64,000 nt of DNA from Hornefia butyriciproducens (GTDB lineage: Bacteria; Bacillota; Clostridia; Peptostreptococcales; Anaerovoracaceae), in contig NZ_VUMZ01000006.1 of NCBI RefSeq assembly GCF_009695915.1, forward strand, positions 62,001-126,000. The letters are read 5' to 3'. The translations under genes were made by a program, and so were the position numbers. The notes beneath the pieces were generated by a model. The model made no database searches. It saw nothing but the letters and a program-made list of their open reading frames with translations, and was not told the DNA's origin. The stretch's first letter is position 1. The number at the start of each line of letters is the position of its first letter. Positions 1 to 64,000 of the stretch are shown in pieces.

Positions 1-110
1 GGCCCGCTGCGCCGGGTGTATCAGGTCCGGCTGCCGGGTCCTTATCAAAACCTCTAATCCAGGAGTTTCATCCGAGCGCCAGTTCGGAACACCTGAAATG
101 TAATATGGGA

Positions 111-413
111 TCAATCATACACCGGTACGAGGATTTTCTGTCCCGATGCAATGTCGTTTGCCTGTATATCATTAGTCTCACAGATATCATGTACGACCTG
201 ACGGACGTCTTGGTTGTCCGGAGCATATTCAGCCGCAATCGACCATAATGTATCACCGGATTCAATCTCCACACATCTGTACTGATCCATTGATAAACTG
301 TTCGCTGTATTGAAACCTGCAATTGTCGAAGCCGCTGTGAATACCGTCAGCAGCACAATAACCATAAAGATTGTAAATCTGAACTTCGATGCAATTCTCA
401 TCTTCCTCATCAT
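111..413 (-). CDS. LysM-domain membrane protein, YneA-like SOS division inhibitor candidate
   Basis: The 100-residue product has a basic N-terminus, one membrane segment (about residues 10-30) and a C-terminal LysM domain (about 48-98) with the typical start VESGDTLWSIA-type pattern (seen as IESGDTLWSIAAEY) and end GQKILVP. This architecture and size match YneA of Bacillus, which delays cell division during DNA damage. The start was set at 413 because AGGAGG lies 6 bases upstream; a longer frame to 506 would run through the promoter. LexA-like sites cover the promoter, supporting SOS control. lexA itself is not in view. The division-inhibitor role is inferred from architecture plus regulation. 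The 110 bases downstream to the window edge hold nothing I can support. Confidence 0.8.
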   Translation of the reverse strand: MMRKMRIASKFRFTIFMVIVLLTVFTAASTIAGFNTANSLSMDQYRCVEIESGDTLWSIAAEYAPDNQDVRQVVHDICETNDIQANDIASGQKILVPVYD

Positions 414-441
414 GTATACCTCCTGTACGAAACGTTCGCCC

Positions 442-513
442 GGAACGTTTGTTCGTACTAATATAGTATCAGAATGTATGTTCGTTGTCAATAGTAAAGC
501 GAACATTTGTTTT
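442..513 (-). promoter_or_regulatory. Three LexA (SOS) box-like operators
   Basis: Read on the minus strand, 442-455 is CGAACAAACGTTCC, a full match to the Gram-positive LexA consensus CGAACRNRYGTTYC. Sites at 471-484 (CGAACATACATTCT) and 500-513 (best read on the plus strand as CGAACATTTGTTTT) each match about 12 of 14 positions. The three sites are spaced exactly 29 bases start to start. They flank and fill the promoter at 463-491. The first site is strong; the other two are weaker individually and gain support from their regular placement. Confidence 0.75.
463..491 (-). promoter_or_regulatory. Sigma-A promoter of the LysM/SOS gene
   Basis: TTGACA (486-491) and TACTAT (463-468) are separated by 17 bases, placing the start of transcription near 456. 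One LexA-like box lies in the spacer, one covers the predicted start site and one abuts the -35 box, so bound LexA should block RNA polymerase. Confidence 0.75.
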
Positions 514-597
514 CTTTTCTCGTCACTTTTTACTGTGCACCGGCAGAAATTCTGCCCCTGTCTGCATCGAAGTATTTCTTTGTTCCTTCAGAGTTCC

Positions 598-623
598 AAA
601 AAAAAGACGCCGGTTCGGCGCCT
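598..623 (-). terminator. Intrinsic terminator of the corrinoid-uptake operon
   Basis: On the minus strand a GC-rich stem GGCGCCG/CGGCGTC with a two to three base loop is followed by eight T residues. It lies about 55 bases after the ATPase stop codon and before the LysM gene promoter, so it closes the four-gene operon. Confidence 0.85.
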
Positions 624-675
624 CTGCGGTCGATATTATTTAGTTGTGAAATGTGGTTCTGTTCTGTAACGAGGT

Positions 676-1779
676 TCAGACCTCCTCCAGGATTCCTTTG
701 TCCGCCGCAAGCCTGACGAGATCAAACAGGCGGGCGTTGATTCCGCCTTTGGGGACTCCCGCATAGATTACCCTCTGACACTGTTCCATCTCCCCCACCG
801 CCTGTTCATAGGTCTCAGGAGAAATCTCCGCAAACGGACGTTCGCTTATTACCTTGCAGGCCAGGAGCGAAGCCAGCTGATAATCAATATCGTTCTCATA
901 CAGGATGCCCGCGGCGAAAGGAATATTCTCCTGCTGAAGCTCACGATAAATCCGTATGCCGGTTCCCCCTGAGGATATCACAAAGACCTGCGGCGTATTT
1001 CCCTCAGGCCTTGCCAGTTCAATGCTTCCGAACACGGGATCATAAAAGCCGTTGTCGATATCGTAGAGCTCACGTATAACCTCCGAATGAAAAATCTCCT
1101 CCGGCGTTCCGGCCCGGACTGCATGCTCCCCGCTGACACAGACAATCCGATCCGAGATTTTCTGTGCGAGATCAATCTCATGGAGGGTCATGACGATAGT
1201 GATTCCCTTTTCTTTGGCCATCCGGCGCAGGATACTCAGGAGTTCAAGCTTGTACCGGATGTCCAGAAATGATGTCGGCTCGTCCAGAAGAATGATTTCC
1301 GGCTCCTGACAGATTGCCCGGGCAAGCATCACACGCTGTTTCTGCCCGTCACTGATAGCATTGAAATCACGGTTTCCAAGCTCACGCGCATGAACCGTCT
1401 CCAGCGCCTCGTCCACCTTTGCTTCGTCCTCATGGGTCAGAATGCCCAGACGGCCGGTATACGGATACCGTCCGGCCGCTACGATATCGTGACAGGTCAG
1501 AAGCTCCGGTTTCGGACGGTCTGTCAGAACCACAGCCATGCGGGTGGATAGTTCCCGGAAGGTCATCTCGTTCAGTCTGCTCCCGTCGATGACCACGTCA
1601 CCGCGCAACATGGAAAGCTGCCGGGCGATTGTCTTCAGAATCGTGGATTTTCCGGCGCCGTTGGGTCCGATGAGCGTCACGATCTCACCCCTGCGAACGT
1701 TCAGACAGATATCGTCAATGAGGCTTTTGTTGTGATAACCCACAGAAAGCTGTTCAAGAGCCAGATAATTTTCTTTCAT
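676..1779 (-). CDS. btuD: ABC transporter ATP-binding protein, BtuD/FecE family with C-terminal extension
   Basis: This is the cytoplasmic ATPase of a metal-chelate/corrinoid importer. Walker A GPNGAGKST is at residues 38-46, a variant signature ISDGQ at 142-146 (normally LSGGQ), and Walker B IILLDEP at 162-168, followed by the switch histidine near 200. The FecE-like core ends near 255, the usual family length. Residues 262-367 form an extra domain beginning VFVISSGGTG. I recall a similar C-terminal domain on haloarchaeal BtuD proteins, which fits corrinoid transport, but its function is unknown to me. The ATG follows the permease stop by one base (TGAGATG). Cobalamin is favoured over ferric siderophore or heme because the operon is led by a cobalamin riboswitch. 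Confidence 0.85.
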   Translation of the reverse strand: MKENYLALEQLSVGYHNKSLIDDICLNVRRGEIVTLIGPNGAGKSTILKTIARQLSMLRGDVVIDGSRLNEMTFRELSTRMAVVLTDRPKPELLTCHDIVAAGRYPYTGRLGILTHEDEAKVDEALETVHARELGNRDFNAISDGQKQRVMLARAICQEPEIILLDEPTSFLDIRYKLELLSILRRMAKEKGITIVMTLHEIDLAQKISDRIVCVSGEHAVRAGTPEEIFHSEVIRELYDIDNGFYDPVFGSIELARPEGNTPQVFVISSGGTGIRIYRELQQENIPFAAGILYENDIDYQLASLLACKVISERPFAEISPETYEQAVGEMEQCQRVIYAGVPKGGINARLFDLVRLAADKGILEEV

Positions 1780-1780
1780 C

Positions 1781-2848
1781 TCATCTGCCTCTCTTTCTGC
1801 TGATCATCATATAGATGACAATCGGTGCGCCGAAAACGGATGTCACGGTACTGATGTTCAGTTCCAGCGGAGCGAAGGCAAGCCGCGCGATGAGATCGCA
1901 GAACATACAGAACACCGCTCCCATCACAAATGCTCCCGGAATCACCACGATGGGTCTGGACGTGCCCAGCGCTCCTTTGATCAGGAACGGTACCGCGATA
2001 CCAACAAAGGAAATCGGTCCGGCGAAGGCCGTCACTGTTGCCGAAAACACGCTGGAAAGAAGAATCAGCACAATCCTGAACACACGGATATTCACACCGA
2101 TACTGCGCGCATAGGATTCTCCCAGCTGATAGGCGCTGATGGGCTTGGCGCAGCACAGTGTGAGAGCAAACGTAATAAACACCACAACTGAGATGATCCG
2201 AACGCTTTCCCAGCTCATCCCGGAAAAACTGCCTTGAGACCAGCCGTGAAGATTTGCGATATCCGAGTCGCTGGCGAAGGTAATGATGAAATCCGTGACA
2301 GCGGAACAAATATAGCCGATCATGATTCCCGCCACAAGCAGAGCCGCCATATTCTGGATTCTCCGGGCAACAAGCAAAATAAAGCCCACCGACGCCAGAG
2401 AACCGGCAAAGGCCGCCACAATCATCGTATAGGAGGAAATCGTGGAATAATATTTCAGTGCGACGATCATAACAAAGGCTACAACCATTTTCGCTCCGGA
2501 AGAGATTCCCAGAACATAGGGTCCCGCAATCGGATTCTCAAAGAATGTCTGAAGCAGAAATCCGGACAGCGCAAGAGCGCCGCCCAGAATAGCCGCCGTA
2601 AGTATCCTGGGAAGGCGGATTCTCCATATTATATTGGTTTCCTTGATATCTCCCTGTCCGGTGAACAATATCCTGACGATATGATCCAGCGATATATGTA
2701 CATTACCGGAATTGATATTGATCACAGTCATCACGCAGAATGCGGCGAACAGCAGTACGAATACCATGGTATAGCGGCTGCGCCGCCGAAGGTTTTCGTG
2801 CTGAAAGCTTTCGGCGGCTGCCGGGATTGCGGGAATATTTTTTTTCAT
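1781..2848 (-). CDS. btuC: FecCD/BtuC-family ABC permease
   Basis: The 355-residue hydrophobic protein has the about ten membrane segments expected of the BtuC/FecCD fold. Family-typical stretches include RLPRILTAAILGGALALSG, the GISSGAK motif and the C-terminal GPISFVGIAVP segment. It would form the membrane channel with the downstream ATPase and receive ligand from the lipoprotein encoded upstream. The N-terminal 30 residues are polar and cytoplasmic. The start is set by family length; the ribosome site is weak (GGAGGAAATACAGG lies well upstream). It sits 114 bases after the binding protein, the largest gap in this operon. Substrate is inferred from the riboswitch, since the fold alone does not distinguish B12 from siderophores. 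Confidence 0.88.
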   Translation of the reverse strand: MKKNIPAIPAAAESFQHENLRRRSRYTMVFVLLFAAFCVMTVININSGNVHISLDHIVRILFTGQGDIKETNIIWRIRLPRILTAAILGGALALSGFLLQTFFENPIAGPYVLGISSGAKMVVAFVMIVALKYYSTISSYTMIVAAFAGSLASVGFILLVARRIQNMAALLVAGIMIGYICSAVTDFIITFASDSDIANLHGWSQGSFSGMSWESVRIISVVVFITFALTLCCAKPISAYQLGESYARSIGVNIRVFRIVLILLSSVFSATVTAFAGPISFVGIAVPFLIKGALGTSRPIVVIPGAFVMGAVFCMFCDLIARLAFAPLELNISTVTSVFGAPIVIYMMISRKRGR

Positions 2849-2886
2849 AAATAACTACCTGTATTTCCTCCGATTTCTCTTTTCGC

Positions 2887-2919
2887 GTACACGGTCGAAT
2901 AGAAAGAAAGGTCGTGTAC
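2887..2919. other. Intergenic inverted repeat between binding protein and permease genes
   Basis: GTACACG at 2887-2893 and CGTGTAC at 2913-2919 can pair around a 19-base loop. No T-run follows, so it is not a convincing terminator. Placement in the only sizeable gap of the operon suggests an mRNA-stability element giving more binding protein than permease, but this is a guess. Confidence 0.35.
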
Positions 2920-2962
2920 TCTGGTTCTGACGTTACGGGATGCAGCGCAGAACAGAGGATCC

Positions 2963-4123
2963 TCACTTCAGTTTCGTCAGGAACTTCATTTCAGACAGAT
3001 GCTTTTGTGTCACGAGATAATGAAAGTCCAGGATCATATCGCCGACGATGTCCGTCCGCTGATACATCGATGCTCCCGTTGCGTAACACTGTCCGTTTTT
3101 CACCGCTTTGAACTTTTTCATAATCGGATCCTTTGCGATCAGATCATCCATGGAACGAACCGTGCTGTCGATGCTCCCGTTGTACACGATATAATCGGCA
3201 TCAGCGGCCGTATCGTAGAACTTTTCAATGGTCATCGGAACGGAGGTTTTCCCGTCGGAATCAGTCAGTTTCTTGAACACGTACCGTCCGCCGGCCATCT
3301 CGATCATCGTGGGAACGTAGTCTTTACTGCTGCGCACCACCGCTTTTCCGTCCGTGGATATATAGAAGAAGGCTACGGTTTTCTCCGTATTCCTGAAATC
3401 GTCCAGGGCGGAGATCTTCTTTTCCTGTTTTTCAAAGAAAGCCTGGGCCTGTTTCTCATGTCCGGTCAGCGCGCCGTAAAGTTTGATCCACTCTGTGCGC
3501 CCCAGGGGATTTGATTCGTAGCTGGACCGGTCCACCATGACGGGGATTTTCAGATCCTCAATCATTTCCTTTACGTCCGGCGTATGATAAATCATCGTGG
3601 ATTCAATGGCCAGACCGCATTTTTTGTCCAGCAGCAGTTCATAATCCGGCTCGCTGTACTTGCCAGCGTAAACGATCTTCCCCGCGTTCATCGCGTCCCG
3701 TACAGACCGGAAGGACCAGCCTCCCGATTTCAGCGAGGTCATGGAAATATTGTCCAGGGCGTCCATGGAAGAAAACAGTGCCATGGACGCAGTCGCCGCA
3801 AGATAGATGTTTTTCACCGGTCCGCGGAGAACCTTGATCTTTTTGCTCAGCTTTTCCGGTGACTTCTTTCCCTTCGGCACGATCAGGTACTTAGCATCGT
3901 CTTTAATATCGATAAGTTTGTACCCGTCTTTGTAGTAGTAAACATTGAATTCCTTTGCATAATCCAGTTTCATGGTCTTGCTGTAGGTCAGCCCGCTGAT
4001 CTCAGGAGCCCCCGACGCGCCCGAAGCTGATTCGCTGTTCTTCGCACCGCATCCGGACAGCAGCACCGTGGCTGTCATCAGCGCCAGAAAAAGGACCATT
4101 CCTCTCTTGAATCGGTTTTTCAT
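2963..4123 (-). CDS. btuF: Substrate-binding lipoprotein of corrinoid ABC importer (BtuF-like)
   Basis: The 386-residue protein has a lipoprotein signal with lipobox LLSGC (cysteine 25), so it is anchored outside the membrane. The rest fits a class III periplasmic-binding protein: an N-lobe (about 40-230), a connecting helix (about 222-240) and a C-lobe (245-386). Residues 38-240 align clearly with the C-terminal end of the preceding 974-residue protein: APEISGLTYSKT versus APKITGLKYKST, SMDALDNI versus AMDAVDGI, and PLGRTEWIKLYG versus RLGKKEWIRAYG. It is co-transcribed with that gene (15-base gap) and with the permease and ATPase. Ligand is inferred to be cobalamin or a related corrinoid from the riboswitch. 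Confidence 0.82.
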   Translation of the reverse strand: MKNRFKRGMVLFLALMTATVLLSGCGAKNSESASGASGAPEISGLTYSKTMKLDYAKEFNVYYYKDGYKLIDIKDDAKYLIVPKGKKSPEKLSKKIKVLRGPVKNIYLAATASMALFSSMDALDNISMTSLKSGGWSFRSVRDAMNAGKIVYAGKYSEPDYELLLDKKCGLAIESTMIYHTPDVKEMIEDLKIPVMVDRSSYESNPLGRTEWIKLYGALTGHEKQAQAFFEKQEKKISALDDFRNTEKTVAFFYISTDGKAVVRSSKDYVPTMIEMAGGRYVFKKLTDSDGKTSVPMTIEKFYDTAADADYIVYNGSIDSTVRSMDDLIAKDPIMKKFKAVKNGQCYATGASMYQRTDIVGDMILDFHYLVTQKHLSEMKFLTKLK

Positions 4124-4138
4124 CTCATCCTGCCTTTT

Positions 4139-7063
4139 TTATTTCTGTTCTGCTTTTACTTCTTTCTCAAAAATATTCTGCGATTTTTTCGCGCTGCCGT
4201 AAATTTCTCCGTAAGCCCGGATCCATTCCTTTTTCCCCAGACGACTCTTCTCCTGCTGAGACCGGTCGAGGATGACCGGAATATCCAGTGCCGTAAAACG
4301 GGATTCCAGAGTCTCGAGCTTTTTCTGATCCGTTTCTGCCTGTTTCTTCTGCTTCGCGATCTTGTCTTTGTTCAGCAGGGTTTCCTTTGTCGAAATCTCC
4401 TTGGGAATCAGGCTTCCCGGCAAAACGGCCAGCCTGGTTTTCTTCCGGATGATTGTGCTGTACCGGGGTGATTCCGGAGTTCCGGCATAGGCTATATGCT
4501 TTTGCTTTATCGCTTTCGCAACGCCGGAGGCAGTGACCTTTTCAGGCGTTACGCCGGTGAGGCAGATGCCGTCGACCGCATCCATGGCGTCCAGGAACGA
4601 CAAAGCAGAGTTCGATGCTACATAGCTCTTCTCTGCAGGGGTCCGGACGATGATATACTGTTTGTCCAGACCGGCGGGAACATCGAATTTCTCCGGAACC
4701 AGCAGATAGCTTACAACGTTGTTTTTATAAAGAGCTTCTGTAATCTCATGCTGGGAGCGAGCGACCGGTTTACCTTCCTCGTCATACTCCACCTTACCGT
4801 CTTCCTTTGCGAACCTCTTCGCGTTTTTCGTGTATTCCTCATACAGTGCGGTGTTCTTGCTGATATCTATGCTCAGCAGGGAAACGCCGTGGTTATATCG
4901 AAAGATCCGGAAGTATTTCGCATACTTGTTTTTCACCGTCGACTTGTATTTTAATCCGGTAATCTTCGGAGCAGATTTACTCAGCGAAAGTTTGGATTTT
5001 TGGGCGTCCTTCGCGGCTTTTTTTGCTTCTGCCCGAGCTTTTTTCGCGGCCTTGGCACTGACGGCTTTTTTCACATAGATAGTGTACCGGATCCAGTGAG
5101 GCTGGGACATGGCTGTGGTGCGTCCGATGATAGTATTATTGGCGTTCAGTTTCACCGGGATCACAAAGGTGGAAAGACCTCCCCCGCTTTTGGAATAAAC
5201 CTTTCCGTTTGCCTTGAGACGGTCGTAGCTGCTGCTGCCGAACACGATGGTTGCATAGGCTTTTCCGCCTGTTACCGTGATTTTTCTGCATTTAATATAA
5301 GCGAGACGGCCGGAGCCTCCGGACCAGCTGAAGGAATCGGGAGTGTATACTCCGTCCTTCAGCGCGGTTCTGTTGTTGACCACGCCTGTGCTTTTCTGGC
5401 TGTCATCCTTATATTTGGATACCTTGTCCTTTTTTTTGCTCTTCTTGAATTTCGTCTGTTTACCGCTTGTGGCGTATTTGTCTTTCTTCTTCTTTGTCTT
5501 GGGAACTGTCGTCGATGTGCCGGAGGGAACCGCCTTCGCACCGCTGCTGTAGAAGATAATGGTATGTTCAAACCAGCTGTTCAGTTTCTTGGAATGAGCA
5601 GAGACCGTCAGATTTTTGTCCAGGGCGGAAACCGGCAACGTGTATGTATAATATCCGTTGACCACCTTCGCCTTGATCCACTGGTTCTTCGGTGCCTTCG
5701 CCGCCTCCAGCGCGGTTCCCATGTACAGATAGTCGTAGCCTTCTCCAGTCAGCGTGACGGTTGCGGTCATGTTTTTTTTACTGCCCTCCCCTTTAACCGT
5801 CAGAGTACTGTATTTGGTTCCGGTTTTCGGATAGAGGTAGAACATGCGATTATCGGTGTCTGACTTTACCTTCCAGGTTCCGGCTTTCAGGTCTTTCGTC
5901 TCTGCCGGCACTGTCGGATCCGATGGTGACGGATCGGGATCCTGTCCGCCGGAAGGCTCCGTATACTTCCCGGAGTTCACACTCATTCGAACGGTGATGG
6001 AATAGCTGATCCAGTGCGGATCAGACATTCTAACGGTTTTCCCGATGATAGGATTGGCCGTGTTCAGCGCCACCGGAACGGAAAATGTCGAGGTATTTGC
6101 AGCAGAATCCGTCACACCGTCGTAAATTTTGCCGTTTGCCTTCAGCTGTGTATATTTATCGCTGCTGAACACGATCGTCGCAACCGCCTTTCCGTCAGAA
6201 ATCGTAACCTTCGGACAGGTAATAATCACTTTGTTCGTACCGCCGCTCACACTGAAGCTGTCCGGTACCCAGACGCCGTCCGCTAAATCGGTTCTGTTAT
6301 CTACAGCAGGGGTATCCGGATCGTTCACCGGTTCACTTTTTTTTACGTGAATAGAATATTCAATATCGTTGATCTTCGACATTGCCGTGGTAGTTCCGAC
6401 AATCGCCGTATCTTTGTTGAGAGCGACCGGAACTTTTTTGAACAAAGACCCGTTCGATGTGTCAGCCTCCGGCTCGTAGGTCTTTCCTCCGGCCTGAAGC
6501 TTCGTATAAGATTTGCTGCTGAACAGAATGTCGGCATATGCCTTCCCGTTCGTCACCGTAATCGTCGGAACCGTGATTTTCACTCTTCCGGTTCCGCCGG
6601 TGAAGGAAACGTCGTCCGGCGTGTAGATGCCGTCCTCCAGCGTCGTGCTGTTATCGATGGCGGAAGCTTCTCCGGCCTTTGCAGTCTGATTCTGTGCTGT
6701 CTCCTTTTCTTCGGAGGAAGCTGTCTTGCTGCCAGACGGATTTTCCGACGCATTGGATGTGCCCTGCTGCCTGCTTTCGGTCTGCCCCGACCGCTGCTGC
6801 ATGGAGTCGGCGGAAGAAGCGGCTGACGAGTCGTTTGAGGAACCAGAGGCCGCTGTGCTCCGGTCCTCCTGCTGTGCCGCGTCTGTCGGTGCAGACTGAC
6901 TTTCCTGCGTACCCGCCGCGGTCTCCTGCTGTGCCGTCGCTTTCGGAGACGCACTCCCGACGCCTGCGGAATCCTCCGCAAACGCACCGGCAAGCTGCGT
7001 CAGAACAAGCGCAGCGATTAACAGGAAGGATAACATAATTTTGTAATACTTTTTCTTTTTCAA
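4139..7063 (-). CDS. Secreted multi-domain protein: NEAT-like modules fused to a half binding protein
   Basis: The 974-residue product has a signal peptide (1-29, ending AGAFA) and a Ser/Gln/Thr-rich stalk (30-135). It then has NEAT-like repeat A (136-241), repeat B (255-360), a divergent NEAT-like module (388-508), a Lys-rich linker (515-558), repeat C (564-665), an Ala/Lys-rich helix (666-697) and a BtuF-like N-lobe (699-974). The repeats share DGVYTPDSF, SGGSGR, GKAYATIVF, KANGKVY, IIGRTTAMS and HWIRY-type blocks. The terminal domain matches only the first 240 residues of the next gene product; the C-lobe is absent and an extra helical insert (about 892-924) is present. There is no lipobox, LPXTG or membrane tail, so attachment may be through the basic linkers. 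It is the first gene behind a cobalamin riboswitch. Corrinoid capture at the surface is an inference; NEAT domains are usually known for heme. Confidence 0.85.
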   Translation of the reverse strand: MKKKKYYKIMLSFLLIAALVLTQLAGAFAEDSAGVGSASPKATAQQETAAGTQESQSAPTDAAQQEDRSTAASGSSNDSSAASSADSMQQRSGQTESRQQGTSNASENPSGSKTASSEEKETAQNQTAKAGEASAIDNSTTLEDGIYTPDDVSFTGGTGRVKITVPTITVTNGKAYADILFSSKSYTKLQAGGKTYEPEADTSNGSLFKKVPVALNKDTAIVGTTTAMSKINDIEYSIHVKKSEPVNDPDTPAVDNRTDLADGVWVPDSFSVSGGTNKVIITCPKVTISDGKAVATIVFSSDKYTQLKANGKIYDGVTDSAANTSTFSVPVALNTANPIIGKTVRMSDPHWISYSITVRMSVNSGKYTEPSGGQDPDPSPSDPTVPAETKDLKAGTWKVKSDTDNRMFYLYPKTGTKYSTLTVKGEGSKKNMTATVTLTGEGYDYLYMGTALEAAKAPKNQWIKAKVVNGYYTYTLPVSALDKNLTVSAHSKKLNSWFEHTIIFYSSGAKAVPSGTSTTVPKTKKKKDKYATSGKQTKFKKSKKKDKVSKYKDDSQKSTGVVNNRTALKDGVYTPDSFSWSGGSGRLAYIKCRKITVTGGKAYATIVFGSSSYDRLKANGKVYSKSGGGLSTFVIPVKLNANNTIIGRTTAMSQPHWIRYTIYVKKAVSAKAAKKARAEAKKAAKDAQKSKLSLSKSAPKITGLKYKSTVKNKYAKYFRIFRYNHGVSLLSIDISKNTALYEEYTKNAKRFAKEDGKVEYDEEGKPVARSQHEITEALYKNNVVSYLLVPEKFDVPAGLDKQYIIVRTPAEKSYVASNSALSFLDAMDAVDGICLTGVTPEKVTASGVAKAIKQKHIAYAGTPESPRYSTIIRKKTRLAVLPGSLIPKEISTKETLLNKDKIAKQKKQAETDQKKLETLESRFTALDIPVILDRSQQEKSRLGKKEWIRAYGEIYGSAKKSQNIFEKEVKAEQK
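5069..6658 (-). repeat. Three homologous NEAT-like modules plus one divergent copy within the surface protein
   Basis: Repeat A is encoded at 6341-6658, B at 5984-6301 and C at 5069-5374, each about 100-106 codons. Shared positions include DG(I/V)(Y/W)(T/V)PD at the start, a GGxGR or GGTNK turn, NGK/DGKA before a beta-strand, the FSS/FGSSxY block, KANGKxY and an AMSxxHW block near the end. The module at 5540-5902 has a different start (LKAGTWKVKSD) but the same overall strand pattern (GYDYLYMGT, YTYTLPVSALDK). The copies are diverged at protein level, so they are old duplications rather than recent tandem DNA repeats. Confidence 0.8.
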
Positions 7064-7144
7064 AACAAATTCTCCTTCTCATCATTTTTTCGCTCAGCAT
7101 GGCGTTCAGTTCTGGTAACATGACTGCGAGATATCTCAGACTAA

Positions 7145-7174
7145 CAAAAAACCCACTTTCCTCCAAAGCGGGTG
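7145..7174 (-). terminator. Terminator platform of the cobalamin riboswitch
   Basis: On the minus strand ACCCGCTTT and AAAGTGGGT pair around GGAGG, followed by a run of T residues. It lies between the riboswitch aptamer and the first structural gene, so it should stop transcription when cobalamin is bound. Confidence 0.8.
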
Positions 7175-7296
7175 CTTGCATGAAAACTCAGTTATACTAC
7201 ATGAAATATCTGTTGCAGCGGAACAATGATGCAATGTGTTCAATGTTTCATCATGTTATTATTACAGGCACACTCTCCCCAGAAGCATTTCGCCGA

Positions 7297-7535
7297 TAAT
7301 TCTGATACAGCAGGTTTCCTGACTTACAGATCTTTGTTCCTCCGCGCCTTCTCAACAGCATCGAAATGACGGTGACAACCGGAACGCCGAAGCATTGCGG
7401 CCCCGTCGTCTGCGCCAGATGTATGCTGCCAATGGCATAGTACGGGAGAACTCCCTGTTTACAGTGACCGGATCGTTCGGGACTCACACCCGATTCCCTT
7501 TTAACCGCAGACTTCCGCCCACGGCACTGTACCGA
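7297..7535 (-). promoter_or_regulatory. Cobalamin riboswitch
   Basis: The minus strand carries the hallmark elements in order: GGGAATCGGGTG and GAGTCCCGA, then the GGTCACTGTA segment near 7460-7475, and the B12 box AGTCAGGAAACCTGC near 7310-7325. The length of about 230 bases fits the class. It starts about 15-20 bases after the predicted transcription start and is followed by a terminator. It controls the surface protein, binding lipoprotein, permease and ATPase as one unit, repressing them when adenosylcobalamin or a related corrinoid is plentiful. Confidence 0.92.
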
Positions 7536-7554
7536 CATATTTAATTCTATATAA

Positions 7555-7583
7555 ATTATAGCAATTGCCTTTCATTCTGTCAA
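7555..7583 (-). promoter_or_regulatory. Consensus sigma-A promoter of the corrinoid-uptake operon
   Basis: A perfect TTGACA (7578-7583) and perfect TATAAT (7555-7560) are separated by exactly 17 bases. Transcription should start near 7548 and run through the riboswitch. Control therefore seems to be exerted after initiation. Confidence 0.9.
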
Positions 7584-7615
7584 TGGCTCCGCGGCGATGC
7601 TTTCCGGGGCGTTCC

Positions 7616-8338
7616 TTACGATATTTTCTCATAAATCTGATCGATAAACAGGTTGACTCTCTTCCGGAAGATGAAACACAGGAGCAGAATCACGCCGCAG
7701 ACAGCGCCGATCACGATCATCCCCCGATAATTTCCTTTCATCATCATATCGCCGAAAAGCAGGCATCCGCACAGTGCCGGAATTCTGCCGACAAGGGAGA
7801 GCAGAAGAAAGGCACGGAATTTCATGTGCGAGATTCCGGCGGCATAGCATACCAGATCCTTCGGAATCCCCGGGATCAGGTAAACCAGGAATGTCAGAAT
7901 ATACGCTTTTTCACTGTTGAAACGGCTCACATATTTTTCCATCCGTTCCTTTCCGAGAATCAGTTCGAGTCCGTCCTCACCCAGAAAACGCGCCAGATAA
8001 TAGGCCACGGTTTCGCCTGCTGCACAGCCTGCCAGCGTCAGGATAAGTCCCGGAAAAAAACCGAACACCGAACCGGCGGCAAACTGAAAAATCTCTCCCG
8101 GAAGCACACTTACAACAATCTGAAGAATTTCAGCTGCAAGATAAATCATGACGCTCCTGATGCCGAATCCCCGCAGATAATGAATCGCATCCGAGTAACT
8201 GCGAAATCCGGAAATCACATCCTTCTGACAGATGATGATATAAATCGGCAGGGCGACGACAATTGCGACAAGCATAGCGAGCTTTAGTATCGTCAGAGCG
8301 CGGCGCAGCCGCTTTTCCCTGCTTCCTTTGTCACTCAT
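7616..8338 (-). CDS. TVP38/TMEM64 (VTT/DedA-like) membrane protein
   Basis: The 240-residue protein has about six membrane segments and the VTT-domain core, including PGEIFQFAAGSVFG and LTLAGCAAGETVAYYLARF near the middle and a C-terminal FRKRVN basic end. Proteins of this superfamily act in lipid scrambling or small-molecule transport across the cytoplasmic membrane; the substrate here is unknown. The start at 8338 (MSDKGSRE) overlaps the preceding stop codon as ATGA, indicating translational coupling; an ATG two codons earlier (8344) is possible. Confidence 0.85.
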   Translation of the reverse strand: MSDKGSREKRLRRALTILKLAMLVAIVVALPIYIIICQKDVISGFRSYSDAIHYLRGFGIRSVMIYLAAEILQIVVSVLPGEIFQFAAGSVFGFFPGLILTLAGCAAGETVAYYLARFLGEDGLELILGKERMEKYVSRFNSEKAYILTFLVYLIPGIPKDLVCYAAGISHMKFRAFLLLSLVGRIPALCGCLLFGDMMMKGNYRGMIVIGAVCGVILLLCFIFRKRVNLFIDQIYEKIS

Positions 8339-9642
8339 ACACAAAGTCCCCTTCCCTTCAGAAGTCCCTTTCGGTACAGTCGGTTCAGAGAGTTCATGAC
8401 GCCTAGCCTGGAGTGTTCATATGTCAGCCCTCCCTGAAAATAGACGATAAACGGTTCCCTCATAGGTCCGTCAGCGCTCAGTTCGATGGAGGAACCCTGC
8501 ACGAATGCGCCGGCCGCCATGACCACAGGATCCTCGTATCCCGGCATAGCCCATGGCTCCGGCCGCACAAAGGAATCCACCGGAGCGGCCGCCTGAATTC
8601 CCTCGCAGAAGGCGACCACCGACTCACCGCTTTCCAGACGGACCGCCTGAATAATATCCGACCGCGCTGCCTCCGATTCGGGGCAGACCCGATATCCTAA
8701 AGCGGAATACGCCTGCCCGCAGAGCAAAGCGCCCTTCACCGCGCCGTTCACCACAGATGGTGCAAGAAACAGTCCCTGCAGCATTGCTCTGGTCTGTCCA
8801 AAAGTCAGACCGCACTCCGCACCGATACCGGGACATGTCATGCGGTAGCTGATTTTTTCAATCAGTTCCGCCCGACCGCACACATAGCCGCCGGACAGCG
8901 CCAGTCCGCCGCCCGGATTTTTGATCAGTGAGCCGGCGATAACATCCGCGCCCACTTCAGAAGGTTCCCGGATATCCGTAAATTCCCCGTAACAGTTGTC
9001 GACCATGCAGATGATCTCCGGGTGCTCCTTATGCACAAAGGACGCCCACTCCTCAATCTGCGGAATCGTCAGCGCCCTCCTCCAGCTGTAACCTGTGGAG
9101 CGCTGCACACAGACCATCCTGGTGGAAGGGCCGATCGCCGCTGCTACGCCGTCAAGATCGATACTCCCGTCCGCCTTCAGTTCCACCTGTCTGTATTTTA
9201 CCCCGTAATCCGCCAGTGAGCCCTTTCCCCGGCCCCGAATGCCGATGACCTCTTCCAGGGTGTCATACGGTCCGCCGCTGCAGTAGATCAGCTCGTCTCC
9301 AGGCCGGAGAAGTCCCATCAAAGTGATGGCAAGCGCATGAGTTCCGTTTACAATCGTAGGACGCACCAGCGCAGCCTCCGTACCGAAAATTTCAGCGTAT
9401 ACCCGCTCCGTCGCCTCCCGGCCAGCGTCGTCGTAGCCGTAACCGGTCGTCCATCCGAAATGCATATCCGCAATGCGATTTTTTTGCAGTGCGGACAAAA
9501 CTTTGTATTGATTGTATTCCCGGATTTCGTCCTGTGCGGTGAATCGTCCGGATAACTGTTCTCCGCATACTTCCACATGTCTGATTACTGCGTCCTCAAT
9601 ACTGTATTTTTCAGCCAGAAGCTGATGAATCTCATTTTTCAT
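8335..9642 (-). CDS. Methionine gamma-lyase family PLP-dependent protein (aluminium-resistance/YnbB family)
   Basis: The 435-residue protein has the fold-type I PLP enzyme pattern of the Met_gamma_lyase (YnbB) family: GYGYDDAGREATE near the N-terminus, VRPTIVNGTHA, GGPYDTLEEV, the MVDNCYGEF strand and the SLIKNPGGG segment holding the likely PLP lysine. The biochemical role is not firmly established; members are annotated as carbon-sulfur lyases or aluminium-resistance proteins. The start at 9642 has GGAGAGG 6-7 bases upstream. An open frame extends upstream to 9789 but only inside the recombinase repeat tail and is not believable. It overlaps the recombinase stop by 11 bases. In Clostridia and Bacilli this gene is commonly found near miaA and mutL, as here. 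Confidence 0.85.
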   Translation of the reverse strand: MKNEIHQLLAEKYSIEDAVIRHVEVCGEQLSGRFTAQDEIREYNQYKVLSALQKNRIADMHFGWTTGYGYDDAGREATERVYAEIFGTEAALVRPTIVNGTHALAITLMGLLRPGDELIYCSGGPYDTLEEVIGIRGRGKGSLADYGVKYRQVELKADGSIDLDGVAAAIGPSTRMVCVQRSTGYSWRRALTIPQIEEWASFVHKEHPEIICMVDNCYGEFTDIREPSEVGADVIAGSLIKNPGGGLALSGGYVCGRAELIEKISYRMTCPGIGAECGLTFGQTRAMLQGLFLAPSVVNGAVKGALLCGQAYSALGYRVCPESEAARSDIIQAVRLESGESVVAFCEGIQAAAPVDSFVRPEPWAMPGYEDPVVMAAGAFVQGSSIELSADGPMREPFIVYFQGGLTYEHSRLGVMNSLNRLYRKGLLKGRGLCV

Positions 9643-10876
9643 TCTTATCCTCTCCGTTTCCGTATTCAGTCTCATACCGTTCTGCTTTATGCCGCCCGTT
9701 CCCATGCCGCTCAGTTTCATGCCGCACAGTTTCGTATTGCTCGGTTTCGCGCCGTTCGATTTCCCATTCCATGCCATGGACCAGATCACGCTTGACGTTC
9801 GCTTTATGACGGGCGTAGAGCTGGGTCGTCGTCACCTGCTCGTGATCCAGCAGCGCCGCCACATCATAAATTGAATTGCCCCGTCCGATCAGACTGGTTG
9901 CCGCCGTTGCCCGCAGCTTATGCGGGCTGTAGCCTGCACTGCGGCTGGTCTTCAGCGCGATGGATGTGTATTTCTTCACAAGCTCCCTGATCTGCCGCTG
10001 TGTCATCCGGCGTCCCTGAAGAGACAGAAACAGTGCGTCCCGGTGCTCCGGCACGACGGCGCTGTCTTCCTTGCGCTCGTTATTCAGATAATCGTGAATC
10101 ACCGCGGTCACAGAATCGTTCATTGGCATGATGGATTCTTTTCCCCTCTTCCGGTAGATTTTGAACTCTCCCCGGCTGAAATTGAAAGAGGACACATTCA
10201 GCTGCTGAAGCTCCGAGAGACGCAGTCCGTAGGTCAGGAACAAAATCAGAATCGCCTTGTCCCGCTTTCTCGTCTTCTCCCAATAAGCCCGCTCATGCTC
10301 CGTCAGGCCGGTGCCGGTGCTCACAGCATCCAGCATGATCATTACCTCATCATCCTGCAGTGCTTTAATCTCCCTTTCGTCCGCCTTCTGCACCCGGATG
10401 GGATCGAATCCGTCGGTAATATTTCTGGAAATCAGCTCATCCCGGTACAGCTGCTTAAACATCACGGAAACAGAAGATTTCTTGCGGGCCAGAGTTTTGC
10501 TGTGATTTTCATAGACGGTAATGTTTTTCTCTGTCTCTACCCTGTATTTCCTGCAGTAATCCAGATAAATATTGATGTCCGCCGCCCGGATCGCGTCAAA
10601 CTCCTTCAGTGTGATCTTCCCGATGCTCTCCGCCTCCGTCAGATCTGTCTCCCGAACCAGATAATTCAGAAAGAACCTGATGTCACGAAGGTAGGCAAGC
10701 CGGGTCATGGGAAGCACGTTTCCGCGCAGATAGATAAAAAAACCTCTCAGGAACCGGGGCATCTGCGTCTCCAGTTTCTCACACTCCTCGTCGATTTCAT
10801 TTTCCGTCTCGACGATATTGTCCGGCCGGTCACTCTTGTTATGAATTTTTACGATTTTATCTGTTCCCTGAGCCAT
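9632..10876 (-). CDS. Tyrosine recombinase (XerC/D-like) with pentapeptide-repeat tail
   Basis: The 414-residue protein has a SAM-like core-binding domain (about 38-150) and a catalytic domain (about 165-370). The catalytic set is visible: Arg219 in YGLRLSEL, the HKLR box at 319-322, His345 in LLDHE, and Tyr354 in TQLYARH. It therefore looks active. Residues 372-406 are seven degenerate ETERH-like five-residue units, followed by a short acidic/basic end. The start lies inside miaA (28-base overlap) with no good ribosome site. There are no flanking att sites, phage genes or transposition genes, and the gene is embedded in a housekeeping operon, so a resident Xer-like role is more likely than a mobile-element integrase. 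Which dimer-resolution or inversion site it uses is unknown. Confidence 0.85.
   Translation of the reverse strand: MAQGTDKIVKIHNKSDRPDNIVETENEIDEECEKLETQMPRFLRGFFIYLRGNVLPMTRLAYLRDIRFFLNYLVRETDLTEAESIGKITLKEFDAIRAADINIYLDYCRKYRVETEKNITVYENHSKTLARKKSSVSVMFKQLYRDELISRNITDGFDPIRVQKADEREIKALQDDEVMIMLDAVSTGTGLTEHERAYWEKTRKRDKAILILFLTYGLRLSELQQLNVSSFNFSRGEFKIYRKRGKESIMPMNDSVTAVIHDYLNNERKEDSAVVPEHRDALFLSLQGRRMTQRQIRELVKKYTSIALKTSRSAGYSPHKLRATAATSLIGRGNSIYDVAALLDHEQVTTTQLYARHKANVKRDLVHGMEWEIERRETEQYETVRHETERHGNGRHKAERYETEYGNGEDKNEK
9659..9763 (-). repeat. Seven 15-base units encoding a pentapeptide tail on the recombinase
   Basis: The units read EIERR, ETEQY, ETVRH, ETERH, GNGRH, KAERY and ETEYG. 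At DNA level each unit is 15 bases and most begin with CG on the plus strand and contain a GTTTC or similar core. The degeneracy shows the array is not a fresh expansion. Its length could vary between strains by slippage without a frameshift. Confidence 0.75.
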
Positions 10877-11793
10877 TCGTTCATTGCGCAGATACAGCGC
10901 TCCTCACTTTCATATTCCGATATGCTGAACCATTTCATGTCCCTGTACCGCCGGAACCAGGTCAGCTGCCGCTTTGCCAGATGTCTCGTGTTACGTTTAA
11001 TCAGCCGCACGGCCTCCTCCCGGTCGTATTCCCCCTGAATATATCCGATGAGTTCTTTGTAGCCGATGCCCTTCATGGAAATATCCGTTCCTGTAAGACC
11101 CATGCTCAGAAGCTTGCGAACCTCCTGCTCCAGTCCCTGCTCCATCAGCATGTCCACTCTTCGGTTGATGCGGTCATAGAGTTCCTGACGATCGCGGTTC
11201 AGCCCGACGAGTACAGGCGAATAATCCTTTGTCGGAACAGGATCTGAAGCAAAATCCTTCACCCTGTTCCCCGCCTCCGCCGCCTCCAGCGCCCGGATCA
11301 CCTTCTTCAGATTATTGGGATGGATCCTGTCTGCCGCCGCAGAATCCGCCGCCCTCAGCCGGTCATAGACCGCTGCCGGACCCTGCTCCTCCGCCAGAGC
11401 GTACATCGCGTCGCGAAACCCGTTGTTCTCCGGGGGCGCGCTGAAATCCATATCGTACAGAAGTGAATTGAGGTAGAGACCGGTTCCGCCTGCGATAATC
11501 GGGATCTTTCCGTGGACAAAGACCTCTTCGATGGCTGTCTTCGCCAGCTTCTGATAACGGGCGACGGAGAAACTTTCCCGCGGGTCAATCTGATCCACCA
11601 GATAATGACGGACCTTCGACTGCTCCTCCGCAGTAGGCTTGGCACTGCCGATATCCATGTACTGATAAAGCTGCATGGAATCACAGGAAATAATCTCTCC
11701 TCCCAGCGCCAGTGCGGCTTCGATGGCGAATCGGGTCTTGCCGACCGCAGTGGGACCGCAGATCGCGATGATTTTTCTGTCTGTATCATTCAT
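10849..11793 (-). CDS. miaA: tRNA dimethylallyltransferase
   Basis: This enzyme adds a dimethylallyl group to N6 of adenosine 37 in tRNAs reading codons that start with U. The 314-residue length is normal. The P-loop GPTAVGKT is near residues 14-21, DSMQLYQYMDIGSAKPT is the substrate-binding loop, and GGTGLYL and the C-terminal TRHLAKRQLTWFR motif are family signatures. It lies 6 bases after mutL, a common bacterial pairing, and its 3' end overlaps the recombinase start. Confidence 0.97.
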   Translation of the reverse strand: MNDTDRKIIAICGPTAVGKTRFAIEAALALGGEIISCDSMQLYQYMDIGSAKPTAEEQSKVRHYLVDQIDPRESFSVARYQKLAKTAIEEVFVHGKIPIIAGGTGLYLNSLLYDMDFSAPPENNGFRDAMYALAEEQGPAAVYDRLRAADSAAADRIHPNNLKKVIRALEAAEAGNRVKDFASDPVPTKDYSPVLVGLNRDRQELYDRINRRVDMLMEQGLEQEVRKLLSMGLTGTDISMKGIGYKELIGYIQGEYDREEAVRLIKRNTRHLAKRQLTWFRRYRDMKWFSISEYESEERCICAMNEWLREQIKS

Positions 11794-11799
11794 TCCGAG

Positions 11800-13803
11800 T
11801 CACGCTCTCTTGAACATCTTTTCGATGTCATACATGGAAAAACGGATAAAGGTCGGTCTGCCGTGGGGGCAGGAGAAGGGATTCCGGCACCGGGCCAGAT
11901 CCCGGATCAGCTGCCGGAGCTCCATGTCCGACATGTGGTCGCGGGCCTTGACAGCGGATTTGCAGGATCGGGTGATCAGCTTATCGATGACCACAGTATT
12001 GCGCAGGTCATCCTGCTCACCGATCTGGTCCACAAAATCATGCAGAAAGGACTCCGCCTCAGATATCTCCATGAAGTACGGGATTTCCCTGATGATATAG
12101 GAACTTGGGCCGAATTCTTCTATGTGATAGCCCATGTCCCGCAGGGAGTCGATCCAGTCATATTCCTCCTCCCTGACGCTCAGAGGCACCTCAAGTGTAA
12201 TAGGCGTCAGAATGGTCTGAGAAGGTTTATCGTCATTGAGATATTCCTCCGCAAGACGTTCATAGAAAATCCGTTCCTGTGCCGCGTGCTGGTCGATGAG
12301 GTAAAATCCGTCAGAATCCTCCGCTGTGATATACGTATCGAAAATTGAACCGGTGATCTTCAGCCCGCTGAAGTCGAAAGGCTTCTGCCGCGGTCCGCGG
12401 AGATCCATCGCCGAAGGGTCACGTTCCGCCGAAGGTTTCCCGTCAGTCATCGCCGCAGCATCCATTACCGCCGAGCTTCCTCCCGCCGCCGGCGGATAAG
12501 CTCCGGATCCGGCTGTTCTATCTTCCGAAAATGCAGTCGATGAAGCTGCCGGATCTGCCGCCGATGCATGCGTAGCGGCTGTCGGAGATGCCGAAGACGT
12601 CTCCTGATCTTCTTCCCGCATTCTGGACAATATATGTTTTATGTCAACCTGATCCTCTTTTCGCTCCTTTCGAAGCAGACCGTCCTGTCCGGCACTGATG
12701 TGGAAAGGCTCCGGCCGGTCACTGCCCGGAGCATCCGGGGTTCCCGGTGCGGAAGACTTCGCTTCTTCTGTGCTCCCTGCCCCTGCGGCAGGAAAGTAAT
12801 CCCGCACCTCGACCACCGCATCCTTTGCGGCAAGCGTCCGAAACACCGCCGCCTTCAGCGCGGAAATGACCGCCTTCTCATCGTGAAAGCGGACCTCCTT
12901 CTTGTTCGGATGGATGTTGACATCCACCGTTTCCGGATCCGTGCGCAGGAACAGGAACACGACCGGCTGCCGGCCTTCAGCGAGCCGTTCCCGGTATCCC
13001 TCCGATACCCCCCGCTCCATGATCCTGCTCTTGACGATGCGTCCGTTCACAAAGAACACCTGATCCCGTCTGGTGCTGCGAGTCAGGGACGGTCTCGAAA
13101 TACAGCCGGACACAGAGTATCCGTTCTCTCCGTATTCCACCTCTACCAGTTCCTCATATTCCCGGCGATGGTAGACCGCAGCGATCGTCTTCTTCAGATT
13201 TCCGTCACCCGGCGTGCTGAAGAGGTTCCGTCCGTTGTTGATTAACTGGAACCTTCGGTCATGATACGCCATCGCCATCTCTGAAACAAAATCGATGATC
13301 AGTCCGCTCTCGGCAGAGTCCGACTTCAGAAACTGCCGACGTGCAGGCGTATTATAAAACAGGTCGGTAACGATCATCGTCGTCCCTTCCGGACAGCCTA
13401 CTCCTGTGTTTTCGATAACTTCACCGCCGTGTATCGTGATGCGGCACCCGGTTCTCTCCTCCGGGGGTCTTGTGATCAGAGAGGTTCTGGTCACCGCCGC
13501 GATGCTGGCAAGTGCCTCGCCCCTGAATCCGAGAGAATTGATCGCCGTCAGATCCGCCAGCGTTGCGATTTTGCTGGTGGCGTGGCGCAGAAATGCGGTT
13601 TCCGCCTCGTTCCGGGGGATTCCGCAGCCGTTGTCCGTCACGCGAACAAATGTCTTTCCGCCGTTTCTGATTTCCACCGTAATCTCAGAGGCACCGGCAT
13701 CGATGGAGTTTTCCACCAGTTCCTTGACGATGGAGATGGGCCGTTCGATAACCTCCCCCGCTGCGATTTTGTCCGCAATGTTTTTCTCCAGTAATTTAAT
13801 CAT
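11800..13803 (-). CDS. mutL: DNA mismatch repair protein MutL with endonuclease motif
   Basis: The 667-residue protein couples mismatch recognition by MutS to strand incision. The GHKL ATPase motifs are present: the ELVENSIDAGA segment, DNGCGI, and GFRGEALASI. The C-terminal domain has DQHAAQERIFYE, the metal-binding endonuclease motif DQHA(X)2E(X)4E, together with SCKSAVKA and CPHGRP, so it is predicted to nick DNA itself, as in organisms lacking MutH. Residues about 340-460 form an Ala/Ser/Asp-rich linker. It overlaps mutS by 8 bases. Confidence 0.97.
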   Translation of the reverse strand: MIKLLEKNIADKIAAGEVIERPISIVKELVENSIDAGASEITVEIRNGGKTFVRVTDNGCGIPRNEAETAFLRHATSKIATLADLTAINSLGFRGEALASIAAVTRTSLITRPPEERTGCRITIHGGEVIENTGVGCPEGTTMIVTDLFYNTPARRQFLKSDSAESGLIIDFVSEMAMAYHDRRFQLINNGRNLFSTPGDGNLKKTIAAVYHRREYEELVEVEYGENGYSVSGCISRPSLTRSTRRDQVFFVNGRIVKSRIMERGVSEGYRERLAEGRQPVVFLFLRTDPETVDVNIHPNKKEVRFHDEKAVISALKAAVFRTLAAKDAVVEVRDYFPAAGAGSTEEAKSSAPGTPDAPGSDRPEPFHISAGQDGLLRKERKEDQVDIKHILSRMREEDQETSSASPTAATHASAADPAASSTAFSEDRTAGSGAYPPAAGGSSAVMDAAAMTDGKPSAERDPSAMDLRGPRQKPFDFSGLKITGSIFDTYITAEDSDGFYLIDQHAAQERIFYERLAEEYLNDDKPSQTILTPITLEVPLSVREEEYDWIDSLRDMGYHIEEFGPSSYIIREIPYFMEISEAESFLHDFVDQIGEQDDLRNTVVIDKLITRSCKSAVKARDHMSDMELRQLIRDLARCRNPFSCPHGRPTFIRFSMYDIEKMFKRA

Positions 13804-16408
13804 CGATCAATTCCTTCAGATCCTCCAGAATGCGTATCGCCTGAGACGGCGTCACATTCATCAGGTCAATCTTCTTCAGTTCCTCTACAACGGGAACCGG
13901 CTCGCGTGAGAAGAAAGACAGCTGCTTCGGTTCCTCCTTCGCCGGTTCACGGGAAAACGCCTTTGTCACAGAATTCCCCGAGCCCTCCGCCTCCAGGCGG
14001 GCAAGCTTGTCCTCCGCACTGTTCAGAAGCCGGGAAGGAACGCCCGCCAGCCGCGCCACATGGACACCGTAGCTTCGGCTCGCGCTGCCGGGCACGATTT
14101 TGTGCAGGAAAATGATATTGCCGTTCTCCTCCGACACATCCACGTTCAGGTTACGTACTCCGGGAAGCTCGTCTTCCAGCACGGTCAACTCGTGATAATG
14201 CGTAGCGAAAAGCGTCCGGATCCGGCGTTTCTCGCTGCAGAGGTATTCCACCGTGGCCCAGGCGATGGACAGCCCGTCATAGGTGCTGGTGCCCCGTCCG
14301 ATCTCGTCCAGGATGATCAGACTCCGCTCTCCGGCGTTTCGCAGAATATACGCAAGCTCACTCATCTCCACGAAGAATGTGGACTGCCCCTGAGCCAGAT
14401 TATCCGATGCGCCGATGCGCGTGAAGATCCGGTCGCAGACGCCGATGTGGGCTTTTTGTGCAGGGACAAAGCATCCTGCCTGCGCCATCAGAACGATCAG
14501 CGCGGTCTGCCGCATATAGGTGGATTTCCCTGCCATGTTCGGCCCGGTTATGATGAGCATGCTGGACTGATCGCTGTCCATATAAGTATCGTTGGACACG
14601 AACAGTCCCTGTTCCGTCGTCTGCTCAATGACAGGATGCCGGCCCTTCTCGATGGAGAGCAGTCTGCTGTCATCCACCGTCGGGCGCACATAACCCAAAC
14701 GCATGCTCACCGTGGCGAAGGAGCACAGGACGTCGAGAACTGCAATAGCGGCGGAGGTCTTCTGGATCTCCAGGATGTACTCTCCGATTTTCTCCCGCAG
14801 ACCGGTAAAAATCTCATACTCCAGTTTGTTGATTTTCGCCTCGGCGTTCAGAACAAGGCTCTCCTTCTCCTTGAGTTCAGGCGTGATAAACCGTTCCCCG
14901 CCCACCAGGGTCTGCTTGCGGATGTATTCCTCCGGCGTCTGATCGAGGTTGGAACGGCTGATTTCAATGTAATAGCCGAATACCTTGTTATATCCCACCT
15001 TCAGGTGCTGAATACCGGTACGCGATTTTTCGCTCTGCTCCAGTCCGGCAATCCAGTCCTTCGCATCACGGATAGAGTCCTTCAGAATGTCCAGTTCCTC
15101 AGAAAAGCCCTCCCGGATCAGTCCGCCCTCTTTCACCGTGTACGGCGGCTCCTCCACAATTGCCTCCTGAATCATTCGGTACACCTCGGAAAGATCTGAA
15201 ATCTCCGCACCGAGTCCGTTAAGGAGTTCGCTCCGCGCATCACTCAGATTGTCCCGGATTTCCGGCAGGCACTCGATGGAATTCCGCAGAGCGATCAGAT
15301 CCTTCGCGTTAGCACTGCCTGCGGCAATCCGACCCGAGAGACGCTCAAAATCATAGATCTGCTTCAGCGCCTCCACGATGTTGTTCTGCAGAAGCGGCTG
15401 TTCCGTCAGTTCTTCCACGGCGTCCAGGCGGAGATTAATCTCGCCGGACTCGTTCAGAGGTTCCCGCAACCACTGCTTGAGTCTGCGCCCGCCCATCGCG
15501 GTGGAGGTTTTATCCAGGACCCACAAAAGCGAGCCCTGCACTTTTTTATCATACAATGTCTCTGTAATCTCAAGGTTTCTGATCGTCGCCTTGTCCAGAG
15601 ACATGTGATTTCCGATCTCATAAAACTGGCAGCGGGTCAGCTGTTTCAGATTCTGTTTCTGGGTTTCCAGAAGATAGGACAGCAATGCTCCCATAGCCAG
15701 AATGCACAGTTCCCGTCCGTCAATGCCCAGAGCCGTCAGAGATATACTTCCGAACTGGGCTCTTATCGCCGTCTCCGCCGATTTTTTAGAGTAGTAGGAA
15801 TCAGGCATCACATGAATGAAGGAATCCGTCAGATCACGGATTTCTCCCTCTCCATAGTTCTGCGCCGCTTCCTGATTGATCAGGATTTCCCTGACGTTGA
15901 TTTTGACCAGCTCGTTGATCATATCCTCAAACATATTGGCTCCGCCGGTCTTTTCTGTAATATAAAGTTCCCCGGTGGAAATGTCACAGTATGCAACTGA
16001 CATCCCGCCGGTACTCATATATACAGACGCAAGATAATTGTTCTCATTCTCATGAAGCATCGCATCAGAGGTCACCGTTCCCGGTGTCACGATGCGGACG
16101 ACTCCTCTCTTGACCATTCCCCTTGTTTCTGCCGGATCCTCCAGCTGTTCGCATATGGCCACGTTATAGCCCATGCGGACAAGCTTTTCTATATAAGAAT
16201 CTGCGGCATGGAAGGGGACTCCACACATGGGAGCCCTCTCCTCCAGGCCGCAGCTTTTTCCGGTCAGAGTCAGCTCAAGCAGGCGCGAAACCAGCTTGGC
16301 GTCATCGAAAAACATCTCATAGAAATCGCCGAGACGGAAGAACAGGATGCAGTCCTTATACTGCTCCTTAATGTTCATGTACTGCTCCATCATCGGGGAT
16401 AATTTCAT
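13796..16408 (-). CDS. mutS: DNA mismatch repair protein MutS
   Basis: The 870-residue length is typical of MutS1. The N-terminal mismatch-wedge motif is present as GDFYEMF (Phe-X-Glu), followed by connector, lever and clamp regions, then the ATPase with GPNMAGKST and the Walker B/signature LIILDEIGRGTSTYDG. The C-terminus ends with a helix-turn-helix-like dimerisation tail. AGGAGG lies just upstream of the ATG. It is co-transcribed with mutL and follows the aminotransferase by 13 bases. Confidence 0.97.
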   Translation of the reverse strand: MKLSPMMEQYMNIKEQYKDCILFFRLGDFYEMFFDDAKLVSRLLELTLTGKSCGLEERAPMCGVPFHAADSYIEKLVRMGYNVAICEQLEDPAETRGMVKRGVVRIVTPGTVTSDAMLHENENNYLASVYMSTGGMSVAYCDISTGELYITEKTGGANMFEDMINELVKINVREILINQEAAQNYGEGEIRDLTDSFIHVMPDSYYSKKSAETAIRAQFGSISLTALGIDGRELCILAMGALLSYLLETQKQNLKQLTRCQFYEIGNHMSLDKATIRNLEITETLYDKKVQGSLLWVLDKTSTAMGGRRLKQWLREPLNESGEINLRLDAVEELTEQPLLQNNIVEALKQIYDFERLSGRIAAGSANAKDLIALRNSIECLPEIRDNLSDARSELLNGLGAEISDLSEVYRMIQEAIVEEPPYTVKEGGLIREGFSEELDILKDSIRDAKDWIAGLEQSEKSRTGIQHLKVGYNKVFGYYIEISRSNLDQTPEEYIRKQTLVGGERFITPELKEKESLVLNAEAKINKLEYEIFTGLREKIGEYILEIQKTSAAIAVLDVLCSFATVSMRLGYVRPTVDDSRLLSIEKGRHPVIEQTTEQGLFVSNDTYMDSDQSSMLIITGPNMAGKSTYMRQTALIVLMAQAGCFVPAQKAHIGVCDRIFTRIGASDNLAQGQSTFFVEMSELAYILRNAGERSLIILDEIGRGTSTYDGLSIAWATVEYLCSEKRRIRTLFATHYHELTVLEDELPGVRNLNVDVSEENGNIIFLHKIVPGSASRSYGVHVARLAGVPSRLLNSAEDKLARLEAEGSGNSVTKAFSREPAKEEPKQLSFFSREPVPVVEELKKIDLMNVTPSQAIRILEDLKELIDD

Positions 16409-16421
16409 TCTGCCTCCTGTT

Positions 16422-17621
16422 CTATTTTCCCAGCTTTTTGTTATAAGCTTCCAGGCCGAGGCGGATCAGTTCTACACCTCTCCTCATGTCTTCCTCTTTC
16501 AGAACATAAGCGATACGGATCTCATTTTTGCCCTTGCCCGGCGTCGCATAGAAACCTGCGGCAGGTGCGAACATCACGGATTCACCGTTATCTTCAAACT
16601 CGGTCAGCAGGAATGTCAGGAAATCCTCGATATCCTCTACCGGCAGAGCGCAGGTCAGATAGAAAGCACCGGCGGGAACTACGACATTCATGCCCGGAAT
16701 CTTCCTCAGTTCTTCCACAACTGCGTCTCTTCTTCCGCAGTAAATCGCCTTCGCCTCTTCGTAATAAGAATCCGGCAGACGGAACAGCGCAGCGGAGCCG
16801 ATCTGATCCACGGTGGACACACAGAGACGACCCTGAGCGATCTTCATGCAGCCGCTCATGAATTCTTTGTTTTTGGAAATCAGCAGACCGATTCTGGCGC
16901 CGCAGGCGGAAAATCTCTTGGAAACGGAATCCACGATGATAACTCTGTCCGCATACTCCGACAGCTGTCCGAAGGATACCGGAGTTCTTCCGTCGTAAAC
17001 GAACTCTCTGTAAACCTCATCCGCAATAATCGCCAGATCGTGCTTCTCCGCAATTTCACAGATCACCTTCATTTCCTCCAGAGTCAGGACATTACCGGTA
17101 GGATTGCCCGGCTCCAGACAGCAGATGACTCTGGTCTTCGGCGTGATGCACGCTTCAATGTTCTCTCTGTCGGCATAGGCGTAGCCCTTGGAAGCGTCCG
17201 CCGGGATCGGTTTCACGATGCCGCCCGCCATCAGAGCAAACGTGGAATAGTTGGTGTAATACGGCTCAGGAATCAGAACCTCATCGCCATCGTTCAGCAG
17301 GGAAAGAAACGCCATGCTCAGCGCCTCGGATCCTCCGTTTGTGACAATCATATTCGAAGGTTCAAGTTCGATGTCATACTTTTTGTAATAATCGATAACC
17401 GCGCTGATCAGTTCCGGCCTTCCGCCTGACTCCGCATAGGCAATGACCTTTTCATCAAAATTCCGGATCGCTTCCATAAAGCATTCCGGGGTCTCCACAT
17501 CCGGCTGTCCGATGTTCAGATGATAGATCTTCTTTCCGTTCTTCTCTGCCTCAATGGCCATCGGATTGAATTTCCGGATCGGTGAGAACTGCATCGCATT
17601 CACTCTCTTAGAAATGTTCAT
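16422..17621 (-). CDS. Class I/II pyridoxal-phosphate aminotransferase
   Basis: The 399-residue enzyme belongs to the AspC/AlaA-like aminotransferase group. Visible motifs are NIGQPDVETP near the N-terminus, NGGSEAL for phosphate binding, the PGNPTGNVL asparagine loop, DEVYREFVYDG, and SVSKRFSACGARIG with the PLP lysine. The substrate cannot be set from sequence; aspartate or an aromatic/alanine type donor is possible. It follows tlyA by 33 bases with AAAGGAG before the ATG, and a strong promoter inside the 3' part of tlyA probably drives it together with mutSL. Confidence 0.9.
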   Translation of the reverse strand: MNISKRVNAMQFSPIRKFNPMAIEAEKNGKKIYHLNIGQPDVETPECFMEAIRNFDEKVIAYAESGGRPELISAVIDYYKKYDIELEPSNMIVTNGGSEALSMAFLSLLNDGDEVLIPEPYYTNYSTFALMAGGIVKPIPADASKGYAYADRENIEACITPKTRVICCLEPGNPTGNVLTLEEMKVICEIAEKHDLAIIADEVYREFVYDGRTPVSFGQLSEYADRVIIVDSVSKRFSACGARIGLLISKNKEFMSGCMKIAQGRLCVSTVDQIGSAALFRLPDSYYEEAKAIYCGRRDAVVEELRKIPGMNVVVPAGAFYLTCALPVEDIEDFLTFLLTEFEDNGESVMFAPAAGFYATPGKGKNEIRIAYVLKEEDMRRGVELIRLGLEAYNKKLGK

Positions 17622-17654
17622 GACTCTCTTACTCCTTTACATAACATTAATAAG

Positions 17655-18488
17655 TTACCTTAATTCCTCATGTGATTGTTTCACCACGTTATCGATTAAT
17701 TCATCGACTGTAACTTGATTATAACGCAATTTTTCAGGTTTGCCAACATGTAAAAGATATTCTATATTTCCCTTCGCACCGGTCACAGGAGAAAAGGTCA
17801 GACCGTATGAAACGAGACCGTTTTCCTCTGCATATCCGATACACCGGCGGATAACCTGACAGTGAACCCCCGGATCCCGGACAATGCCTTTTTTTCCGAC
17901 CTGTTCCCTTCCGGCCTCAAACTGCGGTTTGACCAGACAGACCATCTCTCCCTCCGGGCTCAGCAGCTGCTCAGCCACCGGAAGAATCATTTTCAGTGAA
18001 ATAAAGGATACGTCGATGCTTATGAAATCCAGCGGTTTCGGGATCTGTGCCGGTTCCAGATACCGCACGTTGCACTTCTCCATATTGACGACTCTGGGAT
18101 CCGTCCGCAGTTTCCAGTCCAGCTGCCCGTATCCCACGTCCATGGCGTAGACCTTTTTTGCACCGTTCTGCAGCATACAGTCGGTGAAGCCACCTGTGGA
18201 GGCACCGATATCGCCGCAGGTTTTTCCGGAAAGCTCCAGTCCGAAACTCCGGATAGATTTCTCCAGCTTGTATCCGCCGCGGCTCACATAGGGGCATTCA
18301 TTTCCCCGGACCGTAATCTCTGCTTCCGTATCTGTTCTGTTCCCAGCTTTATCGCTGCGCTGTCCGTTTACAAAGACAAGTCCCGCCATAATGGACCGTC
18401 TCGCCTTTTCTCTCGAATCGAAAAATCCTTTCTGCACCAGCAGAACGTCAAGCCTTTCCTTCAATGTATTCACGGATCCTTTCTGCAA
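17655..18488 (-). CDS. tlyA: TlyA-family rRNA 2'-O-methyltransferase
   Basis: The protein has an N-terminal S4 RNA-binding domain (about 6-65: RLDVLLVQKGFFDSREKARRSIMAG) and a FtsJ-like SAM methyltransferase domain with GDIGASTGGFTDCML and ISIDVSFISL. TlyA methylates cytidines of 16S/23S rRNA; older annotation as hemolysin is misleading. The long start at 18488 is a TTG inside dxs; a GTG at 18473, three bases after AGAAAGGA, is an equally good or better start. It overlaps the end of dxs either way. The usual clostridial downstream genes nadK, argR and recN are not here. Confidence 0.92.
   Translation of the reverse strand: MQKGSVNTLKERLDVLLVQKGFFDSREKARRSIMAGLVFVNGQRSDKAGNRTDTEAEITVRGNECPYVSRGGYKLEKSIRSFGLELSGKTCGDIGASTGGFTDCMLQNGAKKVYAMDVGYGQLDWKLRTDPRVVNMEKCNVRYLEPAQIPKPLDFISIDVSFISLKMILPVAEQLLSPEGEMVCLVKPQFEAGREQVGKKGIVRDPGVHCQVIRRCIGYAEENGLVSYGLTFSPVTGAKGNIEYLLHVGKPEKLRYNQVTVDELIDNVVKQSHEELR
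17718..17746 (-). promoter_or_regulatory. Internal promoter within tlyA for the aminotransferase-mutSL segment
   Basis: TTGGCA (17741-17746) and TATAAT (17718-17723) with a 17-base spacer lie inside the last codons of tlyA, about 100 bases before the aminotransferase start. The local sequence is also AT-rich compared with the surrounding coding DNA. Confidence 0.7.
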
Positions 18489-20295
18489 TTCCTTCTCCGT
18501 CCAGCCTGTAACGGTGATAGAGTTCTGCCGGCGTGCCGTGCTCGATGAACGAGTCCGGCCACCCCAGGCTTAGGATTTCATATTCCGGCGGCAACTGCGC
18601 ACCCATATACTGACCGTATCCGCCGATGGTCATGCCGTCTTCCAGCGTGAAAATTCTGCGGCTTTTCTTCTCTAACAAAGTCCGATCCGCCGGTTTCACC
18701 TCCGATACCGCAACAACGCCCACATGCAGCCCCTGTGCCGCAAGGATCTCCCGGGCCTTCAGTCCGTGACTCACCATTGAACCCACCGCCCAGATATCGC
18801 CGTCCGATCCGTCACACAGACGGGAGTTTCCGCCATGGAAAACCTGCTCTTTGTCACCCTGCTCACATCCGCCCCTCGGATAACGGATCGCAACCGGCCC
18901 GTCCAGAGTAAACGCATACCGAAGCATGGCCCTGAGCTGACCGCCGTCTGCCGGCGCCAGAATCCGCATATTCGGCATTGAAAGAAGATAGCAGAGATCC
19001 ATGAGCCCGTGATGTGTTTCCCCGTCTGCGCCGACGATGCCGGCTCTGTCAATGGCGAAAACCACCGGCAGATTCTGCAGGCAGACGTCTTCCAGCAGCT
19101 GGTCATAGGCTCGCTGAAGGAAGGAGGAATAAATAGCCACCAACGGCCGCATGCCGCCTTTGGCAAGTCCCGCAGCGAAGGTCACCGCATGCGCTTCAGC
19201 AATTCCGACGTCAAAACAGCGGCCGGGACAGGCTTCATGAAACGGTTTCAGCCCGGTTGCGGACTCCATGGCCGCCGTTATGGCGACGATATTCCGGTTC
19301 TCCCGTCCCAGCTCTGTCAGCGTGTCCCCCATCACCCGGGACCAGCTCAGCTGCGGTGATGACAGAACCTTTCCCGTTTCCAGATTGAAGGGCCCGATCC
19401 CGTGAAATTTGTCGGGATCCGCTTCCGCGTTCCGGTACCCCTTTCCCTTCCTGGTAATTACGTGGAGAATGACAGGACCTTCCACTTTTTTTGTATTTTC
19501 CAGAGCTTCGATTACGTCCTCGATTTTGTGTCCGTCGATGGGCCCCAGATAAGTGAATCCAAGCTCCTCGAAAATGATACCTTCGTTCAGGATCGCATAC
19601 TTCATCCGTTCCTTGGCGCTGGAGATGCCGGAGGTCAGTTCTCTGCCCACTACGGGAATGCGGTTCAGACTTTCCCTCACCGTCTTCTTGACATCCATAT
19701 AGCGGGCGGAGGAGCGCAGACGGATCAGATGGTTGGACAGTCCGCCGATATTTCTCGAAATGGACATGCCGTTGTCATTCAGAATGACGATTACCTTGGA
19801 TTTGGACGCGCCGATATTGTTCAGTGCTTCGAATGCCATTCCGCCGGTCATCGAGCCGTCTCCGATCACCGCGATGATATTGTATTTCTCCTTCCTGAGA
19901 TCTCTGGCTACTGCCATTCCGGCGGCGGCGGACAGTGACGTGCTGGAATGTCCCGTATCATATGCGTCATGCTCGCTCTCCGCGGCCTTTGGAAATCCGC
20001 TCATTCCCCCGCTCTGGCGGAGGTGATCGAACTGTCCGGCCCGTCCGGTCAGGATCTTGTGAACATAGGACTGATGTCCCACATCCCAGATGATCCGGTC
20101 ACGGGGGCTGTCAAAAACCTTATGTATCCCGATGGTCAGCTCCACAACGCCGAGATTGGAGGCCAGATGACCTCCCGTTACAGATACCTTCTGAATCAGA
20201 AAATCCCGAATGGCATAGGACAGGAGCTCCAGCTCCGATTCGTCCATGCTCTTCAGATCCTCCGGAAAATTATAGTCAGTCAGATTTTTTTTCAT
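18448..20295 (-). CDS. dxs: 1-deoxy-D-xylulose-5-phosphate synthase
   Basis: This thiamine-diphosphate enzyme makes DXP from pyruvate and glyceraldehyde 3-phosphate, the entry step of the MEP isoprenoid route. The 615-residue protein has the ThDP motif GDGSMTGGMAFEALNNIG, the GHQSYVHKILTGR and DTGHSSTSLSAAAG segments, the central pyrimidine domain, and a C-terminal transketolase domain containing DRAGIVGADGETHHG. It follows ispA by 107 bases, linking precursor supply with prenyl elongation. Confidence 0.97.
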   Translation of the reverse strand: MKKNLTDYNFPEDLKSMDESELELLSYAIRDFLIQKVSVTGGHLASNLGVVELTIGIHKVFDSPRDRIIWDVGHQSYVHKILTGRAGQFDHLRQSGGMSGFPKAAESEHDAYDTGHSSTSLSAAAGMAVARDLRKEKYNIIAVIGDGSMTGGMAFEALNNIGASKSKVIVILNDNGMSISRNIGGLSNHLIRLRSSARYMDVKKTVRESLNRIPVVGRELTSGISSAKERMKYAILNEGIIFEELGFTYLGPIDGHKIEDVIEALENTKKVEGPVILHVITRKGKGYRNAEADPDKFHGIGPFNLETGKVLSSPQLSWSRVMGDTLTELGRENRNIVAITAAMESATGLKPFHEACPGRCFDVGIAEAHAVTFAAGLAKGGMRPLVAIYSSFLQRAYDQLLEDVCLQNLPVVFAIDRAGIVGADGETHHGLMDLCYLLSMPNMRILAPADGGQLRAMLRYAFTLDGPVAIRYPRGGCEQGDKEQVFHGGNSRLCDGSDGDIWAVGSMVSHGLKAREILAAQGLHVGVVAVSEVKPADRTLLEKKSRRIFTLEDGMTIGGYGQYMGAQLPPEYEILSLGWPDSFIEHGTPAELYHRYRLDGEGIAERIREYIEGKA

Positions 20296-20402
20296 CCTGT
20301 TCCCGTCCTGTTTCCTTAAATTTCCCTCTCCGCCGGTCGATTTCCGCAGTCTTTCTCATTCTACGGATTTCCAAGCACAGTCGGAGAATTTCCTTTCCCG
20401 TG

Positions 20403-21296
20403 TCAGTATGTGCGCTTCTCCAGTTTCAGTACAAGGTTCCGGAAAAATTCCGCGTTATCATAATAATCAGCGATGGCCGCGACCGCATTCTCCGTCAGTT
20501 CATGCAGTCTCTTTTCCGAAGCCTCCATTCCGTGCAGGGAAACGTAGGTCACCTTTGCGTTCTTTTCGTCCTCGCCGGTCTTCTTTCCCATCTCTCCCGC
20601 ATTTCCGCGAACGTCCAGAATATCATCCGCAATCTGAAAGGCCAGACCGAGATTTTCAGCGTAACGCATCATATCGCGCATCACGGAATCCTCTGCGCCG
20701 CCCAGGTACAGCCCCGCCTCTACCGCACAGCGGATCAGCGCGCTTGTTTTGTTCAGGTGAATGTAATCCAGCATTTCCCGGGAGCATTCCCTGTTCTCTG
20801 ATTCGATGTCGGAAACCTGTCCCGCGATCATTCCGCGAACGCCGGCACCCTTGGAGATCACGTAGGCGGCATTTATCCGGCGTTTCAGTTCAGCGGGGTC
20901 GTCAAAGCAGAGGAACAGATTTTTGTACATAACCTCAAACGCCGTGTTCAGCAGTCCGTCCCCCGCCAGAGTCGCGATGCCCGGGCCGTAAACCATATGA
21001 TTGGTCGGTTTGCCCCGGCGCAGCTCGTCGTCGTCCATCGCCGGAAGATCATCGTGGATCAGCGAATAGGTATGAATGTATTCCAATGCGCAGGCATATG
21101 GAAGCGCGACGTTGGAATCACGCCCCGCAAACTCACAGGCCGCCAGCAGCAGAACCGGGCGGAGCCGTTTTCCGCCGGCCGTCAGGCTGTATTTCATGGA
21201 TTCATACAACGTACCGCTCTTTGCATCGATATTCGGAATGAAATCCAGCAGGTGGTCTTCTACCACCTGTTTATATTCATCATAATTTTCCTTCAT
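20403..21296 (-). CDS. ispA: Polyprenyl (farnesyl/geranylgeranyl) diphosphate synthase
   Basis: The 297-residue trans-prenyltransferase has the first aspartate-rich motif DDLPAMDDD and the second DDILDVRG, plus GGKRLRP near the N-terminus. The first motif form (DDxxxxD) with upstream small residues fits the bacterial farnesyl diphosphate synthase group; exact chain length is not certain. Context between xseB and dxs is the standard Firmicute arrangement. Confidence 0.95.
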   Translation of the reverse strand: MKENYDEYKQVVEDHLLDFIPNIDAKSGTLYESMKYSLTAGGKRLRPVLLLAACEFAGRDSNVALPYACALEYIHTYSLIHDDLPAMDDDELRRGKPTNHMVYGPGIATLAGDGLLNTAFEVMYKNLFLCFDDPAELKRRINAAYVISKGAGVRGMIAGQVSDIESENRECSREMLDYIHLNKTSALIRCAVEAGLYLGGAEDSVMRDMMRYAENLGLAFQIADDILDVRGNAGEMGKKTGEDEKNAKVTYVSLHGMEASEKRLHELTENAVAAIADYYDNAEFFRNLVLKLEKRTY

Positions 21297-21334
21297 TGCT
21301 CAGCCTTCCCTTCTTCAGCACTTCTTCAGCACGT

Positions 21335-21529
21335 TCACTCCTTAATCTCAAATGTTTCAATCTTCTGCTGCGCCTCTCTCAGGGTCCTGCTGCAGAGCTC
21401 GAAATATTCCATTCCTTCCTCATAGCAGCGGATGGAATCCTCCAGACTGATCTCTGGAGCCTTAATCCTCTCCGAGCAGTCCTTCAGACGGCTCAGTGCC
21501 TCCTCAAAACTCATTTTGTTCTCACTCAT
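21335..21529 (-). CDS. xseB: Exodeoxyribonuclease VII small subunit
   Basis: The roughly 64-residue helical protein has the family core MSFEEALSRLKDCSERI and ISLEDSIRCYEEGMEYFELC. It binds XseA to make exonuclease VII. The start at 21529 (MSENKMSFEE) has AGGAG 9 bases upstream and overlaps the xseA stop by 8 bases; an ATG three codons earlier (21538) sits directly on the AGGAG and is less likely. Confidence 0.95.
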   Translation of the reverse strand: MSENKMSFEEALSRLKDCSERIKAPEISLEDSIRCYEEGMEYFELCSRTLREAQQKIETFEIKE

Positions 21530-22670
21530 CGTTACCATCTCCTGTCTTCTTCAGGCGCCCCTCCGCCGAACCGTTATGAAACGTGATTCTGTATGTTTCC
21601 TCCGGGCTGATCAGGTTTGCGTCCAGCATCACCCGGCCCCGGCTGTCTTCAACGATAGAGTACCCCTGCGCCAGGATCCGCCGCGGATCGTTCTCCCTCA
21701 GAACCGTCCGGTACTGCTCCAGTCGGTTCTGCACACCGCTGATTTTCGACTCCAGACCGTCCCGGAGCATGCGGATCTGATTTTCCACCTTAAGATTCTG
21801 ATACATCAGACTGTTTTCCAGCTGACGCCGCAGCTGCTCTTTCCAGGTCTCAAGCTGGCCGGACAGTTCTTCCGTATCCGGTACGGCAATCTGAGCCGCC
21901 GCGGTAGGAGTTTCCGCCCGCACATCCGCCACCAGATCAGAAATCGAAAAGTCAATCTCGTGACCCACCGCTGAAATAATCGGAATCCGGGACGCATAAA
22001 TGCTTCTTGCCACCGCCTCCTCATTGAACGCCCACAGATCCTCCGCGGATCCGCCGCCTCTGCCGACGATCAGGATATCGATATCGTTGAAATTTTCGTT
22101 GACAAAATCAATAGCCCGGGCGATTTTTTCCGCCGCACCGTCCCCCTGGACGGCCGTGGGAAAAACAACCACATCACAGACATTGTTCCGTTTGCGAATA
22201 ATCTTCAGAATATCGCGGATCGCAGCGCCGGTACCGGCTGTGATCACTCCGATCCTGTCCGGATACGGCGGAAGCGGTTTTTTGTGTGCTGGGTTGAAAA
22301 GTCCTTCCCGATCCAGCCGCCGCTTCATCTGCTCAAATGCGGCCGCAAGATCGCCCTTCCCTTCGATTTCCAGTGACCGCACATAAAGAGAGTAACTCCC
22401 GCCTCTGGAGAAGACGGTGATCCCGCCGGACGCCGTCAGTTCCATTCCGTCTGTCAGCTTTTCCTGCAGCTGCATAGCCTTCTCCCGGTGAAGAAAACAA
22501 CTCAGTCTGGAGCGGCTGTCCACCAGGGAAAAGTATACGTGTCCGCTGGAATGGTATTTGACACCGGAGACCTCGCCCTGCACCGTTACGCTGCTCAGAA
22601 GCGGATCCGTGCTGATCACGCGGTTCAGATAATCATTCAGTTGTGTTACGCTGACAGGCTTCAGCGGCAT
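21522..22670 (-). CDS. xseA: Exodeoxyribonuclease VII large subunit
   Basis: The 382-residue subunit has an N-terminal OB-fold (VTQLNDYLNRVIS to about residue 95) and the nuclease core with IGVITAGTGAAIRDI, VGRGGGSAEDLWAFN and SAVGHEIDFSISDLVAD. The family usually has a proline or serine in ITSPTGAAI, and the TAGTGAAI form here is a mild variant. The start at 22670 has AGGAGG 8 bases upstream; a longer open frame exists but overlaps the previous gene by 200 bases. The protein is slightly shorter than E. coli XseA in its coiled-coil region. Confidence 0.95.
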   Translation of the reverse strand: MPLKPVSVTQLNDYLNRVISTDPLLSSVTVQGEVSGVKYHSSGHVYFSLVDSRSRLSCFLHREKAMQLQEKLTDGMELTASGGITVFSRGGSYSLYVRSLEIEGKGDLAAAFEQMKRRLDREGLFNPAHKKPLPPYPDRIGVITAGTGAAIRDILKIIRKRNNVCDVVVFPTAVQGDGAAEKIARAIDFVNENFNDIDILIVGRGGGSAEDLWAFNEEAVARSIYASRIPIISAVGHEIDFSISDLVADVRAETPTAAAQIAVPDTEELSGQLETWKEQLRRQLENSLMYQNLKVENQIRMLRDGLESKISGVQNRLEQYRTVLRENDPRRILAQGYSIVEDSRGRVMLDANLISPEETYRITFHNGSAEGRLKKTGDGNDE

Positions 22671-23703
22671 AATATTTACCTCCTGATAAGGCCACTCCCA
22701 CGGCGTTGTCCGCCGAAAGCTCCGGTGCACCGAAGTATCTGCGCGTTCCGGTGTCCAGATGGGTCCTGACATATTGACTTGATGAAACGCCTCCGGCATA
22801 CAGGAAATCCGCAACATCATACTTCTCGGCAATCTGGCGGGTCATCGTTCCAATGGATACTGTAATTTCCCGGAACAAAGCCCGGGTCAGCGCCTCCGTT
22901 TCCGCTCCCTCACGGATCAGACGCTGACAGCAGGTTTCGATTCCTGACAGATTGATCCAGCCGTCTTTGCTGCGGATAACCGGAATCCTCACCGTTTCCG
23001 GATTCTTCCCTGATTTTTCTGCGGCATCTTTGCTCAGGGTCACACCACATCCTCTGTTTCCGTTGTGCCATCCGACCCCGGAGACGCTGCCGCCGGAACT
23101 CTTCATTGCGATTTCGTCCAGCTCCGCGCCGCAGGGAAAGTGCATCCCCAGCGCAACCCCTACCCGGTCCAGAAGCTGCCCGTAGGAGATGTCCCGGCTG
23201 CCTCCGACAATCTGGTACGATGTCCCGGCTTCCCGTTCCTCCACGAGAATCGCCTCCGTCGTTCCGCCGGAAAAATGAAATGATATAAACCGCTTCGACC
23301 TTTCCAGCGGCGTGCCGTGGCGAACCGCTTCAATATGACCCTCCTGATGGGATACCCGGTACAGAGGCACGCCCAGCGCCGCCGCCGTGGATCGAGCCAC
23401 GGCGAGCCCCGCCATAAACACCGGCATATACGAGCCTTCCACCGGGCGCGGCCTTTCCGACACGCTGACCGCCGCAATTTCGCGTCCGTCGAACCCGCCC
23501 GGCTTCCGGAACAGCTGTTCCATCATTTCCGGAAGCCGGTTCACATGCTGAAAAACCGCGTCAGACTGGCGGAGCCCCCGTTCCCCCTCCTTAACTGTCA
23601 GGAATCGCTGATGATTTGCCAGAATCTCTCCGTCCTCATCTACCAGCGCGACCGAGGTCTTGTAATTGCTCGTATCTATTCCCAGAAAACATCTGCCGCT
23701 CAT
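22633..23703 (-). CDS. TsaD/Kae1-like ASKHA protein (paralogue of the tRNA t6A enzyme)
   Basis: The 356-residue protein has the ASKHA start FLGIDTSNYKTSVALV and a metal-site motif HQEGH where true TsaD has HxEGH-type HMEGH, followed by a FHFSGGTTE nucleotide segment and the C-terminal YAGGVSSSQYVR motif. Clostridia often encode such a second TsaD-like protein near nusB and xseA, separate from the t6A gene. The role of this paralogue is not known to me. Its ATG overlaps the nusB stop (ATGA) and its end overlaps the xseA start region by 38 bases. Confidence 0.8.
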   Translation of the reverse strand: MSGRCFLGIDTSNYKTSVALVDEDGEILANHQRFLTVKEGERGLRQSDAVFQHVNRLPEMMEQLFRKPGGFDGREIAAVSVSERPRPVEGSYMPVFMAGLAVARSTAAALGVPLYRVSHQEGHIEAVRHGTPLERSKRFISFHFSGGTTEAILVEEREAGTSYQIVGGSRDISYGQLLDRVGVALGMHFPCGAELDEIAMKSSGGSVSGVGWHNGNRGCGVTLSKDAAEKSGKNPETVRIPVIRSKDGWINLSGIETCCQRLIREGAETEALTRALFREITVSIGTMTRQIAEKYDVADFLYAGGVSSSQYVRTHLDTGTRRYFGAPELSADNAVGVALSGGKYYAAEACQRNTTE

Positions 23704-24098
23704 TTTCTCTCCCTCGCAATGCTGCCCAGGATGGCATTTACAAACTTCGGAGACTGATCTGTCCCGTATTTCTTCGTTATCTCCACCGCCTCATTGATAG
23801 AAACAGCGGGGGGAATATCCGGCATATACAGAATCTCGCAGACTGAAAGACGCAGAATCGACACATCTGTTCTGGGCATCCGCTCGATTTTCCATCCGAT
23901 GCTGCAGCGGGCGATCTCACTGTCGATTTCTTCTTTATGGGCACAGAACTTCTCATAGACCGATTCACAGTATTCCTTCTGAATGCCCAGGCGGGTATCC
24001 CGGACATATCGTTCCAGAGGCCCCGTCATATCATCCGAGGTCACATCCATCTGGTACAGCACCTTCATCATAAATTCTCTGGCTTCTCTTCTGGTCAT
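23700..24098 (-). CDS. nusB: Transcription antitermination factor NusB
   Basis: The 132-residue protein begins MTRREAREFMMKVLYQMDV, the NusB start pattern, and ends in the VSINEAVEITKKYGTDQSPKFVNAILG block that contacts boxA RNA and NusE. It acts in rRNA antitermination. The start at 24098 is chosen because it overlaps the Asp23 stop as ATGA; the longer frame has no family similarity. Confidence 0.96.
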   Translation of the reverse strand: MTRREAREFMMKVLYQMDVTSDDMTGPLERYVRDTRLGIQKEYCESVYEKFCAHKEEIDSEIARCSIGWKIERMPRTDVSILRLSVCEILYMPDIPPAVSINEAVEITKKYGTDQSPKFVNAILGSIARERK

Positions 24099-24451
24099 TC
24101 TCTTTCCTCCACTGCTTCCACGCCGTCTACATGAATGTTGATCTCCCTGACAGGCAGGCTGCATGCCTCCTCCATTGCCTTTTTCACCTTTCTCTGAATA
24201 TCCCAGGCAAGCTGGGGGATCTTCGTGCGATAATAAACATTGATATGAAGATCGATGTCCAGCCTGTCATCATCGTCAGACATCTTTACGCCTCTGACCG
24301 GCGTCGGGAGCCCGGGTACGGTCTTCAGCGTATCCGTCAGCGTCCCGTTCATACTGCTGACGCCTTCGGCAGACAGCGCTGCCTCCGCCGCCTTTTCCAT
24401 CAGCGCCCGCGAAACATGCTCCCTTCTCTGTGAATTTTCTGCCGCGCTCAT
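24095..24451 (-). CDS. Asp23/Gls24 family protein (YqhY-like)
   Basis: The 118-residue protein has a Gls24/Asp23 core with the VDLHINVYY-type strand (seen as DIDLHINVYYRTKIP) and the final VREINIHVDGV strand. In Bacillus the equivalent yqhY gene lies immediately before nusB and affects lipid or envelope homeostasis. Here both ends overlap neighbours by ATGA. No membrane segment is present. Confidence 0.88.
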   Translation of the reverse strand: MSAAENSQRREHVSRALMEKAAEAALSAEGVSSMNGTLTDTLKTVPGLPTPVRGVKMSDDDDRLDIDLHINVYYRTKIPQLAWDIQRKVKKAMEEACSLPVREINIHVDGVEAVEERE

Positions 24452-25776
24452 GATTTCTGCTCTTCCTTTTCTTCTCTTGTTTTTTCATCCTCATCCTGAG
24501 GCGAGTAATTCCGGTCAATATGCAGCCGGACCTTTTCAATCCGTCTCTCTCTCACGGACAGGATCGTGAAAGTGTACCGCTCAAAGGACACCGCCTGATT
24601 GACGTATCCGTCCCGCGGAATTTCGCCGATCATATCGATCAGGTATCCGCCGATGGTTTCGCTGCGGTCCGATTCCAGATCCGTTCCCAGCGCCTCATTG
24701 AGATCATCCAGGTCTGTATTTCCGTCTACCAGATAATCATCCTCATCCAGTTTCTCGATGCTCTCCTCTTCCTCGTCGTATTCATCGTCTATATCGCCCA
24801 CGATTTCCTCGATAATATCCTCCATCGTCACGATTCCGCTGAAGCCGCCGTATTCGTCGATCAGAATGGCGATGTGCTGCTTCTCCTTCTGAAGTTCGAA
24901 GAACAGCGTGTCGATTTTCTTTGTTTCCGGCACAAAATACGGCTGGCGCAGAATTCCGCGTATATCAACTTTGTCGAAACCCTCCTCGCGGGCTTTGATC
25001 AGATAGTCCTTGATATGAAGAATTCCAATGATATCGTCCGCGCCGCCGTTGCATACCGGCATCCTGGTGTACCTCAGTTTCATCAGCTGATCCACATACT
25101 CCTCCGGCGGATCCGTGATGTCGATCATGAACACGTCCGTCCGCGGCGTCATAATCTCATAGGCAAGCTCATCATCAAACCGGAAGATACTCCCGATCAT
25201 CTTCTTGCCCTCCTCCCGGAGTTCACCGTTCAGCTGACCGACCTCCAGCATGGACATGATTTCATCTTCGGAAAACTCCTGCTCGTCCACATCGGTTTTC
25301 TGGCGGAACATACGCAGAAAGATATTGGCGATCTGCAGTTCAAGCCAGGTGACCGGCAGCAGCAGACGATAAGTGAACGTCTGAACTCCCGCCATTTTCC
25401 GGGCGATAGACTCCACGTGCTGAGAAGACAGTTTTCTGGGGAATATCTCACCCACAGATACGATAACGGCCAGGAACACGAGAACGCTGACGATTTTGTT
25501 GTATGGAAGCAGCAAAACCAGAACCGCGCCGGCGGCTGTGATCGCATAACTCAGCAGATTGTTAGTATAACGGTAACGGGAGGGCTTCTCCAGAAGCTTC
25601 CACAACTTCTCTGCCCGCGGATCCCGCGGTTCCTCCTCCATCCAGCCGCGCACCTTGCTCCTGCTGACTGAATCCATCGCGGTATTACAGATGATAACGA
25701 TCATATTCAGTATGACCAGCGCGGCCGCCACGGCCATAACACATGATAACGGCAGACTATCCGGGTCTGTTGTCAT
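24448..25776 (-). CDS. CNNM/CorC-family transporter (hemolysin family)
   Basis: The 442-residue protein has an N-terminal CNNM (DUF21) membrane domain with about three to four segments (residues 10-190), a CBS pair (about 205-330) with MTPRTDVFMIDI and RMPVCNG, an IDEYGGFSGIVTMEDIIEEIVG block, and a C-terminal CorC_HlyC domain (about 350-435). Family members export magnesium or affect metal homeostasis. GGAG precedes the ATG. It seems to lead the Asp23-nusB operon. The 130 bases upstream (25777-25906) show no convincing promoter. Confidence 0.9.
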   Translation of the reverse strand: MTTDPDSLPLSCVMAVAAALVILNMIVIICNTAMDSVSRSKVRGWMEEEPRDPRAEKLWKLLEKPSRYRYTNNLLSYAITAAGAVLVLLLPYNKIVSVLVFLAVIVSVGEIFPRKLSSQHVESIARKMAGVQTFTYRLLLPVTWLELQIANIFLRMFRQKTDVDEQEFSEDEIMSMLEVGQLNGELREEGKKMIGSIFRFDDELAYEIMTPRTDVFMIDITDPPEEYVDQLMKLRYTRMPVCNGGADDIIGILHIKDYLIKAREEGFDKVDIRGILRQPYFVPETKKIDTLFFELQKEKQHIAILIDEYGGFSGIVTMEDIIEEIVGDIDDEYDEEEESIEKLDEDDYLVDGNTDLDDLNEALGTDLESDRSETIGGYLIDMIGEIPRDGYVNQAVSFERYTFTILSVRERRIEKVRLHIDRNYSPQDEDEKTREEKEEQKS

Positions 25777-25906
25777 GATTCTTCACTCCATTTCTCTATG
25801 CCTGCAGCATTGCAGATTCCATGTATAATGTTGTGCCTTACTGATTATCCCATGTATAAATGCGTTCCCTGCAAAGCCTTTTCCGATACTGTTTTCTGTG
25901 TTTCCT

Positions 25907-27142
25907 TCAGGGTTCTTCGATTTTCCGGCGGAGCATGTAGCCCTCCTTCACCGGCTGCTCCATCCTCATGCGCAGCATCTGCTGAGGATGAGGCGCGGAT
26001 TCCAGCGGTTCCCCGCTTTTCAGATCGTACATTTCTCCGATTTCCTGACAGAAGAATCCGATGTCCGGGCCGAACACCTCGATGCGCTCTCCCCGGGTCA
26101 TTTTGTTCCTCTGCTCCACGACGGCGAATCCGTCGTCACCCGCCGGTCTGCGCACCACACCCACAAAAGTGTATTCCTTCCGGTAGGCGCTGGTTTCGTA
26201 ATTCTGATCCTCTGCTGCAGCCTCGTGAAAATAGAAGCCTGTCGTGAATTCCCGGTGGCTGACCTTGCAGAGTTCGCGGAACCACTCCTCCCGGAACACA
26301 TAATGCTCCGGATCGCGGTAATATGCATCAATAGCCTGGCGATAGGCATGAACCACCGTCGCCACGTAATACGCACTCTTCATCCGACCCTCGAGCTTGG
26401 CGCTGACGACTCCGCTCTCCGCAAGTTCCGGAATATGACGGATCATGCAGAGATCCTTGGAATTGAGGATATATGTCCCCCGGCTGTCCTCCTCGATCGG
26501 ATAATACTGGCCGGGGCGTTTCTCCTCTGTCAGAGCATAGCGATAACGGCAGGGATGGGCACACAATCCGCGGTTCGCATCTCTCCCCGTCATGAAACTG
26601 CTCAGGAGACAGCGTCCGGAGTAAGAAATGCACATTGCTCCGTGTACAAAGGCCTCCAGTTCCGGTCCATCGGAGCTTTTCTGTGAAATCTCCCGGATTT
26701 CTGCAAGAGAAAGTTCCCTCGCAAGAACCAGCCGTTTCACCCCCATTCTGTGCCAGAAGCCGGCAGCTCTGTAATTTGTCATGTTCGCCTGCGTCGACAG
26801 ATGAAGCTCCGCAGAAGGAAACTCTTCGCGAATGACATCCATGACGCCCGGATCGGAAACCAGGAACGCGTCGATCGGAATTCCGCGCAGTTCTCTGAGA
26901 TACATCTGAAGAGGTCCGATATCCTCGTTATGCGCGTAAATATTCACGGTCAGATAACATCTGCACCCGCGCTGACGGGCATATTCCACACCCTCCCGAA
27001 TCTCCGGAACCGTGAGATTTCCCGCGCCGGCCCGTAGAGAAAACATCTCTCCTCCGAAATAGACAGCGTCTGCGCCGTAGTCTACGGCGGTTTTCAGTTT
27101 TTCCAGATCCCCCGCAGGGGCAAGCAGCTCAATTTTTTTCAT
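25907..27142 (-). CDS. trhP: Peptidase U32 family protein, probable tRNA hydroxylation factor TrhP
   Basis: The 411-residue protein starts MKKIELLAPAGDLEKL and carries the U32 signature EAFVHGAMCISYSGRCLLS with cysteines and the GLCAHPCRYRY block that can bind an iron-sulfur cluster. U32 proteins of the TrhP/YrrN-YrrO type are needed to make 5-hydroxyuridine at tRNA position 34. The next gene upstream is a TrmR-like methyltransferase, which uses that product, so the tRNA role is favoured over collagenase. The ATG overlaps the trmR stop (ATGA). Only one U32 gene is present, whereas Bacillus has two side by side. Confidence 0.82.
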   Translation of the reverse strand: MKKIELLAPAGDLEKLKTAVDYGADAVYFGGEMFSLRAGAGNLTVPEIREGVEYARQRGCRCYLTVNIYAHNEDIGPLQMYLRELRGIPIDAFLVSDPGVMDVIREEFPSAELHLSTQANMTNYRAAGFWHRMGVKRLVLARELSLAEIREISQKSSDGPELEAFVHGAMCISYSGRCLLSSFMTGRDANRGLCAHPCRYRYALTEEKRPGQYYPIEEDSRGTYILNSKDLCMIRHIPELAESGVVSAKLEGRMKSAYYVATVVHAYRQAIDAYYRDPEHYVFREEWFRELCKVSHREFTTGFYFHEAAAEDQNYETSAYRKEYTFVGVVRRPAGDDGFAVVEQRNKMTRGERIEVFGPDIGFFCQEIGEMYDLKSGEPLESAPHPQQMLRMRMEQPVKEGYMLRRKIEEP

Positions 27143-27810
27143 TTCTTCTCATACAAGGTGACCGCCATGCCGTCGCCCACAGTCATCAGCGATGTGGTCA
27201 TGCGGGGATCCCTTGTGATGAAATCCAGATATTCCCGCATTTTTCTCCGATTAGTATTATGTTTCCTGCGGTGCTTTCCGTCCGGCGCAGCCGACTCGAA
27301 TACCGTCAGTCCATGCATCAGAATGTTATCCGAAACGATCACGGCACCGTCTCCGCAGATTTCCAGAGCACTCTCCAGGAACCGTTTGTAATGGCTCTTG
27401 GCAGCATCGATGAACACAAAGTCAATGTCCGCGATTCCCCGATCCCTGAGTTTCTCAATCTGTTCCTGACCGTCACCGAACAACAGATGAACACGGTCTG
27501 ATACACCGGCGCGTTTCACATTCAGACGCGCCGCAGAATACGCCAGTTCATCTTTTTCGATGGTATAGATCTCCGCCTCCGGACAGGACAGGGCAAAGAA
27601 TGCTGCCGAGTAGCCGATCGCCGTTCCTATCTCCAGAACGCGAGCCGGCTTCTTCAGTTTCAGCAGCATCGTCAGTACAGATTCAGTTTCCTTCAGGATA
27701 ATCGGGATTCTGTCCTTTTCTCCCGCTTCCCGGAACGGGACCAGAGCGTCGCTGACCGGTCGGTAATACCGGTTCAGAAACGTCTGGACATCCGCATTTA
27801 TCATCTCCAT
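27139..27810 (-). CDS. trmR: O-methyltransferase, TrmR family (5-hydroxyuridine tRNA methylation)
   Basis: The 223-residue SAM enzyme has the class I motif VLEIGTAIGYSAAFFA, motif IDFVFIDAAKSHYKRF and the IVSDNILMHG strand typical of the catechol O-methyltransferase-like group. In B. subtilis TrmR (YrrM) makes 5-methoxyuridine in tRNA and lies in an operon with mltG-like yrrL and U32 genes; the same order is seen here. The ATG at 27810 overlaps the mltG stop as TGATG. Confidence 0.85.
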   Translation of the reverse strand: MEMINADVQTFLNRYYRPVSDALVPFREAGEKDRIPIILKETESVLTMLLKLKKPARVLEIGTAIGYSAAFFALSCPEAEIYTIEKDELAYSAARLNVKRAGVSDRVHLLFGDGQEQIEKLRDRGIADIDFVFIDAAKSHYKRFLESALEICGDGAVIVSDNILMHGLTVFESAAPDGKHRRKHNTNRRKMREYLDFITRDPRMTTSLMTVGDGMAVTLYEKK

Positions 27811-28901
27811 CAATTATTTTTGCTCTCGGCCTTGTCTCTTGCTTTGTAATACGCTTCCTTGTCCTTCAGGAACTGTTTATATGTCGTCGAAAAGACCATG
27901 GTGTCATCCAGCCTGTCGCTGAGAATGAAGTACATGTACTTGGTCTTCGCGGGATTCAGCGCCGCTTCAATTGACGCTCTGCCCGGATTGCATATGGGCC
28001 CGGGAGGCAGACCGGTGTACTTATACGTATTATATTTGGAGTCCACCTTGGTGTCATCAATAGACAGATCTTTCTTCCGGTCGCTGCTGAGACTCAGGAC
28101 ATACTGGACGGTGGAATCCATCTGAAGTGCCATGCCGTCGTCCAGACGGTTGTAGATGACGCTGGCGACCTTGGCTCTGTCTTCGTCCACCGCCGCCTCC
28201 TTCTCAATGATGGATGCGATGATGATGATCTCATTCTCAGAATAGCCCAGTTTCTTGGCCTTGGCGCGGTCCGCATCGGTGAACACTTTCTGATAGGCGC
28301 TCAACATCGTGCTGATGATAAAATCGCCGTCCGATGTTGCCGGAATCGTATAAGTGCTCGGGAACAGATAGCCCTCCAGATTGTGTTTGCCCTTCTGCGC
28401 CTTTTTCAGGAACGTGTATTCCGTGGAAAATCCGCCGTTTTCCAGAAGAGACACAAACTGGTCTTTATCCACAAGACCGATAGATGCCAGACGGGAGGCA
28501 ATGTCATACTCCGTGTAGCCCTCCGGAATCGTGAAGGTGATGTCGTTCGTCTTTCCGTTCTGCAGAATATGCGAAATCTCCGACGCAGTCATCGACGGGG
28601 ACAGTGCGTAGGTACCGGCCTGATACGTTCCGTCCAGACGTTTATATGCAGTGTACAGCTTAAACGCAGAGCCGGAATTGATGATCTTCTTCTTCTCAAG
28701 AAGCGCGCCGATATCACTGGTGGTTGAACCCTTCTCAATCGCCACTGTGATCATCGTCTTGCTTCCGGAATCTCTGGCGTTTCCTCCGAGACTGTTCGCG
28801 TATATGATCAGTCCGAGAAAGAGGACGATCAGAAGCGCAACGATCAGAAGAATCACCTTTATGACCGTTCCCTTTCCTTTGGCTTTGGTTTTTTTACTCA
28901 T
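27810..28901 (-). CDS. mltG: Endolytic transglycosylase MltG
   Basis: The 363-residue protein has an N-terminal cytoplasmic Lys-rich stretch, one membrane segment (about 15-37), a LysM-like subdomain and the YceG catalytic domain with IIIASIIEKEA holding the catalytic glutamate and the GLPPGPICNPGRASIEAAL motif. It cleaves nascent peptidoglycan strands at the membrane. GGAGG lies 6 bases before the ATG. It leads the trmR-trhP operon. Confidence 0.95.
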   Translation of the reverse strand: MSKKTKAKGKGTVIKVILLIVALLIVLFLGLIIYANSLGGNARDSGSKTMITVAIEKGSTTSDIGALLEKKKIINSGSAFKLYTAYKRLDGTYQAGTYALSPSMTASEISHILQNGKTNDITFTIPEGYTEYDIASRLASIGLVDKDQFVSLLENGGFSTEYTFLKKAQKGKHNLEGYLFPSTYTIPATSDGDFIISTMLSAYQKVFTDADRAKAKKLGYSENEIIIIASIIEKEAAVDEDRAKVASVIYNRLDDGMALQMDSTVQYVLSLSSDRKKDLSIDDTKVDSKYNTYKYTGLPPGPICNPGRASIEAALNPAKTKYMYFILSDRLDDTMVFSTTYKQFLKDKEAYYKARDKAESKNN

Positions 28902-28932
28902 ATATTTCCTCCAGGTTGCGTCAGAAACGAAG

Positions 28933-28957
28933 AAAGGAGCGTATAATACGCCCCTTT
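28933..28957 (-). terminator. Intrinsic terminator after efp
   Basis: On the minus strand AAAGGGGCGTAT pairs with ATACGCTCCTTT around a single base, followed by a T-rich CTTCGTTTCT. It separates efp from mltG. Confidence 0.7.
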
Positions 28958-29020
28958 GAATGTTCGTTCATTGTAAAGTTTACAAGGTTCCGGGGCCCTG
29001 CGCATTCTCATGCCGAGGGT

Positions 29021-29581
29021 TTACTTGGATCTTCCCAGATACTCGCCGGATCTGGTATCGATCTGAATCTTTTCACCTTCCTCGATGAAAATCGGCACCT
29101 GGATCACAGCGCCGGTTTCAACTGTGGCGGCCTTTGTCACGTTCGTCGCGGTGTCGCCCTTGACGCCCGGCTCGGTTTCTGTCACCACGAGATCCACGAA
29201 ATTCGGCGCTTCTACCTGGAACGGGGTTCCGTTGTAGAATTTGATCGTCGCCTCGTCATTCTCTCTCAGGTACTTCATCGCCTCTTCCACATCATCTTTG
29301 CTGATGGGAACCTGGTCATAGGTTTCCTGATCCATGAAATAGTAAAGTTCACCATCGTTGTACAGGTACTGCATCGTCTTGGTGTCGATGTGAGCCTTCG
29401 GGAACTTGTCGCTGGGGTTGAACGCCTCCTCGCGAATCGCTCCCGTCAGGATATTCTTGTACTTGGTGCGGACAAAAGCGGCACCCTTTCCCGGTTTGAC
29501 ATGCTGAAAGTCCAGAACCACATGGGGTTCCCCGTTCATCTCAAACGTAACGCCTTTTCTGAAATCTCCTGCTGTTATCAT
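29021..29581 (-). CDS. efp: Translation elongation factor P
   Basis: The 186-residue three-domain factor relieves ribosome stalling at proline stretches. The N-terminal KOW domain has [14 protein letters not shown] with the loop lysine that is modified in many bacteria; OB domains follow, ending in [11 protein letters not shown]. It has its own promoter at the 3' end of ylbF and its own terminator, so it is a separate transcript. A bacterial epmA/epmB pair is not in view. Confidence 0.97.
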
Positions 29582-29671
29582 TGGTCTTAACTCTCTTTCT
29601 ATCTGTCTTTTTCTTATCTGTTATTTTCCGTGACCCGTTACAAATCTGTCAAACTGTTCACGATATGAACT

Positions 29672-29700
29672 ATTATAGCAGATTTAGAGCGGATTGCCAA
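29672..29700 (-). promoter_or_regulatory. Promoter of efp, overlapping the end of ylbF
   Basis: TTGGCA (29695-29700) and TATAAT (29672-29677) have a 17-base spacer. The -35 box lies in the last codons of ylbF. Confidence 0.75.
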
Positions 29701-30022
29701 TACCCATTGCTTCTCCGAGGATTTTGTAGACGTCGCTCATCATCAGAGAAAACCGCATCTGTGCCTGCAGATAAGCCGCGGCGGCGGGGTCCTTCATGAC
29801 GATCTGATAGAGATCCTGAATCTGCTGCTGCATACCGTCTGCGGCAGTTTCTCCCATCATCTGTCTGGCCTGAAGCTCCATCTGTTTCGCCTCAAAATCA
29901 TGAACCGCATTCGCGATCTCCGGATTCTGGTCGATCCTCTGCTTCAGTGCGTCATACTGTTTGAATTCCTCAGATTCCCGAATGGCCTGTGCCAGCCCGT
30001 GAGCCTGATCATACACGTTCAT
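29684..30022 (-). CDS. YlbF/YmcA family regulator
   Basis: The 112-residue all-helical protein begins MNVYDQAHGLAQAIRESEEF, typical of the YlbF/YmcA family, which in Bacillus forms a complex that adjusts RNase Y activity and RNA maturation. Lying directly after a ribonuclease J gene is consistent with an RNA-processing link. The start at 30022 follows GAGAGGTGAT; an upstream ATG at 30055 lacks family similarity. The C-terminus is rich in Met/Gln. Confidence 0.85.
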   Translation of the reverse strand: MNVYDQAHGLAQAIRESEEFKQYDALKQRIDQNPEIANAVHDFEAKQMELQARQMMGETAADGMQQQIQDLYQIVMKDPAAAAYLQAQMRFSLMMSDVYKILGEAMGIGNPL

Positions 30023-30094
30023 ACTGTTATCACCTCTCGATTTATTTTCATGCACCCGTTAAAATCTGCGGGAGCATAACGGGCAGCAGCGGGT

Positions 30095-32017
30095 TCATAT
30101 ATCCAGGAAAATCGGCATGATGATCGGACTGCGGCGCGTGCTCTTGAACACGAACTTACGCATGTCGTCCCGAACGCCGTTCTTAATGGTATTCCAGTCC
30201 TTGAACCCGCCCCGGATATTCGCTTCTATGGATTCCAGAGCTTTTTTGCGGGCCGCCTCGATCAGTTCCTCATGTTCTTTGACGTAGACAAAACCTCTCG
30301 AGACGATTTCCGGACCGGACACCACGACTCCGTTGGCCCTGTCGATGGCGGCGACAATGATGATCAGTCCCGATTCCGACAGCATCTTCCGGTCTCTCAG
30401 TACGACGTTTCCAACATCTCCGACACCAAGTCCGTCTACCAGAATATCGTCGGCACTGACCACGTTTTTGAACTGAATCGCTTTTCTCTTGTCCACAGTC
30501 AGCTGATCGCCGTTGCTCAGAATGAAGATATTATCCTTCTTCATTCCCAGTTCCTCCGCCAGTTTCGCATGACGCACCAGATGACGGTGCTCCCCGTGAA
30601 CCGGCATGAAGAACTTCGGTCGTATAAGGGAGTGAATCAGTTTCAGATCCTCCTGACAGGCATGCCCGGAAACATGAATGTCCGCAACTTCATTGTAAAT
30701 GACCTCGACTTCCTTTTCGGAAAGCTTGTTGACGACATTTGACACCTCTTTTTCGTTTCCGGGTACCGGAGTCGACGAAAGGATGACCATGTCGCCCTTC
30801 TTGAGTTTCACATTGCGGTGCTCGTCGTCAGCCATTCTTGCCAATGCAGACATTGGCTCGCCCTGGCTTCCCGTCGTAATGATGACGAGCTCACTGTCCG
30901 GAATATTTCTGGTCTTGTTCAGTTCTACATAGGATCCTGCCGGGAATTTCAGATATCCCAGTTCTACCGCCAGTTTTACCACGTTCTCCATGCTTCTTCC
31001 GGAAACTGCAAACTTTCTTCCGTACCGTACAGCCAGTTCGATAATTTTCTGAACCCGATGTACATTAGAAGAGAAGGTGGCAATGATGATCCGGTTTTTC
31101 GCTTCCCGGAAAATACCGTCCAGAGTCTGCCCGACCACCTGCTCAGACGGCGTGAATCCCGGCCGCATCACGTTGGTGCTGTCTGCCATCATCAGATCGA
31201 TTCCCTTGCGGCCCAGCTCCGCCAGTTTGGCGAAATCGATGGGTTCTCCGTCGATGGGCGTGTAATCGATTTTGAAATCGCCGGTATGGAAGATCCGCGC
31301 CGCCGGCGTTTCAATGCAGAGGCAGATAGAGTCAGCGATGGAATGGGTCGTGCGGATCGCTTCAACCTTGAAATCGCCCAGTCTGAACTTATCTCCTGCA
31401 TTGATGGGTCTCAGATCTCCCTTTATTCCGTGCTCGTCCAGCTTGTTGCGGATCAACCCGAGCGGAAGCCGGGTTCCGTAGATCGGCACATTGATTTTCT
31501 TCAGAAGGTAGGGGATTCCCCCGATATGATCCTCGTGTCCGTGAGTGATCACAACGCCCCGGATCTTTTTCGCATTGTTGATCAGATAGGTGAAATCCGG
31601 AATGACCACATCGATGCCGAACATCTCGTCCTCAGGGAAGGACATTCCGCAGTCGATGACCATAATCTGATCTTTGTACTCCAGAACCGTCATATTCTTT
31701 CCGATCTCGTTCAGACCTCCGATCGGGAAGATCTTCATGTTTTCCGCCTTTTTCCTTGGCGTCGCCGCCTTCTTCGGCTTTGCTTTTGCGGAAGTCTGCT
31801 CCGCGGTCCGGTTTTTCTTCTGTGTCTTCTGTTTCTCCTTCAGTCCCAGCTGCTTTCCCAGCTCTCTGGTCTCCGCAAATACCGGAGCCGCTGATCTGGT
31901 ACGGCCGGACTGTCTGCTTTTTTCCGTCCTTTTTCTGCTGCCTCCGCCTGCTGCGGCGCCGCTCTTTCTCTTCTGCGGCGCCGGGCGTGACGGTTTCTTG
32001 CTGTTATAGTCTCTCAT
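30095..32017 (-). CDS. rnj: Ribonuclease J with basic N-terminal extension
   Basis: The 640-residue protein has a metallo-beta-lactamase core with HGHEDHIGG, a beta-CASP insertion and a C-terminal domain typical of RNase J (endo/5'-3' exoribonuclease). The first about 95 residues are an Arg/Lys/Ala/Ser-rich disordered extension before the usual start near KIFPIGGLNEIGKN. Such a tail could bind RNA or ribosomes. The start at 32017 has AAGGGGAAGC upstream; an ATG ten codons earlier (32047) is possible but overlaps leuS. Confidence 0.95.
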   Translation of the reverse strand: MRDYNSKKPSRPAPQKRKSGAAAGGGSRKRTEKSRQSGRTRSAAPVFAETRELGKQLGLKEKQKTQKKNRTAEQTSAKAKPKKAATPRKKAENMKIFPIGGLNEIGKNMTVLEYKDQIMVIDCGMSFPEDEMFGIDVVIPDFTYLINNAKKIRGVVITHGHEDHIGGIPYLLKKINVPIYGTRLPLGLIRNKLDEHGIKGDLRPINAGDKFRLGDFKVEAIRTTHSIADSICLCIETPAARIFHTGDFKIDYTPIDGEPIDFAKLAELGRKGIDLMMADSTNVMRPGFTPSEQVVGQTLDGIFREAKNRIIIATFSSNVHRVQKIIELAVRYGRKFAVSGRSMENVVKLAVELGYLKFPAGSYVELNKTRNIPDSELVIITTGSQGEPMSALARMADDEHRNVKLKKGDMVILSSTPVPGNEKEVSNVVNKLSEKEVEVIYNEVADIHVSGHACQEDLKLIHSLIRPKFFMPVHGEHRHLVRHAKLAEELGMKKDNIFILSNGDQLTVDKRKAIQFKNVVSADDILVDGLGVGDVGNVVLRDRKMLSESGLIIIVAAIDRANGVVVSGPEIVSRGFVYVKEHEELIEAARKKALESIEANIRGGFKDWNTIKNGVRDDMRKFVFKSTRRSPIIMPIFLDI

Positions 32018-32033
32018 TCGATTGCTTCCCCTT

Positions 32034-34505
32034 TTACCTGACGACAAAGTTTACAAGCTTGTCAGGAACCGCAATCGTCTTTACCACATTTTTGCCTTCG
32101 ATCAGCGCCTGCACCTTCTCGTTCGCTCTGACCTGTTCCTCCAGGGCAGCACGGTCAAGTCCGCTGGCGATCTGCATCTTCTCCTTCAGCTTCCCGTTGA
32201 TCTGCACGATGATCTCAATGGTATCCTGTTCCAGCGCAGATTCATCGTAGGCGGGCCAGCCGACCTCGGTCAGCGACTCTGTATGTCCCAGGGCACTCCA
32301 CATTTCCTCACAGATATGAGGTGTGAAGGGCGAAAGGATTACGACCAGCCTGGTGACGGCCGCGCAGAACAGCGGTTCGTTGATCTCCGCGTGCTGCTTA
32401 TACCGGTAAAGCTCATTCACAAGCTCCATGATTGAGCTGATCGCTGTATTGAAACTGAAGCGTCCGCTCACATCATCCGTAATTTTCTTTATCGTCGTAT
32501 TCAACATATAGTTCAGTTTTTTATCATCCTCTGTCACGACACTGAAGTCGGTTTCCTTCACGTCATAATTTGTGACAAAGTCATAGACCAGCCTCCATAC
32601 ACGGTTGAGGAAGCGGTAGCTTCCCTCGACGCCGGTGTCGGACCAGTCGAGTTCCTTTTCCGGCGGCGCCGCGAAAAGGATAAACAGGCGCGCTGTATCA
32701 GCGCCGTAGCGGTCAATAATCTCCTCGGGGCTGACGACATTGCCCAGAGATTTACTCATCTTCTTGCCATCCTTGTTGACCATGCCCTGCGTCAGGAGAT
32801 TTTCAAAGGGTTCCTGATCCTTCACAAGGCCCAGATCATAAAGAGCCATCTGGAAGAACCGGGCATACATCAGATGCAGAATAGCGTGCTCCACTCCGCC
32901 GATGTACTGGTCTACATTCATCCAGTAATCCGTCTTCTCCCGGCTGAACGCCTGCTTCTCGTTCCCTGGATCGCAATAACGCAGGAAATACCAGGAGGAG
33001 TCGAGGAAGGTGTCCATCGTGTCCATCTCTCTTCTGGCCTTTTTTCCGCAGCGCGGGCAGCTGCACTCTCCGAAGGTCCTGGATGTCGTCAGCGGAGATT
33101 CTCCTTTTCCGGTGAATTTCACGTCGGTGGGCAGCAGAACCGGCAGATTTTCTTCCTTTTCCGGAACCCATCCGCAGTCGTCGCAGTAGATCATCGGAAT
33201 CGGGGTTCCCCAGTAGCGCTGTCTGGAAATGAGCCAGTCCCTAAGCTTGTAGTTAACAGTCTTTTCCCCGACACCGTTTTCATTGAGCCAGTCGATCATC
33301 GCCGGTATCGCCTTCCGGTTGTTCATGCCGTCAAACTGTCCGGAATTGATCATAGTACCCTCGGCAGCAAAGGCCTCCTTCAGATCGTTTACATCGATGT
33401 CCGGATTTCCCGGGTCGACGACCGGAATGATTTCCAGATCGAACGCTCTGGCGAAGTCAAAGTCTCTCTGGTCGTGCGCAGGGACCGCCATGATGGCTCC
33501 TGTTCCGTATCCCATCAGAACATAGTCGGAAATGAAGATCGGAACCTTCTTCCCGTTCACCGGATTGACAGCGTATCTGCCGATGAACACTCCCGTCTTT
33601 TCCTTTGTCGTCGAAGTTCTCTCAATCTCGTTCATATGCTGGACTTTGTCCAGATACTCGTCCACCGGCTCCTGGTACTGCGTTCCGTCCACCAGTTCCT
33701 TTACAAAGGGATGCTCCGGCGCCATAACCATGTATGTACAGCCGAACAGAGTGTCGGCGCGGGTGGTGAAAACCTTCAGTACCCGATCGGTTCCGTCGAT
33801 TTTGAAATCGATGTTTGCGCCGACGGATTTTCCGATCCAGTTTTCCTGCATGACCTTTACTTTGTTCGGCCACCCCGGAAGATGATCCAGATCCTCCAGC
33901 AGACGATCCGCATAATCAGTGATCTTGAAATACCACTGGGACAGATTTTTCTTGCCGACCGGGGTTTTGCAGCGCTCACAGCAGCCGTCCACAACCTGCT
34001 CGTTAGCCAGCACTGTCTGGCAGCTTGGGCACCAGTTTACCGGGTTTTCCTTCTTGTAAGCGAGTCCCTTGTTGAAGAACTGAATAAAGATCCATTGCAT
34101 CCAGCGGTAGTAATCCGGATTGCAGGTCTGCACCTCCCGGTCCCAGTCATAGGAAAGTCCCAGCTGTCTCAGCTGGTCTTCCATCTCGTGAATATTATCC
34201 CAGGTCCACTTGTCCGGTGCGATTCCATGCTTGATTGCGGCGTTTTCCGCCGGCAGTCCGAAGGAATCGAAGCCCATCGGATGGAGCACGTTATAGCCCT
34301 GCATTTTCTTGAAACGAGCCACCACGTCGCCGATTGAATAATTTCTGACATGTCCCATATGGAGTTTACCCGACGGATAAGGGAACATCTCCAGAACATA
34401 ATATTTTTCTTTCGACGGATCCTCCTCTGTATGGAAGCAGTCATGCTCCTGCCAGTATTTCTGCCACTTTTTTTCTACCTGTTTAAAATTATACTTCTCG
34501 TCCAT
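32034..34505 (-). CDS. leuS: Leucyl-tRNA synthetase
   Basis: The 823-residue class Ia synthetase has the HIGH-type motif [17 protein letters not shown] near residues 42-58, a zinc-like CPSC...CERC insertion, the CP1 editing domain ([30 protein letters not shown]) and [10 protein letters not shown]. Length is normal. Two tRNA-Leu genes lie about 12 kb away in the same window. It follows rsfS by 14 bases. Confidence 0.98.
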
Positions 34506-34519
34506 TATTGTAACTCCTG

Positions 34520-34867
34520 TTATTGATCTTTTATCTCCACAAAACTGCAGTCACCCCATACCTGCTCCAGGTTGTACCGTTCTCTGAGCTCCGGATTGAA
34601 AATATTCACGATCACGTCGCCGTAATCCATCAGCACCCATCCGGTGTTGTTCTTGCCCGCGATACTTCTGGGAGTGACGCCCAGCTCCTCGAAGTGGTCC
34701 TCCACCGCGTCGGAGAGAGCCGCTACCTGGCGGTCCGAACCTCCGCTCGCCACAATCAGATAATCTGCAAACGATGATTTGCCGGCGATATCGATGACCT
34801 TGATGCCGATTCCCTTCTTCTGATTCAGCACCTCTGCTGCCTGCATTGCAAATTCTTTATTCTCCAT
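34520..34867 (-). CDS. rsfS: Ribosome silencing factor RsfS
   Basis: The 115-residue protein contains the family pattern [21 protein letters not shown] and the [15 protein letters not shown] block. RsfS binds uL14 and blocks subunit joining in starved cells. It overlaps yqeK by 11 bases with GGAGAATAAG as ribosome site, in the usual nadD-yqeK-rsfS order. Confidence 0.96.
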
Positions 34868-35435
34868 TCTTATTCTCCATTAACCTTCTGAAATACGCTT
34901 CTGCTTCCGCTGTATCCTCATCCAGAGGAATTCCCCGGCTCTTCACATATTCCGACGTTCTGGACAGTGCCGTCAGACACCCCTCGTCCAGATCCCTCCA
35001 GGTCGCTTTCCGGAGTTCCTCCACGCCCGGATAATCCCGGGAGGGCTCGATGGCGTCCGCAATGAACACCACCTTCTCCAGCTGAGACATTCCCGGACGA
35101 CCTGTCGTATGATACCTTACGGCGTTGATGATATCCGGGTCCGTGATCCCGTAGTCCCGACGCATGATCTCCGCGGCAATCTTTCCGTGTGCAAGATTCG
35201 GGTTGTCTCTGTACCGACCGGGGTCCAGCCCCAGCTCGTCCACATATCGGTTCAAGGTATCCCGATCCACGCCGCGAAACATGTCGTGAAACAGCGCAGC
35301 CGTCTCTGCCTTCTCCGGATCGGCCCCGTACCGACGGGCCAGCTCTATCGCCGTCGTCCGGACACCTTCCGTGTGAATCCGGCGTTTTTCACTGAGATGA
35401 TCTCTGATGTAATTACTGATAGAGTCTGTGTTCAT
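34857..35435 (-). CDS. yqeK: YqeK-type HD-domain diadenosine tetraphosphatase
   Basis: The 192-residue protein has the HD motif AALFHDMFRG, an upstream RRIHTEGV histidine and NAVRYHTTGRPGMSQLEKVVFIADAIEPSR, matching the YqeK family that hydrolyses Ap4A symmetrically. It overlaps nadD by 23 bases and rsfS by 11 bases. Confidence 0.94.
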   Translation of the reverse strand: MNTDSISNYIRDHLSEKRRIHTEGVRTTAIELARRYGADPEKAETAALFHDMFRGVDRDTLNRYVDELGLDPGRYRDNPNLAHGKIAAEIMRRDYGITDPDIINAVRYHTTGRPGMSQLEKVVFIADAIEPSRDYPGVEELRKATWRDLDEGCLTALSRTSEYVKSRGIPLDEDTAEAEAYFRRLMENKNGE

Positions 35436-36015
35436 TGATATAGTCTGCCACCGGTCCCGGAACCAGGGAATCGATGGGTTTTCCCTCTCTGATGTTTTTT
35501 TTGATCTCTGTGGAGGAGATGTTCTTCAGTCTGTTGTGCAGTGTCCTGATTTCCGTCCCGTAAAGTTCCCGGTAGCGCTGAATATGTGCTTCGGTATCAG
35601 TCCGGTCGAATCCCGGCCGGGGGGCGAGCACAAAGGAAAATCCGCGAAGCAGTTCCCTGCCTTTGTACCAGCGCTCCAGACTCAGCAGAGAGTCTGATCC
35701 GACGATGAACCATAGCCTGTCGCCGGGACACTGCTTCTGCATCTCCGTCAGAGTGTCAAAGGTATACGACACTCTCGTGCTGTCAATCTCCAGCCTGGAG
35801 ACTGTCACGGAAGGATATTCCGCTGCGACACATTCCAGCATGGCGAGACGGTCTTCCCTGTCTGCGATCTCTCTGCCGATTTTAAACGGACTGACCCGTG
35901 CGGGCAGAAGAATGACCCGGTCAAAAAGCCGTTCCTCTGCGGCCGCTTCCATAATGGATAGATGCCCGAGATGGAAAGGATCAAACGTTCCTCCGAGAAT
36001 TCCGATATTCTTCAT
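35413..36015 (-). CDS. nadD: Nicotinate-nucleotide adenylyltransferase
   Basis: The 200-residue enzyme adenylates nicotinate mononucleotide for NAD synthesis. The nucleotidyltransferase motif GGTFDPFHLGHL is at the N-terminus and the ISSTEIKKNIREG (seen SSTEIKKNI) motif at the C-terminus. The start at 36015 follows the aspS stop by one base (TGACATG); the longer frame lies within aspS. Confidence 0.96.
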   Translation of the reverse strand: MKNIGILGGTFDPFHLGHLSIMEAAAEERLFDRVILLPARVSPFKIGREIADREDRLAMLECVAAEYPSVTVSRLEIDSTRVSYTFDTLTEMQKQCPGDRLWFIVGSDSLLSLERWYKGRELLRGFSFVLAPRPGFDRTDTEAHIQRYRELYGTEIRTLHNRLKNISSTEIKKNIREGKPIDSLVPGPVADYINEHRLYQ

Positions 36016-36016
36016 G

Positions 36017-37786
36017 TCACCTGAGCCTGATTGAAAGCTCCTCCAGCTGTTCCTCATCCACAGTGTTCGGCGCATCGCTCACGAGGCACTGAGCGTTCTG
36101 GTTCTTCGGGAAGGCCATTACGTCCCGGATACTGTGTTCTCCGGCCAGCAGCATGACCATGCGATCAAGTCCGTAGGCAAGACCGCCGTGAGGCGGCGCA
36201 CCGTATTTGAAGGCCTCCAGCAGGAACCCGAATTTCTGAATGCTTTCTTCCTCTGAGATTCCGAGGATTTCAAACATCTTCGCCTGCAGCTTACGGTCAT
36301 GGATACGGATGCTGCCGCCTCCCATCTCCACGCCGTTCAGAACGATATCATACGCATCCGCTCTGACCCGCAGAGGATCCGTATCAAGCATCGGGATGTC
36401 CTCCGCTTTAGGATGTGTGAAAGGATGGTGCATGGCCTTTACCCGGCCTGTTTCCTCGTCCTTCTCGAACATCGGGAAATCCACCACCCAGAGCAGATTG
36501 AACTGACGGTCATCCAATAGGCCCATCATTCCCGCAATATGGCGGCGGAGGAACCCGAGGCTGTCGAACACGACCTTCGGCCGGTCCGAGGCGATTAAAA
36601 TCAGATCGCCTGCCGCGGCGCCGAACACCGCCGCGATTTCATCCAGCTGTTCTTCGCTGAAGAACTTATTGACGGAGGATTTGTACCCGTTCTCTTCTCT
36701 GCGGATCCAGACCAGTCCTCTGGCTCCGTAGGGTTTCACCGCCTCCGTCAGCTTGTCGATATCCTTACGGCTGAACTGCTTCGATCCGCCCTCGATGCAT
36801 ATTCCCCGAACGTCTCCACCGCTGTCCAGCGCATTCCGGAACACCATGAATTCCGTTTCCGCAACCGCCTTCACATCATTCAGCTTTTTCAGCTCAAATC
36901 CGAACCGCGTATCCGGCTTGTCCGATCCGTAACGTTCCATAGCCTCCTGCCAGGTCAGGCGCGGAAACGGCGTCTCGATCTCTATATCCATAACGTCCCG
37001 GAACAGCCGCTTCAGGTAGCCTTCCTGCATCCCGATCACATCGTCCATATCCACAAAAGACATTTCCATGTCTATCTGTGTAAATTCAGGCTGCCGGTCT
37101 GCCCGCAGGTCCTCGTCGCGGAAGCATTTCGCGATCTGGATGTAACGGTCGGTTCCGCCCACCATCAGAAGCTGTTTGAACAGTTGCGGCGATTGGGGCA
37201 GTGCATAGAACTGTCCCGGATTCACACGGCTGGGAACCAGGTAGTCCCTGGCGCCCTCCGGCGTGGAGCGTACCAGCATCGGCGTCTCCACCTCAGTAAA
37301 TCCCTGCTCGTCGAAATAATCTCTCGTCACCTTCGCGATTCTGTGACGGAATGTGAGATTCCGCTGCATCTTCAGCTTCCGCAGATCCAGATAGCGATAC
37401 TTCAGCCGCAGATTATCGTCAGCGTTATCGTCATCCCGGATATAGATCGGCGGGGTTGCCGCCTCCGCATAGAGTATCATATCAGAGGCGAAGACTTCAA
37501 CATCGCCGGTAGGAAGCTCAGGATTCCGGGAAGCCCGCTCCCGTACCGTCCCTTTGATCCCGATGACATATTCTCCGCGCAGCGCCTGTGCCCGATCAAA
37601 AATCTCCTTCGGGACACTTTCATCGAACGTGATCTGTACAATGCCGGTTTTGTCCCGCAGATCCACGAAGATCAGTCCGCCCAGACGCCTCTGTCTGGAA
37701 ACCCAGCCGTTGAGAACAACAGTCTCTCCGGCGTTCTCCATGCGCAGCTCGCCGCACATGTGAGTTCTCTTAAATATTTCTGACAT
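36017..37786 (-). CDS. aspS: Aspartyl-tRNA synthetase
   Basis: The 589-residue class IIb enzyme has an N-terminal OB anticodon domain, RYLDLRK, motif 2 FRDEDLRADRQPEFTQIDME, the bacterial GAD insertion, and the C-terminal motif 3 GLAYGLDRMVMLL. TAGGAG precedes the ATG. hisS-aspS adjacency is standard in Firmicutes. Confidence 0.98.
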   Translation of the reverse strand: MSEIFKRTHMCGELRMENAGETVVLNGWVSRQRRLGGLIFVDLRDKTGIVQITFDESVPKEIFDRAQALRGEYVIGIKGTVRERASRNPELPTGDVEVFASDMILYAEAATPPIYIRDDDNADDNLRLKYRYLDLRKLKMQRNLTFRHRIAKVTRDYFDEQGFTEVETPMLVRSTPEGARDYLVPSRVNPGQFYALPQSPQLFKQLLMVGGTDRYIQIAKCFRDEDLRADRQPEFTQIDMEMSFVDMDDVIGMQEGYLKRLFRDVMDIEIETPFPRLTWQEAMERYGSDKPDTRFGFELKKLNDVKAVAETEFMVFRNALDSGGDVRGICIEGGSKQFSRKDIDKLTEAVKPYGARGLVWIRREENGYKSSVNKFFSEEQLDEIAAVFGAAAGDLILIASDRPKVVFDSLGFLRRHIAGMMGLLDDRQFNLLWVVDFPMFEKDEETGRVKAMHHPFTHPKAEDIPMLDTDPLRVRADAYDIVLNGVEMGGGSIRIHDRKLQAKMFEILGISEEESIQKFGFLLEAFKYGAPPHGGLAYGLDRMVMLLAGEHSIRDVMAFPKNQNAQCLVSDAPNTVDEEQLEELSIRLR

Positions 37787-37803
37787 ACATCAAGCTCCTA
37801 CTG

Positions 37804-39057
37804 TTATTTTCCAAGTTCCTTCAGAATTTCGCCGAAAGGAATCTCGCGCTGTTCATGCTGCTCCATATCCTTGAACTGAACCACGCCTTTCTCGATCTCT
37901 TCATCGCCGATTACAATAGTATAACGTGCGTTCAGACGGGCGGCGTATTTGAACTGCCCTTTCACATTCCGTGCCAGAGTATCCATCTGCGCGCTGATTC
38001 CCTCTCTGTGAAGTGTGTGAATCAGGCCGAGGCCTTCGGCTTTGGCTTTATCCCCCATGGTCACGATGAATACCTCCACCGGAGACGGCTCCGGAATCTC
38101 CACGCCGTTGGCGTCCATCAGCATCAGAAGACGTTCAATGCCCAGACCGAATCCGACTCCCGGAATCGGAGGTCCGCCCAGCTCCTCGCAGAGATTGTCA
38201 TAACGCCCGCCACCGCAGACGGTCCCCTGCGCGCCGATGCTGTTGGAAACGAATTCAAACGCTGTCTTTGTATAATAATCCAGCCCCCGGACGATTCTCG
38301 GATTCACAACGTATTCGATTCCCATGGCAGTCAGATCTTCCTGCACGTCCCGGAAAGCCTGTGCACAGTCGTCACAAAGATAGTCGAGCATCTCCGGCGC
38401 ATCCTTAACGATAGCCTGATCCTCAGGAGACTTACAGTCCAGAATTCTCATCGGATTCCGTTCAAACCTGTCCTTGCAGGTATCACAAAGTTCGTCGTAA
38501 TGCGGCCGCAGAAAGTCCTGCAGGGCTTTCCTGTAACGTGCCCTGCACTCCGGACATCCGACACTGTTAATCTCCAGCGTCACGTCCCGGATTCCCATTT
38601 CCTCCAGGAAATCGTGAGCCAAGCAGATCACATCCGTATCCGCCATCATGTTCGGCGTACCGAAAATCTCGATTCCGAACTGGTGGAATTCCCGAAGTCT
38701 TCCGGACTGCGGTTTTTCATAGCGGAAGCACGGCGTCACATAGTACAGTTTGGTGGGCTGCACCTCCGCATACATTTTGTGCTCCACAAAAGCTCTCACT
38801 GCCGGTGAGGTTCCCTCCGGCTTGAGGGTCAGGCTTCTGCCGCCGTGATCGTTAAACGTGTACATTTCCTTCTGAACGATGTCTGTGGTATCTCCAACGC
38901 CGCGGTTGATCAGTTCTGTGTGCTCAAACACCGGCGTGCGGATCTCGCGATAGCCGTAGCGGTCGCAGATCTCGGCAAACTTCTTCTCGACATAGTGCCA
39001 GCGGTATACCTGATCCGGCAATGTGTCCTTTGTGCCCTTCGGCGCGTTCGTTAGCAT
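37804..39057 (-). CDS. hisS: Histidyl-tRNA synthetase
   Basis: The 417-residue class II synthetase has PKGTKDTLPD near the start, motif 2 TLKPEGTSPAVRAFVEH...FRYEKPQSGRLREFHQFG (in separate blocks), the histidine motif GLDYYTKTAFE and motif 3 GFGLGIERLLML. The start at 39057 follows GGAGG by 7 bases. The 18 bases between hisS and aspS contain only the next ribosome site. Confidence 0.97.
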   Translation of the reverse strand: MLTNAPKGTKDTLPDQVYRWHYVEKKFAEICDRYGYREIRTPVFEHTELINRGVGDTTDIVQKEMYTFNDHGGRSLTLKPEGTSPAVRAFVEHKMYAEVQPTKLYYVTPCFRYEKPQSGRLREFHQFGIEIFGTPNMMADTDVICLAHDFLEEMGIRDVTLEINSVGCPECRARYRKALQDFLRPHYDELCDTCKDRFERNPMRILDCKSPEDQAIVKDAPEMLDYLCDDCAQAFRDVQEDLTAMGIEYVVNPRIVRGLDYYTKTAFEFVSNSIGAQGTVCGGGRYDNLCEELGGPPIPGVGFGLGIERLLMLMDANGVEIPEPSPVEVFIVTMGDKAKAEGLGLIHTLHREGISAQMDTLARNVKGQFKYAARLNARYTIVIGDEEIEKGVVQFKDMEQHEQREIPFGEILKELGK

Positions 39058-39061
39058 AGAT

Positions 39062-40432
39062 TTACCTCCATAATTTATTTTCTTTTCTCGCGCACATCTC
39101 ATCAATGCGGCGGATATATTCCTGATAATTGGTTACATTCGGCACCCGCTCCAGGCGGTTGGTCTCCGGATAATAGCGCTTGGAAATTCCTCCCGCTCCC
39201 AGAGCCGCGATGGTCTGATGCTCGTCCATGATACGGATGTTGTAGAGTCCGTCTGTTTCTCCGAGGCAGTATCCGGTGTTCTCGAAGAACCCCGCCATAT
39301 GCTTCTGCCGGTAGAGGTAGTATGGAACAAAACCATGTTCACCCAGAATCTCGCGGCTGTCCTCCAGCATGGCGGCAACTGTATTCGCGACACGGTAATG
39401 ATAGTCGCGGTCGATATCCTTCAGCCGGGATGCCCGCTTCACCGCCAGGGTATGCACAGTCACATTATTTGCGCCCAGCTCCAGCACCTGGCGAAGGCTG
39501 TCCCGGAAATCCTCTTCTGCCTCGCCCGGAAGTCCTGCGATGAGATCCGCGTTAATCACCCGGAATCCCGTGCGCGCTGCCAGCGCAAACGCCCTCCTGA
39601 TATCCTCCGGCGTATGGCTCCGTCCGATGGCGTCCAGCGTTTCCTGCCGCATGGACTGGGGGTTAATGCTGATCCGGTCCACCCCGAAATTCTTCAGGAC
39701 CTCCAGTTTCTCTGCGGTGATGGTGTCCGGTCTTCCTGCTTCCACCGTAAACTCCCGGACTCCGGAAAAGTCAAAGGATTCCTTGGTTGTCTCCAGAAGC
39801 GTCTGCAATTGAACGGCCGTCAAAGTCGTCGGCGTTCCACCACCGAAATAAACGGTTTCCGGATACATTCCGCTTTCTCTCAGCCTCCGTCCCGCGTACC
39901 GGATTTCCTGATGAAGCGCAGTCAGATACCGCTCGATCTCCTCATTGCCCACCTGATTCGACGCAAAGGAGCAGTACACACATCTCGTCGGACAGAACGG
40001 AATTCCGATATAGACACCGGTGGAATTTTCATCCGCTTTTCCGTACAGACGATCCTGCCGCTCGTAAACGGACAGGATCAGGCTCGCCTTATCCTCCGTA
40101 AGCCGGTCAGCGCCCGTCAGCGTCCGGAAAACCGCTTCCCGATCTCCGCTGCGTTCCAGCATTTCTCCCGCCAGTTTGACCGGCCGGACGCCGGTAAGGA
40201 TCCCCCAGTCAGGCCGGATCCCGGTCAGTTCCGAAAGACGGTCAAAGATCTCTCGCTTGATTTCGTCCTTGTCAGCTGATTCCCGCAGATTGATGTGTAC
40301 CGCAGCATCCCGCCGGAACCCGTCGTCCGGCAGAAGCTCGTAATCCGCCGGGCGCAGAAATTCGTCGATCAGTTCCTGAAGAACCGGCAGCTTGCGGTAT
40401 CCGTGAATTTTGATTTTCAGTTTATCGGACAA
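39062..40432 (-). CDS. hemZ: HemZ-type radical SAM coproporphyrinogen dehydrogenase-like protein
   Basis: The protein has the radical SAM cluster motif CPTRCVYCSF, the GGGTPTTL segment and HemN-like EAGRPDTIT and FGVDRISINPQSM blocks. HemZ proteins lie next to hisS and relA in many Firmicutes; a true role in heme synthesis is doubtful in anaerobes, and no other heme genes are in view. The best start is a TTG at 40432, nine bases after AAGGAG; an earlier TTG at 40453 has no ribosome site. It overlaps the metallo-hydrolase gene by 11 bases. Confidence 0.9.
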   Translation of the reverse strand: MSDKLKIKIHGYRKLPVLQELIDEFLRPADYELLPDDGFRRDAAVHINLRESADKDEIKREIFDRLSELTGIRPDWGILTGVRPVKLAGEMLERSGDREAVFRTLTGADRLTEDKASLILSVYERQDRLYGKADENSTGVYIGIPFCPTRCVYCSFASNQVGNEEIERYLTALHQEIRYAGRRLRESGMYPETVYFGGGTPTTLTAVQLQTLLETTKESFDFSGVREFTVEAGRPDTITAEKLEVLKNFGVDRISINPQSMRQETLDAIGRSHTPEDIRRAFALAARTGFRVINADLIAGLPGEAEEDFRDSLRQVLELGANNVTVHTLAVKRASRLKDIDRDYHYRVANTVAAMLEDSREILGEHGFVPYYLYRQKHMAGFFENTGYCLGETDGLYNIRIMDEHQTIAALGAGGISKRYYPETNRLERVPNVTNYQEYIRRIDEMCARKENKLWR

Positions 40433-41042
40433 AGGGATTGTTCTCCTTTTCAAAGCCTATCGTGGTCTGGTTCATATGACCGGGGAGCACAATTGTATCC
40501 TCCGGAAGAGGAAAAAGTTTTTCCCGAATGGAGCGGACGATTTCTCCGTAGTCTCCGCCGTAGAAGTCCGTACGACCGATGGCTGCCTGAAACAGGGTGT
40601 CACCGCTGAAGACATGCCCCGGAACAAGAATGCACATTCCTCCGGGCGTATGTCCCGGAGTCTCCAGGAATTTCAGTTTCATGTCACCGATCTCCATGGA
40701 GTCTCCGTCCTTCACATAGATGTCCGCCCGGACGCTGACAGGACGTCCCAGAAGTTCCGGCGACGAGTTGTATTCCGGCGTTTCCAGAATCGTCCTTTCT
40801 CTGTCACACGCGACGATTCTGATTCCCGGATACCGGTTCTTCAGTTCCGCTATTCCGCCGGTATGATCGGCGTGACCGTGGGTCAGCACAATATACTGCA
40901 GATCCACATTTTCCGCCGCAAGTTTTTCGTTCAGCTGTCTGCTGACGCCTCCCGGATCGACCACAAAGCCGATTTTATTCTCATCATAGACGAGGTATGT
41001 ATTCACCATGATCGGTCCGGTGCTGTATCTGAATATTTTCAT
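40422..41042 (-). CDS. MBL-fold metallo-hydrolase (glyoxalase II-like)
   Basis: The 206-residue protein has the zinc motif THGHADHTGG near residue 65, further histidines in LETPGHTPGG and VLPGHMNQTT, and the FSGDTLF segment, as in the small hydroxyacylglutathione hydrolase-like group of Firmicutes. The substrate is unknown. It is the common neighbour between relA and hemZ. The start at 41042 (MKIFRYSTGPIMVNTYLV) is set by similarity, after GGAGG. Confidence 0.9.
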   Translation of the reverse strand: MKIFRYSTGPIMVNTYLVYDENKIGFVVDPGGVSRQLNEKLAAENVDLQYIVLTHGHADHTGGIAELKNRYPGIRIVACDRERTILETPEYNSSPELLGRPVSVRADIYVKDGDSMEIGDMKLKFLETPGHTPGGMCILVPGHVFSGDTLFQAAIGRTDFYGGDYGEIVRSIREKLFPLPEDTIVLPGHMNQTTIGFEKENNPFVR

Positions 41043-41099
41043 ACTCCCTCCGATTGCTCTGCTTTCTCCGATTGCCCCTTGCAAAGTTTAAGAAATTCA

Positions 41100-41139
41100 A
41101 ACCTGCCTCTGTCGCGGATGCGCGGCTGTGCGGGCAGGT
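41100..41139 (-). terminator. Possible terminator or attenuating hairpin after relA
   Basis: On the minus strand GACCTGCC pairs with GGCAGGTT across about 24 bases containing a second CGCG-type hairpin, followed by a weak T-rich stretch. It may only partly stop transcription between relA and the metallo-hydrolase gene. Confidence 0.4.
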
Positions 41140-41153
41140 CTTTCCTCTGCGGT

Positions 41154-43361
41154 CTACGATCTCGCCCGATACACGCTCCGAACGCCGCTGACATTCCTCA
41201 GTGTCCGCAGGACCCGCTGCATCTGCTGTGTGCTGATCAGCATCAGCGTCAGCGTGATGCTCAGCGTCTCGTCCCGGGTGCTCTTGGCGTTCACGCCTTC
41301 GATGCGAACGTTCTGATCCTCGCAGGCCCGGGAAATGTCCGAGAATATTCCCTTGCGGTCGCTTGTGATCACACAGATCTCGGCCGCATATGATTTGTCC
41401 TCAGCGATCTCTTCCCATTCTACCTCGATGAAACGGGCGTGTTCTTTTTCCGGAAGCGAAACAATGTTGGAGCAGTCCTTCCGATGTACAGAAATGCCCC
41501 TTCCTTTTGTGATAAAGCCGATAATTTCATCTCCCGGCACAGGATTGCAGCACCTGGCCACGCGAATCATCAGATTCGGCATATTCTCAGAGCCCTTTAC
41601 GATGATTCCGGGGTTCTCCCGATGCCTGCGAATCGTCTTCTCGTGCTTCGCAGACTCATTCATCAGCTCTTCTTCTTTTCTCTGTTTTCTCTGCTTTTCC
41701 TCTTCCTGCTCGTTCTTATAAAGGTCGAAAAGCAGATTGGCGTACCGGCTCAGGACAGTGCCGCCCTGCGAGATCTGCGTATAAGCCTCGTCCATGGTGG
41801 CGAATTTCATTTCCTTCATAGCCGCCGTCAGATAACGTGTGCGGATGATCTGCTGGGGATCGTAGCCCTTCTTCCGGACATATTTGTCCAGCGCATCTTT
41901 TCCCTTGGAGACGTCGTCTCCCTTGTTCTGGCGTTTGATGTACTGGCGGATCTTGTTTCTCGCAGAGGAGCTCTTTGCGATACGCAGCCAGTCTGTGCTG
42001 GGTCCGGATGAATTGGCTGATGTGACGATCTCCACGATGTCGCCGTTATGCAGTGTATGGTCGATGGTCACCATCTTCCCGTTCACCTTGGCGCCGACAC
42101 AGTGGCATCCCACGTCTGTATGAATCTTGAATGCGAAGTCCAGCGGAGTGGATTCCGCCGGGAGGTCGATGACCTCCCCCTTCGGAGTGAATACAAAGAC
42201 CTGGGAAGAGAAAAGATCCATTTTCAGGGTCTCCATAAATTCCTTCGGATCGTCCAGCTCCTGCTGCCATTCAAGGGTCTGCCGCAGCCAGGCAAGTTTC
42301 ATATCCTCGTTGTTCTGTCTGCCGCTGGTATTTCCTTCCTTGTACTTCCAGTGCGCCGCGATACCGTACTCCGCGACCCGATGCATTTCATAGGTGCGGA
42401 TCTGGATTTCGAAGGGCTCGCCGTTGTCTCCCAGCACAGTAGTGTGAAGAGACTGGTACATATTGGGCTTCGGCATGGCGATATAATCCTTGAACCGGCC
42501 AGGGATCGGCTTCCACATCGTGTGAACCTGTCCCAGTACCGCGTAACAGTCTCTGACATTCTCCACAATGACCCGGATTGCGGTCAGGTCAAAGATTTCA
42601 TCCAGCTGCTTGTGCTGGAGAACCATCTTTTTATAGACGCTGTACAAATGCTTGGAACGGCCCATGATGTCATACTTCATGTTCATGGCGTCCAGAGCCT
42701 CCCGGATTTCCGCGATAACCTCGTTGATGAACTTGACTCTCTGCTCCCGCTTCTCGCTGACCTCGCGCGAAAGCGTTTCATATTCCTCGGGATGAAGATA
42801 TTTCAGCGCGATGTCCTCCAGCTCGAATTTTATCGTATAAATTCCGAGCCGGCTGGCGAGAGGCGCATAGATCTCCAGCGTCTCTCTGGATTTTTCGATG
42901 ATCTTGTCCGGACTCATGTATTCGATGGTCCGCATGTTGTGAAGACGGTCCGCCAGTTTGATAATCAGCACCCGGATGTCCTTGGACATCGCCAGGAACA
43001 TTTTGCGCAGAGTCTCCGCCTGCGCCTCCTCCTTGCTGTCGAATTTAAGCGTTCCCAGTTTGGTGACGCCGTCTACCAGCAGCGCCACCTCCTCGCCGAA
43101 ATCCTGTACCAGCTGATCTCTAGTATACGCCGTATCCTCTACCACGTCATGCAAAAGCCCACCGACCAGGGTTTCATCATCCATGCCCAGCTGGGCAAGG
43201 ATGATGGCCACTGCGATGGGATGGATCAGATACGGCTCGCCGCTTTTGCGAAGCTGTCCTTCGTGAAGCAGTCTAGCCTTCTCATAGGCCCGCCCGATCA
43301 GTTCGGTGTCATATTGCTTGTATTTCAGAATTTCCTTCAGGAACTTTGCTTTTGTCTCCAT
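41154..43361 (-). CDS. relA: Bifunctional (p)ppGpp synthetase/hydrolase
   Basis: The 735-residue Rel protein has an HD hydrolase domain with GLLHDVVEDT, a synthetase domain with YQSLHTTVLG and RVAEYGIAAHWKYKEG, a TGS domain (VFTPKGEVIDLPAESTPLDFA), a helical/zinc-finger region with VARCCNPVPGD, and a C-terminal ACT domain. The conserved ED of the HD site suggests hydrolase activity is kept. GGAGA precedes the ATG, and secDF ends 24 bases upstream. Confidence 0.97.
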   Translation of the reverse strand: METKAKFLKEILKYKQYDTELIGRAYEKARLLHEGQLRKSGEPYLIHPIAVAIILAQLGMDDETLVGGLLHDVVEDTAYTRDQLVQDFGEEVALLVDGVTKLGTLKFDSKEEAQAETLRKMFLAMSKDIRVLIIKLADRLHNMRTIEYMSPDKIIEKSRETLEIYAPLASRLGIYTIKFELEDIALKYLHPEEYETLSREVSEKREQRVKFINEVIAEIREALDAMNMKYDIMGRSKHLYSVYKKMVLQHKQLDEIFDLTAIRVIVENVRDCYAVLGQVHTMWKPIPGRFKDYIAMPKPNMYQSLHTTVLGDNGEPFEIQIRTYEMHRVAEYGIAAHWKYKEGNTSGRQNNEDMKLAWLRQTLEWQQELDDPKEFMETLKMDLFSSQVFVFTPKGEVIDLPAESTPLDFAFKIHTDVGCHCVGAKVNGKMVTIDHTLHNGDIVEIVTSANSSGPSTDWLRIAKSSSARNKIRQYIKRQNKGDDVSKGKDALDKYVRKKGYDPQQIIRTRYLTAAMKEMKFATMDEAYTQISQGGTVLSRYANLLFDLYKNEQEEEKQRKQRKEEELMNESAKHEKTIRRHRENPGIIVKGSENMPNLMIRVARCCNPVPGDEIIGFITKGRGISVHRKDCSNIVSLPEKEHARFIEVEWEEIAEDKSYAAEICVITSDRKGIFSDISRACEDQNVRIEGVNAKSTRDETLSITLTLMLISTQQMQRVLRTLRNVSGVRSVYRARS

Positions 43362-43385
43362 ACATTCTCCGGTAATATCGACTCG

Positions 43386-45854
43386 TTATCTTCTTTTGCT
43401 GCCTTTCTTCTTCTTTCTGCTCTTGCTTCCGCCGGTTCCTTTTTTACCGTTCCCGCCGGATTTTTTCCCGGATTTATTTCCGTTCTTCGGTGCCTCTGCC
43501 TCCTGGCCGGTGCTTGTATCTCCGGCAGCGATTCCGGCATCGGAGGTTTTTTCGGTGATTTTGCTCACTTCAGTTTTCGGCGCTTCAACAGCCTTTTTTT
43601 CAGATTTCTTCGAGCTTTTCTTTGCTTCAATCCGTTTTCTGGCTTTCTGCTGCGCCAGATAACGGGACGCCTCTGCTCTGCGGTTAAACTCATAGTAGAG
43701 CGGGCTGCAGAGACAGATAGAGGAATAGGTTCCCACCAGCACACCGATCATCAGCGGCAGCACAAACTGCGACAACTGTGCCGATACCAGAATCAGAAGC
43801 GGCACCGTTGCGATAACTGTGGTCATTGAAGTCATGATTGATCGATCCAGTGTCTGATTGATACTGTGATCCAGCAGCTCCATAACCGGTTTCTGACGCA
43901 GCATTTTCGAATTCTCTCTGACGCGGTCGAAAATTACGATCGTATCATTGATAGAGTATCCGACCACCGTCAGGATTGCCGCAATGAACGGGTTGTTGAC
44001 CTGAATCCGGAAAACCGCATATACCGCTATCAGAACCAATACATCGTGACCGATTCCGGCAATCGCAGCGACGCCGTATCGCCAGGTCTTAAACCGGAAG
44101 ATGATGTAGAGCAGCATGAACAGCGCTGCGATTAAAATCGCCTTGACTGCGTTGTTCCGGAGCTCCTTGCCGATGGACGGCCCGAATTCTTCGGAAGCGA
44201 CCACGGATTTTTTGTTCAGGTCATACTTCTTCTCGATTGTCTGCTGCACACTGGCTCTCGCATTTGCGTTCAGCGCTTTGGTTGTCTTGATGATCACCTG
44301 ATGCTGATCGGCGCCTGAGTACACAATTTCCGGATTCAGGTGATACTGTCTGATCGTCTTCTCCACATCACTGATAGCCACCTTCTTGCCGAGATCCATC
44401 TGGATCATGGTTCCTCCGGTGAAGTCAATTCCGTAATTGAAGCCCCGTATGCCCAGCGTCACCAGACCGATTACGATTACAGCGCCGCTGATGCAATAGA
44501 AGATCTTCCGCTTTTCAATGAAATGGAATTCCTTCCGGACCAGTTTCTTCGGGGTGCCGTCCGGCCTGCATCCGAAGAACGTATTCTTCGCGAATTTGCT
44601 GTCCGCCAGTGCGCCGACAAATATTTGAGTGATGATTACGGCGGTGAAGATACTGACGATAATACCGATCATCAGGGTAACGGCAAATCCCTTCACTGTT
44701 GTGGAGCCCAGTTCGTACAAAACGACTGCGGCGATAAGCGTGGTGATCTGCGCGTCCAGAACGGTGACAAGCGCATGTTTGAAGCCCTGGTCAACTGCCA
44801 CCCGTATCGACCTGCCCAATCCGATTTCCTCTTTGATTCTGGAGAAAATAATTACATTGGCATCCACTGCCATACCGATATCCAGGACGATACCGGCGAT
44901 ACCCGGAAGCGTCAGAACAGCTCCCATCGCAGACATGATCCACAGTACAAGAATAACATACAGGCACAGCGCGATATCTGCGAAAAGTCCCAGCACATTA
45001 TACATCAGAATCATCAGGATAAAGACGAGCAACAGTCCGATTCCTCCGGCCACAATGCTCTTGTCCAGCGCATTAGCGCCGATTGAGGCCGTCCGTACCG
45101 AAGATTCCACCTCTGTCAGCGATACCGGCAGTGCGCCGCCCCGGATCAGAGCCGCGGTTTCCTGCGCCTCTGTCTTGGAATATCCGCCGTTCTGCTGATA
45201 GATCTCGCAGGAATCATTATTGATTTCGCCCGTTACCGTCGGCGCTGTCAGCACCTTATCGTCCAGCCAGATAACAACAGATGTCGGATCTGCGGTATTG
45301 CCGCTGTCGTCTTTTACAGTGGCGTTAACATTCCCGGCCGCCGCCAGTCTGGTGGCCTGGGCGAATTTCTCCTGACCCTTCGAGCTGAATTTCATGATAA
45401 TCTTGTAACCGCCGTGCTCGCTGTCCGTTTCCGCAGAGGCGGTCTTGACGTCGTCTCCGGTAAGATACTGCGTTCCGTCCGCAAGCGTGAAACGAAGTTT
45501 CGCCGTATCACCGATCCGGTTGATCGCCGTTTTAGCGTCTTTCACACCGGGCATTTCAATACGGAGGCGGTTCTCACCCTCAATGTTGACTGAAGCCTCC
45601 GACACTCCCATGGCGTTGACACGCTTGTTGATGACCTGCTGCGTCTGTTCCATGGTCTCCTTCAGCTTGGTTCCGGTCATTTTCCCGGTCTGTGCCTCCA
45701 TGACCACGTATACGCCGCCGTCAATATCGAGACCGTACTTCAGTGAATCTTTGATATTATCCACCGGTCCGAGTCCGAAGAACGAAACATATGCACCGAA
45801 CGCGACGAGTGCGATAATAAGTACGCTAAGAATTTTCCTGAATTTTGAACTCAT
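43386..45854 (-). CDS. secDF: Fused SecD-SecF protein export membrane protein
   Basis: The 822-residue protein joins SecD (about 1-445) and SecF (about 450-735), with roughly twelve membrane segments in total. SecD shows GLDIDGGVYVVMEAQ and IAGIVLDIGMAVDANVIIFSRIKEE; SecF shows GIDFTGGTMIQMDL and TVVGYSINDTIVIFDRVREN. It uses proton motive force to pull proteins through SecYEG. The last about 90 residues are a Lys-rich, Ser/Gly-containing cytoplasmic tail, longer than normal. YajC is encoded just upstream on a separately terminated transcript. Confidence 0.96.
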   Translation of the reverse strand: MSSKFRKILSVLIIALVAFGAYVSFFGLGPVDNIKDSLKYGLDIDGGVYVVMEAQTGKMTGTKLKETMEQTQQVINKRVNAMGVSEASVNIEGENRLRIEMPGVKDAKTAINRIGDTAKLRFTLADGTQYLTGDDVKTASAETDSEHGGYKIIMKFSSKGQEKFAQATRLAAAGNVNATVKDDSGNTADPTSVVIWLDDKVLTAPTVTGEINNDSCEIYQQNGGYSKTEAQETAALIRGGALPVSLTEVESSVRTASIGANALDKSIVAGGIGLLLVFILMILMYNVLGLFADIALCLYVILVLWIMSAMGAVLTLPGIAGIVLDIGMAVDANVIIFSRIKEEIGLGRSIRVAVDQGFKHALVTVLDAQITTLIAAVVLYELGSTTVKGFAVTLMIGIIVSIFTAVIITQIFVGALADSKFAKNTFFGCRPDGTPKKLVRKEFHFIEKRKIFYCISGAVIVIGLVTLGIRGFNYGIDFTGGTMIQMDLGKKVAISDVEKTIRQYHLNPEIVYSGADQHQVIIKTTKALNANARASVQQTIEKKYDLNKKSVVASEEFGPSIGKELRNNAVKAILIAALFMLLYIIFRFKTWRYGVAAIAGIGHDVLVLIAVYAVFRIQVNNPFIAAILTVVGYSINDTIVIFDRVRENSKMLRQKPVMELLDHSINQTLDRSIMTSMTTVIATVPLLILVSAQLSQFVLPLMIGVLVGTYSSICLCSPLYYEFNRRAEASRYLAQQKARKRIEAKKSSKKSEKKAVEAPKTEVSKITEKTSDAGIAAGDTSTGQEAEAPKNGNKSGKKSGGNGKKGTGGSKSRKKKKGSKRR

Positions 45855-45918
45855 ATTATTACTCTCTCACTTTCCGCAGTATTACCTTTCCGGTTTGAAA
45901 AACCTCGTACTTCCTTGT

Positions 45919-45947
45919 ATTTTACTACACTTCTCACATATCTTCAA
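45919..45947 (-). promoter_or_regulatory. Probable promoter of secDF
   Basis: TTGAAG (45942-45947) and TAAAAT (45919-45924) are 17 bases apart, 65 bases before the secDF start and after the terminator that follows yajC. Confidence 0.55.
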
Positions 45948-45991
45948 GAGTCAACTGCCCGTCCCGCAGGACTGAAAATCGTCCTGAAACA

Positions 45992-46019
45992 AAGAAAATC
46001 TCCTGCTTCCAGGAGATTA
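45992..46019 (-). terminator. Intrinsic terminator after yajC
   Basis: On the minus strand AATCTCCTG pairs with CAGGAGATT around a four-base loop, followed by TTCTTTG. It lies 30 bases after the yajC stop and before the secDF promoter. Confidence 0.75.
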
Positions 46020-46051
46020 TCTCTTATCCACCCTGCACACAGGGCTGTTTT

Positions 46052-46585
46052 CTATTTTTCAGCCGCACTATCCGCTGTGCTGTCCGTACCGGAAGCGTCT
46101 TCCTTCACAGCAGCCTCTCCCTTTTCTTCAGCACTGGCCGGAGCTTTCTCGGCTTTAGCATCCTTTTTCTCAGCCGGCTCTTCGCTCTTGGCCTTCTTCA
46201 ATCTCTTCGGGGAAGACTTGCGTGTTCTTACTTCTGACTCTTCATCCTCATCAAGTCCGCCTGCACCTTTCTGGTCGCCCTTCTTGCTCTTCGACGTCAC
46301 AGACGAAATGGACCATCTCATAACCTCGAATTTCGTCTTATCCGCGCCGACCTGAATAATCAAGGACTGATCCTTTGTCTTCACAATCTTTCCGCAGATT
46401 CCTCCGATGGTAATGATCTCATCGCCGACTCGCAGCGAATTTCTCATCTCGTTGACGGTTTTCTCCTTTTTCTTTTGCGGTCTGACCAGCAGAAAATACA
46501 TCAATACGATGAACGCGACAAGAATCAGCATCTGGAACGCGAACGAACTGGTTGACGACGCCATCAAAAATGTACCAAACTTCAT
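46052..46585 (-). CDS. yajC: YajC, Sec translocase accessory subunit
   Basis: The 177-residue protein has a single membrane segment (about 13-31), then VRPQKKKEKTVNEMRNSL, DEIITIGGICGKIVKTKDQ and the ending of the YajC domain near residue 85. It joins SecDF at the translocon. A further about 80-residue tail is rich in Lys, Glu and Ala and is not part of the usual about 100-residue protein. The start at 46585 is the only one giving a normal N-terminus; the longer frame would run into a tRNA gene. Confidence 0.92.
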   Translation of the reverse strand: MKFGTFLMASSTSSFAFQMLILVAFIVLMYFLLVRPQKKKEKTVNEMRNSLRVGDEIITIGGICGKIVKTKDQSLIIQVGADKTKFEVMRWSISSVTSKSKKGDQKGAGGLDEDEESEVRTRKSSPKRLKKAKSEEPAEKKDAKAEKAPASAEEKGEAAVKEDASGTDSTADSAAEK

Positions 46586-46619
46586 AAGATCCTGTTTCCT
46601 CCTGTATACCTGTGCTACG

Positions 46620-46706
46620 TGGTGCCGGCGATGGGGGTCGAACCCATACGGTGTTTCCACCACGGGATTTTGAATCCCGCACGTCTGCCAATTCCATCAC
46701 GCCGGC
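46620..46706 (-). tRNA. tRNA-Leu (anticodon CAA)
   Basis: The 87-base minus-strand sequence begins GCCGGCG and ends CGCCGGCACCA with an encoded CCA. The anticodon stem CGGGA/TCCCG encloses TTCAAAA, giving CAA, and a long variable arm (GGTGGAAACACC) marks it as a type II leucine tRNA. The T-loop GGTTCGACC is present. Confidence 0.95.
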
Positions 46707-46721
46707 ATAGTATAAAAAAAA

Positions 46722-46804
46722 TGGTGCGGCTGACTGGACTCGAACCAGCACGGTTGCCCACACGCCCCTCAAGCGTGCGCGTCTACCAATTCCGCCACAG
46801 CCGC
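46722..46804 (-). tRNA. tRNA-Leu (anticodon GAG)
   Basis: The 83-base minus-strand sequence begins GCGGCTG and ends CAGCCGCACCA with CCA encoded. The anticodon stem CACGC/GCGTG encloses TTGAGGG with GAG as anticodon. The variable arm (TGGGCAACCG) is long, as in leucine tRNAs. It is 15 bases from the second tRNA-Leu and the two share a promoter. Confidence 0.95.
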
Positions 46805-46830
46805 ACATTTTTCAAAAAACCTACGCTACT

Positions 46831-46859
46831 ACTATAATTCAATTTCGGCTCTTTGTCAA
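46831..46859 (-). promoter_or_regulatory. Promoter of the tRNA-Leu pair (and probably yajC)
   Basis: TTGACA (46854-46859) and TATAGT (46831-46836) have a 17-base spacer and lie about 27 bases upstream of the first tRNA. No terminator is visible between the tRNAs and yajC, so yajC may share this transcript. Confidence 0.8.
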
Positions 46860-46883
46860 ATAAAACTCGCAAGTTTTCCCCGA

Positions 46884-47477
46884 TTAATCATGTTTTTTTA
46901 TCAATGCACGGATTCGGGTGTAAAGCTGCTCCAATCCGTCAGAATTATCAATAATGTAATCCGCCCGGCAGCGCTTTTCTTCTTCGCTCATCTGGCTGCG
47001 GATTCTTCTCCGGATCTCGGCCTCGCTGCATCCGTCCCTGTCCGCGGCCCTCCTGACCCGGACGCTCTCGTCCGCAGTGACCAGCCATACCTCGTCCACC
47101 AAAACGTCTGATCCTGTCTCATACAGGGTCGGCGCATCCAGAAAAGCCACCGGTCCGTCTTCCTGCCGCAGTTCCCGGATTCTCGCCGCCGTTTCCGCGA
47201 TTACCCGGGACGTTACGATCGCCTCCAGTCTGGCTTTTTTCTCCGGAGAGGAAAACGCCAGTTCCGCCATCCTCCGGCGGTCAAGTCCCCCGTCGCGGTC
47301 TAGAATGCCGCTTCCGAAGTTTCTCGCCAGCTCAGCCAGAGTCGCGCTTCCCTTTTCTGTCACCTTGCGGGCGATCTGATCCGCATCGACGACGGGATAC
47401 CCCTGCTCCTTCAGATATGCGGATACAGTTGACTTTCCCGTGCCGATTCCGCCCGTGATTCCGATAATTTTTCTCAT
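46884..47477 (-). CDS. coaE: Dephospho-CoA kinase
   Basis: The 197-residue enzyme performs the last step of coenzyme A synthesis. The P-loop GGIGTGKST is at residues 9-17, with YPVVDADQIARKV and DAPTLYETG (usual D.PLLFE) as family motifs. GAGGGAACC precedes the ATG. It lies 120 bases after polA with no visible terminator; polA-coaE is a common operon. Confidence 0.96.
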   Translation of the reverse strand: MRKIIGITGGIGTGKSTVSAYLKEQGYPVVDADQIARKVTEKGSATLAELARNFGSGILDRDGGLDRRRMAELAFSSPEKKARLEAIVTSRVIAETAARIRELRQEDGPVAFLDAPTLYETGSDVLVDEVWLVTADESVRVRRAADRDGCSEAEIRRRIRSQMSEEEKRCRADYIIDNSDGLEQLYTRIRALIKKHD

Positions 47478-47597
47478 GGTTCCCTCTGTATTGCCTTTGT
47501 TTGTCTGTACCGTGCAGCCTTGCGCCCTGCGGCTCTCTGGCTGTCTGTGTCGCCCGTGTCATTCCTTTGTCCTGCCTATCCTTTGTGAGCTTCCGTA

Positions 47598-50264
47598 TCA
47601 GTTTTTCAGATCATACCAGGACCGTCCCGTATTCATGTCACAGGAGAGCTCCACCGACAGTTCTGCCGCACTTTCCATATTCCGCAGCAGAAGTTCCTTC
47701 ACATCTTCAACCTCATCCTCTGCCGCACAGATAATCAGTTCGTCGTGAATCTGAAGCACCAGTCTGGATTTCATGCCGCGCTCCGTCAGTTCCCTGAAGA
47801 CCCGGTTCATGGCGATTTTAATGATATCTGCCGCGGTTCCCTGAATTGGACTGTTCATCGCGAGCCGTTCTCCAAGCTGGCGGGTCATGTAGTTGGAAGA
47901 GCCGATTTCATTGATATACCGGCGCCGTCCGAACATCGTCAGCGTATAACCGTGTTCTCTGCAGTACGCCACCTGGGAATCCAGATACTCTTTAACAGCG
48001 CGGTGCTTCTGAAAATATTCCTGAATGTACCGTTCCGCCTCTTTGCGGCTTATATGCAGATTTTCAGACAGCCCGAAACTGCTCATGCCGTAGATTACGC
48101 CGAAATTCACCGCCTTGGCGCGGCTGCGGTCCAGCGGAGTAACCTTGTCATAATCCAGTTCGAATACGCGGGCCGCGGTCATCCGATGGATGTCATCCCC
48201 GTTGTTGAACGCGGAAATCAGATTCTCATCGCCGGAGAGATGCGCCATGATCCGCAACTCGATCTGTGAATAGTCTGCGCCGATCAGGAGTTCTTTTTCT
48301 CCTGCCACAAAGGCTCTGCGCAGCTGTCTCCCCATCTCATAGCGAACAGGGATGTTCTGCAGATTCGGTTCTGTGCAGCTCAGGCGTCCGGTTGCCGCCA
48401 CCGTCTGTTGGAAATGCGCATGTATTCTGCCGTCACTGCCGATCAGCGGACGAATCCCCTCAACGTAAGTACTGTTCAGTTTGGTCAGGGTTCTGTACTG
48501 CAGAATCAGAGGTACCACCGGATGCTTGTCCCGAATCTTCTCCAGAACCTCCGCACTGGTGCTGTATCCGCGCTTTGTCTTTTTTCCCGCCGGGAGACCC
48601 AGCTTTTCAAACAGAACAGGTCCGAGCTGTGCCGGAGAGTTCACATTGAATTTTTCTCCGCAGAGTTCATAGATCTGAGTTTCTATTCCGTCTACCTCTC
48701 CGCTCAGGCTGTCGCCGATTTCCTCCAGCGTACCGCGATCCACGGAAACTCCCTCGACCTCCATGCCTGCGAGAACCGCAATCAGCGGAAACTCGATTTC
48801 GAAGCAGAGTTTTTCCTGTCCGTTATCACTGATCTTTCCCTCCTGAAGACGTCGAATAAGCTTCACATTCCGGCACCATTGCGCGCCGTATTCCTCCATG
48901 GCCTCCAGGTCCTGTCCCAGAAGATCCATCTGGCCGTTCGCTTCCCGGAATTCCTTCTCAGACTGAATTTCCGTATGCAGGTACTCAAATGACAGAGTCT
49001 TAAGGTCATAGTTTGACCGTCCGGGATCCAGCACATATTCTGCGACTGCGCTGTCGAAGGCGGTAACCGGATCTCTGAGTCCCAGGCTCATCAGCATATA
49101 ATAATCTGCGATCAGGTCGTGTCCGGCATATCGGAAATTCCCCCGGTTCAGAATCTCAATCAGCCGGCTCTCTGTCTGTCCTTCAGTCGTCACAAAGAAA
49201 CTCTGATTCCCGCATATCAGCGAGATTCCCTGAATCACCGGCGTCTCCACATGATCATTATTTCCGAAAACCCGGATCAGGATTTCTGACCCTTCCGGCA
49301 ACGCCTCCAGCAGTTTCAGATCTTCCGGCGAATCGATACGGTGCTTCTCATACTCAGTGTCATCCGAAACGGTTTCTGTCAGCACGTTCCCGACTCCTCC
49401 GGCATTCAGCTGCCGCAGGAAACGGTTGAACTCCAGTTTTGTATAGAGTTCAACAAGCTTCTCGTAATCCGGCTCTTTTCTGTGAAGAGATTCGATTTCA
49501 ATATCCAGAGGAACATGGGTGTTGATTTCTGCTAGTTTGCGGCTCATGGCCGCCAGCTGTGCGTTTTCCTCCACCTTCGCCCTCAGTCTGGCGTTTGAGA
49601 TTTCATCAGTGTGTGCCAGCAGTTCAGCCACCGAGCCGAACTGCTTCAGCAGTTTGATGCCGGTTTTCTCACCGACACCGGGGATTCCGGGAATATTGTC
49701 AGAGGAATCTCCCATCAGCCCCTTTAAATCGACGAACTGCTCCGGGGTCACCTCATACCGCTCCAGCATTTTGTCGTAATCGAACAAATCAAATTCCGAA
49801 ATTCCCCTGCGGGTAATCAGAACCTGCGTCTTGTGGGTACAAAGCTGAAGCGCGTCCTTGTCGCCGGTGATAATCAGCGGATCGAGCCCTTCCTCTTCTC
49901 CTCTGCGGGCCAGCGTCCCGATGATATCGTCCGCCTCATAGCCCTCCAGTTCCAGATTGTGAATATGCATGGCGTCCAGAATCTTCTTCATGGGCTCAAG
50001 TTCCATCGCAAGTTCCGCCGGCATCTTCCTGCGGCCCGCCTTGTAGTCCTTATATGCCTCGTGCCGGAAAGTGGGCGCGCGCATATCCCATGCGACTGCC
50101 ATATAATCCGGATCATAATCATCCAGAATCCGATTAAGCATATTTAAAAAGCCGAAGATCCCCTGAGTGTAAATTCCCTCTTTCGTAATCATCGGCTTCT
50201 GCATGGCATAATAAGCACGGTTGATCAGACTGTTTCCATCGATGATGACGATTCTATTCTTCAT
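47598..50264 (-). CDS. polA: DNA polymerase I
   Basis: The 888-residue protein has an intact 5'-nuclease domain (1-300: GFLNMLNRILDDYDP, GLMGDSSDNIPGIPGVGEKT), a middle domain lacking the DxE proofreading motif, and a full polymerase domain with ADYSQIELRIMAHLSGD, RAKAVNFGVIYGMS and QIHDELI. Loss of 3'-5' proofreading is usual in Firmicutes. GGGGGATATC is the ribosome site. No separate promoter is visible; its start lies 33 bases after the terminator of the 6S-like RNA. Confidence 0.97.
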   Translation of the reverse strand: MKNRIVIIDGNSLINRAYYAMQKPMITKEGIYTQGIFGFLNMLNRILDDYDPDYMAVAWDMRAPTFRHEAYKDYKAGRRKMPAELAMELEPMKKILDAMHIHNLELEGYEADDIIGTLARRGEEEGLDPLIITGDKDALQLCTHKTQVLITRRGISEFDLFDYDKMLERYEVTPEQFVDLKGLMGDSSDNIPGIPGVGEKTGIKLLKQFGSVAELLAHTDEISNARLRAKVEENAQLAAMSRKLAEINTHVPLDIEIESLHRKEPDYEKLVELYTKLEFNRFLRQLNAGGVGNVLTETVSDDTEYEKHRIDSPEDLKLLEALPEGSEILIRVFGNNDHVETPVIQGISLICGNQSFFVTTEGQTESRLIEILNRGNFRYAGHDLIADYYMLMSLGLRDPVTAFDSAVAEYVLDPGRSNYDLKTLSFEYLHTEIQSEKEFREANGQMDLLGQDLEAMEEYGAQWCRNVKLIRRLQEGKISDNGQEKLCFEIEFPLIAVLAGMEVEGVSVDRGTLEEIGDSLSGEVDGIETQIYELCGEKFNVNSPAQLGPVLFEKLGLPAGKKTKRGYSTSAEVLEKIRDKHPVVPLILQYRTLTKLNSTYVEGIRPLIGSDGRIHAHFQQTVAATGRLSCTEPNLQNIPVRYEMGRQLRRAFVAGEKELLIGADYSQIELRIMAHLSGDENLISAFNNGDDIHRMTAARVFELDYDKVTPLDRSRAKAVNFGVIYGMSSFGLSENLHISRKEAERYIQEYFQKHRAVKEYLDSQVAYCREHGYTLTMFGRRRYINEIGSSNYMTRQLGERLAMNSPIQGTAADIIKIAMNRVFRELTERGMKSRLVLQIHDELIICAAEDEVEDVKELLLRNMESAAELSVELSCDMNTGRSWYDLKN

Positions 50265-50296
50265 ACTGATATCCCCCGCAATTGTTCGTGATACAG

Positions 50297-50472
50297 AAAA
50301 AAACCCAGGACACCGTCAGGACTTAATTGACGCCTATCAAAAATGATAGGTGGGTACCCTGTCCTGTGCTTCTGCCGTCCTCTCTGAGGAGGCTTGACAT
50401 CCGCCCGGGAACTCCGGATTCCCTATAAAAAGCTGTAGGTTCAATTAAGAGCCCTTAACGCATGTTCCAGGC
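50297..50472 (-). ncRNA. ssrS: 6S RNA (SsrS)-like regulatory RNA
   Basis: A promoter, an approximately 176-base transcript and a terminal T-run define a stand-alone RNA gene. CTTAATTGA near the 5' end pairs perfectly with TCAATTAAG near the 3' end, and the flanking segments GCGTTAAGG/CCTGACGG and further GC pairs extend a bulged terminal stem. Internal hairpins GGGAA/TTCCC, TCCT/AGGA and CCTATCA/TGATAGG make a rod-like shape, as in 6S RNAs of Clostridia. 6S RNA sequesters housekeeping RNA polymerase in stationary phase. The call rests on shape, size and my recollection of related sequences; a covariance search would settle it. Confidence 0.7.
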
Positions 50473-50478
50473 AAATTT

Positions 50479-50507
50479 ATTATACTCCAATCCGTTCCGT
50501 TTTACAA
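50479..50507 (-). promoter_or_regulatory. Promoter of the 6S-like RNA
   Basis: TTGTAA (50502-50507) and TATAAT (50479-50484) have a 17-base spacer, putting the transcript start near 50472. Confidence 0.75.
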
Positions 50508-50572
50508 TCCAAAACGACCGGAATCAGAAAAACTCTTATGCAAAACCTCTCCGGTCTCCCCGAACGGTCCGG

Positions 50573-51301
50573 CTATTCCAGTTCTTCCAGATCCACCGAA
50601 CAATTGGTATGGACACTCTGAACGTCGTCGTTGTCCTCCAGGAAATCCACCAGTTTCTTCAGCTTGCGAAGATCCTTTTCGTCCGGCGTGCTCTCCACGG
50701 ACGGAACATATTCAACCTCAGACTCCACCAGCTCATAGCCCGCCTTTCTCAGTGCGTCATCCACCGCCGGATAATCTGCCGGATCCGTGGTGATCTCAAA
50801 GCTGTCCTCATTGGTGGTCATATCCTCTGCTCCGGCCTCCAGCGCCGCATCCATCAGCGTGTCCTCATCCACATCGTCTGTCTTCTCAATGATGATTACG
50901 CCCTTTCTGGCAAACATGTAGGATACACATCCCGGCGTACCCAGATTTCCGCCGTGCTTGTCGAACAAAGAACGGACTGCCGAGGTCGTCCGGTTGGTAT
51001 TGTCTGTCAGACAGTCGACGATGATCGCAACTCCGCCTGCACCGTATCCCTCGAATTTCAGTTCTTCATAGGCCGCTCCGCCCAACTCGCCTGTGCCTTT
51101 CTTGATGGCGCGTTCGATATTGTTGTTCGGCATGCCGATGCCTTTTGCTTTTTCAATGGCAACGCGCAGACTCGCATTATATTCCGGATCTCCTCCGTCC
51201 TTTGCCGCTACCGTAATGGTTTTCGCATACTTCGTGAACAGTGCGGCCCTCTTGGAATCCTGTGCCGCCTTTCTGCCCGCGATTGTGCCGTGTCTTCCCA
51301 T
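50573..51301 (-). CDS. yebC: YebC/PmpR family protein
   Basis: The 242-residue protein begins MGRHGTIAGRKAAQDSKRAALF and contains GIGMPNNNIERAIKKG and YGAGGVAIIVDCLTDN, the hallmark blocks of the YebC family. Members act as DNA-binding regulators and, as found in some bacteria, as factors that help translation through proline stretches. AAGGAGG lies 8 bases before the ATG, and a good promoter precedes it. Confidence 0.95.
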   Translation of the reverse strand: MGRHGTIAGRKAAQDSKRAALFTKYAKTITVAAKDGGDPEYNASLRVAIEKAKGIGMPNNNIERAIKKGTGELGGAAYEELKFEGYGAGGVAIIVDCLTDNTNRTTSAVRSLFDKHGGNLGTPGCVSYMFARKGVIIIEKTDDVDEDTLMDAALEAGAEDMTTNEDSFEITTDPADYPAVDDALRKAGYELVESEVEYVPSVESTPDEKDLRKLKKLVDFLEDNDDVQSVHTNCSVDLEELE

Positions 51302-51354
51302 GGAGACACCTCCTTCTTTGTATTTTCAATTTTTAAGTCATACTCAACTACGGT

Positions 51355-51383
51355 ATTATACAACAAAAACGTTCCATTTTCAA
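51355..51383 (-). promoter_or_regulatory. Promoter of yebC
   Basis: TTGAAA (51378-51383) and TATAAT (51355-51360) have a 17-base spacer; the start of transcription falls about 47 bases before the ATG. Confidence 0.8.
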
Positions 51384-51449
51384 TATCGACTTGGTTTTTA
51401 TTCCGAATTCCCGCGATTTTCACTGTTCTGCGCGTGCCGTTTAATCTCT

Positions 51450-53090
51450 CTATTTTTTCGAGTCTATCCGGATGATGTAGGAGAAAACCCGGTCCCGTCC
51501 GCCGCAGTCCCTGTATCTGCGGTGTACGGTTCCGTAAAGTTCTTCTCCCACAGGAAACAAACTCTCCAGTTCTCCGGTCACTCTCAGACGTACAGTCTTC
51601 GGCTTTCCGCCGGTTCCATCCGAACAGATCACGAGGTTGCGGTCGCTCGACTGCGCCTTGCTGTATGCCCTCAGGAACTTTCCTTTGTGCATGGATATCC
51701 CCTGCGCTGTAACGTCCTGACGTACTCCCGGAGTGATGAAGTAGCTTTTGATTCTGAAATCGCGATCCAAAACAAAAAACGCCCGCTGTCCCCAGATTTT
51801 CAGGTAAAACCGGCGGCTCTTCCCGTCGTACTGCACTGCGCTGAATCCGCGGACAGAACGCAGTCTCGCACTGCCGGCACCCCGGACCGAGTCGGGAATC
51901 CGGATCTTCGTCCGTGTCAGATGCTTCAGATTTGATGCACTGATCCTGTCCACATACAGTCTGCTTCCCGTCCCCTTATTGCATGCTGTTGTAATCAGCT
52001 CTCCGCGTTCCGGATCATAGGTCATGTCGTTCGCATGCCCGATGGCAAGACGGTCCGAAACCCGGACGCATGTCAGATCCCGGAGCCGTATCTTCATAAT
52101 CTTCGCATACCGATAATTGTCTCTGCGCAGGACAAAGGCCATGTAGACGTAATTCCCGTCACTGCATGCCCCCTGCGTCGTATAGTAACCCCACAGTTTT
52201 TTTCCCGCCAGTGCCCGGACATTCAGCGCCCTTCCTTTCTTCTTCAGATACGTGACCCTTTGTCCCGGCTCCCATTTCATCTGCCGGTCTGCTGATGCTC
52301 CTTTACGTTTTCCGCCGTCCGTCTCTCCGCCGGTCTTTTTCTTTGCTGCATCGCTCTGTATGCCTTGCCTGAACAAAAACTGATTCGACGGTGCGTTTTC
52401 CGCCGGCTGCAGCCCGGTATCCACACGGTCGGGACGCGTTGTAATAAAAATCTGCCGGTGTCTGACCGTATATTCTGCTGATCTGTTTTTCAGCGGATGT
52501 GTGTCGGTAAAACGGATCTGTCCGGAACTTCCCTCATCCGTGACGCTGCCCACGGCATGCCAGACGGATTCTCCTTTTTCACGCCTGTATACCACGTAGT
52601 TTCCGGAACCTCCCCCTTTTTTCTCCCGCCGGCCTTTCCAGGAAAGAACCACACTGTTCTTTTTCGCACGGATATCCGTCTGTTTTACATCGCAGAATCC
52701 TGCAATCCGTGTCTGTTTTTCGGTCTCTATCCAGGGTGAAACCAGCTTTTCTCCGCCGGTGATTCTGTAGCATCGGATCCGGAAGCGAAGACTGTTCGCA
52801 TTTTTCAACCGCCTGATCCGTATACTGGTGAGTTTCTTTTCCCGCAGACGTATTATCCTTCCATCGGCGGGATTCTGCGAGCTTCCCCAGGAAACCTCGT
52901 ACCCGTCCGCGAAATTCCGTCTCGACCACCGGAGCACGACGGTATCTCCATGCACTCTGCTCACCGCATACATCGCGGAATCGTTCTGAAACGCTGCGCT
53001 GTCTCCGGACGTTTTCCCCCATGCTCCCGCGGGGAGCATCAGTCCCGCCGTGAGAACCAGAGCGGTCAGAAGTTTTTTCGTCATCATCAC
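51450..53090 (-). CDS. Secreted protein with fibronectin-III-like domains and a propeller-like C-terminal half
   Basis: The 546-residue protein has a signal peptide (about 1-25, cleavage after GAWG), two fibronectin type III-like domains (about 38-130 and 137-235: VVLRWSRRNFADGYEVSW and VVLSWKGR blocks), a Lys/Gly-rich linker and a C-terminal half (about 290-546). The C-terminal half repeats strand patterns such as YVYMAFVLRRDNYRYAKIMKI, GHANDMTYDPERGELITTACN and SYIIRIDSKK, suggestive of a beta-propeller. No anchor, lipobox or membrane tail is visible. The start is GTG 53090 (AGGAG 7 bases upstream) or ATG 53087. It begins 4 bases after the stop of the anchored surface protein, so the two are translated together. 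Function is not recognised. Confidence 0.75.
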   Translation of the reverse strand: MMMTKKLLTALVLTAGLMLPAGAWGKTSGDSAAFQNDSAMYAVSRVHGDTVVLRWSRRNFADGYEVSWGSSQNPADGRIIRLREKKLTSIRIRRLKNANSLRFRIRCYRITGGEKLVSPWIETEKQTRIAGFCDVKQTDIRAKKNSVVLSWKGRREKKGGGSGNYVVYRREKGESVWHAVGSVTDEGSSGQIRFTDTHPLKNRSAEYTVRHRQIFITTRPDRVDTGLQPAENAPSNQFLFRQGIQSDAAKKKTGGETDGGKRKGASADRQMKWEPGQRVTYLKKKGRALNVRALAGKKLWGYYTTQGACSDGNYVYMAFVLRRDNYRYAKIMKIRLRDLTCVRVSDRLAIGHANDMTYDPERGELITTACNKGTGSRLYVDRISASNLKHLTRTKIRIPDSVRGAGSARLRSVRGFSAVQYDGKSRRFYLKIWGQRAFFVLDRDFRIKSYFITPGVRQDVTAQGISMHKGKFLRAYSKAQSSDRNLVICSDGTGGKPKTVRLRVTGELESLFPVGEELYGTVHRRYRDCGGRDRVFSYIIRIDSKK

Positions 53091-53094
53091 GCCT

Positions 53095-54300
53095 TTACTC
53101 CTTTCCGCCGCGCAGAATGCGAAGTCCGACTGCGCATGCTCCCGTCATCAGAGCCGCCATAATAAAAAACAGAGCAGTAACCAGCTCTGCTCCCGTGTCT
53201 CCGGTAAACGGACCCATACCATGTGATTCTGATTCCGCCGAAGTACTGTCCTCATCCGGATCGTCCTCCTCAACGGGAATCGCCTGCGCTTCTCCGGCCT
53301 CTGCAGTAGAACTGCCGTTTCGGTTCTTCCCGTCCCCCGGCTTCTCCTCTGTCATCGCCGTCCCTGTGTCTTCTGAGGCTCTGTCTGCCGCACCGTCCTC
53401 TGACTGCACGGATGCGGGGTCTTCGGCCGGATGCGTCCCGCTCTTTTCGTTATTTTCGGCCTTTTCAGCATTCTCCTTTCTCTCGTTCTTATCCGTGCTG
53501 CCGCCTGCCTTCTTTGCCGACGAAGTGAAACTAAACTGCTGCGTTCCCTCGCATACGACTTCCCCATCCGCAAAGCACCGTACATTGACAAAAACAGGTT
53601 TCCCCGCCGCCTTCCGGACGTCGACGGCGATTTCCTTTGTGAGAATTCCGCTGGCGTATGCATCATCCGGCTCGCCCACAGTACTGCTTTTTCCCGTGAC
53701 AGCATCATAGGTAACGTCCACCGCTCCGGATTCCGAATCCCTAAGCGTCTCTGGATCCTCTGACGTTTCAGGTTCCGGAGCAACGGACTCCGATGGTTTC
53801 CGACCCTTCTCCACGGTTTCCGTGCCGGCGTTTCCTCTGTTCTCTGTCCCCGGAGAAACAGTCTCTCCCCGCACTTCCCGCTCCTTCTGCCCGGACTCCG
53901 TCTGGGGATCCGGTTCTGTCACCACAGACGAAGAGTCTTCGGCGCGTCCTCCTCCCGCCGTAAAATCATGTACGATTATCTTCCTGTCTTCACTTTCCGG
54001 CTGTAACGAATTCCCTTCCGCATCCTGAAGTCGGATTTCCAGACGATAAGCTCCTCCCTGAATCAGTCCCTCATAAAACGCCGATACAATCAGTTTCTGA
54101 TGCGAGTTCTCTTCTCCCCCGGTTCCGGATGTCCTCTGTTCCCGGACAGTCACAGTGACCTTTGCGTCAACGCACCGGGTTTCCGCAGAAAGGCATGCCG
54201 TTCCCAGGATCAGCGCTCCCAGACAGACCGCACCGCCGCGCAACGTCATCCTTCTCCATTGTTTCCATCGTATCCATCGTTTGTTTCGCTGTCTTGCCAT
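53095..54300 (-). CDS. Cell-surface protein with TGDTG-type C-terminal sorting region
   Basis: The 401-residue protein has a twin-basic N-terminus and signal segment (about 18-42), a beta-rich segment (47-110), a long Glu/Ser/Thr/Pro-rich region (115-195), and a second beta segment (about 192-260). That segment includes TGKSSTVGEPDDAYASG and KPVFVNVRCFADGEVVCEG, resembling adhesin or pilin-type repeat strands. An acidic low-complexity stalk (265-355) follows, then PFTGDTG, a hydrophobic stretch and the basic end RILRGGKE. The end looks like a non-LPXTG sorting signal or plain membrane anchor. AGGAGG precedes the ATG. The leader upstream carries two terminators. Function unknown. Confidence 0.72.
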   Translation of the reverse strand: MARQRNKRWIRWKQWRRMTLRGGAVCLGALILGTACLSAETRCVDAKVTVTVREQRTSGTGGEENSHQKLIVSAFYEGLIQGGAYRLEIRLQDAEGNSLQPESEDRKIIVHDFTAGGGRAEDSSSVVTEPDPQTESGQKEREVRGETVSPGTENRGNAGTETVEKGRKPSESVAPEPETSEDPETLRDSESGAVDVTYDAVTGKSSTVGEPDDAYASGILTKEIAVDVRKAAGKPVFVNVRCFADGEVVCEGTQQFSFTSSAKKAGGSTDKNERKENAEKAENNEKSGTHPAEDPASVQSEDGAADRASEDTGTAMTEEKPGDGKNRNGSSTAEAGEAQAIPVEEDDPDEDSTSAESESHGMGPFTGDTGAELVTALFFIMAALMTGACAVGLRILRGGKE

Positions 54301-54318
54301 CTTTTACCTCCTACACAC

Positions 54319-54343
54319 AAAAAAACTGCAGCATGCTGCAGTT
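54319..54343 (-). terminator. Intrinsic terminator just before the surface-protein gene
   Basis: AACTGCAG CATG CTGCAGTT followed by TTTTT on the minus strand forms a perfect eight-base-pair stem. It ends only about 20 bases before the ATG at 54300 and downstream of a promoter, so it can act as an attenuator. Confidence 0.8.
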
Positions 54344-54362
54344 CTGTCGATTTCCAGAAACA

Positions 54363-54390
54363 GAAAAGGCAGCCCCTTAAGGGACTGCCT
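54363..54390 (-). terminator. Intrinsic terminator, first of two in the surface-protein leader
   Basis: AGGCAGTCCC TTAA GGGGCTGCCT followed by TTTTCTGTTT on the minus strand forms a ten-pair stem; outer segments CAGAAAC and GTTTCTG can extend the pairing. It lies downstream of the 54414-54442 promoter and after the activase gene, so it may also end readthrough from that gene. Confidence 0.75.
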
Positions 54391-54413
54391 GAGCCTGGTT
54401 TCTGACACTATCA

Positions 54414-54442
54414 ATTTTACCATCTTCCGGGTGATATGTCAA
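54414..54442 (-). promoter_or_regulatory. Promoter upstream of the surface-protein leader
   Basis: TTGACA (54437-54442) and TAAAAT (54414-54419) have a 17-base spacer. Transcription would start near 54407, run into two terminator hairpins, and only then reach the surface-protein genes. Confidence 0.75.
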
Positions 54443-54452
54443 ATATTTCCTT

Positions 54453-57400
54453 TTATTCCGCTCCGGCCTGCTGAGCGAGCTCTGTCTCAAGATTTTTGTG
54501 GGCCGTGCTCATCATAAGCTTAATACGGTTCAGCTGATTGGTGTCGCTGGCACCGGGATCGTAATCGATGGCGACGATATTCGCCTTGGGATTCATTTTA
54601 CGTATCGCCTTCATCATGCCTTTTCCCGTAACGTGATTCGGAAGACACGCGAACGGCTGCAGGCACGCGATGTTCTCCACACCGCTGTGAATCAGCTCCA
54701 CCATTTCACCGGTCAGCAGCCATCCCTCTCCGCATTGATTTCCGATGGACACAACCTGCGATGCAGCGCGCGCCGTCTCCTCAATGCGGGCGGGCTCTGT
54801 GTAATGCCGGCTGTTTACCAGCGCATCTCTCATCGGCTTTCGCAGCCATTCCACACCGCGGATAGCCATCTGATTGATCTTCATGGACTTCCATGTGCCG
54901 GACAGATGCTCATAGTTGAATTTTTTGTTCTCCATTCCATAAAGGAAGAAGTCGATCAGATCCAGCACCACGGCTTCACCGCCTTCAGCCTCAATGGTTC
55001 CCACGATATCATTGTTGGCGTTCGGATGATATTTGACAAGAATCTCTCCGACCACACCCACCTTCGGCTTTTTCACATCCAGCCGTTCTACGCTGTCGAA
55101 ATCCTCTACGATTTTCCTCATGTTCTCCGCGTAGACTTTTCTGTTGAAGTTCAGAATATTGTCCACAATCGGCTGATACCATTTCTCCATCAGAGCCTGA
55201 CAGGTACCGGGAGTTTTCTCATAGGGCCGAGTCGCATAGAGAAGCCGCATCATCAGATCTCCGTAAATACAGCCGACCGCCAGCATGAAGCCCATTTTGG
55301 CGGTAATTTTAAAACCGGGGTTCTTTTCCAGTCCGACGACGTTGAATGACACTACCGGAATCTGACTCATACCCAGATCCGCCAGCGCTTTCCGCAGCAG
55401 CGAAACGTAATTGCTGGCGCGGCATCCGCCGCCGGTCTGCGACATGAACACTGCAGTGCGGTTCAGGTCATATTCTCCGGATTTCAGCGCGGAGATAATC
55501 TGCCCCAGTGTCACGATCGTCGGATAGCAGGCATCATTATTGATGTATTTCAGACCCTCTTCCACTGAGTTTTTGTCTACCGGCGGAAGGAGCACCACGT
55601 TGTATCCGCAGGCCTTCATCGCCTCCTTCAGATAATTGAAGTGGATCGGCGACATCTGCGGAATCAGCAGTGTGTAATTCTCACGCATCTCACGAGTAAA
55701 GATCCTGCGTTTGGCAGGTTCCCCGCCATGAACGATGTGAATATTGTTTTTCTCTCGCTCCTCCATCGCCGCTTTCAGCGAACGGATGCGGATTTTCGCA
55801 GCTCCCAGATTCGAGACTTCATCGATTTTCAGTACCGTATACAATTTATTATGTCTGCGGCAGATTTCCTCAACCTGATCCGTGGTAACAGCGTCCAACC
55901 CGCAGCCGAAGGAATTCAGCTGAACCAGCTCCACATTTTCATGTTCACCTGCGAAGACCGCCGCCTTATACAGCCTGGAATGGTAGACCCACTGATCCAG
56001 TACGCGTATCGGTCTCGGAAGGCTGACCCGTCCGGAAATGGAATCCTCGGTAATCACGACCATATCAAAGGAATTGATCATTTTGTCAATCCCGTGGTTG
56101 ATCTCCGGATCCAGGTGATACGGGCGACCTGCAAGGATAATGACCTTCTTTCCGTGATCTCTGGCATATTTCAGGGCGTACTCCCCCTGCTTCTGAATGT
56201 CTCTCTTGAACCGGGTCTGCTCTGTACGCGCAGTCAGTACAGCCTTGCGTATTTCCTCATGGCTGATATGCAGCGGTTTGAGGACACGGCCAAGTTCCCG
56301 GATCAGCCGGAGATCGCTGTCATACGGCAGGAACGGATGGAGGAACCTGACGTTCTTCTCTGCGAACAGATCATCCATATTGTTCGCGATGACCTCAGGA
56401 TAAGTTGCGACGATCGGGCAGTTATAATGGTTCGGTGCATCCGGATCCTCCGACTTCTCAAAGTTGAGACTCGGATAGAAGATAAACTGATGCCCCTGGT
56501 CCACCAGCCATTTAATATGCCCATGTACCAGCTTCGCCGGATAGCATGCGGTGTCCGAGGAGATAGTCTCCAGCCCCATGCTGTAAATGTGCTTGCTCGA
56601 GGGCGGCGACAGTTCGACCCTGAATTTCAGCTTTGTAAAGAATGTGAACCAGAACGGATAATCCTCGTACATGTTCAGCACGCGCGGAATCGCCACGGTA
56701 CCTCTTTCGGCATCAAAATCGGACAGCGGTTTGTAGTCGAACAGACGCTTGAATTTATAAGCGTACAGATTGGGGATCTGATGATCGGTCATCTGCCCTC
56801 CCGCTCCCTTTTCACAGCGGTTGCCCGTGATGAATCTGGAGCCGTCGCTGAATTTATTAATTGTCAGGATACACTGATTTTCACACCCGTGGCATCTGCC
56901 GTTGGAATGCTCCACATGAAAGTCCTCCAGTTCCTCTTTTCCGATGATAGAGGAACGGGTTCCGGTCACATAATTGTCCTGAGCGATCAATGCGCATCCG
57001 TAGGCGCCCATCAGACCTGCGATATCCGGTCGGACAACATTTTTCCCGATGATTTTTTCAATGCTGCGGAGGACAGCGTCATTCATGAAGGTTCCGCCCT
57101 GCACAACGATTTTATCTCCGGTTTCGTCATTGTTCCGGAGTTTGATGACTTTATACAGCGCATTCTTGATAACGGAATAGGAAAGCCCTGCGGAGATATC
57201 TCCGATGGATGCCCCTTCCTTCTGCGCCTGTTTCACCTTGGAGTTCATAAACACGGTGCATCGTGTCCCCAGATCCACCGGGCTGTCCGCGAACAAAGCC
57301 TCGTGCGCGAAAGCGTCAGTGTCCAGGTTGACGGATTTGGCGTAGGTTTCCAGGAATGAGCCGCAGCCGCTGGAGCAGGCCTCATTCAGCATGATATTGT

Positions 57401-58697
57401 AGATCGCGCCGTCTTTGATTTTCATGCACTTCATATCCTGCCCGCCGATATCCAGAATGAAATCCACTCCGGGCAGGAATTCAGCGGCGGCTTTGTAGTG
57501 CGCCATGGTCTCGATTTCACCCATGTCCGCCTTGAACGCCGCCTTAATCAGGCCTTCCCCGTATCCGGTGACCGCGGTGTTGGCGATCACCGCAGAGGAC
57601 GGCAGCCGGGAATACAGTTCCCTGAGCATCGCCCGTACAGCTTCTACAGGATTTCCCTCGTTGCTGCGGTAAAACGAATACAGAAGGCACCGGTCTTCAT
57701 CGATCAGCGCCGCCTTCGTCGTCGTAGATCCGGCGTCGATTCCGAGATACACGTTTCCCTTGGCTTTCCTGATATCTTTCCTCTTGATTTTATCTTTGTT
57801 GTGCCGGTTCCGAAATTCCTCGTACTCCTGGCCGTTCGCAAACAGCGGCTCCACATGTCTGGTCTCCGCCATCTGAGATTTATCCGCCGTCTTCATCCGG
57901 TTCACGATCTCTCCCAGGCGCACCGGCTCCTCGTTTCCACTGAGCATCGCCGCACCGATGGCGACAAAATACTTCGAGTCCTCCGGAAAGATAACGTCCT
58001 CATCTGAAAGTCCCAGCGTTTCAATGAAGCGCTTGCGAAGTTCCGAGAGGAAGGACAGCGGTCCGCCGAGGAACGCAACTTTTCCTTTAATCACATGACC
58101 GCATGCAAGCCCGCTTATGGTCTGATTCACTACCGCCTGGAAAATCGAGGCTGCCAGATCCGGCACCGCCGCGCCGTCATTGATCAGCGGCTGGATGTCT
58201 GTCTTGGCGAACACTCCGCACCGCGCCGCAATAGGATAGATGACCTTGTAATCTCTGGCGACCTCATTCAGTCCTCCGGCGTCCGTATTCAGCAGAATCG
58301 CCATCTGGTCGATAAAAGCGCCGGTACCTCCTGCACAGGTACCGTTCATCCGCTGCTCGATGGTCGCGCCGTAGAAGGTAATCTTGGCATCTTCCCCGCC
58401 AAGCTCGATGGCGACATCCGTTTCCGGAATCAGCGTTTCAACCGCTTTACTGCAGGCAATAACCTCCTGCTCGAAGCGGATCCCCAGAAGTTTGGCAAGA
58501 GCAAGCCCGCCGGATCCGGTAATCACCGGCTGCAGTTCTGCATCTCCCATTTCCCGGTACATATCGTTCACCAGTTCATCGACCTTGTCGAAGACATTCG
58601 ACATATGCCGCTCATATCTTGAGTATATTACATTCTCATTTTCGTCCAATGCCACCAGTTTCACGGTGGTCGATCCGATATCGATTCCTAATTTCAT
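54453..58697 (-). CDS. Giant 2-hydroxyacyl-CoA dehydratase activase-like protein (double BadF/BcrA ATPase)
   Basis: The 1414-residue protein has two ASKHA ATPase domains: one starts [19 protein letters not shown] (1-300), with ELGGEDAK and [11 protein letters not shown], and the second starts [18 protein letters not shown] (about 320-590), with [10 protein letters not shown] and [11 protein letters not shown]. Cysteine-containing [13 protein letters not shown] follows near 625. The remaining half matches the DUF2229/CoA-dehydratase-related region with several CYPA and DACYPT motifs. It resembles activators that drive an electron into 2-hydroxyacyl-CoA dehydratases, but no dehydratase subunits are nearby, so the partner is unknown. 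The start at 58697 has AGAGGGTG upstream. Confidence 0.88.
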
Positions 58698-58728
58698 ATT
58701 CACCCTCTGATGTAACACGTTTTCCGCC

Positions 58729-60177
58729 CTACAGATCCCGAATCTCTTTTTTGTACAGATGCGCAATCATTATTGCGGAATACGTCGTCCCGATGATCTC
58801 CGCAAGCGGGAAAGACGCCCAGGAGGCAGTCAGACCCACATAGTGGAACAAAAGATAAGCCAGCGGCAGTATGCCCAAAAGCTGACGAAGCAGCGACGCA
58901 AACAGGCTGTACACGCCGTGTCCTGTACTCTGGAACAGTGTGGAACAAATGATGCCGAAGGCGGCCGGAATGAAGCACAGACTGATGATACGAAGCGCTG
59001 GTATGCCGATTTCCATCATATTCGCATCCGCACTGAAGAGTTTCAGAAGGAGCCCCGGCGCTACGTGAAACGCAACCACACCGCAGCTCATGATCACCAG
59101 CGCAGTAATCAGCGCGCATTTATATGTTTTCATCAGTCGTTCACGGTTTCTTGCTCCGTAATTGTACCCCATTATAGGCATGGCGCCCTGATTCAGACCG
59201 AACACCGGCATGAAGACAAAGGACTGCAGCTTGAAATAAACACCGAGCACCGCCACCGCTGTCGCATTCACTGCCAGAATCGCGTTATAACCCAGCAACA
59301 TAAAGGATCCAATCGCCTGCATCACCATGCCCGGCAATCCGACCGCATAAATATCTTTCACTACCCTCCAGTCTATTTTGAAGCCGCGGAGACGAACCTC
59401 CACTGCGTGCTCCCGGTGACGGATGATCCATATCGCCACAGCCATGGACACACCCTGGCCAATCACTGTGGCCAGTGCGGCACCCGCCACCTCAAGCCGG
59501 GGCATACCCAGCAGTCCGAAAATCAGAATCGGGTCCAGCACAATATTTGTCACTGCACCGCTGAGACTGATGATCATCGGTGCGATCATATTTCCCGTGG
59601 CCTGCAGCACCTTCTCCAGCTGAATCTCCACCATGCTGAAAAGACACAGCGTCGTGACGATGCGGAGATATGCCACTCCGTAAGAAAAAATCTCAGGATC
59701 ATCCGAATACGCACTCATAAAAGGCTCAGCAATCAAAAGGCCGATTACCGCAAACGCAACGAAATTGAACACGCCGATCCGGATACTGGTGCTTGCCGCC
59801 TTGTCGGCTTCCTCGAACCGTTTGGCCCCCAGCCTTCTGGCAATCAGCGAATTGACTCCCACCGCACTGCCCACTGCGACTGAAATCATCAGCATCTGCA
59901 GCGGCATAATCAGCGATACGGCCGTCAGAGCTTTCTCGCTGAGCATCGCGACAAAGACACTGTCTACAATGTTGTAAAGCGCCGCTATAGTCATAGACAG
60001 CATCGCCGGCCACGCCATGGATGCGAGCAGCCTCCCCACCGGTGCCGACCCCATCTTGTTCGCGTCGCTGTCGATTCTCATTTCTCCGGTTTCCGTCCCG
60101 ACATCAGTCAGTACTTCGTCAGCTTCTCTTTCGCTGTCAATCGTTTCCGGTTTTTCGCCCTTATGCTTATTTTTCAC
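58729..60177 (-). CDS. MATE family efflux transporter
   Basis: The 482-residue protein has a polar cytoplasmic N-terminus (about 50 residues) and about twelve membrane segments in two halves, with MATE-type sequences [24 protein letters not shown] and [17 protein letters not shown] (each quoted in part). It exports cationic or organic compounds using an ion gradient; the substrate is unknown. The start codon is GTG at 60177 after AAGGAAG. It lies 31 bases before the activase gene. Confidence 0.9.
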
Positions 60178-60282
60178 TTTCTTCCTTTCTGTTTCTGTTC
60201 CGATAATCTTGATTCCCTTTTTTCCTCTAATCTAATCACCTGTTCTGTAATCACATCAGTAACAGTTTTTTACTAATAAAAA

Positions 60283-60622
60283 ATGGGCAGGTCTGTAAGC
60301 CGGGTTCTGTATTCGACAATCATCTATCTAAGGCGCGACATCTCTGCGCGCTCATGCGGTCCACCTTTCGGGCGGTGACGGGCCGCCACCATACTGCCCT
60401 CCGACCTTGCTCCGGATGGGGTTTACACGGCCGCCATGTCTCCATGACGCCGGTGAGCTCTTACCTCACCATTTCAACCTTACCACGGCATAACCCGTTT
60501 CGGCGGTGTGTTTCTGTTGCACTTTCCCTATAGTTACCTACGCCGGACGTTATCACGGCATCCCTGCCCTGCGGAGCCCGGACTTTCCTCATGCTGTGCA
60601 CGCGATTGTCTGGCCTGCCCAT
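60283..60622 (-). ncRNA. rnpB: RNase P RNA, class A
   Basis: The minus strand carries GAGGAAAGTCCGGGCT in the 5' third, a GTAAGGTTGAAATGGTGAGGTAAGAG-type core (shown in part), the GAACCCGGCTTACAG motif near the 3' end, and complementary ends TGGGCAGG/CCTGCCCA. Length near 340 bases is normal for this RNA, the catalytic subunit that removes 5' leaders from tRNA precursors. Ends are approximate by a few bases. Confidence 0.95.
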
Positions 60623-60631
60623 TGAATGCTT

Positions 60632-60660
60632 ATTTTATCATACAAACGGATTGATATCAA
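60632..60660 (-). promoter_or_regulatory. Promoter of rnpB
   Basis: TTGATA (60655-60660) and TAAAAT (60632-60637) have a 17-base spacer and overlap the end of the nif3-like gene, with transcription starting close to 60624. Confidence 0.75.
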
Positions 60661-61405
60661 TCTTCGTTTTCAGGATCTCACAATTTGTTTTGCGGCTCAG
60701 GATTTCCGCCATGTTATCGACAAAGATTTTTTCCGTTCCGTAATGGCCTGCGTCCAGGACACAGAGATCCATAGCTTTGGCGTTCTGCGCATCATGATAT
60801 TTCAGGTCTCCGGTGATGTACAGGTCGCAGCCTTCATCGACAGCCTCCCGCATGAATTCCGCGCCGGAGCCGGTACACCATCCCACAGTGCAGATCTTCC
60901 GTTTCAGGTCTCCCGTCGCGCTGAAGAACCGGACGCTGACGCCCAGAGCCTCTGCCGCCTGATAAATGAACTCCTGGAAACTGATCTCCATCGGCGTCAC
61001 GCCCTTGCGGCAGAAACGGTTTCCGCTTTCAAAGGGCTCCACATCATTGAGACCCAGCACCTCACCGAAATGATCGTTGTTTCCTCCCTCCATTGTATCG
61101 AAAGATGTGTGGCAGGAATATACGGAAATCCCCGCGCGGATCAGACGGTTGATATACTTTCCGGTGATATTGCTGTGGTCAACATTATGCAGGCCGCCGA
61201 AAATCAGAGGGTGATGTGTTACGATCATATCCGCATCTCTCTCAATCGCCTCGTCGATCACCGCATCGGTGATTTCCAGCGCGACCAGAATCCGCTCCAC
61301 ATCCTGAAATTCTGTGTTGATCTGTATCCCGCAGTTGTCCCAGTCTTCCTCCAGTTCAACCGGGCAAATTCCTTCCATGATCCGATAAAATTTTTCCTTT
61401 ATCAT
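60638..61405 (-). CDS. Nif3-like dinuclear metal centre protein
   Basis: The 255-residue NIF3/YqfO family protein has the metal-binding motifs VTHHPLIFGG, SCHTSFDTMEGG and GHYGTE. Biochemical function is unresolved, though members bind two metal ions and often accompany trmK. Its ATG lies one base after the trmK stop. The rnpB promoter overlaps its last codons. Confidence 0.93.
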   Translation of the reverse strand: MIKEKFYRIMEGICPVELEEDWDNCGIQINTEFQDVERILVALEITDAVIDEAIERDADMIVTHHPLIFGGLHNVDHSNITGKYINRLIRAGISVYSCHTSFDTMEGGNNDHFGEVLGLNDVEPFESGNRFCRKGVTPMEISFQEFIYQAAEALGVSVRFFSATGDLKRKICTVGWCTGSGAEFMREAVDEGCDLYITGDLKYHDAQNAKAMDLCVLDAGHYGTEKIFVDNMAEILSRKTNCEILKTKIDINPFV

Positions 61406-61406
61406 T

Positions 61407-62114
61407 TCAATTCATCTCCCTTAACAAATCCCCGATCCGGCGCAGCCGCCGAACCGCCTTTTGTTCCTGTATACGATGCTCTCCGCCTCCTGCTGAAACC
61501 GCGTCCAGAATCCTCTGCTGCCGCTCCCGCTCTGCCTCGAGGTATTCCCGGCTGTACGGGTTCCGGTCCCTCAGCATTGAATCAGGATAATCCCACAGCT
61601 CCGGAGCGTCTTCATAACGGTCGTGACGGTCGGCGGTCTCTCCCGGCCGTACAGTCATAATCACCGGCAGAAACCGGCCTTCCCTTACGATATGCTCCCG
61701 AATCCTTTCGTATCCGTTTTCCGCCAGCCAGAAGCGAAGCCGTCCGAGGTTGTTCCTGGGCTGCAGGATATATGTGCCGAAGGATCGGCTCAATTGGGGA
61801 TCCGCGCCCAGAATTTCTGTAATCAGGATGCCACCCATCCCTGCAATGACTATATTGTCCACCTCGCCCGGCCGCAGCACGGACAGGCCGTCGCCGATCC
61901 GCAGATCAAACTCCTCTTCCGGGCCGTAGATGCGGCAGTCCCGCATCGCCTTGTTCAGCGACCCGCGGCTGACGTCTGTCAGAATCACCTTGGGACATCT
62001 TCCGCTCTGCTTTAGATAAATAGGCAAAAAACCATGGTCTGTGCCGATGTCGGCCATGGTTTCTCCCGTTCTGATTTCATCGGCGATCGTCTGTAATCTT
62101 TCGCTGAGTTTCAT
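61407..62114 (-). CDS. trmK: tRNA (adenine-22-N1)-methyltransferase TrmK
   Basis: The 235-residue class I SAM enzyme has MADIGTDHGFLPIYL and a NIVIAGMGGILITEIL block (NIVIAGMGG in part) and LQPRNNLGRLRFWL, as in B. subtilis TrmK, which modifies A22 in tRNA. The sigma factor-trmK-nif3 order supports this. The ATG has GGAG 5 bases upstream. Confidence 0.93.
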   Translation of the reverse strand: MKLSERLQTIADEIRTGETMADIGTDHGFLPIYLKQSGRCPKVILTDVSRGSLNKAMRDCRIYGPEEEFDLRIGDGLSVLRPGEVDNIVIAGMGGILITEILGADPQLSRSFGTYILQPRNNLGRLRFWLAENGYERIREHIVREGRFLPVIMTVRPGETADRHDRYEDAPELWDYPDSMLRDRNPYSREYLEAERERQQRILDAVSAGGGEHRIQEQKAVRRLRRIGDLLREMN

Positions 62115-62133
62115 TTCTGCTCCATGCGTATCT

Positions 62134-63408
62134 CTATTCCAGATAATCTTTCAGTTTCTTGCTCCTGCTGGGATGGCGCAGTTTCCGGAGAGCCTTCGCC
62201 TCAATCTGGCGGATCCGTTCCCTTGTAACGTCGAATTCCTTGCCGACCTCTTCCAGTGTCCGGGAGCGGCCGTCCTCCAGCCCGAACCTGAGTTTCAGCA
62301 CCTTCTGCTCCCGTTCTGTCAACGTATCCAGCACCTCCACCAGCTGCTCCTTCAGCATGGAAAAGGCCGCCGCCTCTGCCGGGGCGGGCACATCGTCGTC
62401 CGGAATAAAGTCGCCCAGATGGCTGTCTTCCTCCTCGCCTATAGGCGTTTCCAGCGAAACCGGCTCCTGGGCAATCTTCTGAATCTCCCGAACCTTTTCG
62501 ACTGAAATCCCCATTTCCTTTGAGATCTCTTCCGGCGTCGGCTCTCTCCCATAGGTCTGAAGCAGCTGACGGGAAACCCGGATCAGCTTGTTGATCGTCT
62601 CCACCATATGCACCGGGATCCGGATCGTTCTCGCCTGATCTGCAATGGAACGGGTGATCGCCTGGCGGATCCACCAGGTCGCATAAGTCGAGAATTTATA
62701 ACCCTTCCGGTAATCGAATTTATCGACCGCCTTGATCAGTCCGAGGTTGCCCTCCTGAATCAGGTCAAGGAACAGCATCCCCCGGCCGACATAACGTTTC
62801 GCGATACTGACGACAAGTCTGAGATTCGCCTCGCAGAGACGCTGTTTGGCTCTTTCATCGCCCATCTCCATCCGCTTCGCAAGGTCGATCTCCTCCTCTG
62901 CCGTCAGAAGAGGAACCTTACCGATCTCCTTCAGATACATACGAACCGGATCGTCAACGGCAATTCCCTTGGGAACCGTTGCGTCCACATCGATTTCGCC
63001 GGATTTTGTCAGCACCACGCCGTCATCGTCGGGCTCGTCATCGTCGTCGCCGTCCAGGATCATAGCAAAGTCCTCCGGCGCGGATTCCGTTGTAATCTCT
63101 ACGTCCCGGGACAGAAGTTCCTCGTAGATTTCGTCGATAGCGTTCTTGTCCAGATCATACTTGTCCAGATAATCGGCCATGTCAGAATACGTCAGAATCT
63201 GTTTCTTCTCCCCGGCTCGGGCAAGAAGTCTCTTGACCAGTTCGGCCTTCAGTTCGTCTGGCTTGAGTCCCGCCAGTTCATCTGCCGCCGGAGCGTTACC
63301 GGCTCCCTGACCGTTCTCCGCCGGCTTTGCCTTTTTGTGGTCTGCCCCCTTCTTCGCCGCAGGCTTCTTTTTTGTCACAGTTGTTTTTTTCTTTGTTTCG
63401 TTTGCCAT
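62134..63408 (-). CDS. rpoD: RNA polymerase primary sigma factor
   Basis: The 424-residue sigma-70 (SigA) protein has region 1.1 after a Lys-rich start, region 1.2 [18 protein letters not shown], region 2 with [19 protein letters not shown] and [10 protein letters not shown], region 3 and region 4 with [20 protein letters not shown]. It recognises the TTGACA-N17-TATAAT promoters seen throughout this window. AGAGGAG lies 6 bases before the ATG. Gap to dnaG is 56 bases. Confidence 0.98.
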
Positions 63409-63464
63409 CCGTTTCTCCTCTGTTTCTATGTGAATGCGTTTCGCCTGATTATCTGTTTATCTTA

Positions 63465-64000
63465 TCATCTGAGATTTTTCCGTTCTCTCTGTATTCGCAT
63501 CAGTTCGTCGGTCATCTGCCGAATCTGTTCCTGGCTGCCGCCCTCGTCCGCCATGGAGAGCATCGTCAGAATCTCCTGCTCCCGCTTTGCCAGTTTCTCG
63601 CTTCTTGCTGTCTTCAGACATTCCTCGTACACCTTCTCATGCTCCGGGTCCAGCATGATCTCCTCCATCAGCTGCTGCAGCGCCCGGCTCTCCGGTTCAG
63701 GCAGTCCCTCAATCAGCTGTACGGTATCCGTAACAGCGTCCGGATGCCGCTCCTTCTCCCGCAGAGCATGCTCAAGGATATCCTGCGCGGGAAGCGAAAG
63801 TTCTACATCTTTTTCCTCAGCAAGCCGCGGAAGATAGTCGTCATCGGTCAGAACCAGCTTCAGAAGCGTCTTTTCAAGCGGGGAAATTTCCTCACGCGCT
63901 TCAGGTGCATTTTCCTCCCGGCGCATCTGCCTTCTGGTCTCCGATGTCTGCGGCGATCTTCTGCCGTCGCGAAGCGCAAGTTCCCGATCGATGGCTGACT
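63465..64000 (-). CDS. dnaG: DNA primase DnaG, C-terminal part (truncated by window edge)
   Basis: The reading frame stays open from the stop at 63465 to position 63998 and out of the window, giving about 178 residues of a C-terminal helical domain, starting SAIDRELALRDGRRS. It matches the DnaB-helicase-binding end of bacterial primase in context: dnaG-rpoD is the classical macromolecular-synthesis operon. The catalytic Toprim and zinc domains would lie outside the window. The ATG at 63926 is internal, not a true start. Confidence 0.85.
   Translation of the reverse strand, partial: SAIDRELALRDGRRSPQTSETRRQMRREENAPEAREEISPLEKTLLKLVLTDDDYLPRLAEEKDVELSLPAQDILEHALREKERHPDAVTDTVQLIEGLPEPESRALQQLMEEIMLDPEHEKVYEECLKTARSEKLAKREQEILTMLSMADEGGSQEQIRQMTDELMRIQRERKNLR

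Follow-up and report, generated by a model that had tools for sequence, protein, structure and literature searches.

A cobalamin riboswitch precedes genes for a NEAT-like module protein and a BtuFCD-type importer in Hornefia butyriciproducens

What might a protein built from NEAT-like modules do when its gene is placed behind a cobalamin riboswitch? Little is understood of how Gram-positive gut bacteria capture vitamin B12 outside the membrane, and B12 capture is described as less known for Firmicutes in excerpts of one report (PMC8941943). The operon described here, which lies in a 64,000-nucleotide stretch of H. butyriciproducens DNA (the window), bears on this gap.

Layout and predicted control of the operon

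The locus comprises the following features, all on the minus strand.

7555..7583, minus: sigma-70-type promoter, TTGACA-17-TATAAT, matching 12/12 consensus positions, with TG before the -10 element
7292..7546, minus: cobalamin riboswitch aptamer (RF00174), 106.1 bits, full model 1-189
7151..7173, minus: intrinsic terminator, a 9-pair stem plus T run between the riboswitch and the first ORF
4139..7063, minus: 974-aa protein with four NEAT-like modules and half a BtuF, from the ORF, its translation and relatives
6344..6652, minus: NEAT-like module A1, residues 138-240, from an iterated profile; NxxxY at the HxxxY site
5990..6298, minus: NEAT-like module A2, residues 256-358, from an iterated profile; HxxxY read from the translation
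5558..5899, minus: divergent NEAT-like module B, residues 389-502, from the profile and hhalign to canonical NEAT
5072..5374, minus: NEAT-like module A3, residues 564-664, the most conserved of the modules
5084..5098, minus: H656-x-x-x-Y660, candidate metal-facing pair replacing the NEAT YxxxY, from conserved rows and profile alignment
4151..5065, minus: half-BtuF lobe, residues 667-971
2963..4123, minus: BtuF-like substrate-binding protein, Peripla_BP_2 E 2.2e-36, lipobox-like Cys by eye
1781..2848, minus: BtuC-like permease, FecCD E 1.2e-74
676..1779, minus: BtuD-like ATPase, ABC_tran E 4.5e-30

The gene order behind the riboswitch is therefore 974-aa protein, BtuF-like, BtuC-like and BtuD-like. 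The original prediction placed a cobalamin riboswitch before the gene of a proposed surface protein, and the RF00174 match at 7546-7292 bears this out, passing the gathering threshold of 31.5 bits and covering the model from end to end. The promoter (7583-7555) is the sole 12/12 match in the scanned region 2800-7650, and the 61-nt terminator region has a predicted folding energy of -18.8 kcal/mol (z -2.71). The ORF at 7063-4139 starts at TTG and, as judged by eye, is preceded by a ribosome-binding-like site, AGAAGGAG, and begins with a signal-peptide-like segment.

Control by Fur was considered and rejected. With three or fewer mismatches allowed, no Fur-like 7-1-7 site was found in the promoter region (7000-7620), in agreement with the earlier statement that no such signal was recognised. 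Elsewhere in the window, seven matches to this consensus occur, compared to 2.06 expected.

The three protein families and the gene order fit a BtuFCD-type importer. The best NCBIfam models are BtuC for the permease (207.9 bits, under the cut-off of 334), a corrinoid ATPase for the BtuD-like protein (214.5 bits, under the cut-off of 537) and IsdE for the binding protein, which scores far under its cut-off. Among solved structures, the permease is nearest to HmuU. We rejected any substrate call from these proteins because the equivalog cut-offs are missed and heme and B12 transporters are not separable in this way; taken alone, the transporter sequences are compatible with either compound.

Modules related to NEAT domains

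A profile built from the modules recovers residues 138-240, 256-358, 389-502 and 564-664 of the 974-aa protein, nearly the same boundaries as were proposed originally. At E<=1, the protein matches no Pfam family, and no canonical NEAT domain (PF05031) was found across the whole genome. The same Pfam model at this threshold matches 20 of 55 modules of the wider family, the best at 9.4e-5. When hhalign was used with 18 canonical NEAT-model matches drawn from three genomes as reference, module B scored 97.6% (E 4.1e-12) and module A3 scored 92.3% (E 5.4e-7, 72 columns). The profile check of the original prediction thus came out negative for a direct Pfam search at E<=1 and positive for profile-profile comparison with canonical NEAT. 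The best 31 structural matches to the predicted structure of A3 are NEAT entries only, and module B was predicted with a pLDDT of 92.1. The agreement among profiles and the predicted fold of A3 indicate that the four modules are remote relatives of NEAT domains, much as had been claimed.

Module A3 departs from canonical NEAT domains at the heme motif. In the alignment of A3, the H and Y of HxxxY are identical in 51/51 rows, and His, Met and Cys are conserved as well. A forced global profile alignment pairs this HxxxY with the YxxxY of NEAT. After removal of ten duplicate loci, the pattern MSxxHxxxY is present in 90 of 303 modules and in 0/18 canonical NEATs, of which 14/18 carry YxxxY; as a bare sequence pattern, SXXXXY occurs in 54/303 modules and in 14/18 canonical NEATs. 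Judging from the invariant HxxxY that A3 has instead of YxxxY, these are not heme-type NEATs. Membership in that type was rejected on two grounds, in that the YXXXY motif of strand 8 and recognition by Pfam both failed. In relatives, chains reach up to 10 modules.

The placement of the protein in the cell wall, which had also been proposed, is not borne out. Neither an LPXTG-type tail nor a lipobox was seen in the 974-aa protein, and therefore wall attachment is not supported. Sortase anchoring was rejected because the only match to LPx[TSA][GAN], LPVSA at residue 476, sits within module B.

The C-terminal lobe had been described as BtuF-like. This relation stands, but the lobe is incomplete, matching only positions 20-247 of the 397 in the BtuF profile. 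The same is true of 52 of the 55 unique proteins (window protein counted), in which the lobe is half a BtuF only. Three relatives (L109, L116 and L198) have NEAT modules fused to a full BtuF.

Riboswitches and chelatases among relatives

The original prediction had named homologues that lack B12 riboswitches and consistently neighbour heme/iron genes as evidence against it. With regard to riboswitch linkage it was not refuted: 41 of the 46 assessable loci (57 in all) have a cobalamin riboswitch upstream on the same strand, where chance would give about 0.6% per locus. Removed before this count were L068 (a duplicate of L067), three loci for which the ORF caller gave no module ORF (L077, L103 and L107), and those reaching an upstream contig edge (L064, L075, L082, L100, L104, L106 and L111); the riboswitch-negative loci L074, L088, L113, L114 and L116 were kept. 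Scoring used a model, R1, that was built partly from five of these loci, and Rfam found those five independently. R1 gives L063 a low score of 19.8 bits, but Rfam gives its counterpart L039 49.1 bits.

In a survey of the class, with the rows of the window genome set aside, a cobalamin riboswitch accompanies 16 of 26 module loci; the other 10 have none within 7 kb, and three of these are weak single matches (G380, G534 and G570). Seven genomes carry a single RF00174 match genome-wide, and it is sited at the module locus. As a control, R1 was run on the 10-20 kb fetched from each of the five genomes with canonical NEAT above the Pfam cut-off and detected no riboswitch. A BtuF-like gene adjoins the module gene in 34 of the 42 loci with room for it (13/55 proteins without room were left out), and the BtuFCD set is incomplete in 15/42, a count to be read knowing that the ORF caller misses genes, such as CbiH in L128. 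Linkage of NEAT-like modules, BtuFCD-like genes and a cobalamin riboswitch recurs in apparent relatives from the Anaerovoracaceae and Lachnospiraceae. Other riboswitch loci of the window genome include those for a NEAT-CbiK protein, a DUF4430 protein and corrin-ring genes.

A second recurring partner is the cobalt chelatase CbiK. In the survey genomes, 13 of 16 chelatase-family matches are fused to modules or lie within 3 kb of them, an association that is new here. Eleven of these 13 begin with a signal-peptide- or lipobox-like segment, as judged by eye and hydrophobicity, and two are cytosolic in length; one protein in this check (G087) is truncated by a contig end. The only CbiK of the window genome looks exported. 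This genome encodes CbiD (Pfam), CbiF, G, J, ET and A (NCBIfam), and CbiH and CbiC (tblastn/phmmer matches to relatives). HemB was not found in this 98.46% complete genome, and HemA, HemL, HemC and HemD were not seen in its fetched stretches. With corrin-ring genes present and HemB not detected, the genome may be that of a tetrapyrrole precursor salvager. The original prediction, largely right as to the parts, had missed the half BtuF, the CbiK partners, the absence of HemB and the exchange of His for Tyr.

Possible cargo and known systems

We favor, at a probability of roughly 0.7, the reading that the operon is a cobalamin-repressed relay of the cobamide pathway, passing corrinoids or cobalt-loaded precursors to BtuFCD. 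When cobalamin is scarce, the riboswitch would allow transcription through the terminator. Readthrough would then yield BtuF, BtuC and BtuD along with a putatively exported protein in which four NEAT-like modules of the beta-sandwich type are followed by half a BtuF at the C-terminus. At the cell surface, the modules would bind a cobalt-containing tetrapyrrole, either a finished corrinoid such as cobinamide or cobalamin or else a precursor already loaded with cobalt, and the invariant His of HxxxY, at the position of the iron-ligating Tyr of heme NEATs, may ligate or contact the cobalt. The half BtuF might pass the cargo to the BtuF-like protein or dock with it, after which BtuCD would import the cargo.

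A narrower form of this reading, in which the cargo is a tetrapyrrole precursor and not a finished corrinoid, is possible but tentative. Exported CbiK would put cobalt into scavenged sirohydrochlorin, or swap it into siroheme, outside the cell; the modules would ferry the resulting Co-sirohydrochlorin to BtuFCD, for completion of the ring by the corrin pathway of the cytoplasm. The exported-looking chelatases near modules favor this form, as do the 32 module genomes (window genome counted), in which HemB was not found in 19 while CbiD was found in 31. Moreover, a cytosolic-type chelatase is present in 11/13 HemB-positive genomes compared to 2/19 HemB-negative ones (Fisher 3.9e-5), although these genomes are related to each other and were picked for carrying modules, so that the comparison covers module genomes only. 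Salvagers of tetrapyrrole precursors, mostly Firmicutes, are described in excerpts of one study (PMC6461909), but the route verified there is for ALA, and an extracellular supply of sirohydrochlorin has to be assumed. BtuFCD would also have to carry a non-corrin. The entry point into the pathway is ambiguous, because the stretches fetched from G013 and G445 show CbiL and those from G473, G539, G424, G495, G567, G026, G331 and the window genome do not. We regard as similarly tentative the extended proposal of an extracytoplasmic cobalt-loading station, with cobalamin riboswitches governing every part of it, wherein Clostridia unable to make tetrapyrroles scavenge one, exported CbiK physically tied to NEAT-like carriers adds cobalt outside the membrane, and half BtuF and BtuFCD feed the corrin pathway. 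If true, it would explain how precursor salvagers are fed and would mean that B12 synthesis takes its first committed step extracellularly.

Scavenging of heme or porphyrins in general, brought under cobalamin control, seems unlikely. His is a common heme ligand, and here it would be an unusual one for a NEAT domain. The fold, the HmuU-like permease and the IsdE match all lean toward heme, and other axial heme ligands are known in some NEATs (excerpts of PMC7815599). Against this stand the repeated control by cobalamin riboswitches, the modules fused to or near CbiK and corrin operons, the promoter region free of Fur-like sites and a genome free of canonical NEAT matches. It is more improbable still that Co2+ is the imported cargo, with the modules, CbiK and the BtuF-like protein as its binders. 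The BtuF-like ABC system CbtJKL of Sinorhizobium moves Co2+ (excerpts of PMC7689651), and the His, Met and Cys conserved in A3 would suit such a role; however, NEAT domains, where studied, bind tetrapyrrole or hemoglobin (excerpts of PMC7815599), and up to 10 modules plus a large half-BtuF lobe would presumably be costly for an ion.

Should the preferred relay exist, a fold that strips heme from hemoglobin would have been retooled for corrinoids, with HxxxY and half BtuF as its own markers. It would span Blautia, Fusicatenibacter, Oliverpabstia, Eubacterium pyruvativorans and Aminicella, and would caution against labelling every NEAT-like protein a heme receptor. A link between exported CbiK and the salvage of precursors would follow as well, and the excerpted literature names no surface uptake route for that phenotype. 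In one open-licence library, we found no paper joining NEAT domain, cobalamin and riboswitch, none on the iron transport-associated domain together with cobalamin, and none on the NEAT domain together with cobaltochelatase; nothing among the matches listed links NEAT and B12.

The operon resembles Isd/Shr-type heme relays in placing a chain of NEAT-fold modules before a FecCD-type ABC importer. It differs in its cobalamin riboswitch, in the lack of a Fur-like site or sortase motif in our scans, in the HxxxY of A2 and A3 in place of YxxxY, and in its half-BtuF tail, CbiK partners and invisibility to the Pfam NEAT model. With BtuFCD, HmuTUV and FecBCD importers it shares Peripla_BP_2, FecCD and ABC_tran subunits, although the scores here fall under the Btu equivalog cut-offs. 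The CbiK of the Desulfovibrio cbiK-cbiL operon is periplasmic. In that operon, a single B12 element governs cbiK and a B12 ABC transporter (btuCDF), whereas NEAT modules and half BtuF go unmentioned in the excerpts of the report (PMC545781). Honsa et al. 2014 described a clostridial NEAT group that likewise lacks YXXXY; compared by description only, it differs in that its members were proposed as heme candidates, and "cobalamin" occurs 0 times in the main text (excerpts of PMC4143258). Bacteroides BtuG, BtuH and BtuJ are also riboswitch-controlled surface binders near B12 transport genes (excerpts of PMC8941943 and PMC13398666), but they have other folds and act at a Gram-negative outer membrane. 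Homologues of btuH have been reported in three Firmicutes (excerpts of PMC8941943), and some DUF4465 proteins are listed in Bacillota (excerpts of PMC13398666).

Operon layout and proposed function

The control region and first gene of the operon comprise the following features.

7583-7555, minus strand: match to a consensus promoter
7546-7292, minus strand: full-length cobalamin riboswitch (106.1 bits)
7173-7151, minus strand: intrinsic terminator, between the riboswitch and the 974-codon ORF
7063 (TTG start), minus strand: 974-codon ORF, the first gene after the terminator

This order of promoter, riboswitch, terminator and ORF is the layout of a cobalamin riboswitch that acts by transcription termination and precedes an uptake operon. 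Domain searches place the products of the downstream genes, in order, in the Peripla_BP_2, FecCD permease and ABC ATPase families. No Fur-like 7-1-7 site with three or fewer mismatches to the consensus was found in the vicinity of the promoter (7000-7620). Elsewhere in the window there are seven such matches versus 2.06 expected, one of them at 878-892. Downstream of the operon, 111-506 encodes a LysM protein that passes the cut-off of the NCBIfam model for YneA, a cell division suppressor.

The operon most likely serves a capture-and-relay scheme. Low cobalamin would switch the operon on, whereupon the exported NEAT-like modules would capture a cobamide-pathway cobalt tetrapyrrole and hand it, perhaps via the half-BtuF lobe at the C terminus of the 974-residue protein, to BtuF and BtuCD. 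This cargo could be either a corrinoid in its finished form or a precursor already loaded with cobalt. Speaking against a confident B12 assignment, the solved structure closest to the permease is that of the hemin transporter HmuU, and the best NCBIfam model for the binding protein is IsdE.

Modules distinct from heme-type NEAT domains

The modules of this protein (A1, A2, B and A3 from the N terminus) are not heme-type NEAT domains. In A3, residues H656, Y660, M652, S653 and C592 are each identical in 51 of 51 alignment rows. A forced global profile alignment (81%) pairs H656 with the first, iron-ligating Tyr of the YxxxY motif and Y660 with the second, whereas the end-points of structural rows, combined with the Tyr numbering of NEAT domains, would place the Tyr pair two residues earlier. 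In both registers, H656/Y660 and the NEAT Tyr pair would share one face if the strand is regular. Of 303 modules, 90 contain the motif MSxxHxxxY, versus 0 of 18 canonical NEATs; within the 974-residue protein, the His is present in A2 and A3 and is replaced by Asn in A1.

NEAT reviews and surveys report heme and hemoglobin binding and already note a clostridial group lacking YXXXY, and the word "cobalamin" is absent from their main texts (PMC7815599, PMC4143258). Among open-licence publications, we found none linking NEAT domains to B12.

The C-terminal lobe aligns to the BtuF profile only as far as position ~250 of 397. Such a half lobe is present in 52 of 55 unique proteins (this one counted) and a full BtuF in two (L109 and L116), the remaining protein being cut by a contig end. 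Together with a 496-residue NEAT-BtuF protein at L198, the latter two loci provide three physical NEAT-to-BtuF fusions.

Riboswitch linkage in relatives and in the same genome

Two short peptide patterns, run against 84,980 species genomes, yielded 57 loci, from organisms that include Eubacterium pyruvativorans, Aminicella lysinilytica, Blautia glucerasea, Oliverpabstia intestinalis and Fusicatenibacter saccharivorans. We removed one duplicate, three loci in which no module ORF was found and seven that a contig edge truncates; of the 46 kept, 41 show a cobalamin riboswitch on the same strand ahead of the operon. Given that the genomes searched contain 209 riboswitch matches, spread over 49 genomes, chance would place one within 6.5 kb of ~0.6% of loci; as the loci come from related genomes, a binomial P for this comparison cannot be read as a probability. 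Where there is room (42 loci), BtuF comes next in 34, and BtuC and BtuD are each found in 31.

A second, separate sample of 291 genomes from the class contains 17 that carry modules, the present genome included. The other 16 have a riboswitch within 7 kb at 16 of 26 module loci, and in seven of them the sole match found to the Rfam model RF00174 is the one at the module locus. The control was canonical NEAT, which exceeds the Pfam cut-off in 5 of 249 genomes from the phylum; within the 10-20 kb fetched, none of these five shows a match to R1, our own riboswitch model. The two genomes with weak NEAT matches that do have an R1 match (G331 and G355) are both members of the new module family.

At one locus (L038, 13935-14596), two divergent cobalamin riboswitches lie ~235 bases apart with oppositely oriented module proteins on either side, one of 1447 residues. 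Lachnospiraceae bacterium JC7 (G107, locus L116) encodes NEAT-BtuF, NEAT-CbiK and CbiD, and its 3.6-Mb genome has no RF00174 match under stricter filters.

The present genome has six riboswitches above the cut-off, including that of the operon. One precedes CbiD-F-G-H-J-ET-A, and another precedes a region of presumably MoxR-like genes. A third (L124, 7188-8141) belongs to a locus encoding a DUF4430 protein, which we take to be transcobalamin-like. A fourth locus (L125, 5257-8106) encodes a PQQ-type beta-propeller that looks exported, carries fn3 domains and resembles BtuG in shape only, as well as a second fn3 protein. BtuG, BtuH and BtuJ are described as in use in Bacteroides, with btuH homologues in three Firmicutes (PMC8941943, PMC13398666). 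The last (L126, 8171-12055) controls a 722-residue NEAT-CbiK-fn3 protein; next to it is a member of the YkuD L,D-transpeptidase family, which might attach surface proteins to the wall.

Chelatase partners and tetrapyrrole supply

Modules of this type also occur within or adjoining CbiK proteins. Beyond L126, NEAT-CbiK fusions are found at L116, L198 and L158, and the two are separate neighbours at L034, L050 and L194-L197; at L194-L198 and L159 the gene run extends into corrin-ring genes. By hydrophobicity and inspection by eye, most of these CbiK proteins have a signal-peptide- or lipobox-like N terminus. Among survey genomes searched for both families, the present one included, 13 of 16 CbiK-family matches have a module no more than 3 kb away; these 13 include two of cytosolic length, one of which is on the opposite strand. 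A single B12 element governs cbiK-cbiL and btuCDF in Desulfovibrio (PMC545781).

Among 32 module-bearing genomes that we selected, 31 have CbiD and 19, the present genome among them, lack a HemB match. A category of tetrapyrrole-precursor salvagers is defined in PMC6461909. A cytosolic-type chelatase (open frame of at most 280 residues, with G071 reassigned from its N terminus) is found in 11 of 13 HemB-positive versus 2 of 19 HemB-negative genomes (Fisher 3.9e-5, kinship ignored), counting one genome on each side of the split (G593 and G014) via a weak, CbiX-like match. Two HemB-negative genomes (G006 and G559) have zero CbiK matches. In the present genome, the single CbiK above the cut-off is the exported-looking one and no CbiX exceeds it; the two sub-threshold CbiX scores belong to that same CbiK and to a 304-residue frame on contig C26. 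Across the loci L194, L195, L196, L198, L223-L227, L230, L232 and L233, no CbiL was detected next to the corrin operon in several HemB-negative genomes; G013 and G445 have one.

The HemB-positive relatives at L050 (4586-17998) and L051 have a single riboswitch-led gene run. At L050 it comprises a lipoprotein-like CbiK, a two-module NEAT protein, CbiL and HemA/HemC/HemD/HemB/HemL-type genes, together with an ABC-2 type transporter pair, a CbiK of cytosolic length and a NEAT protein that has a hydrophobic stretch at its C terminus.
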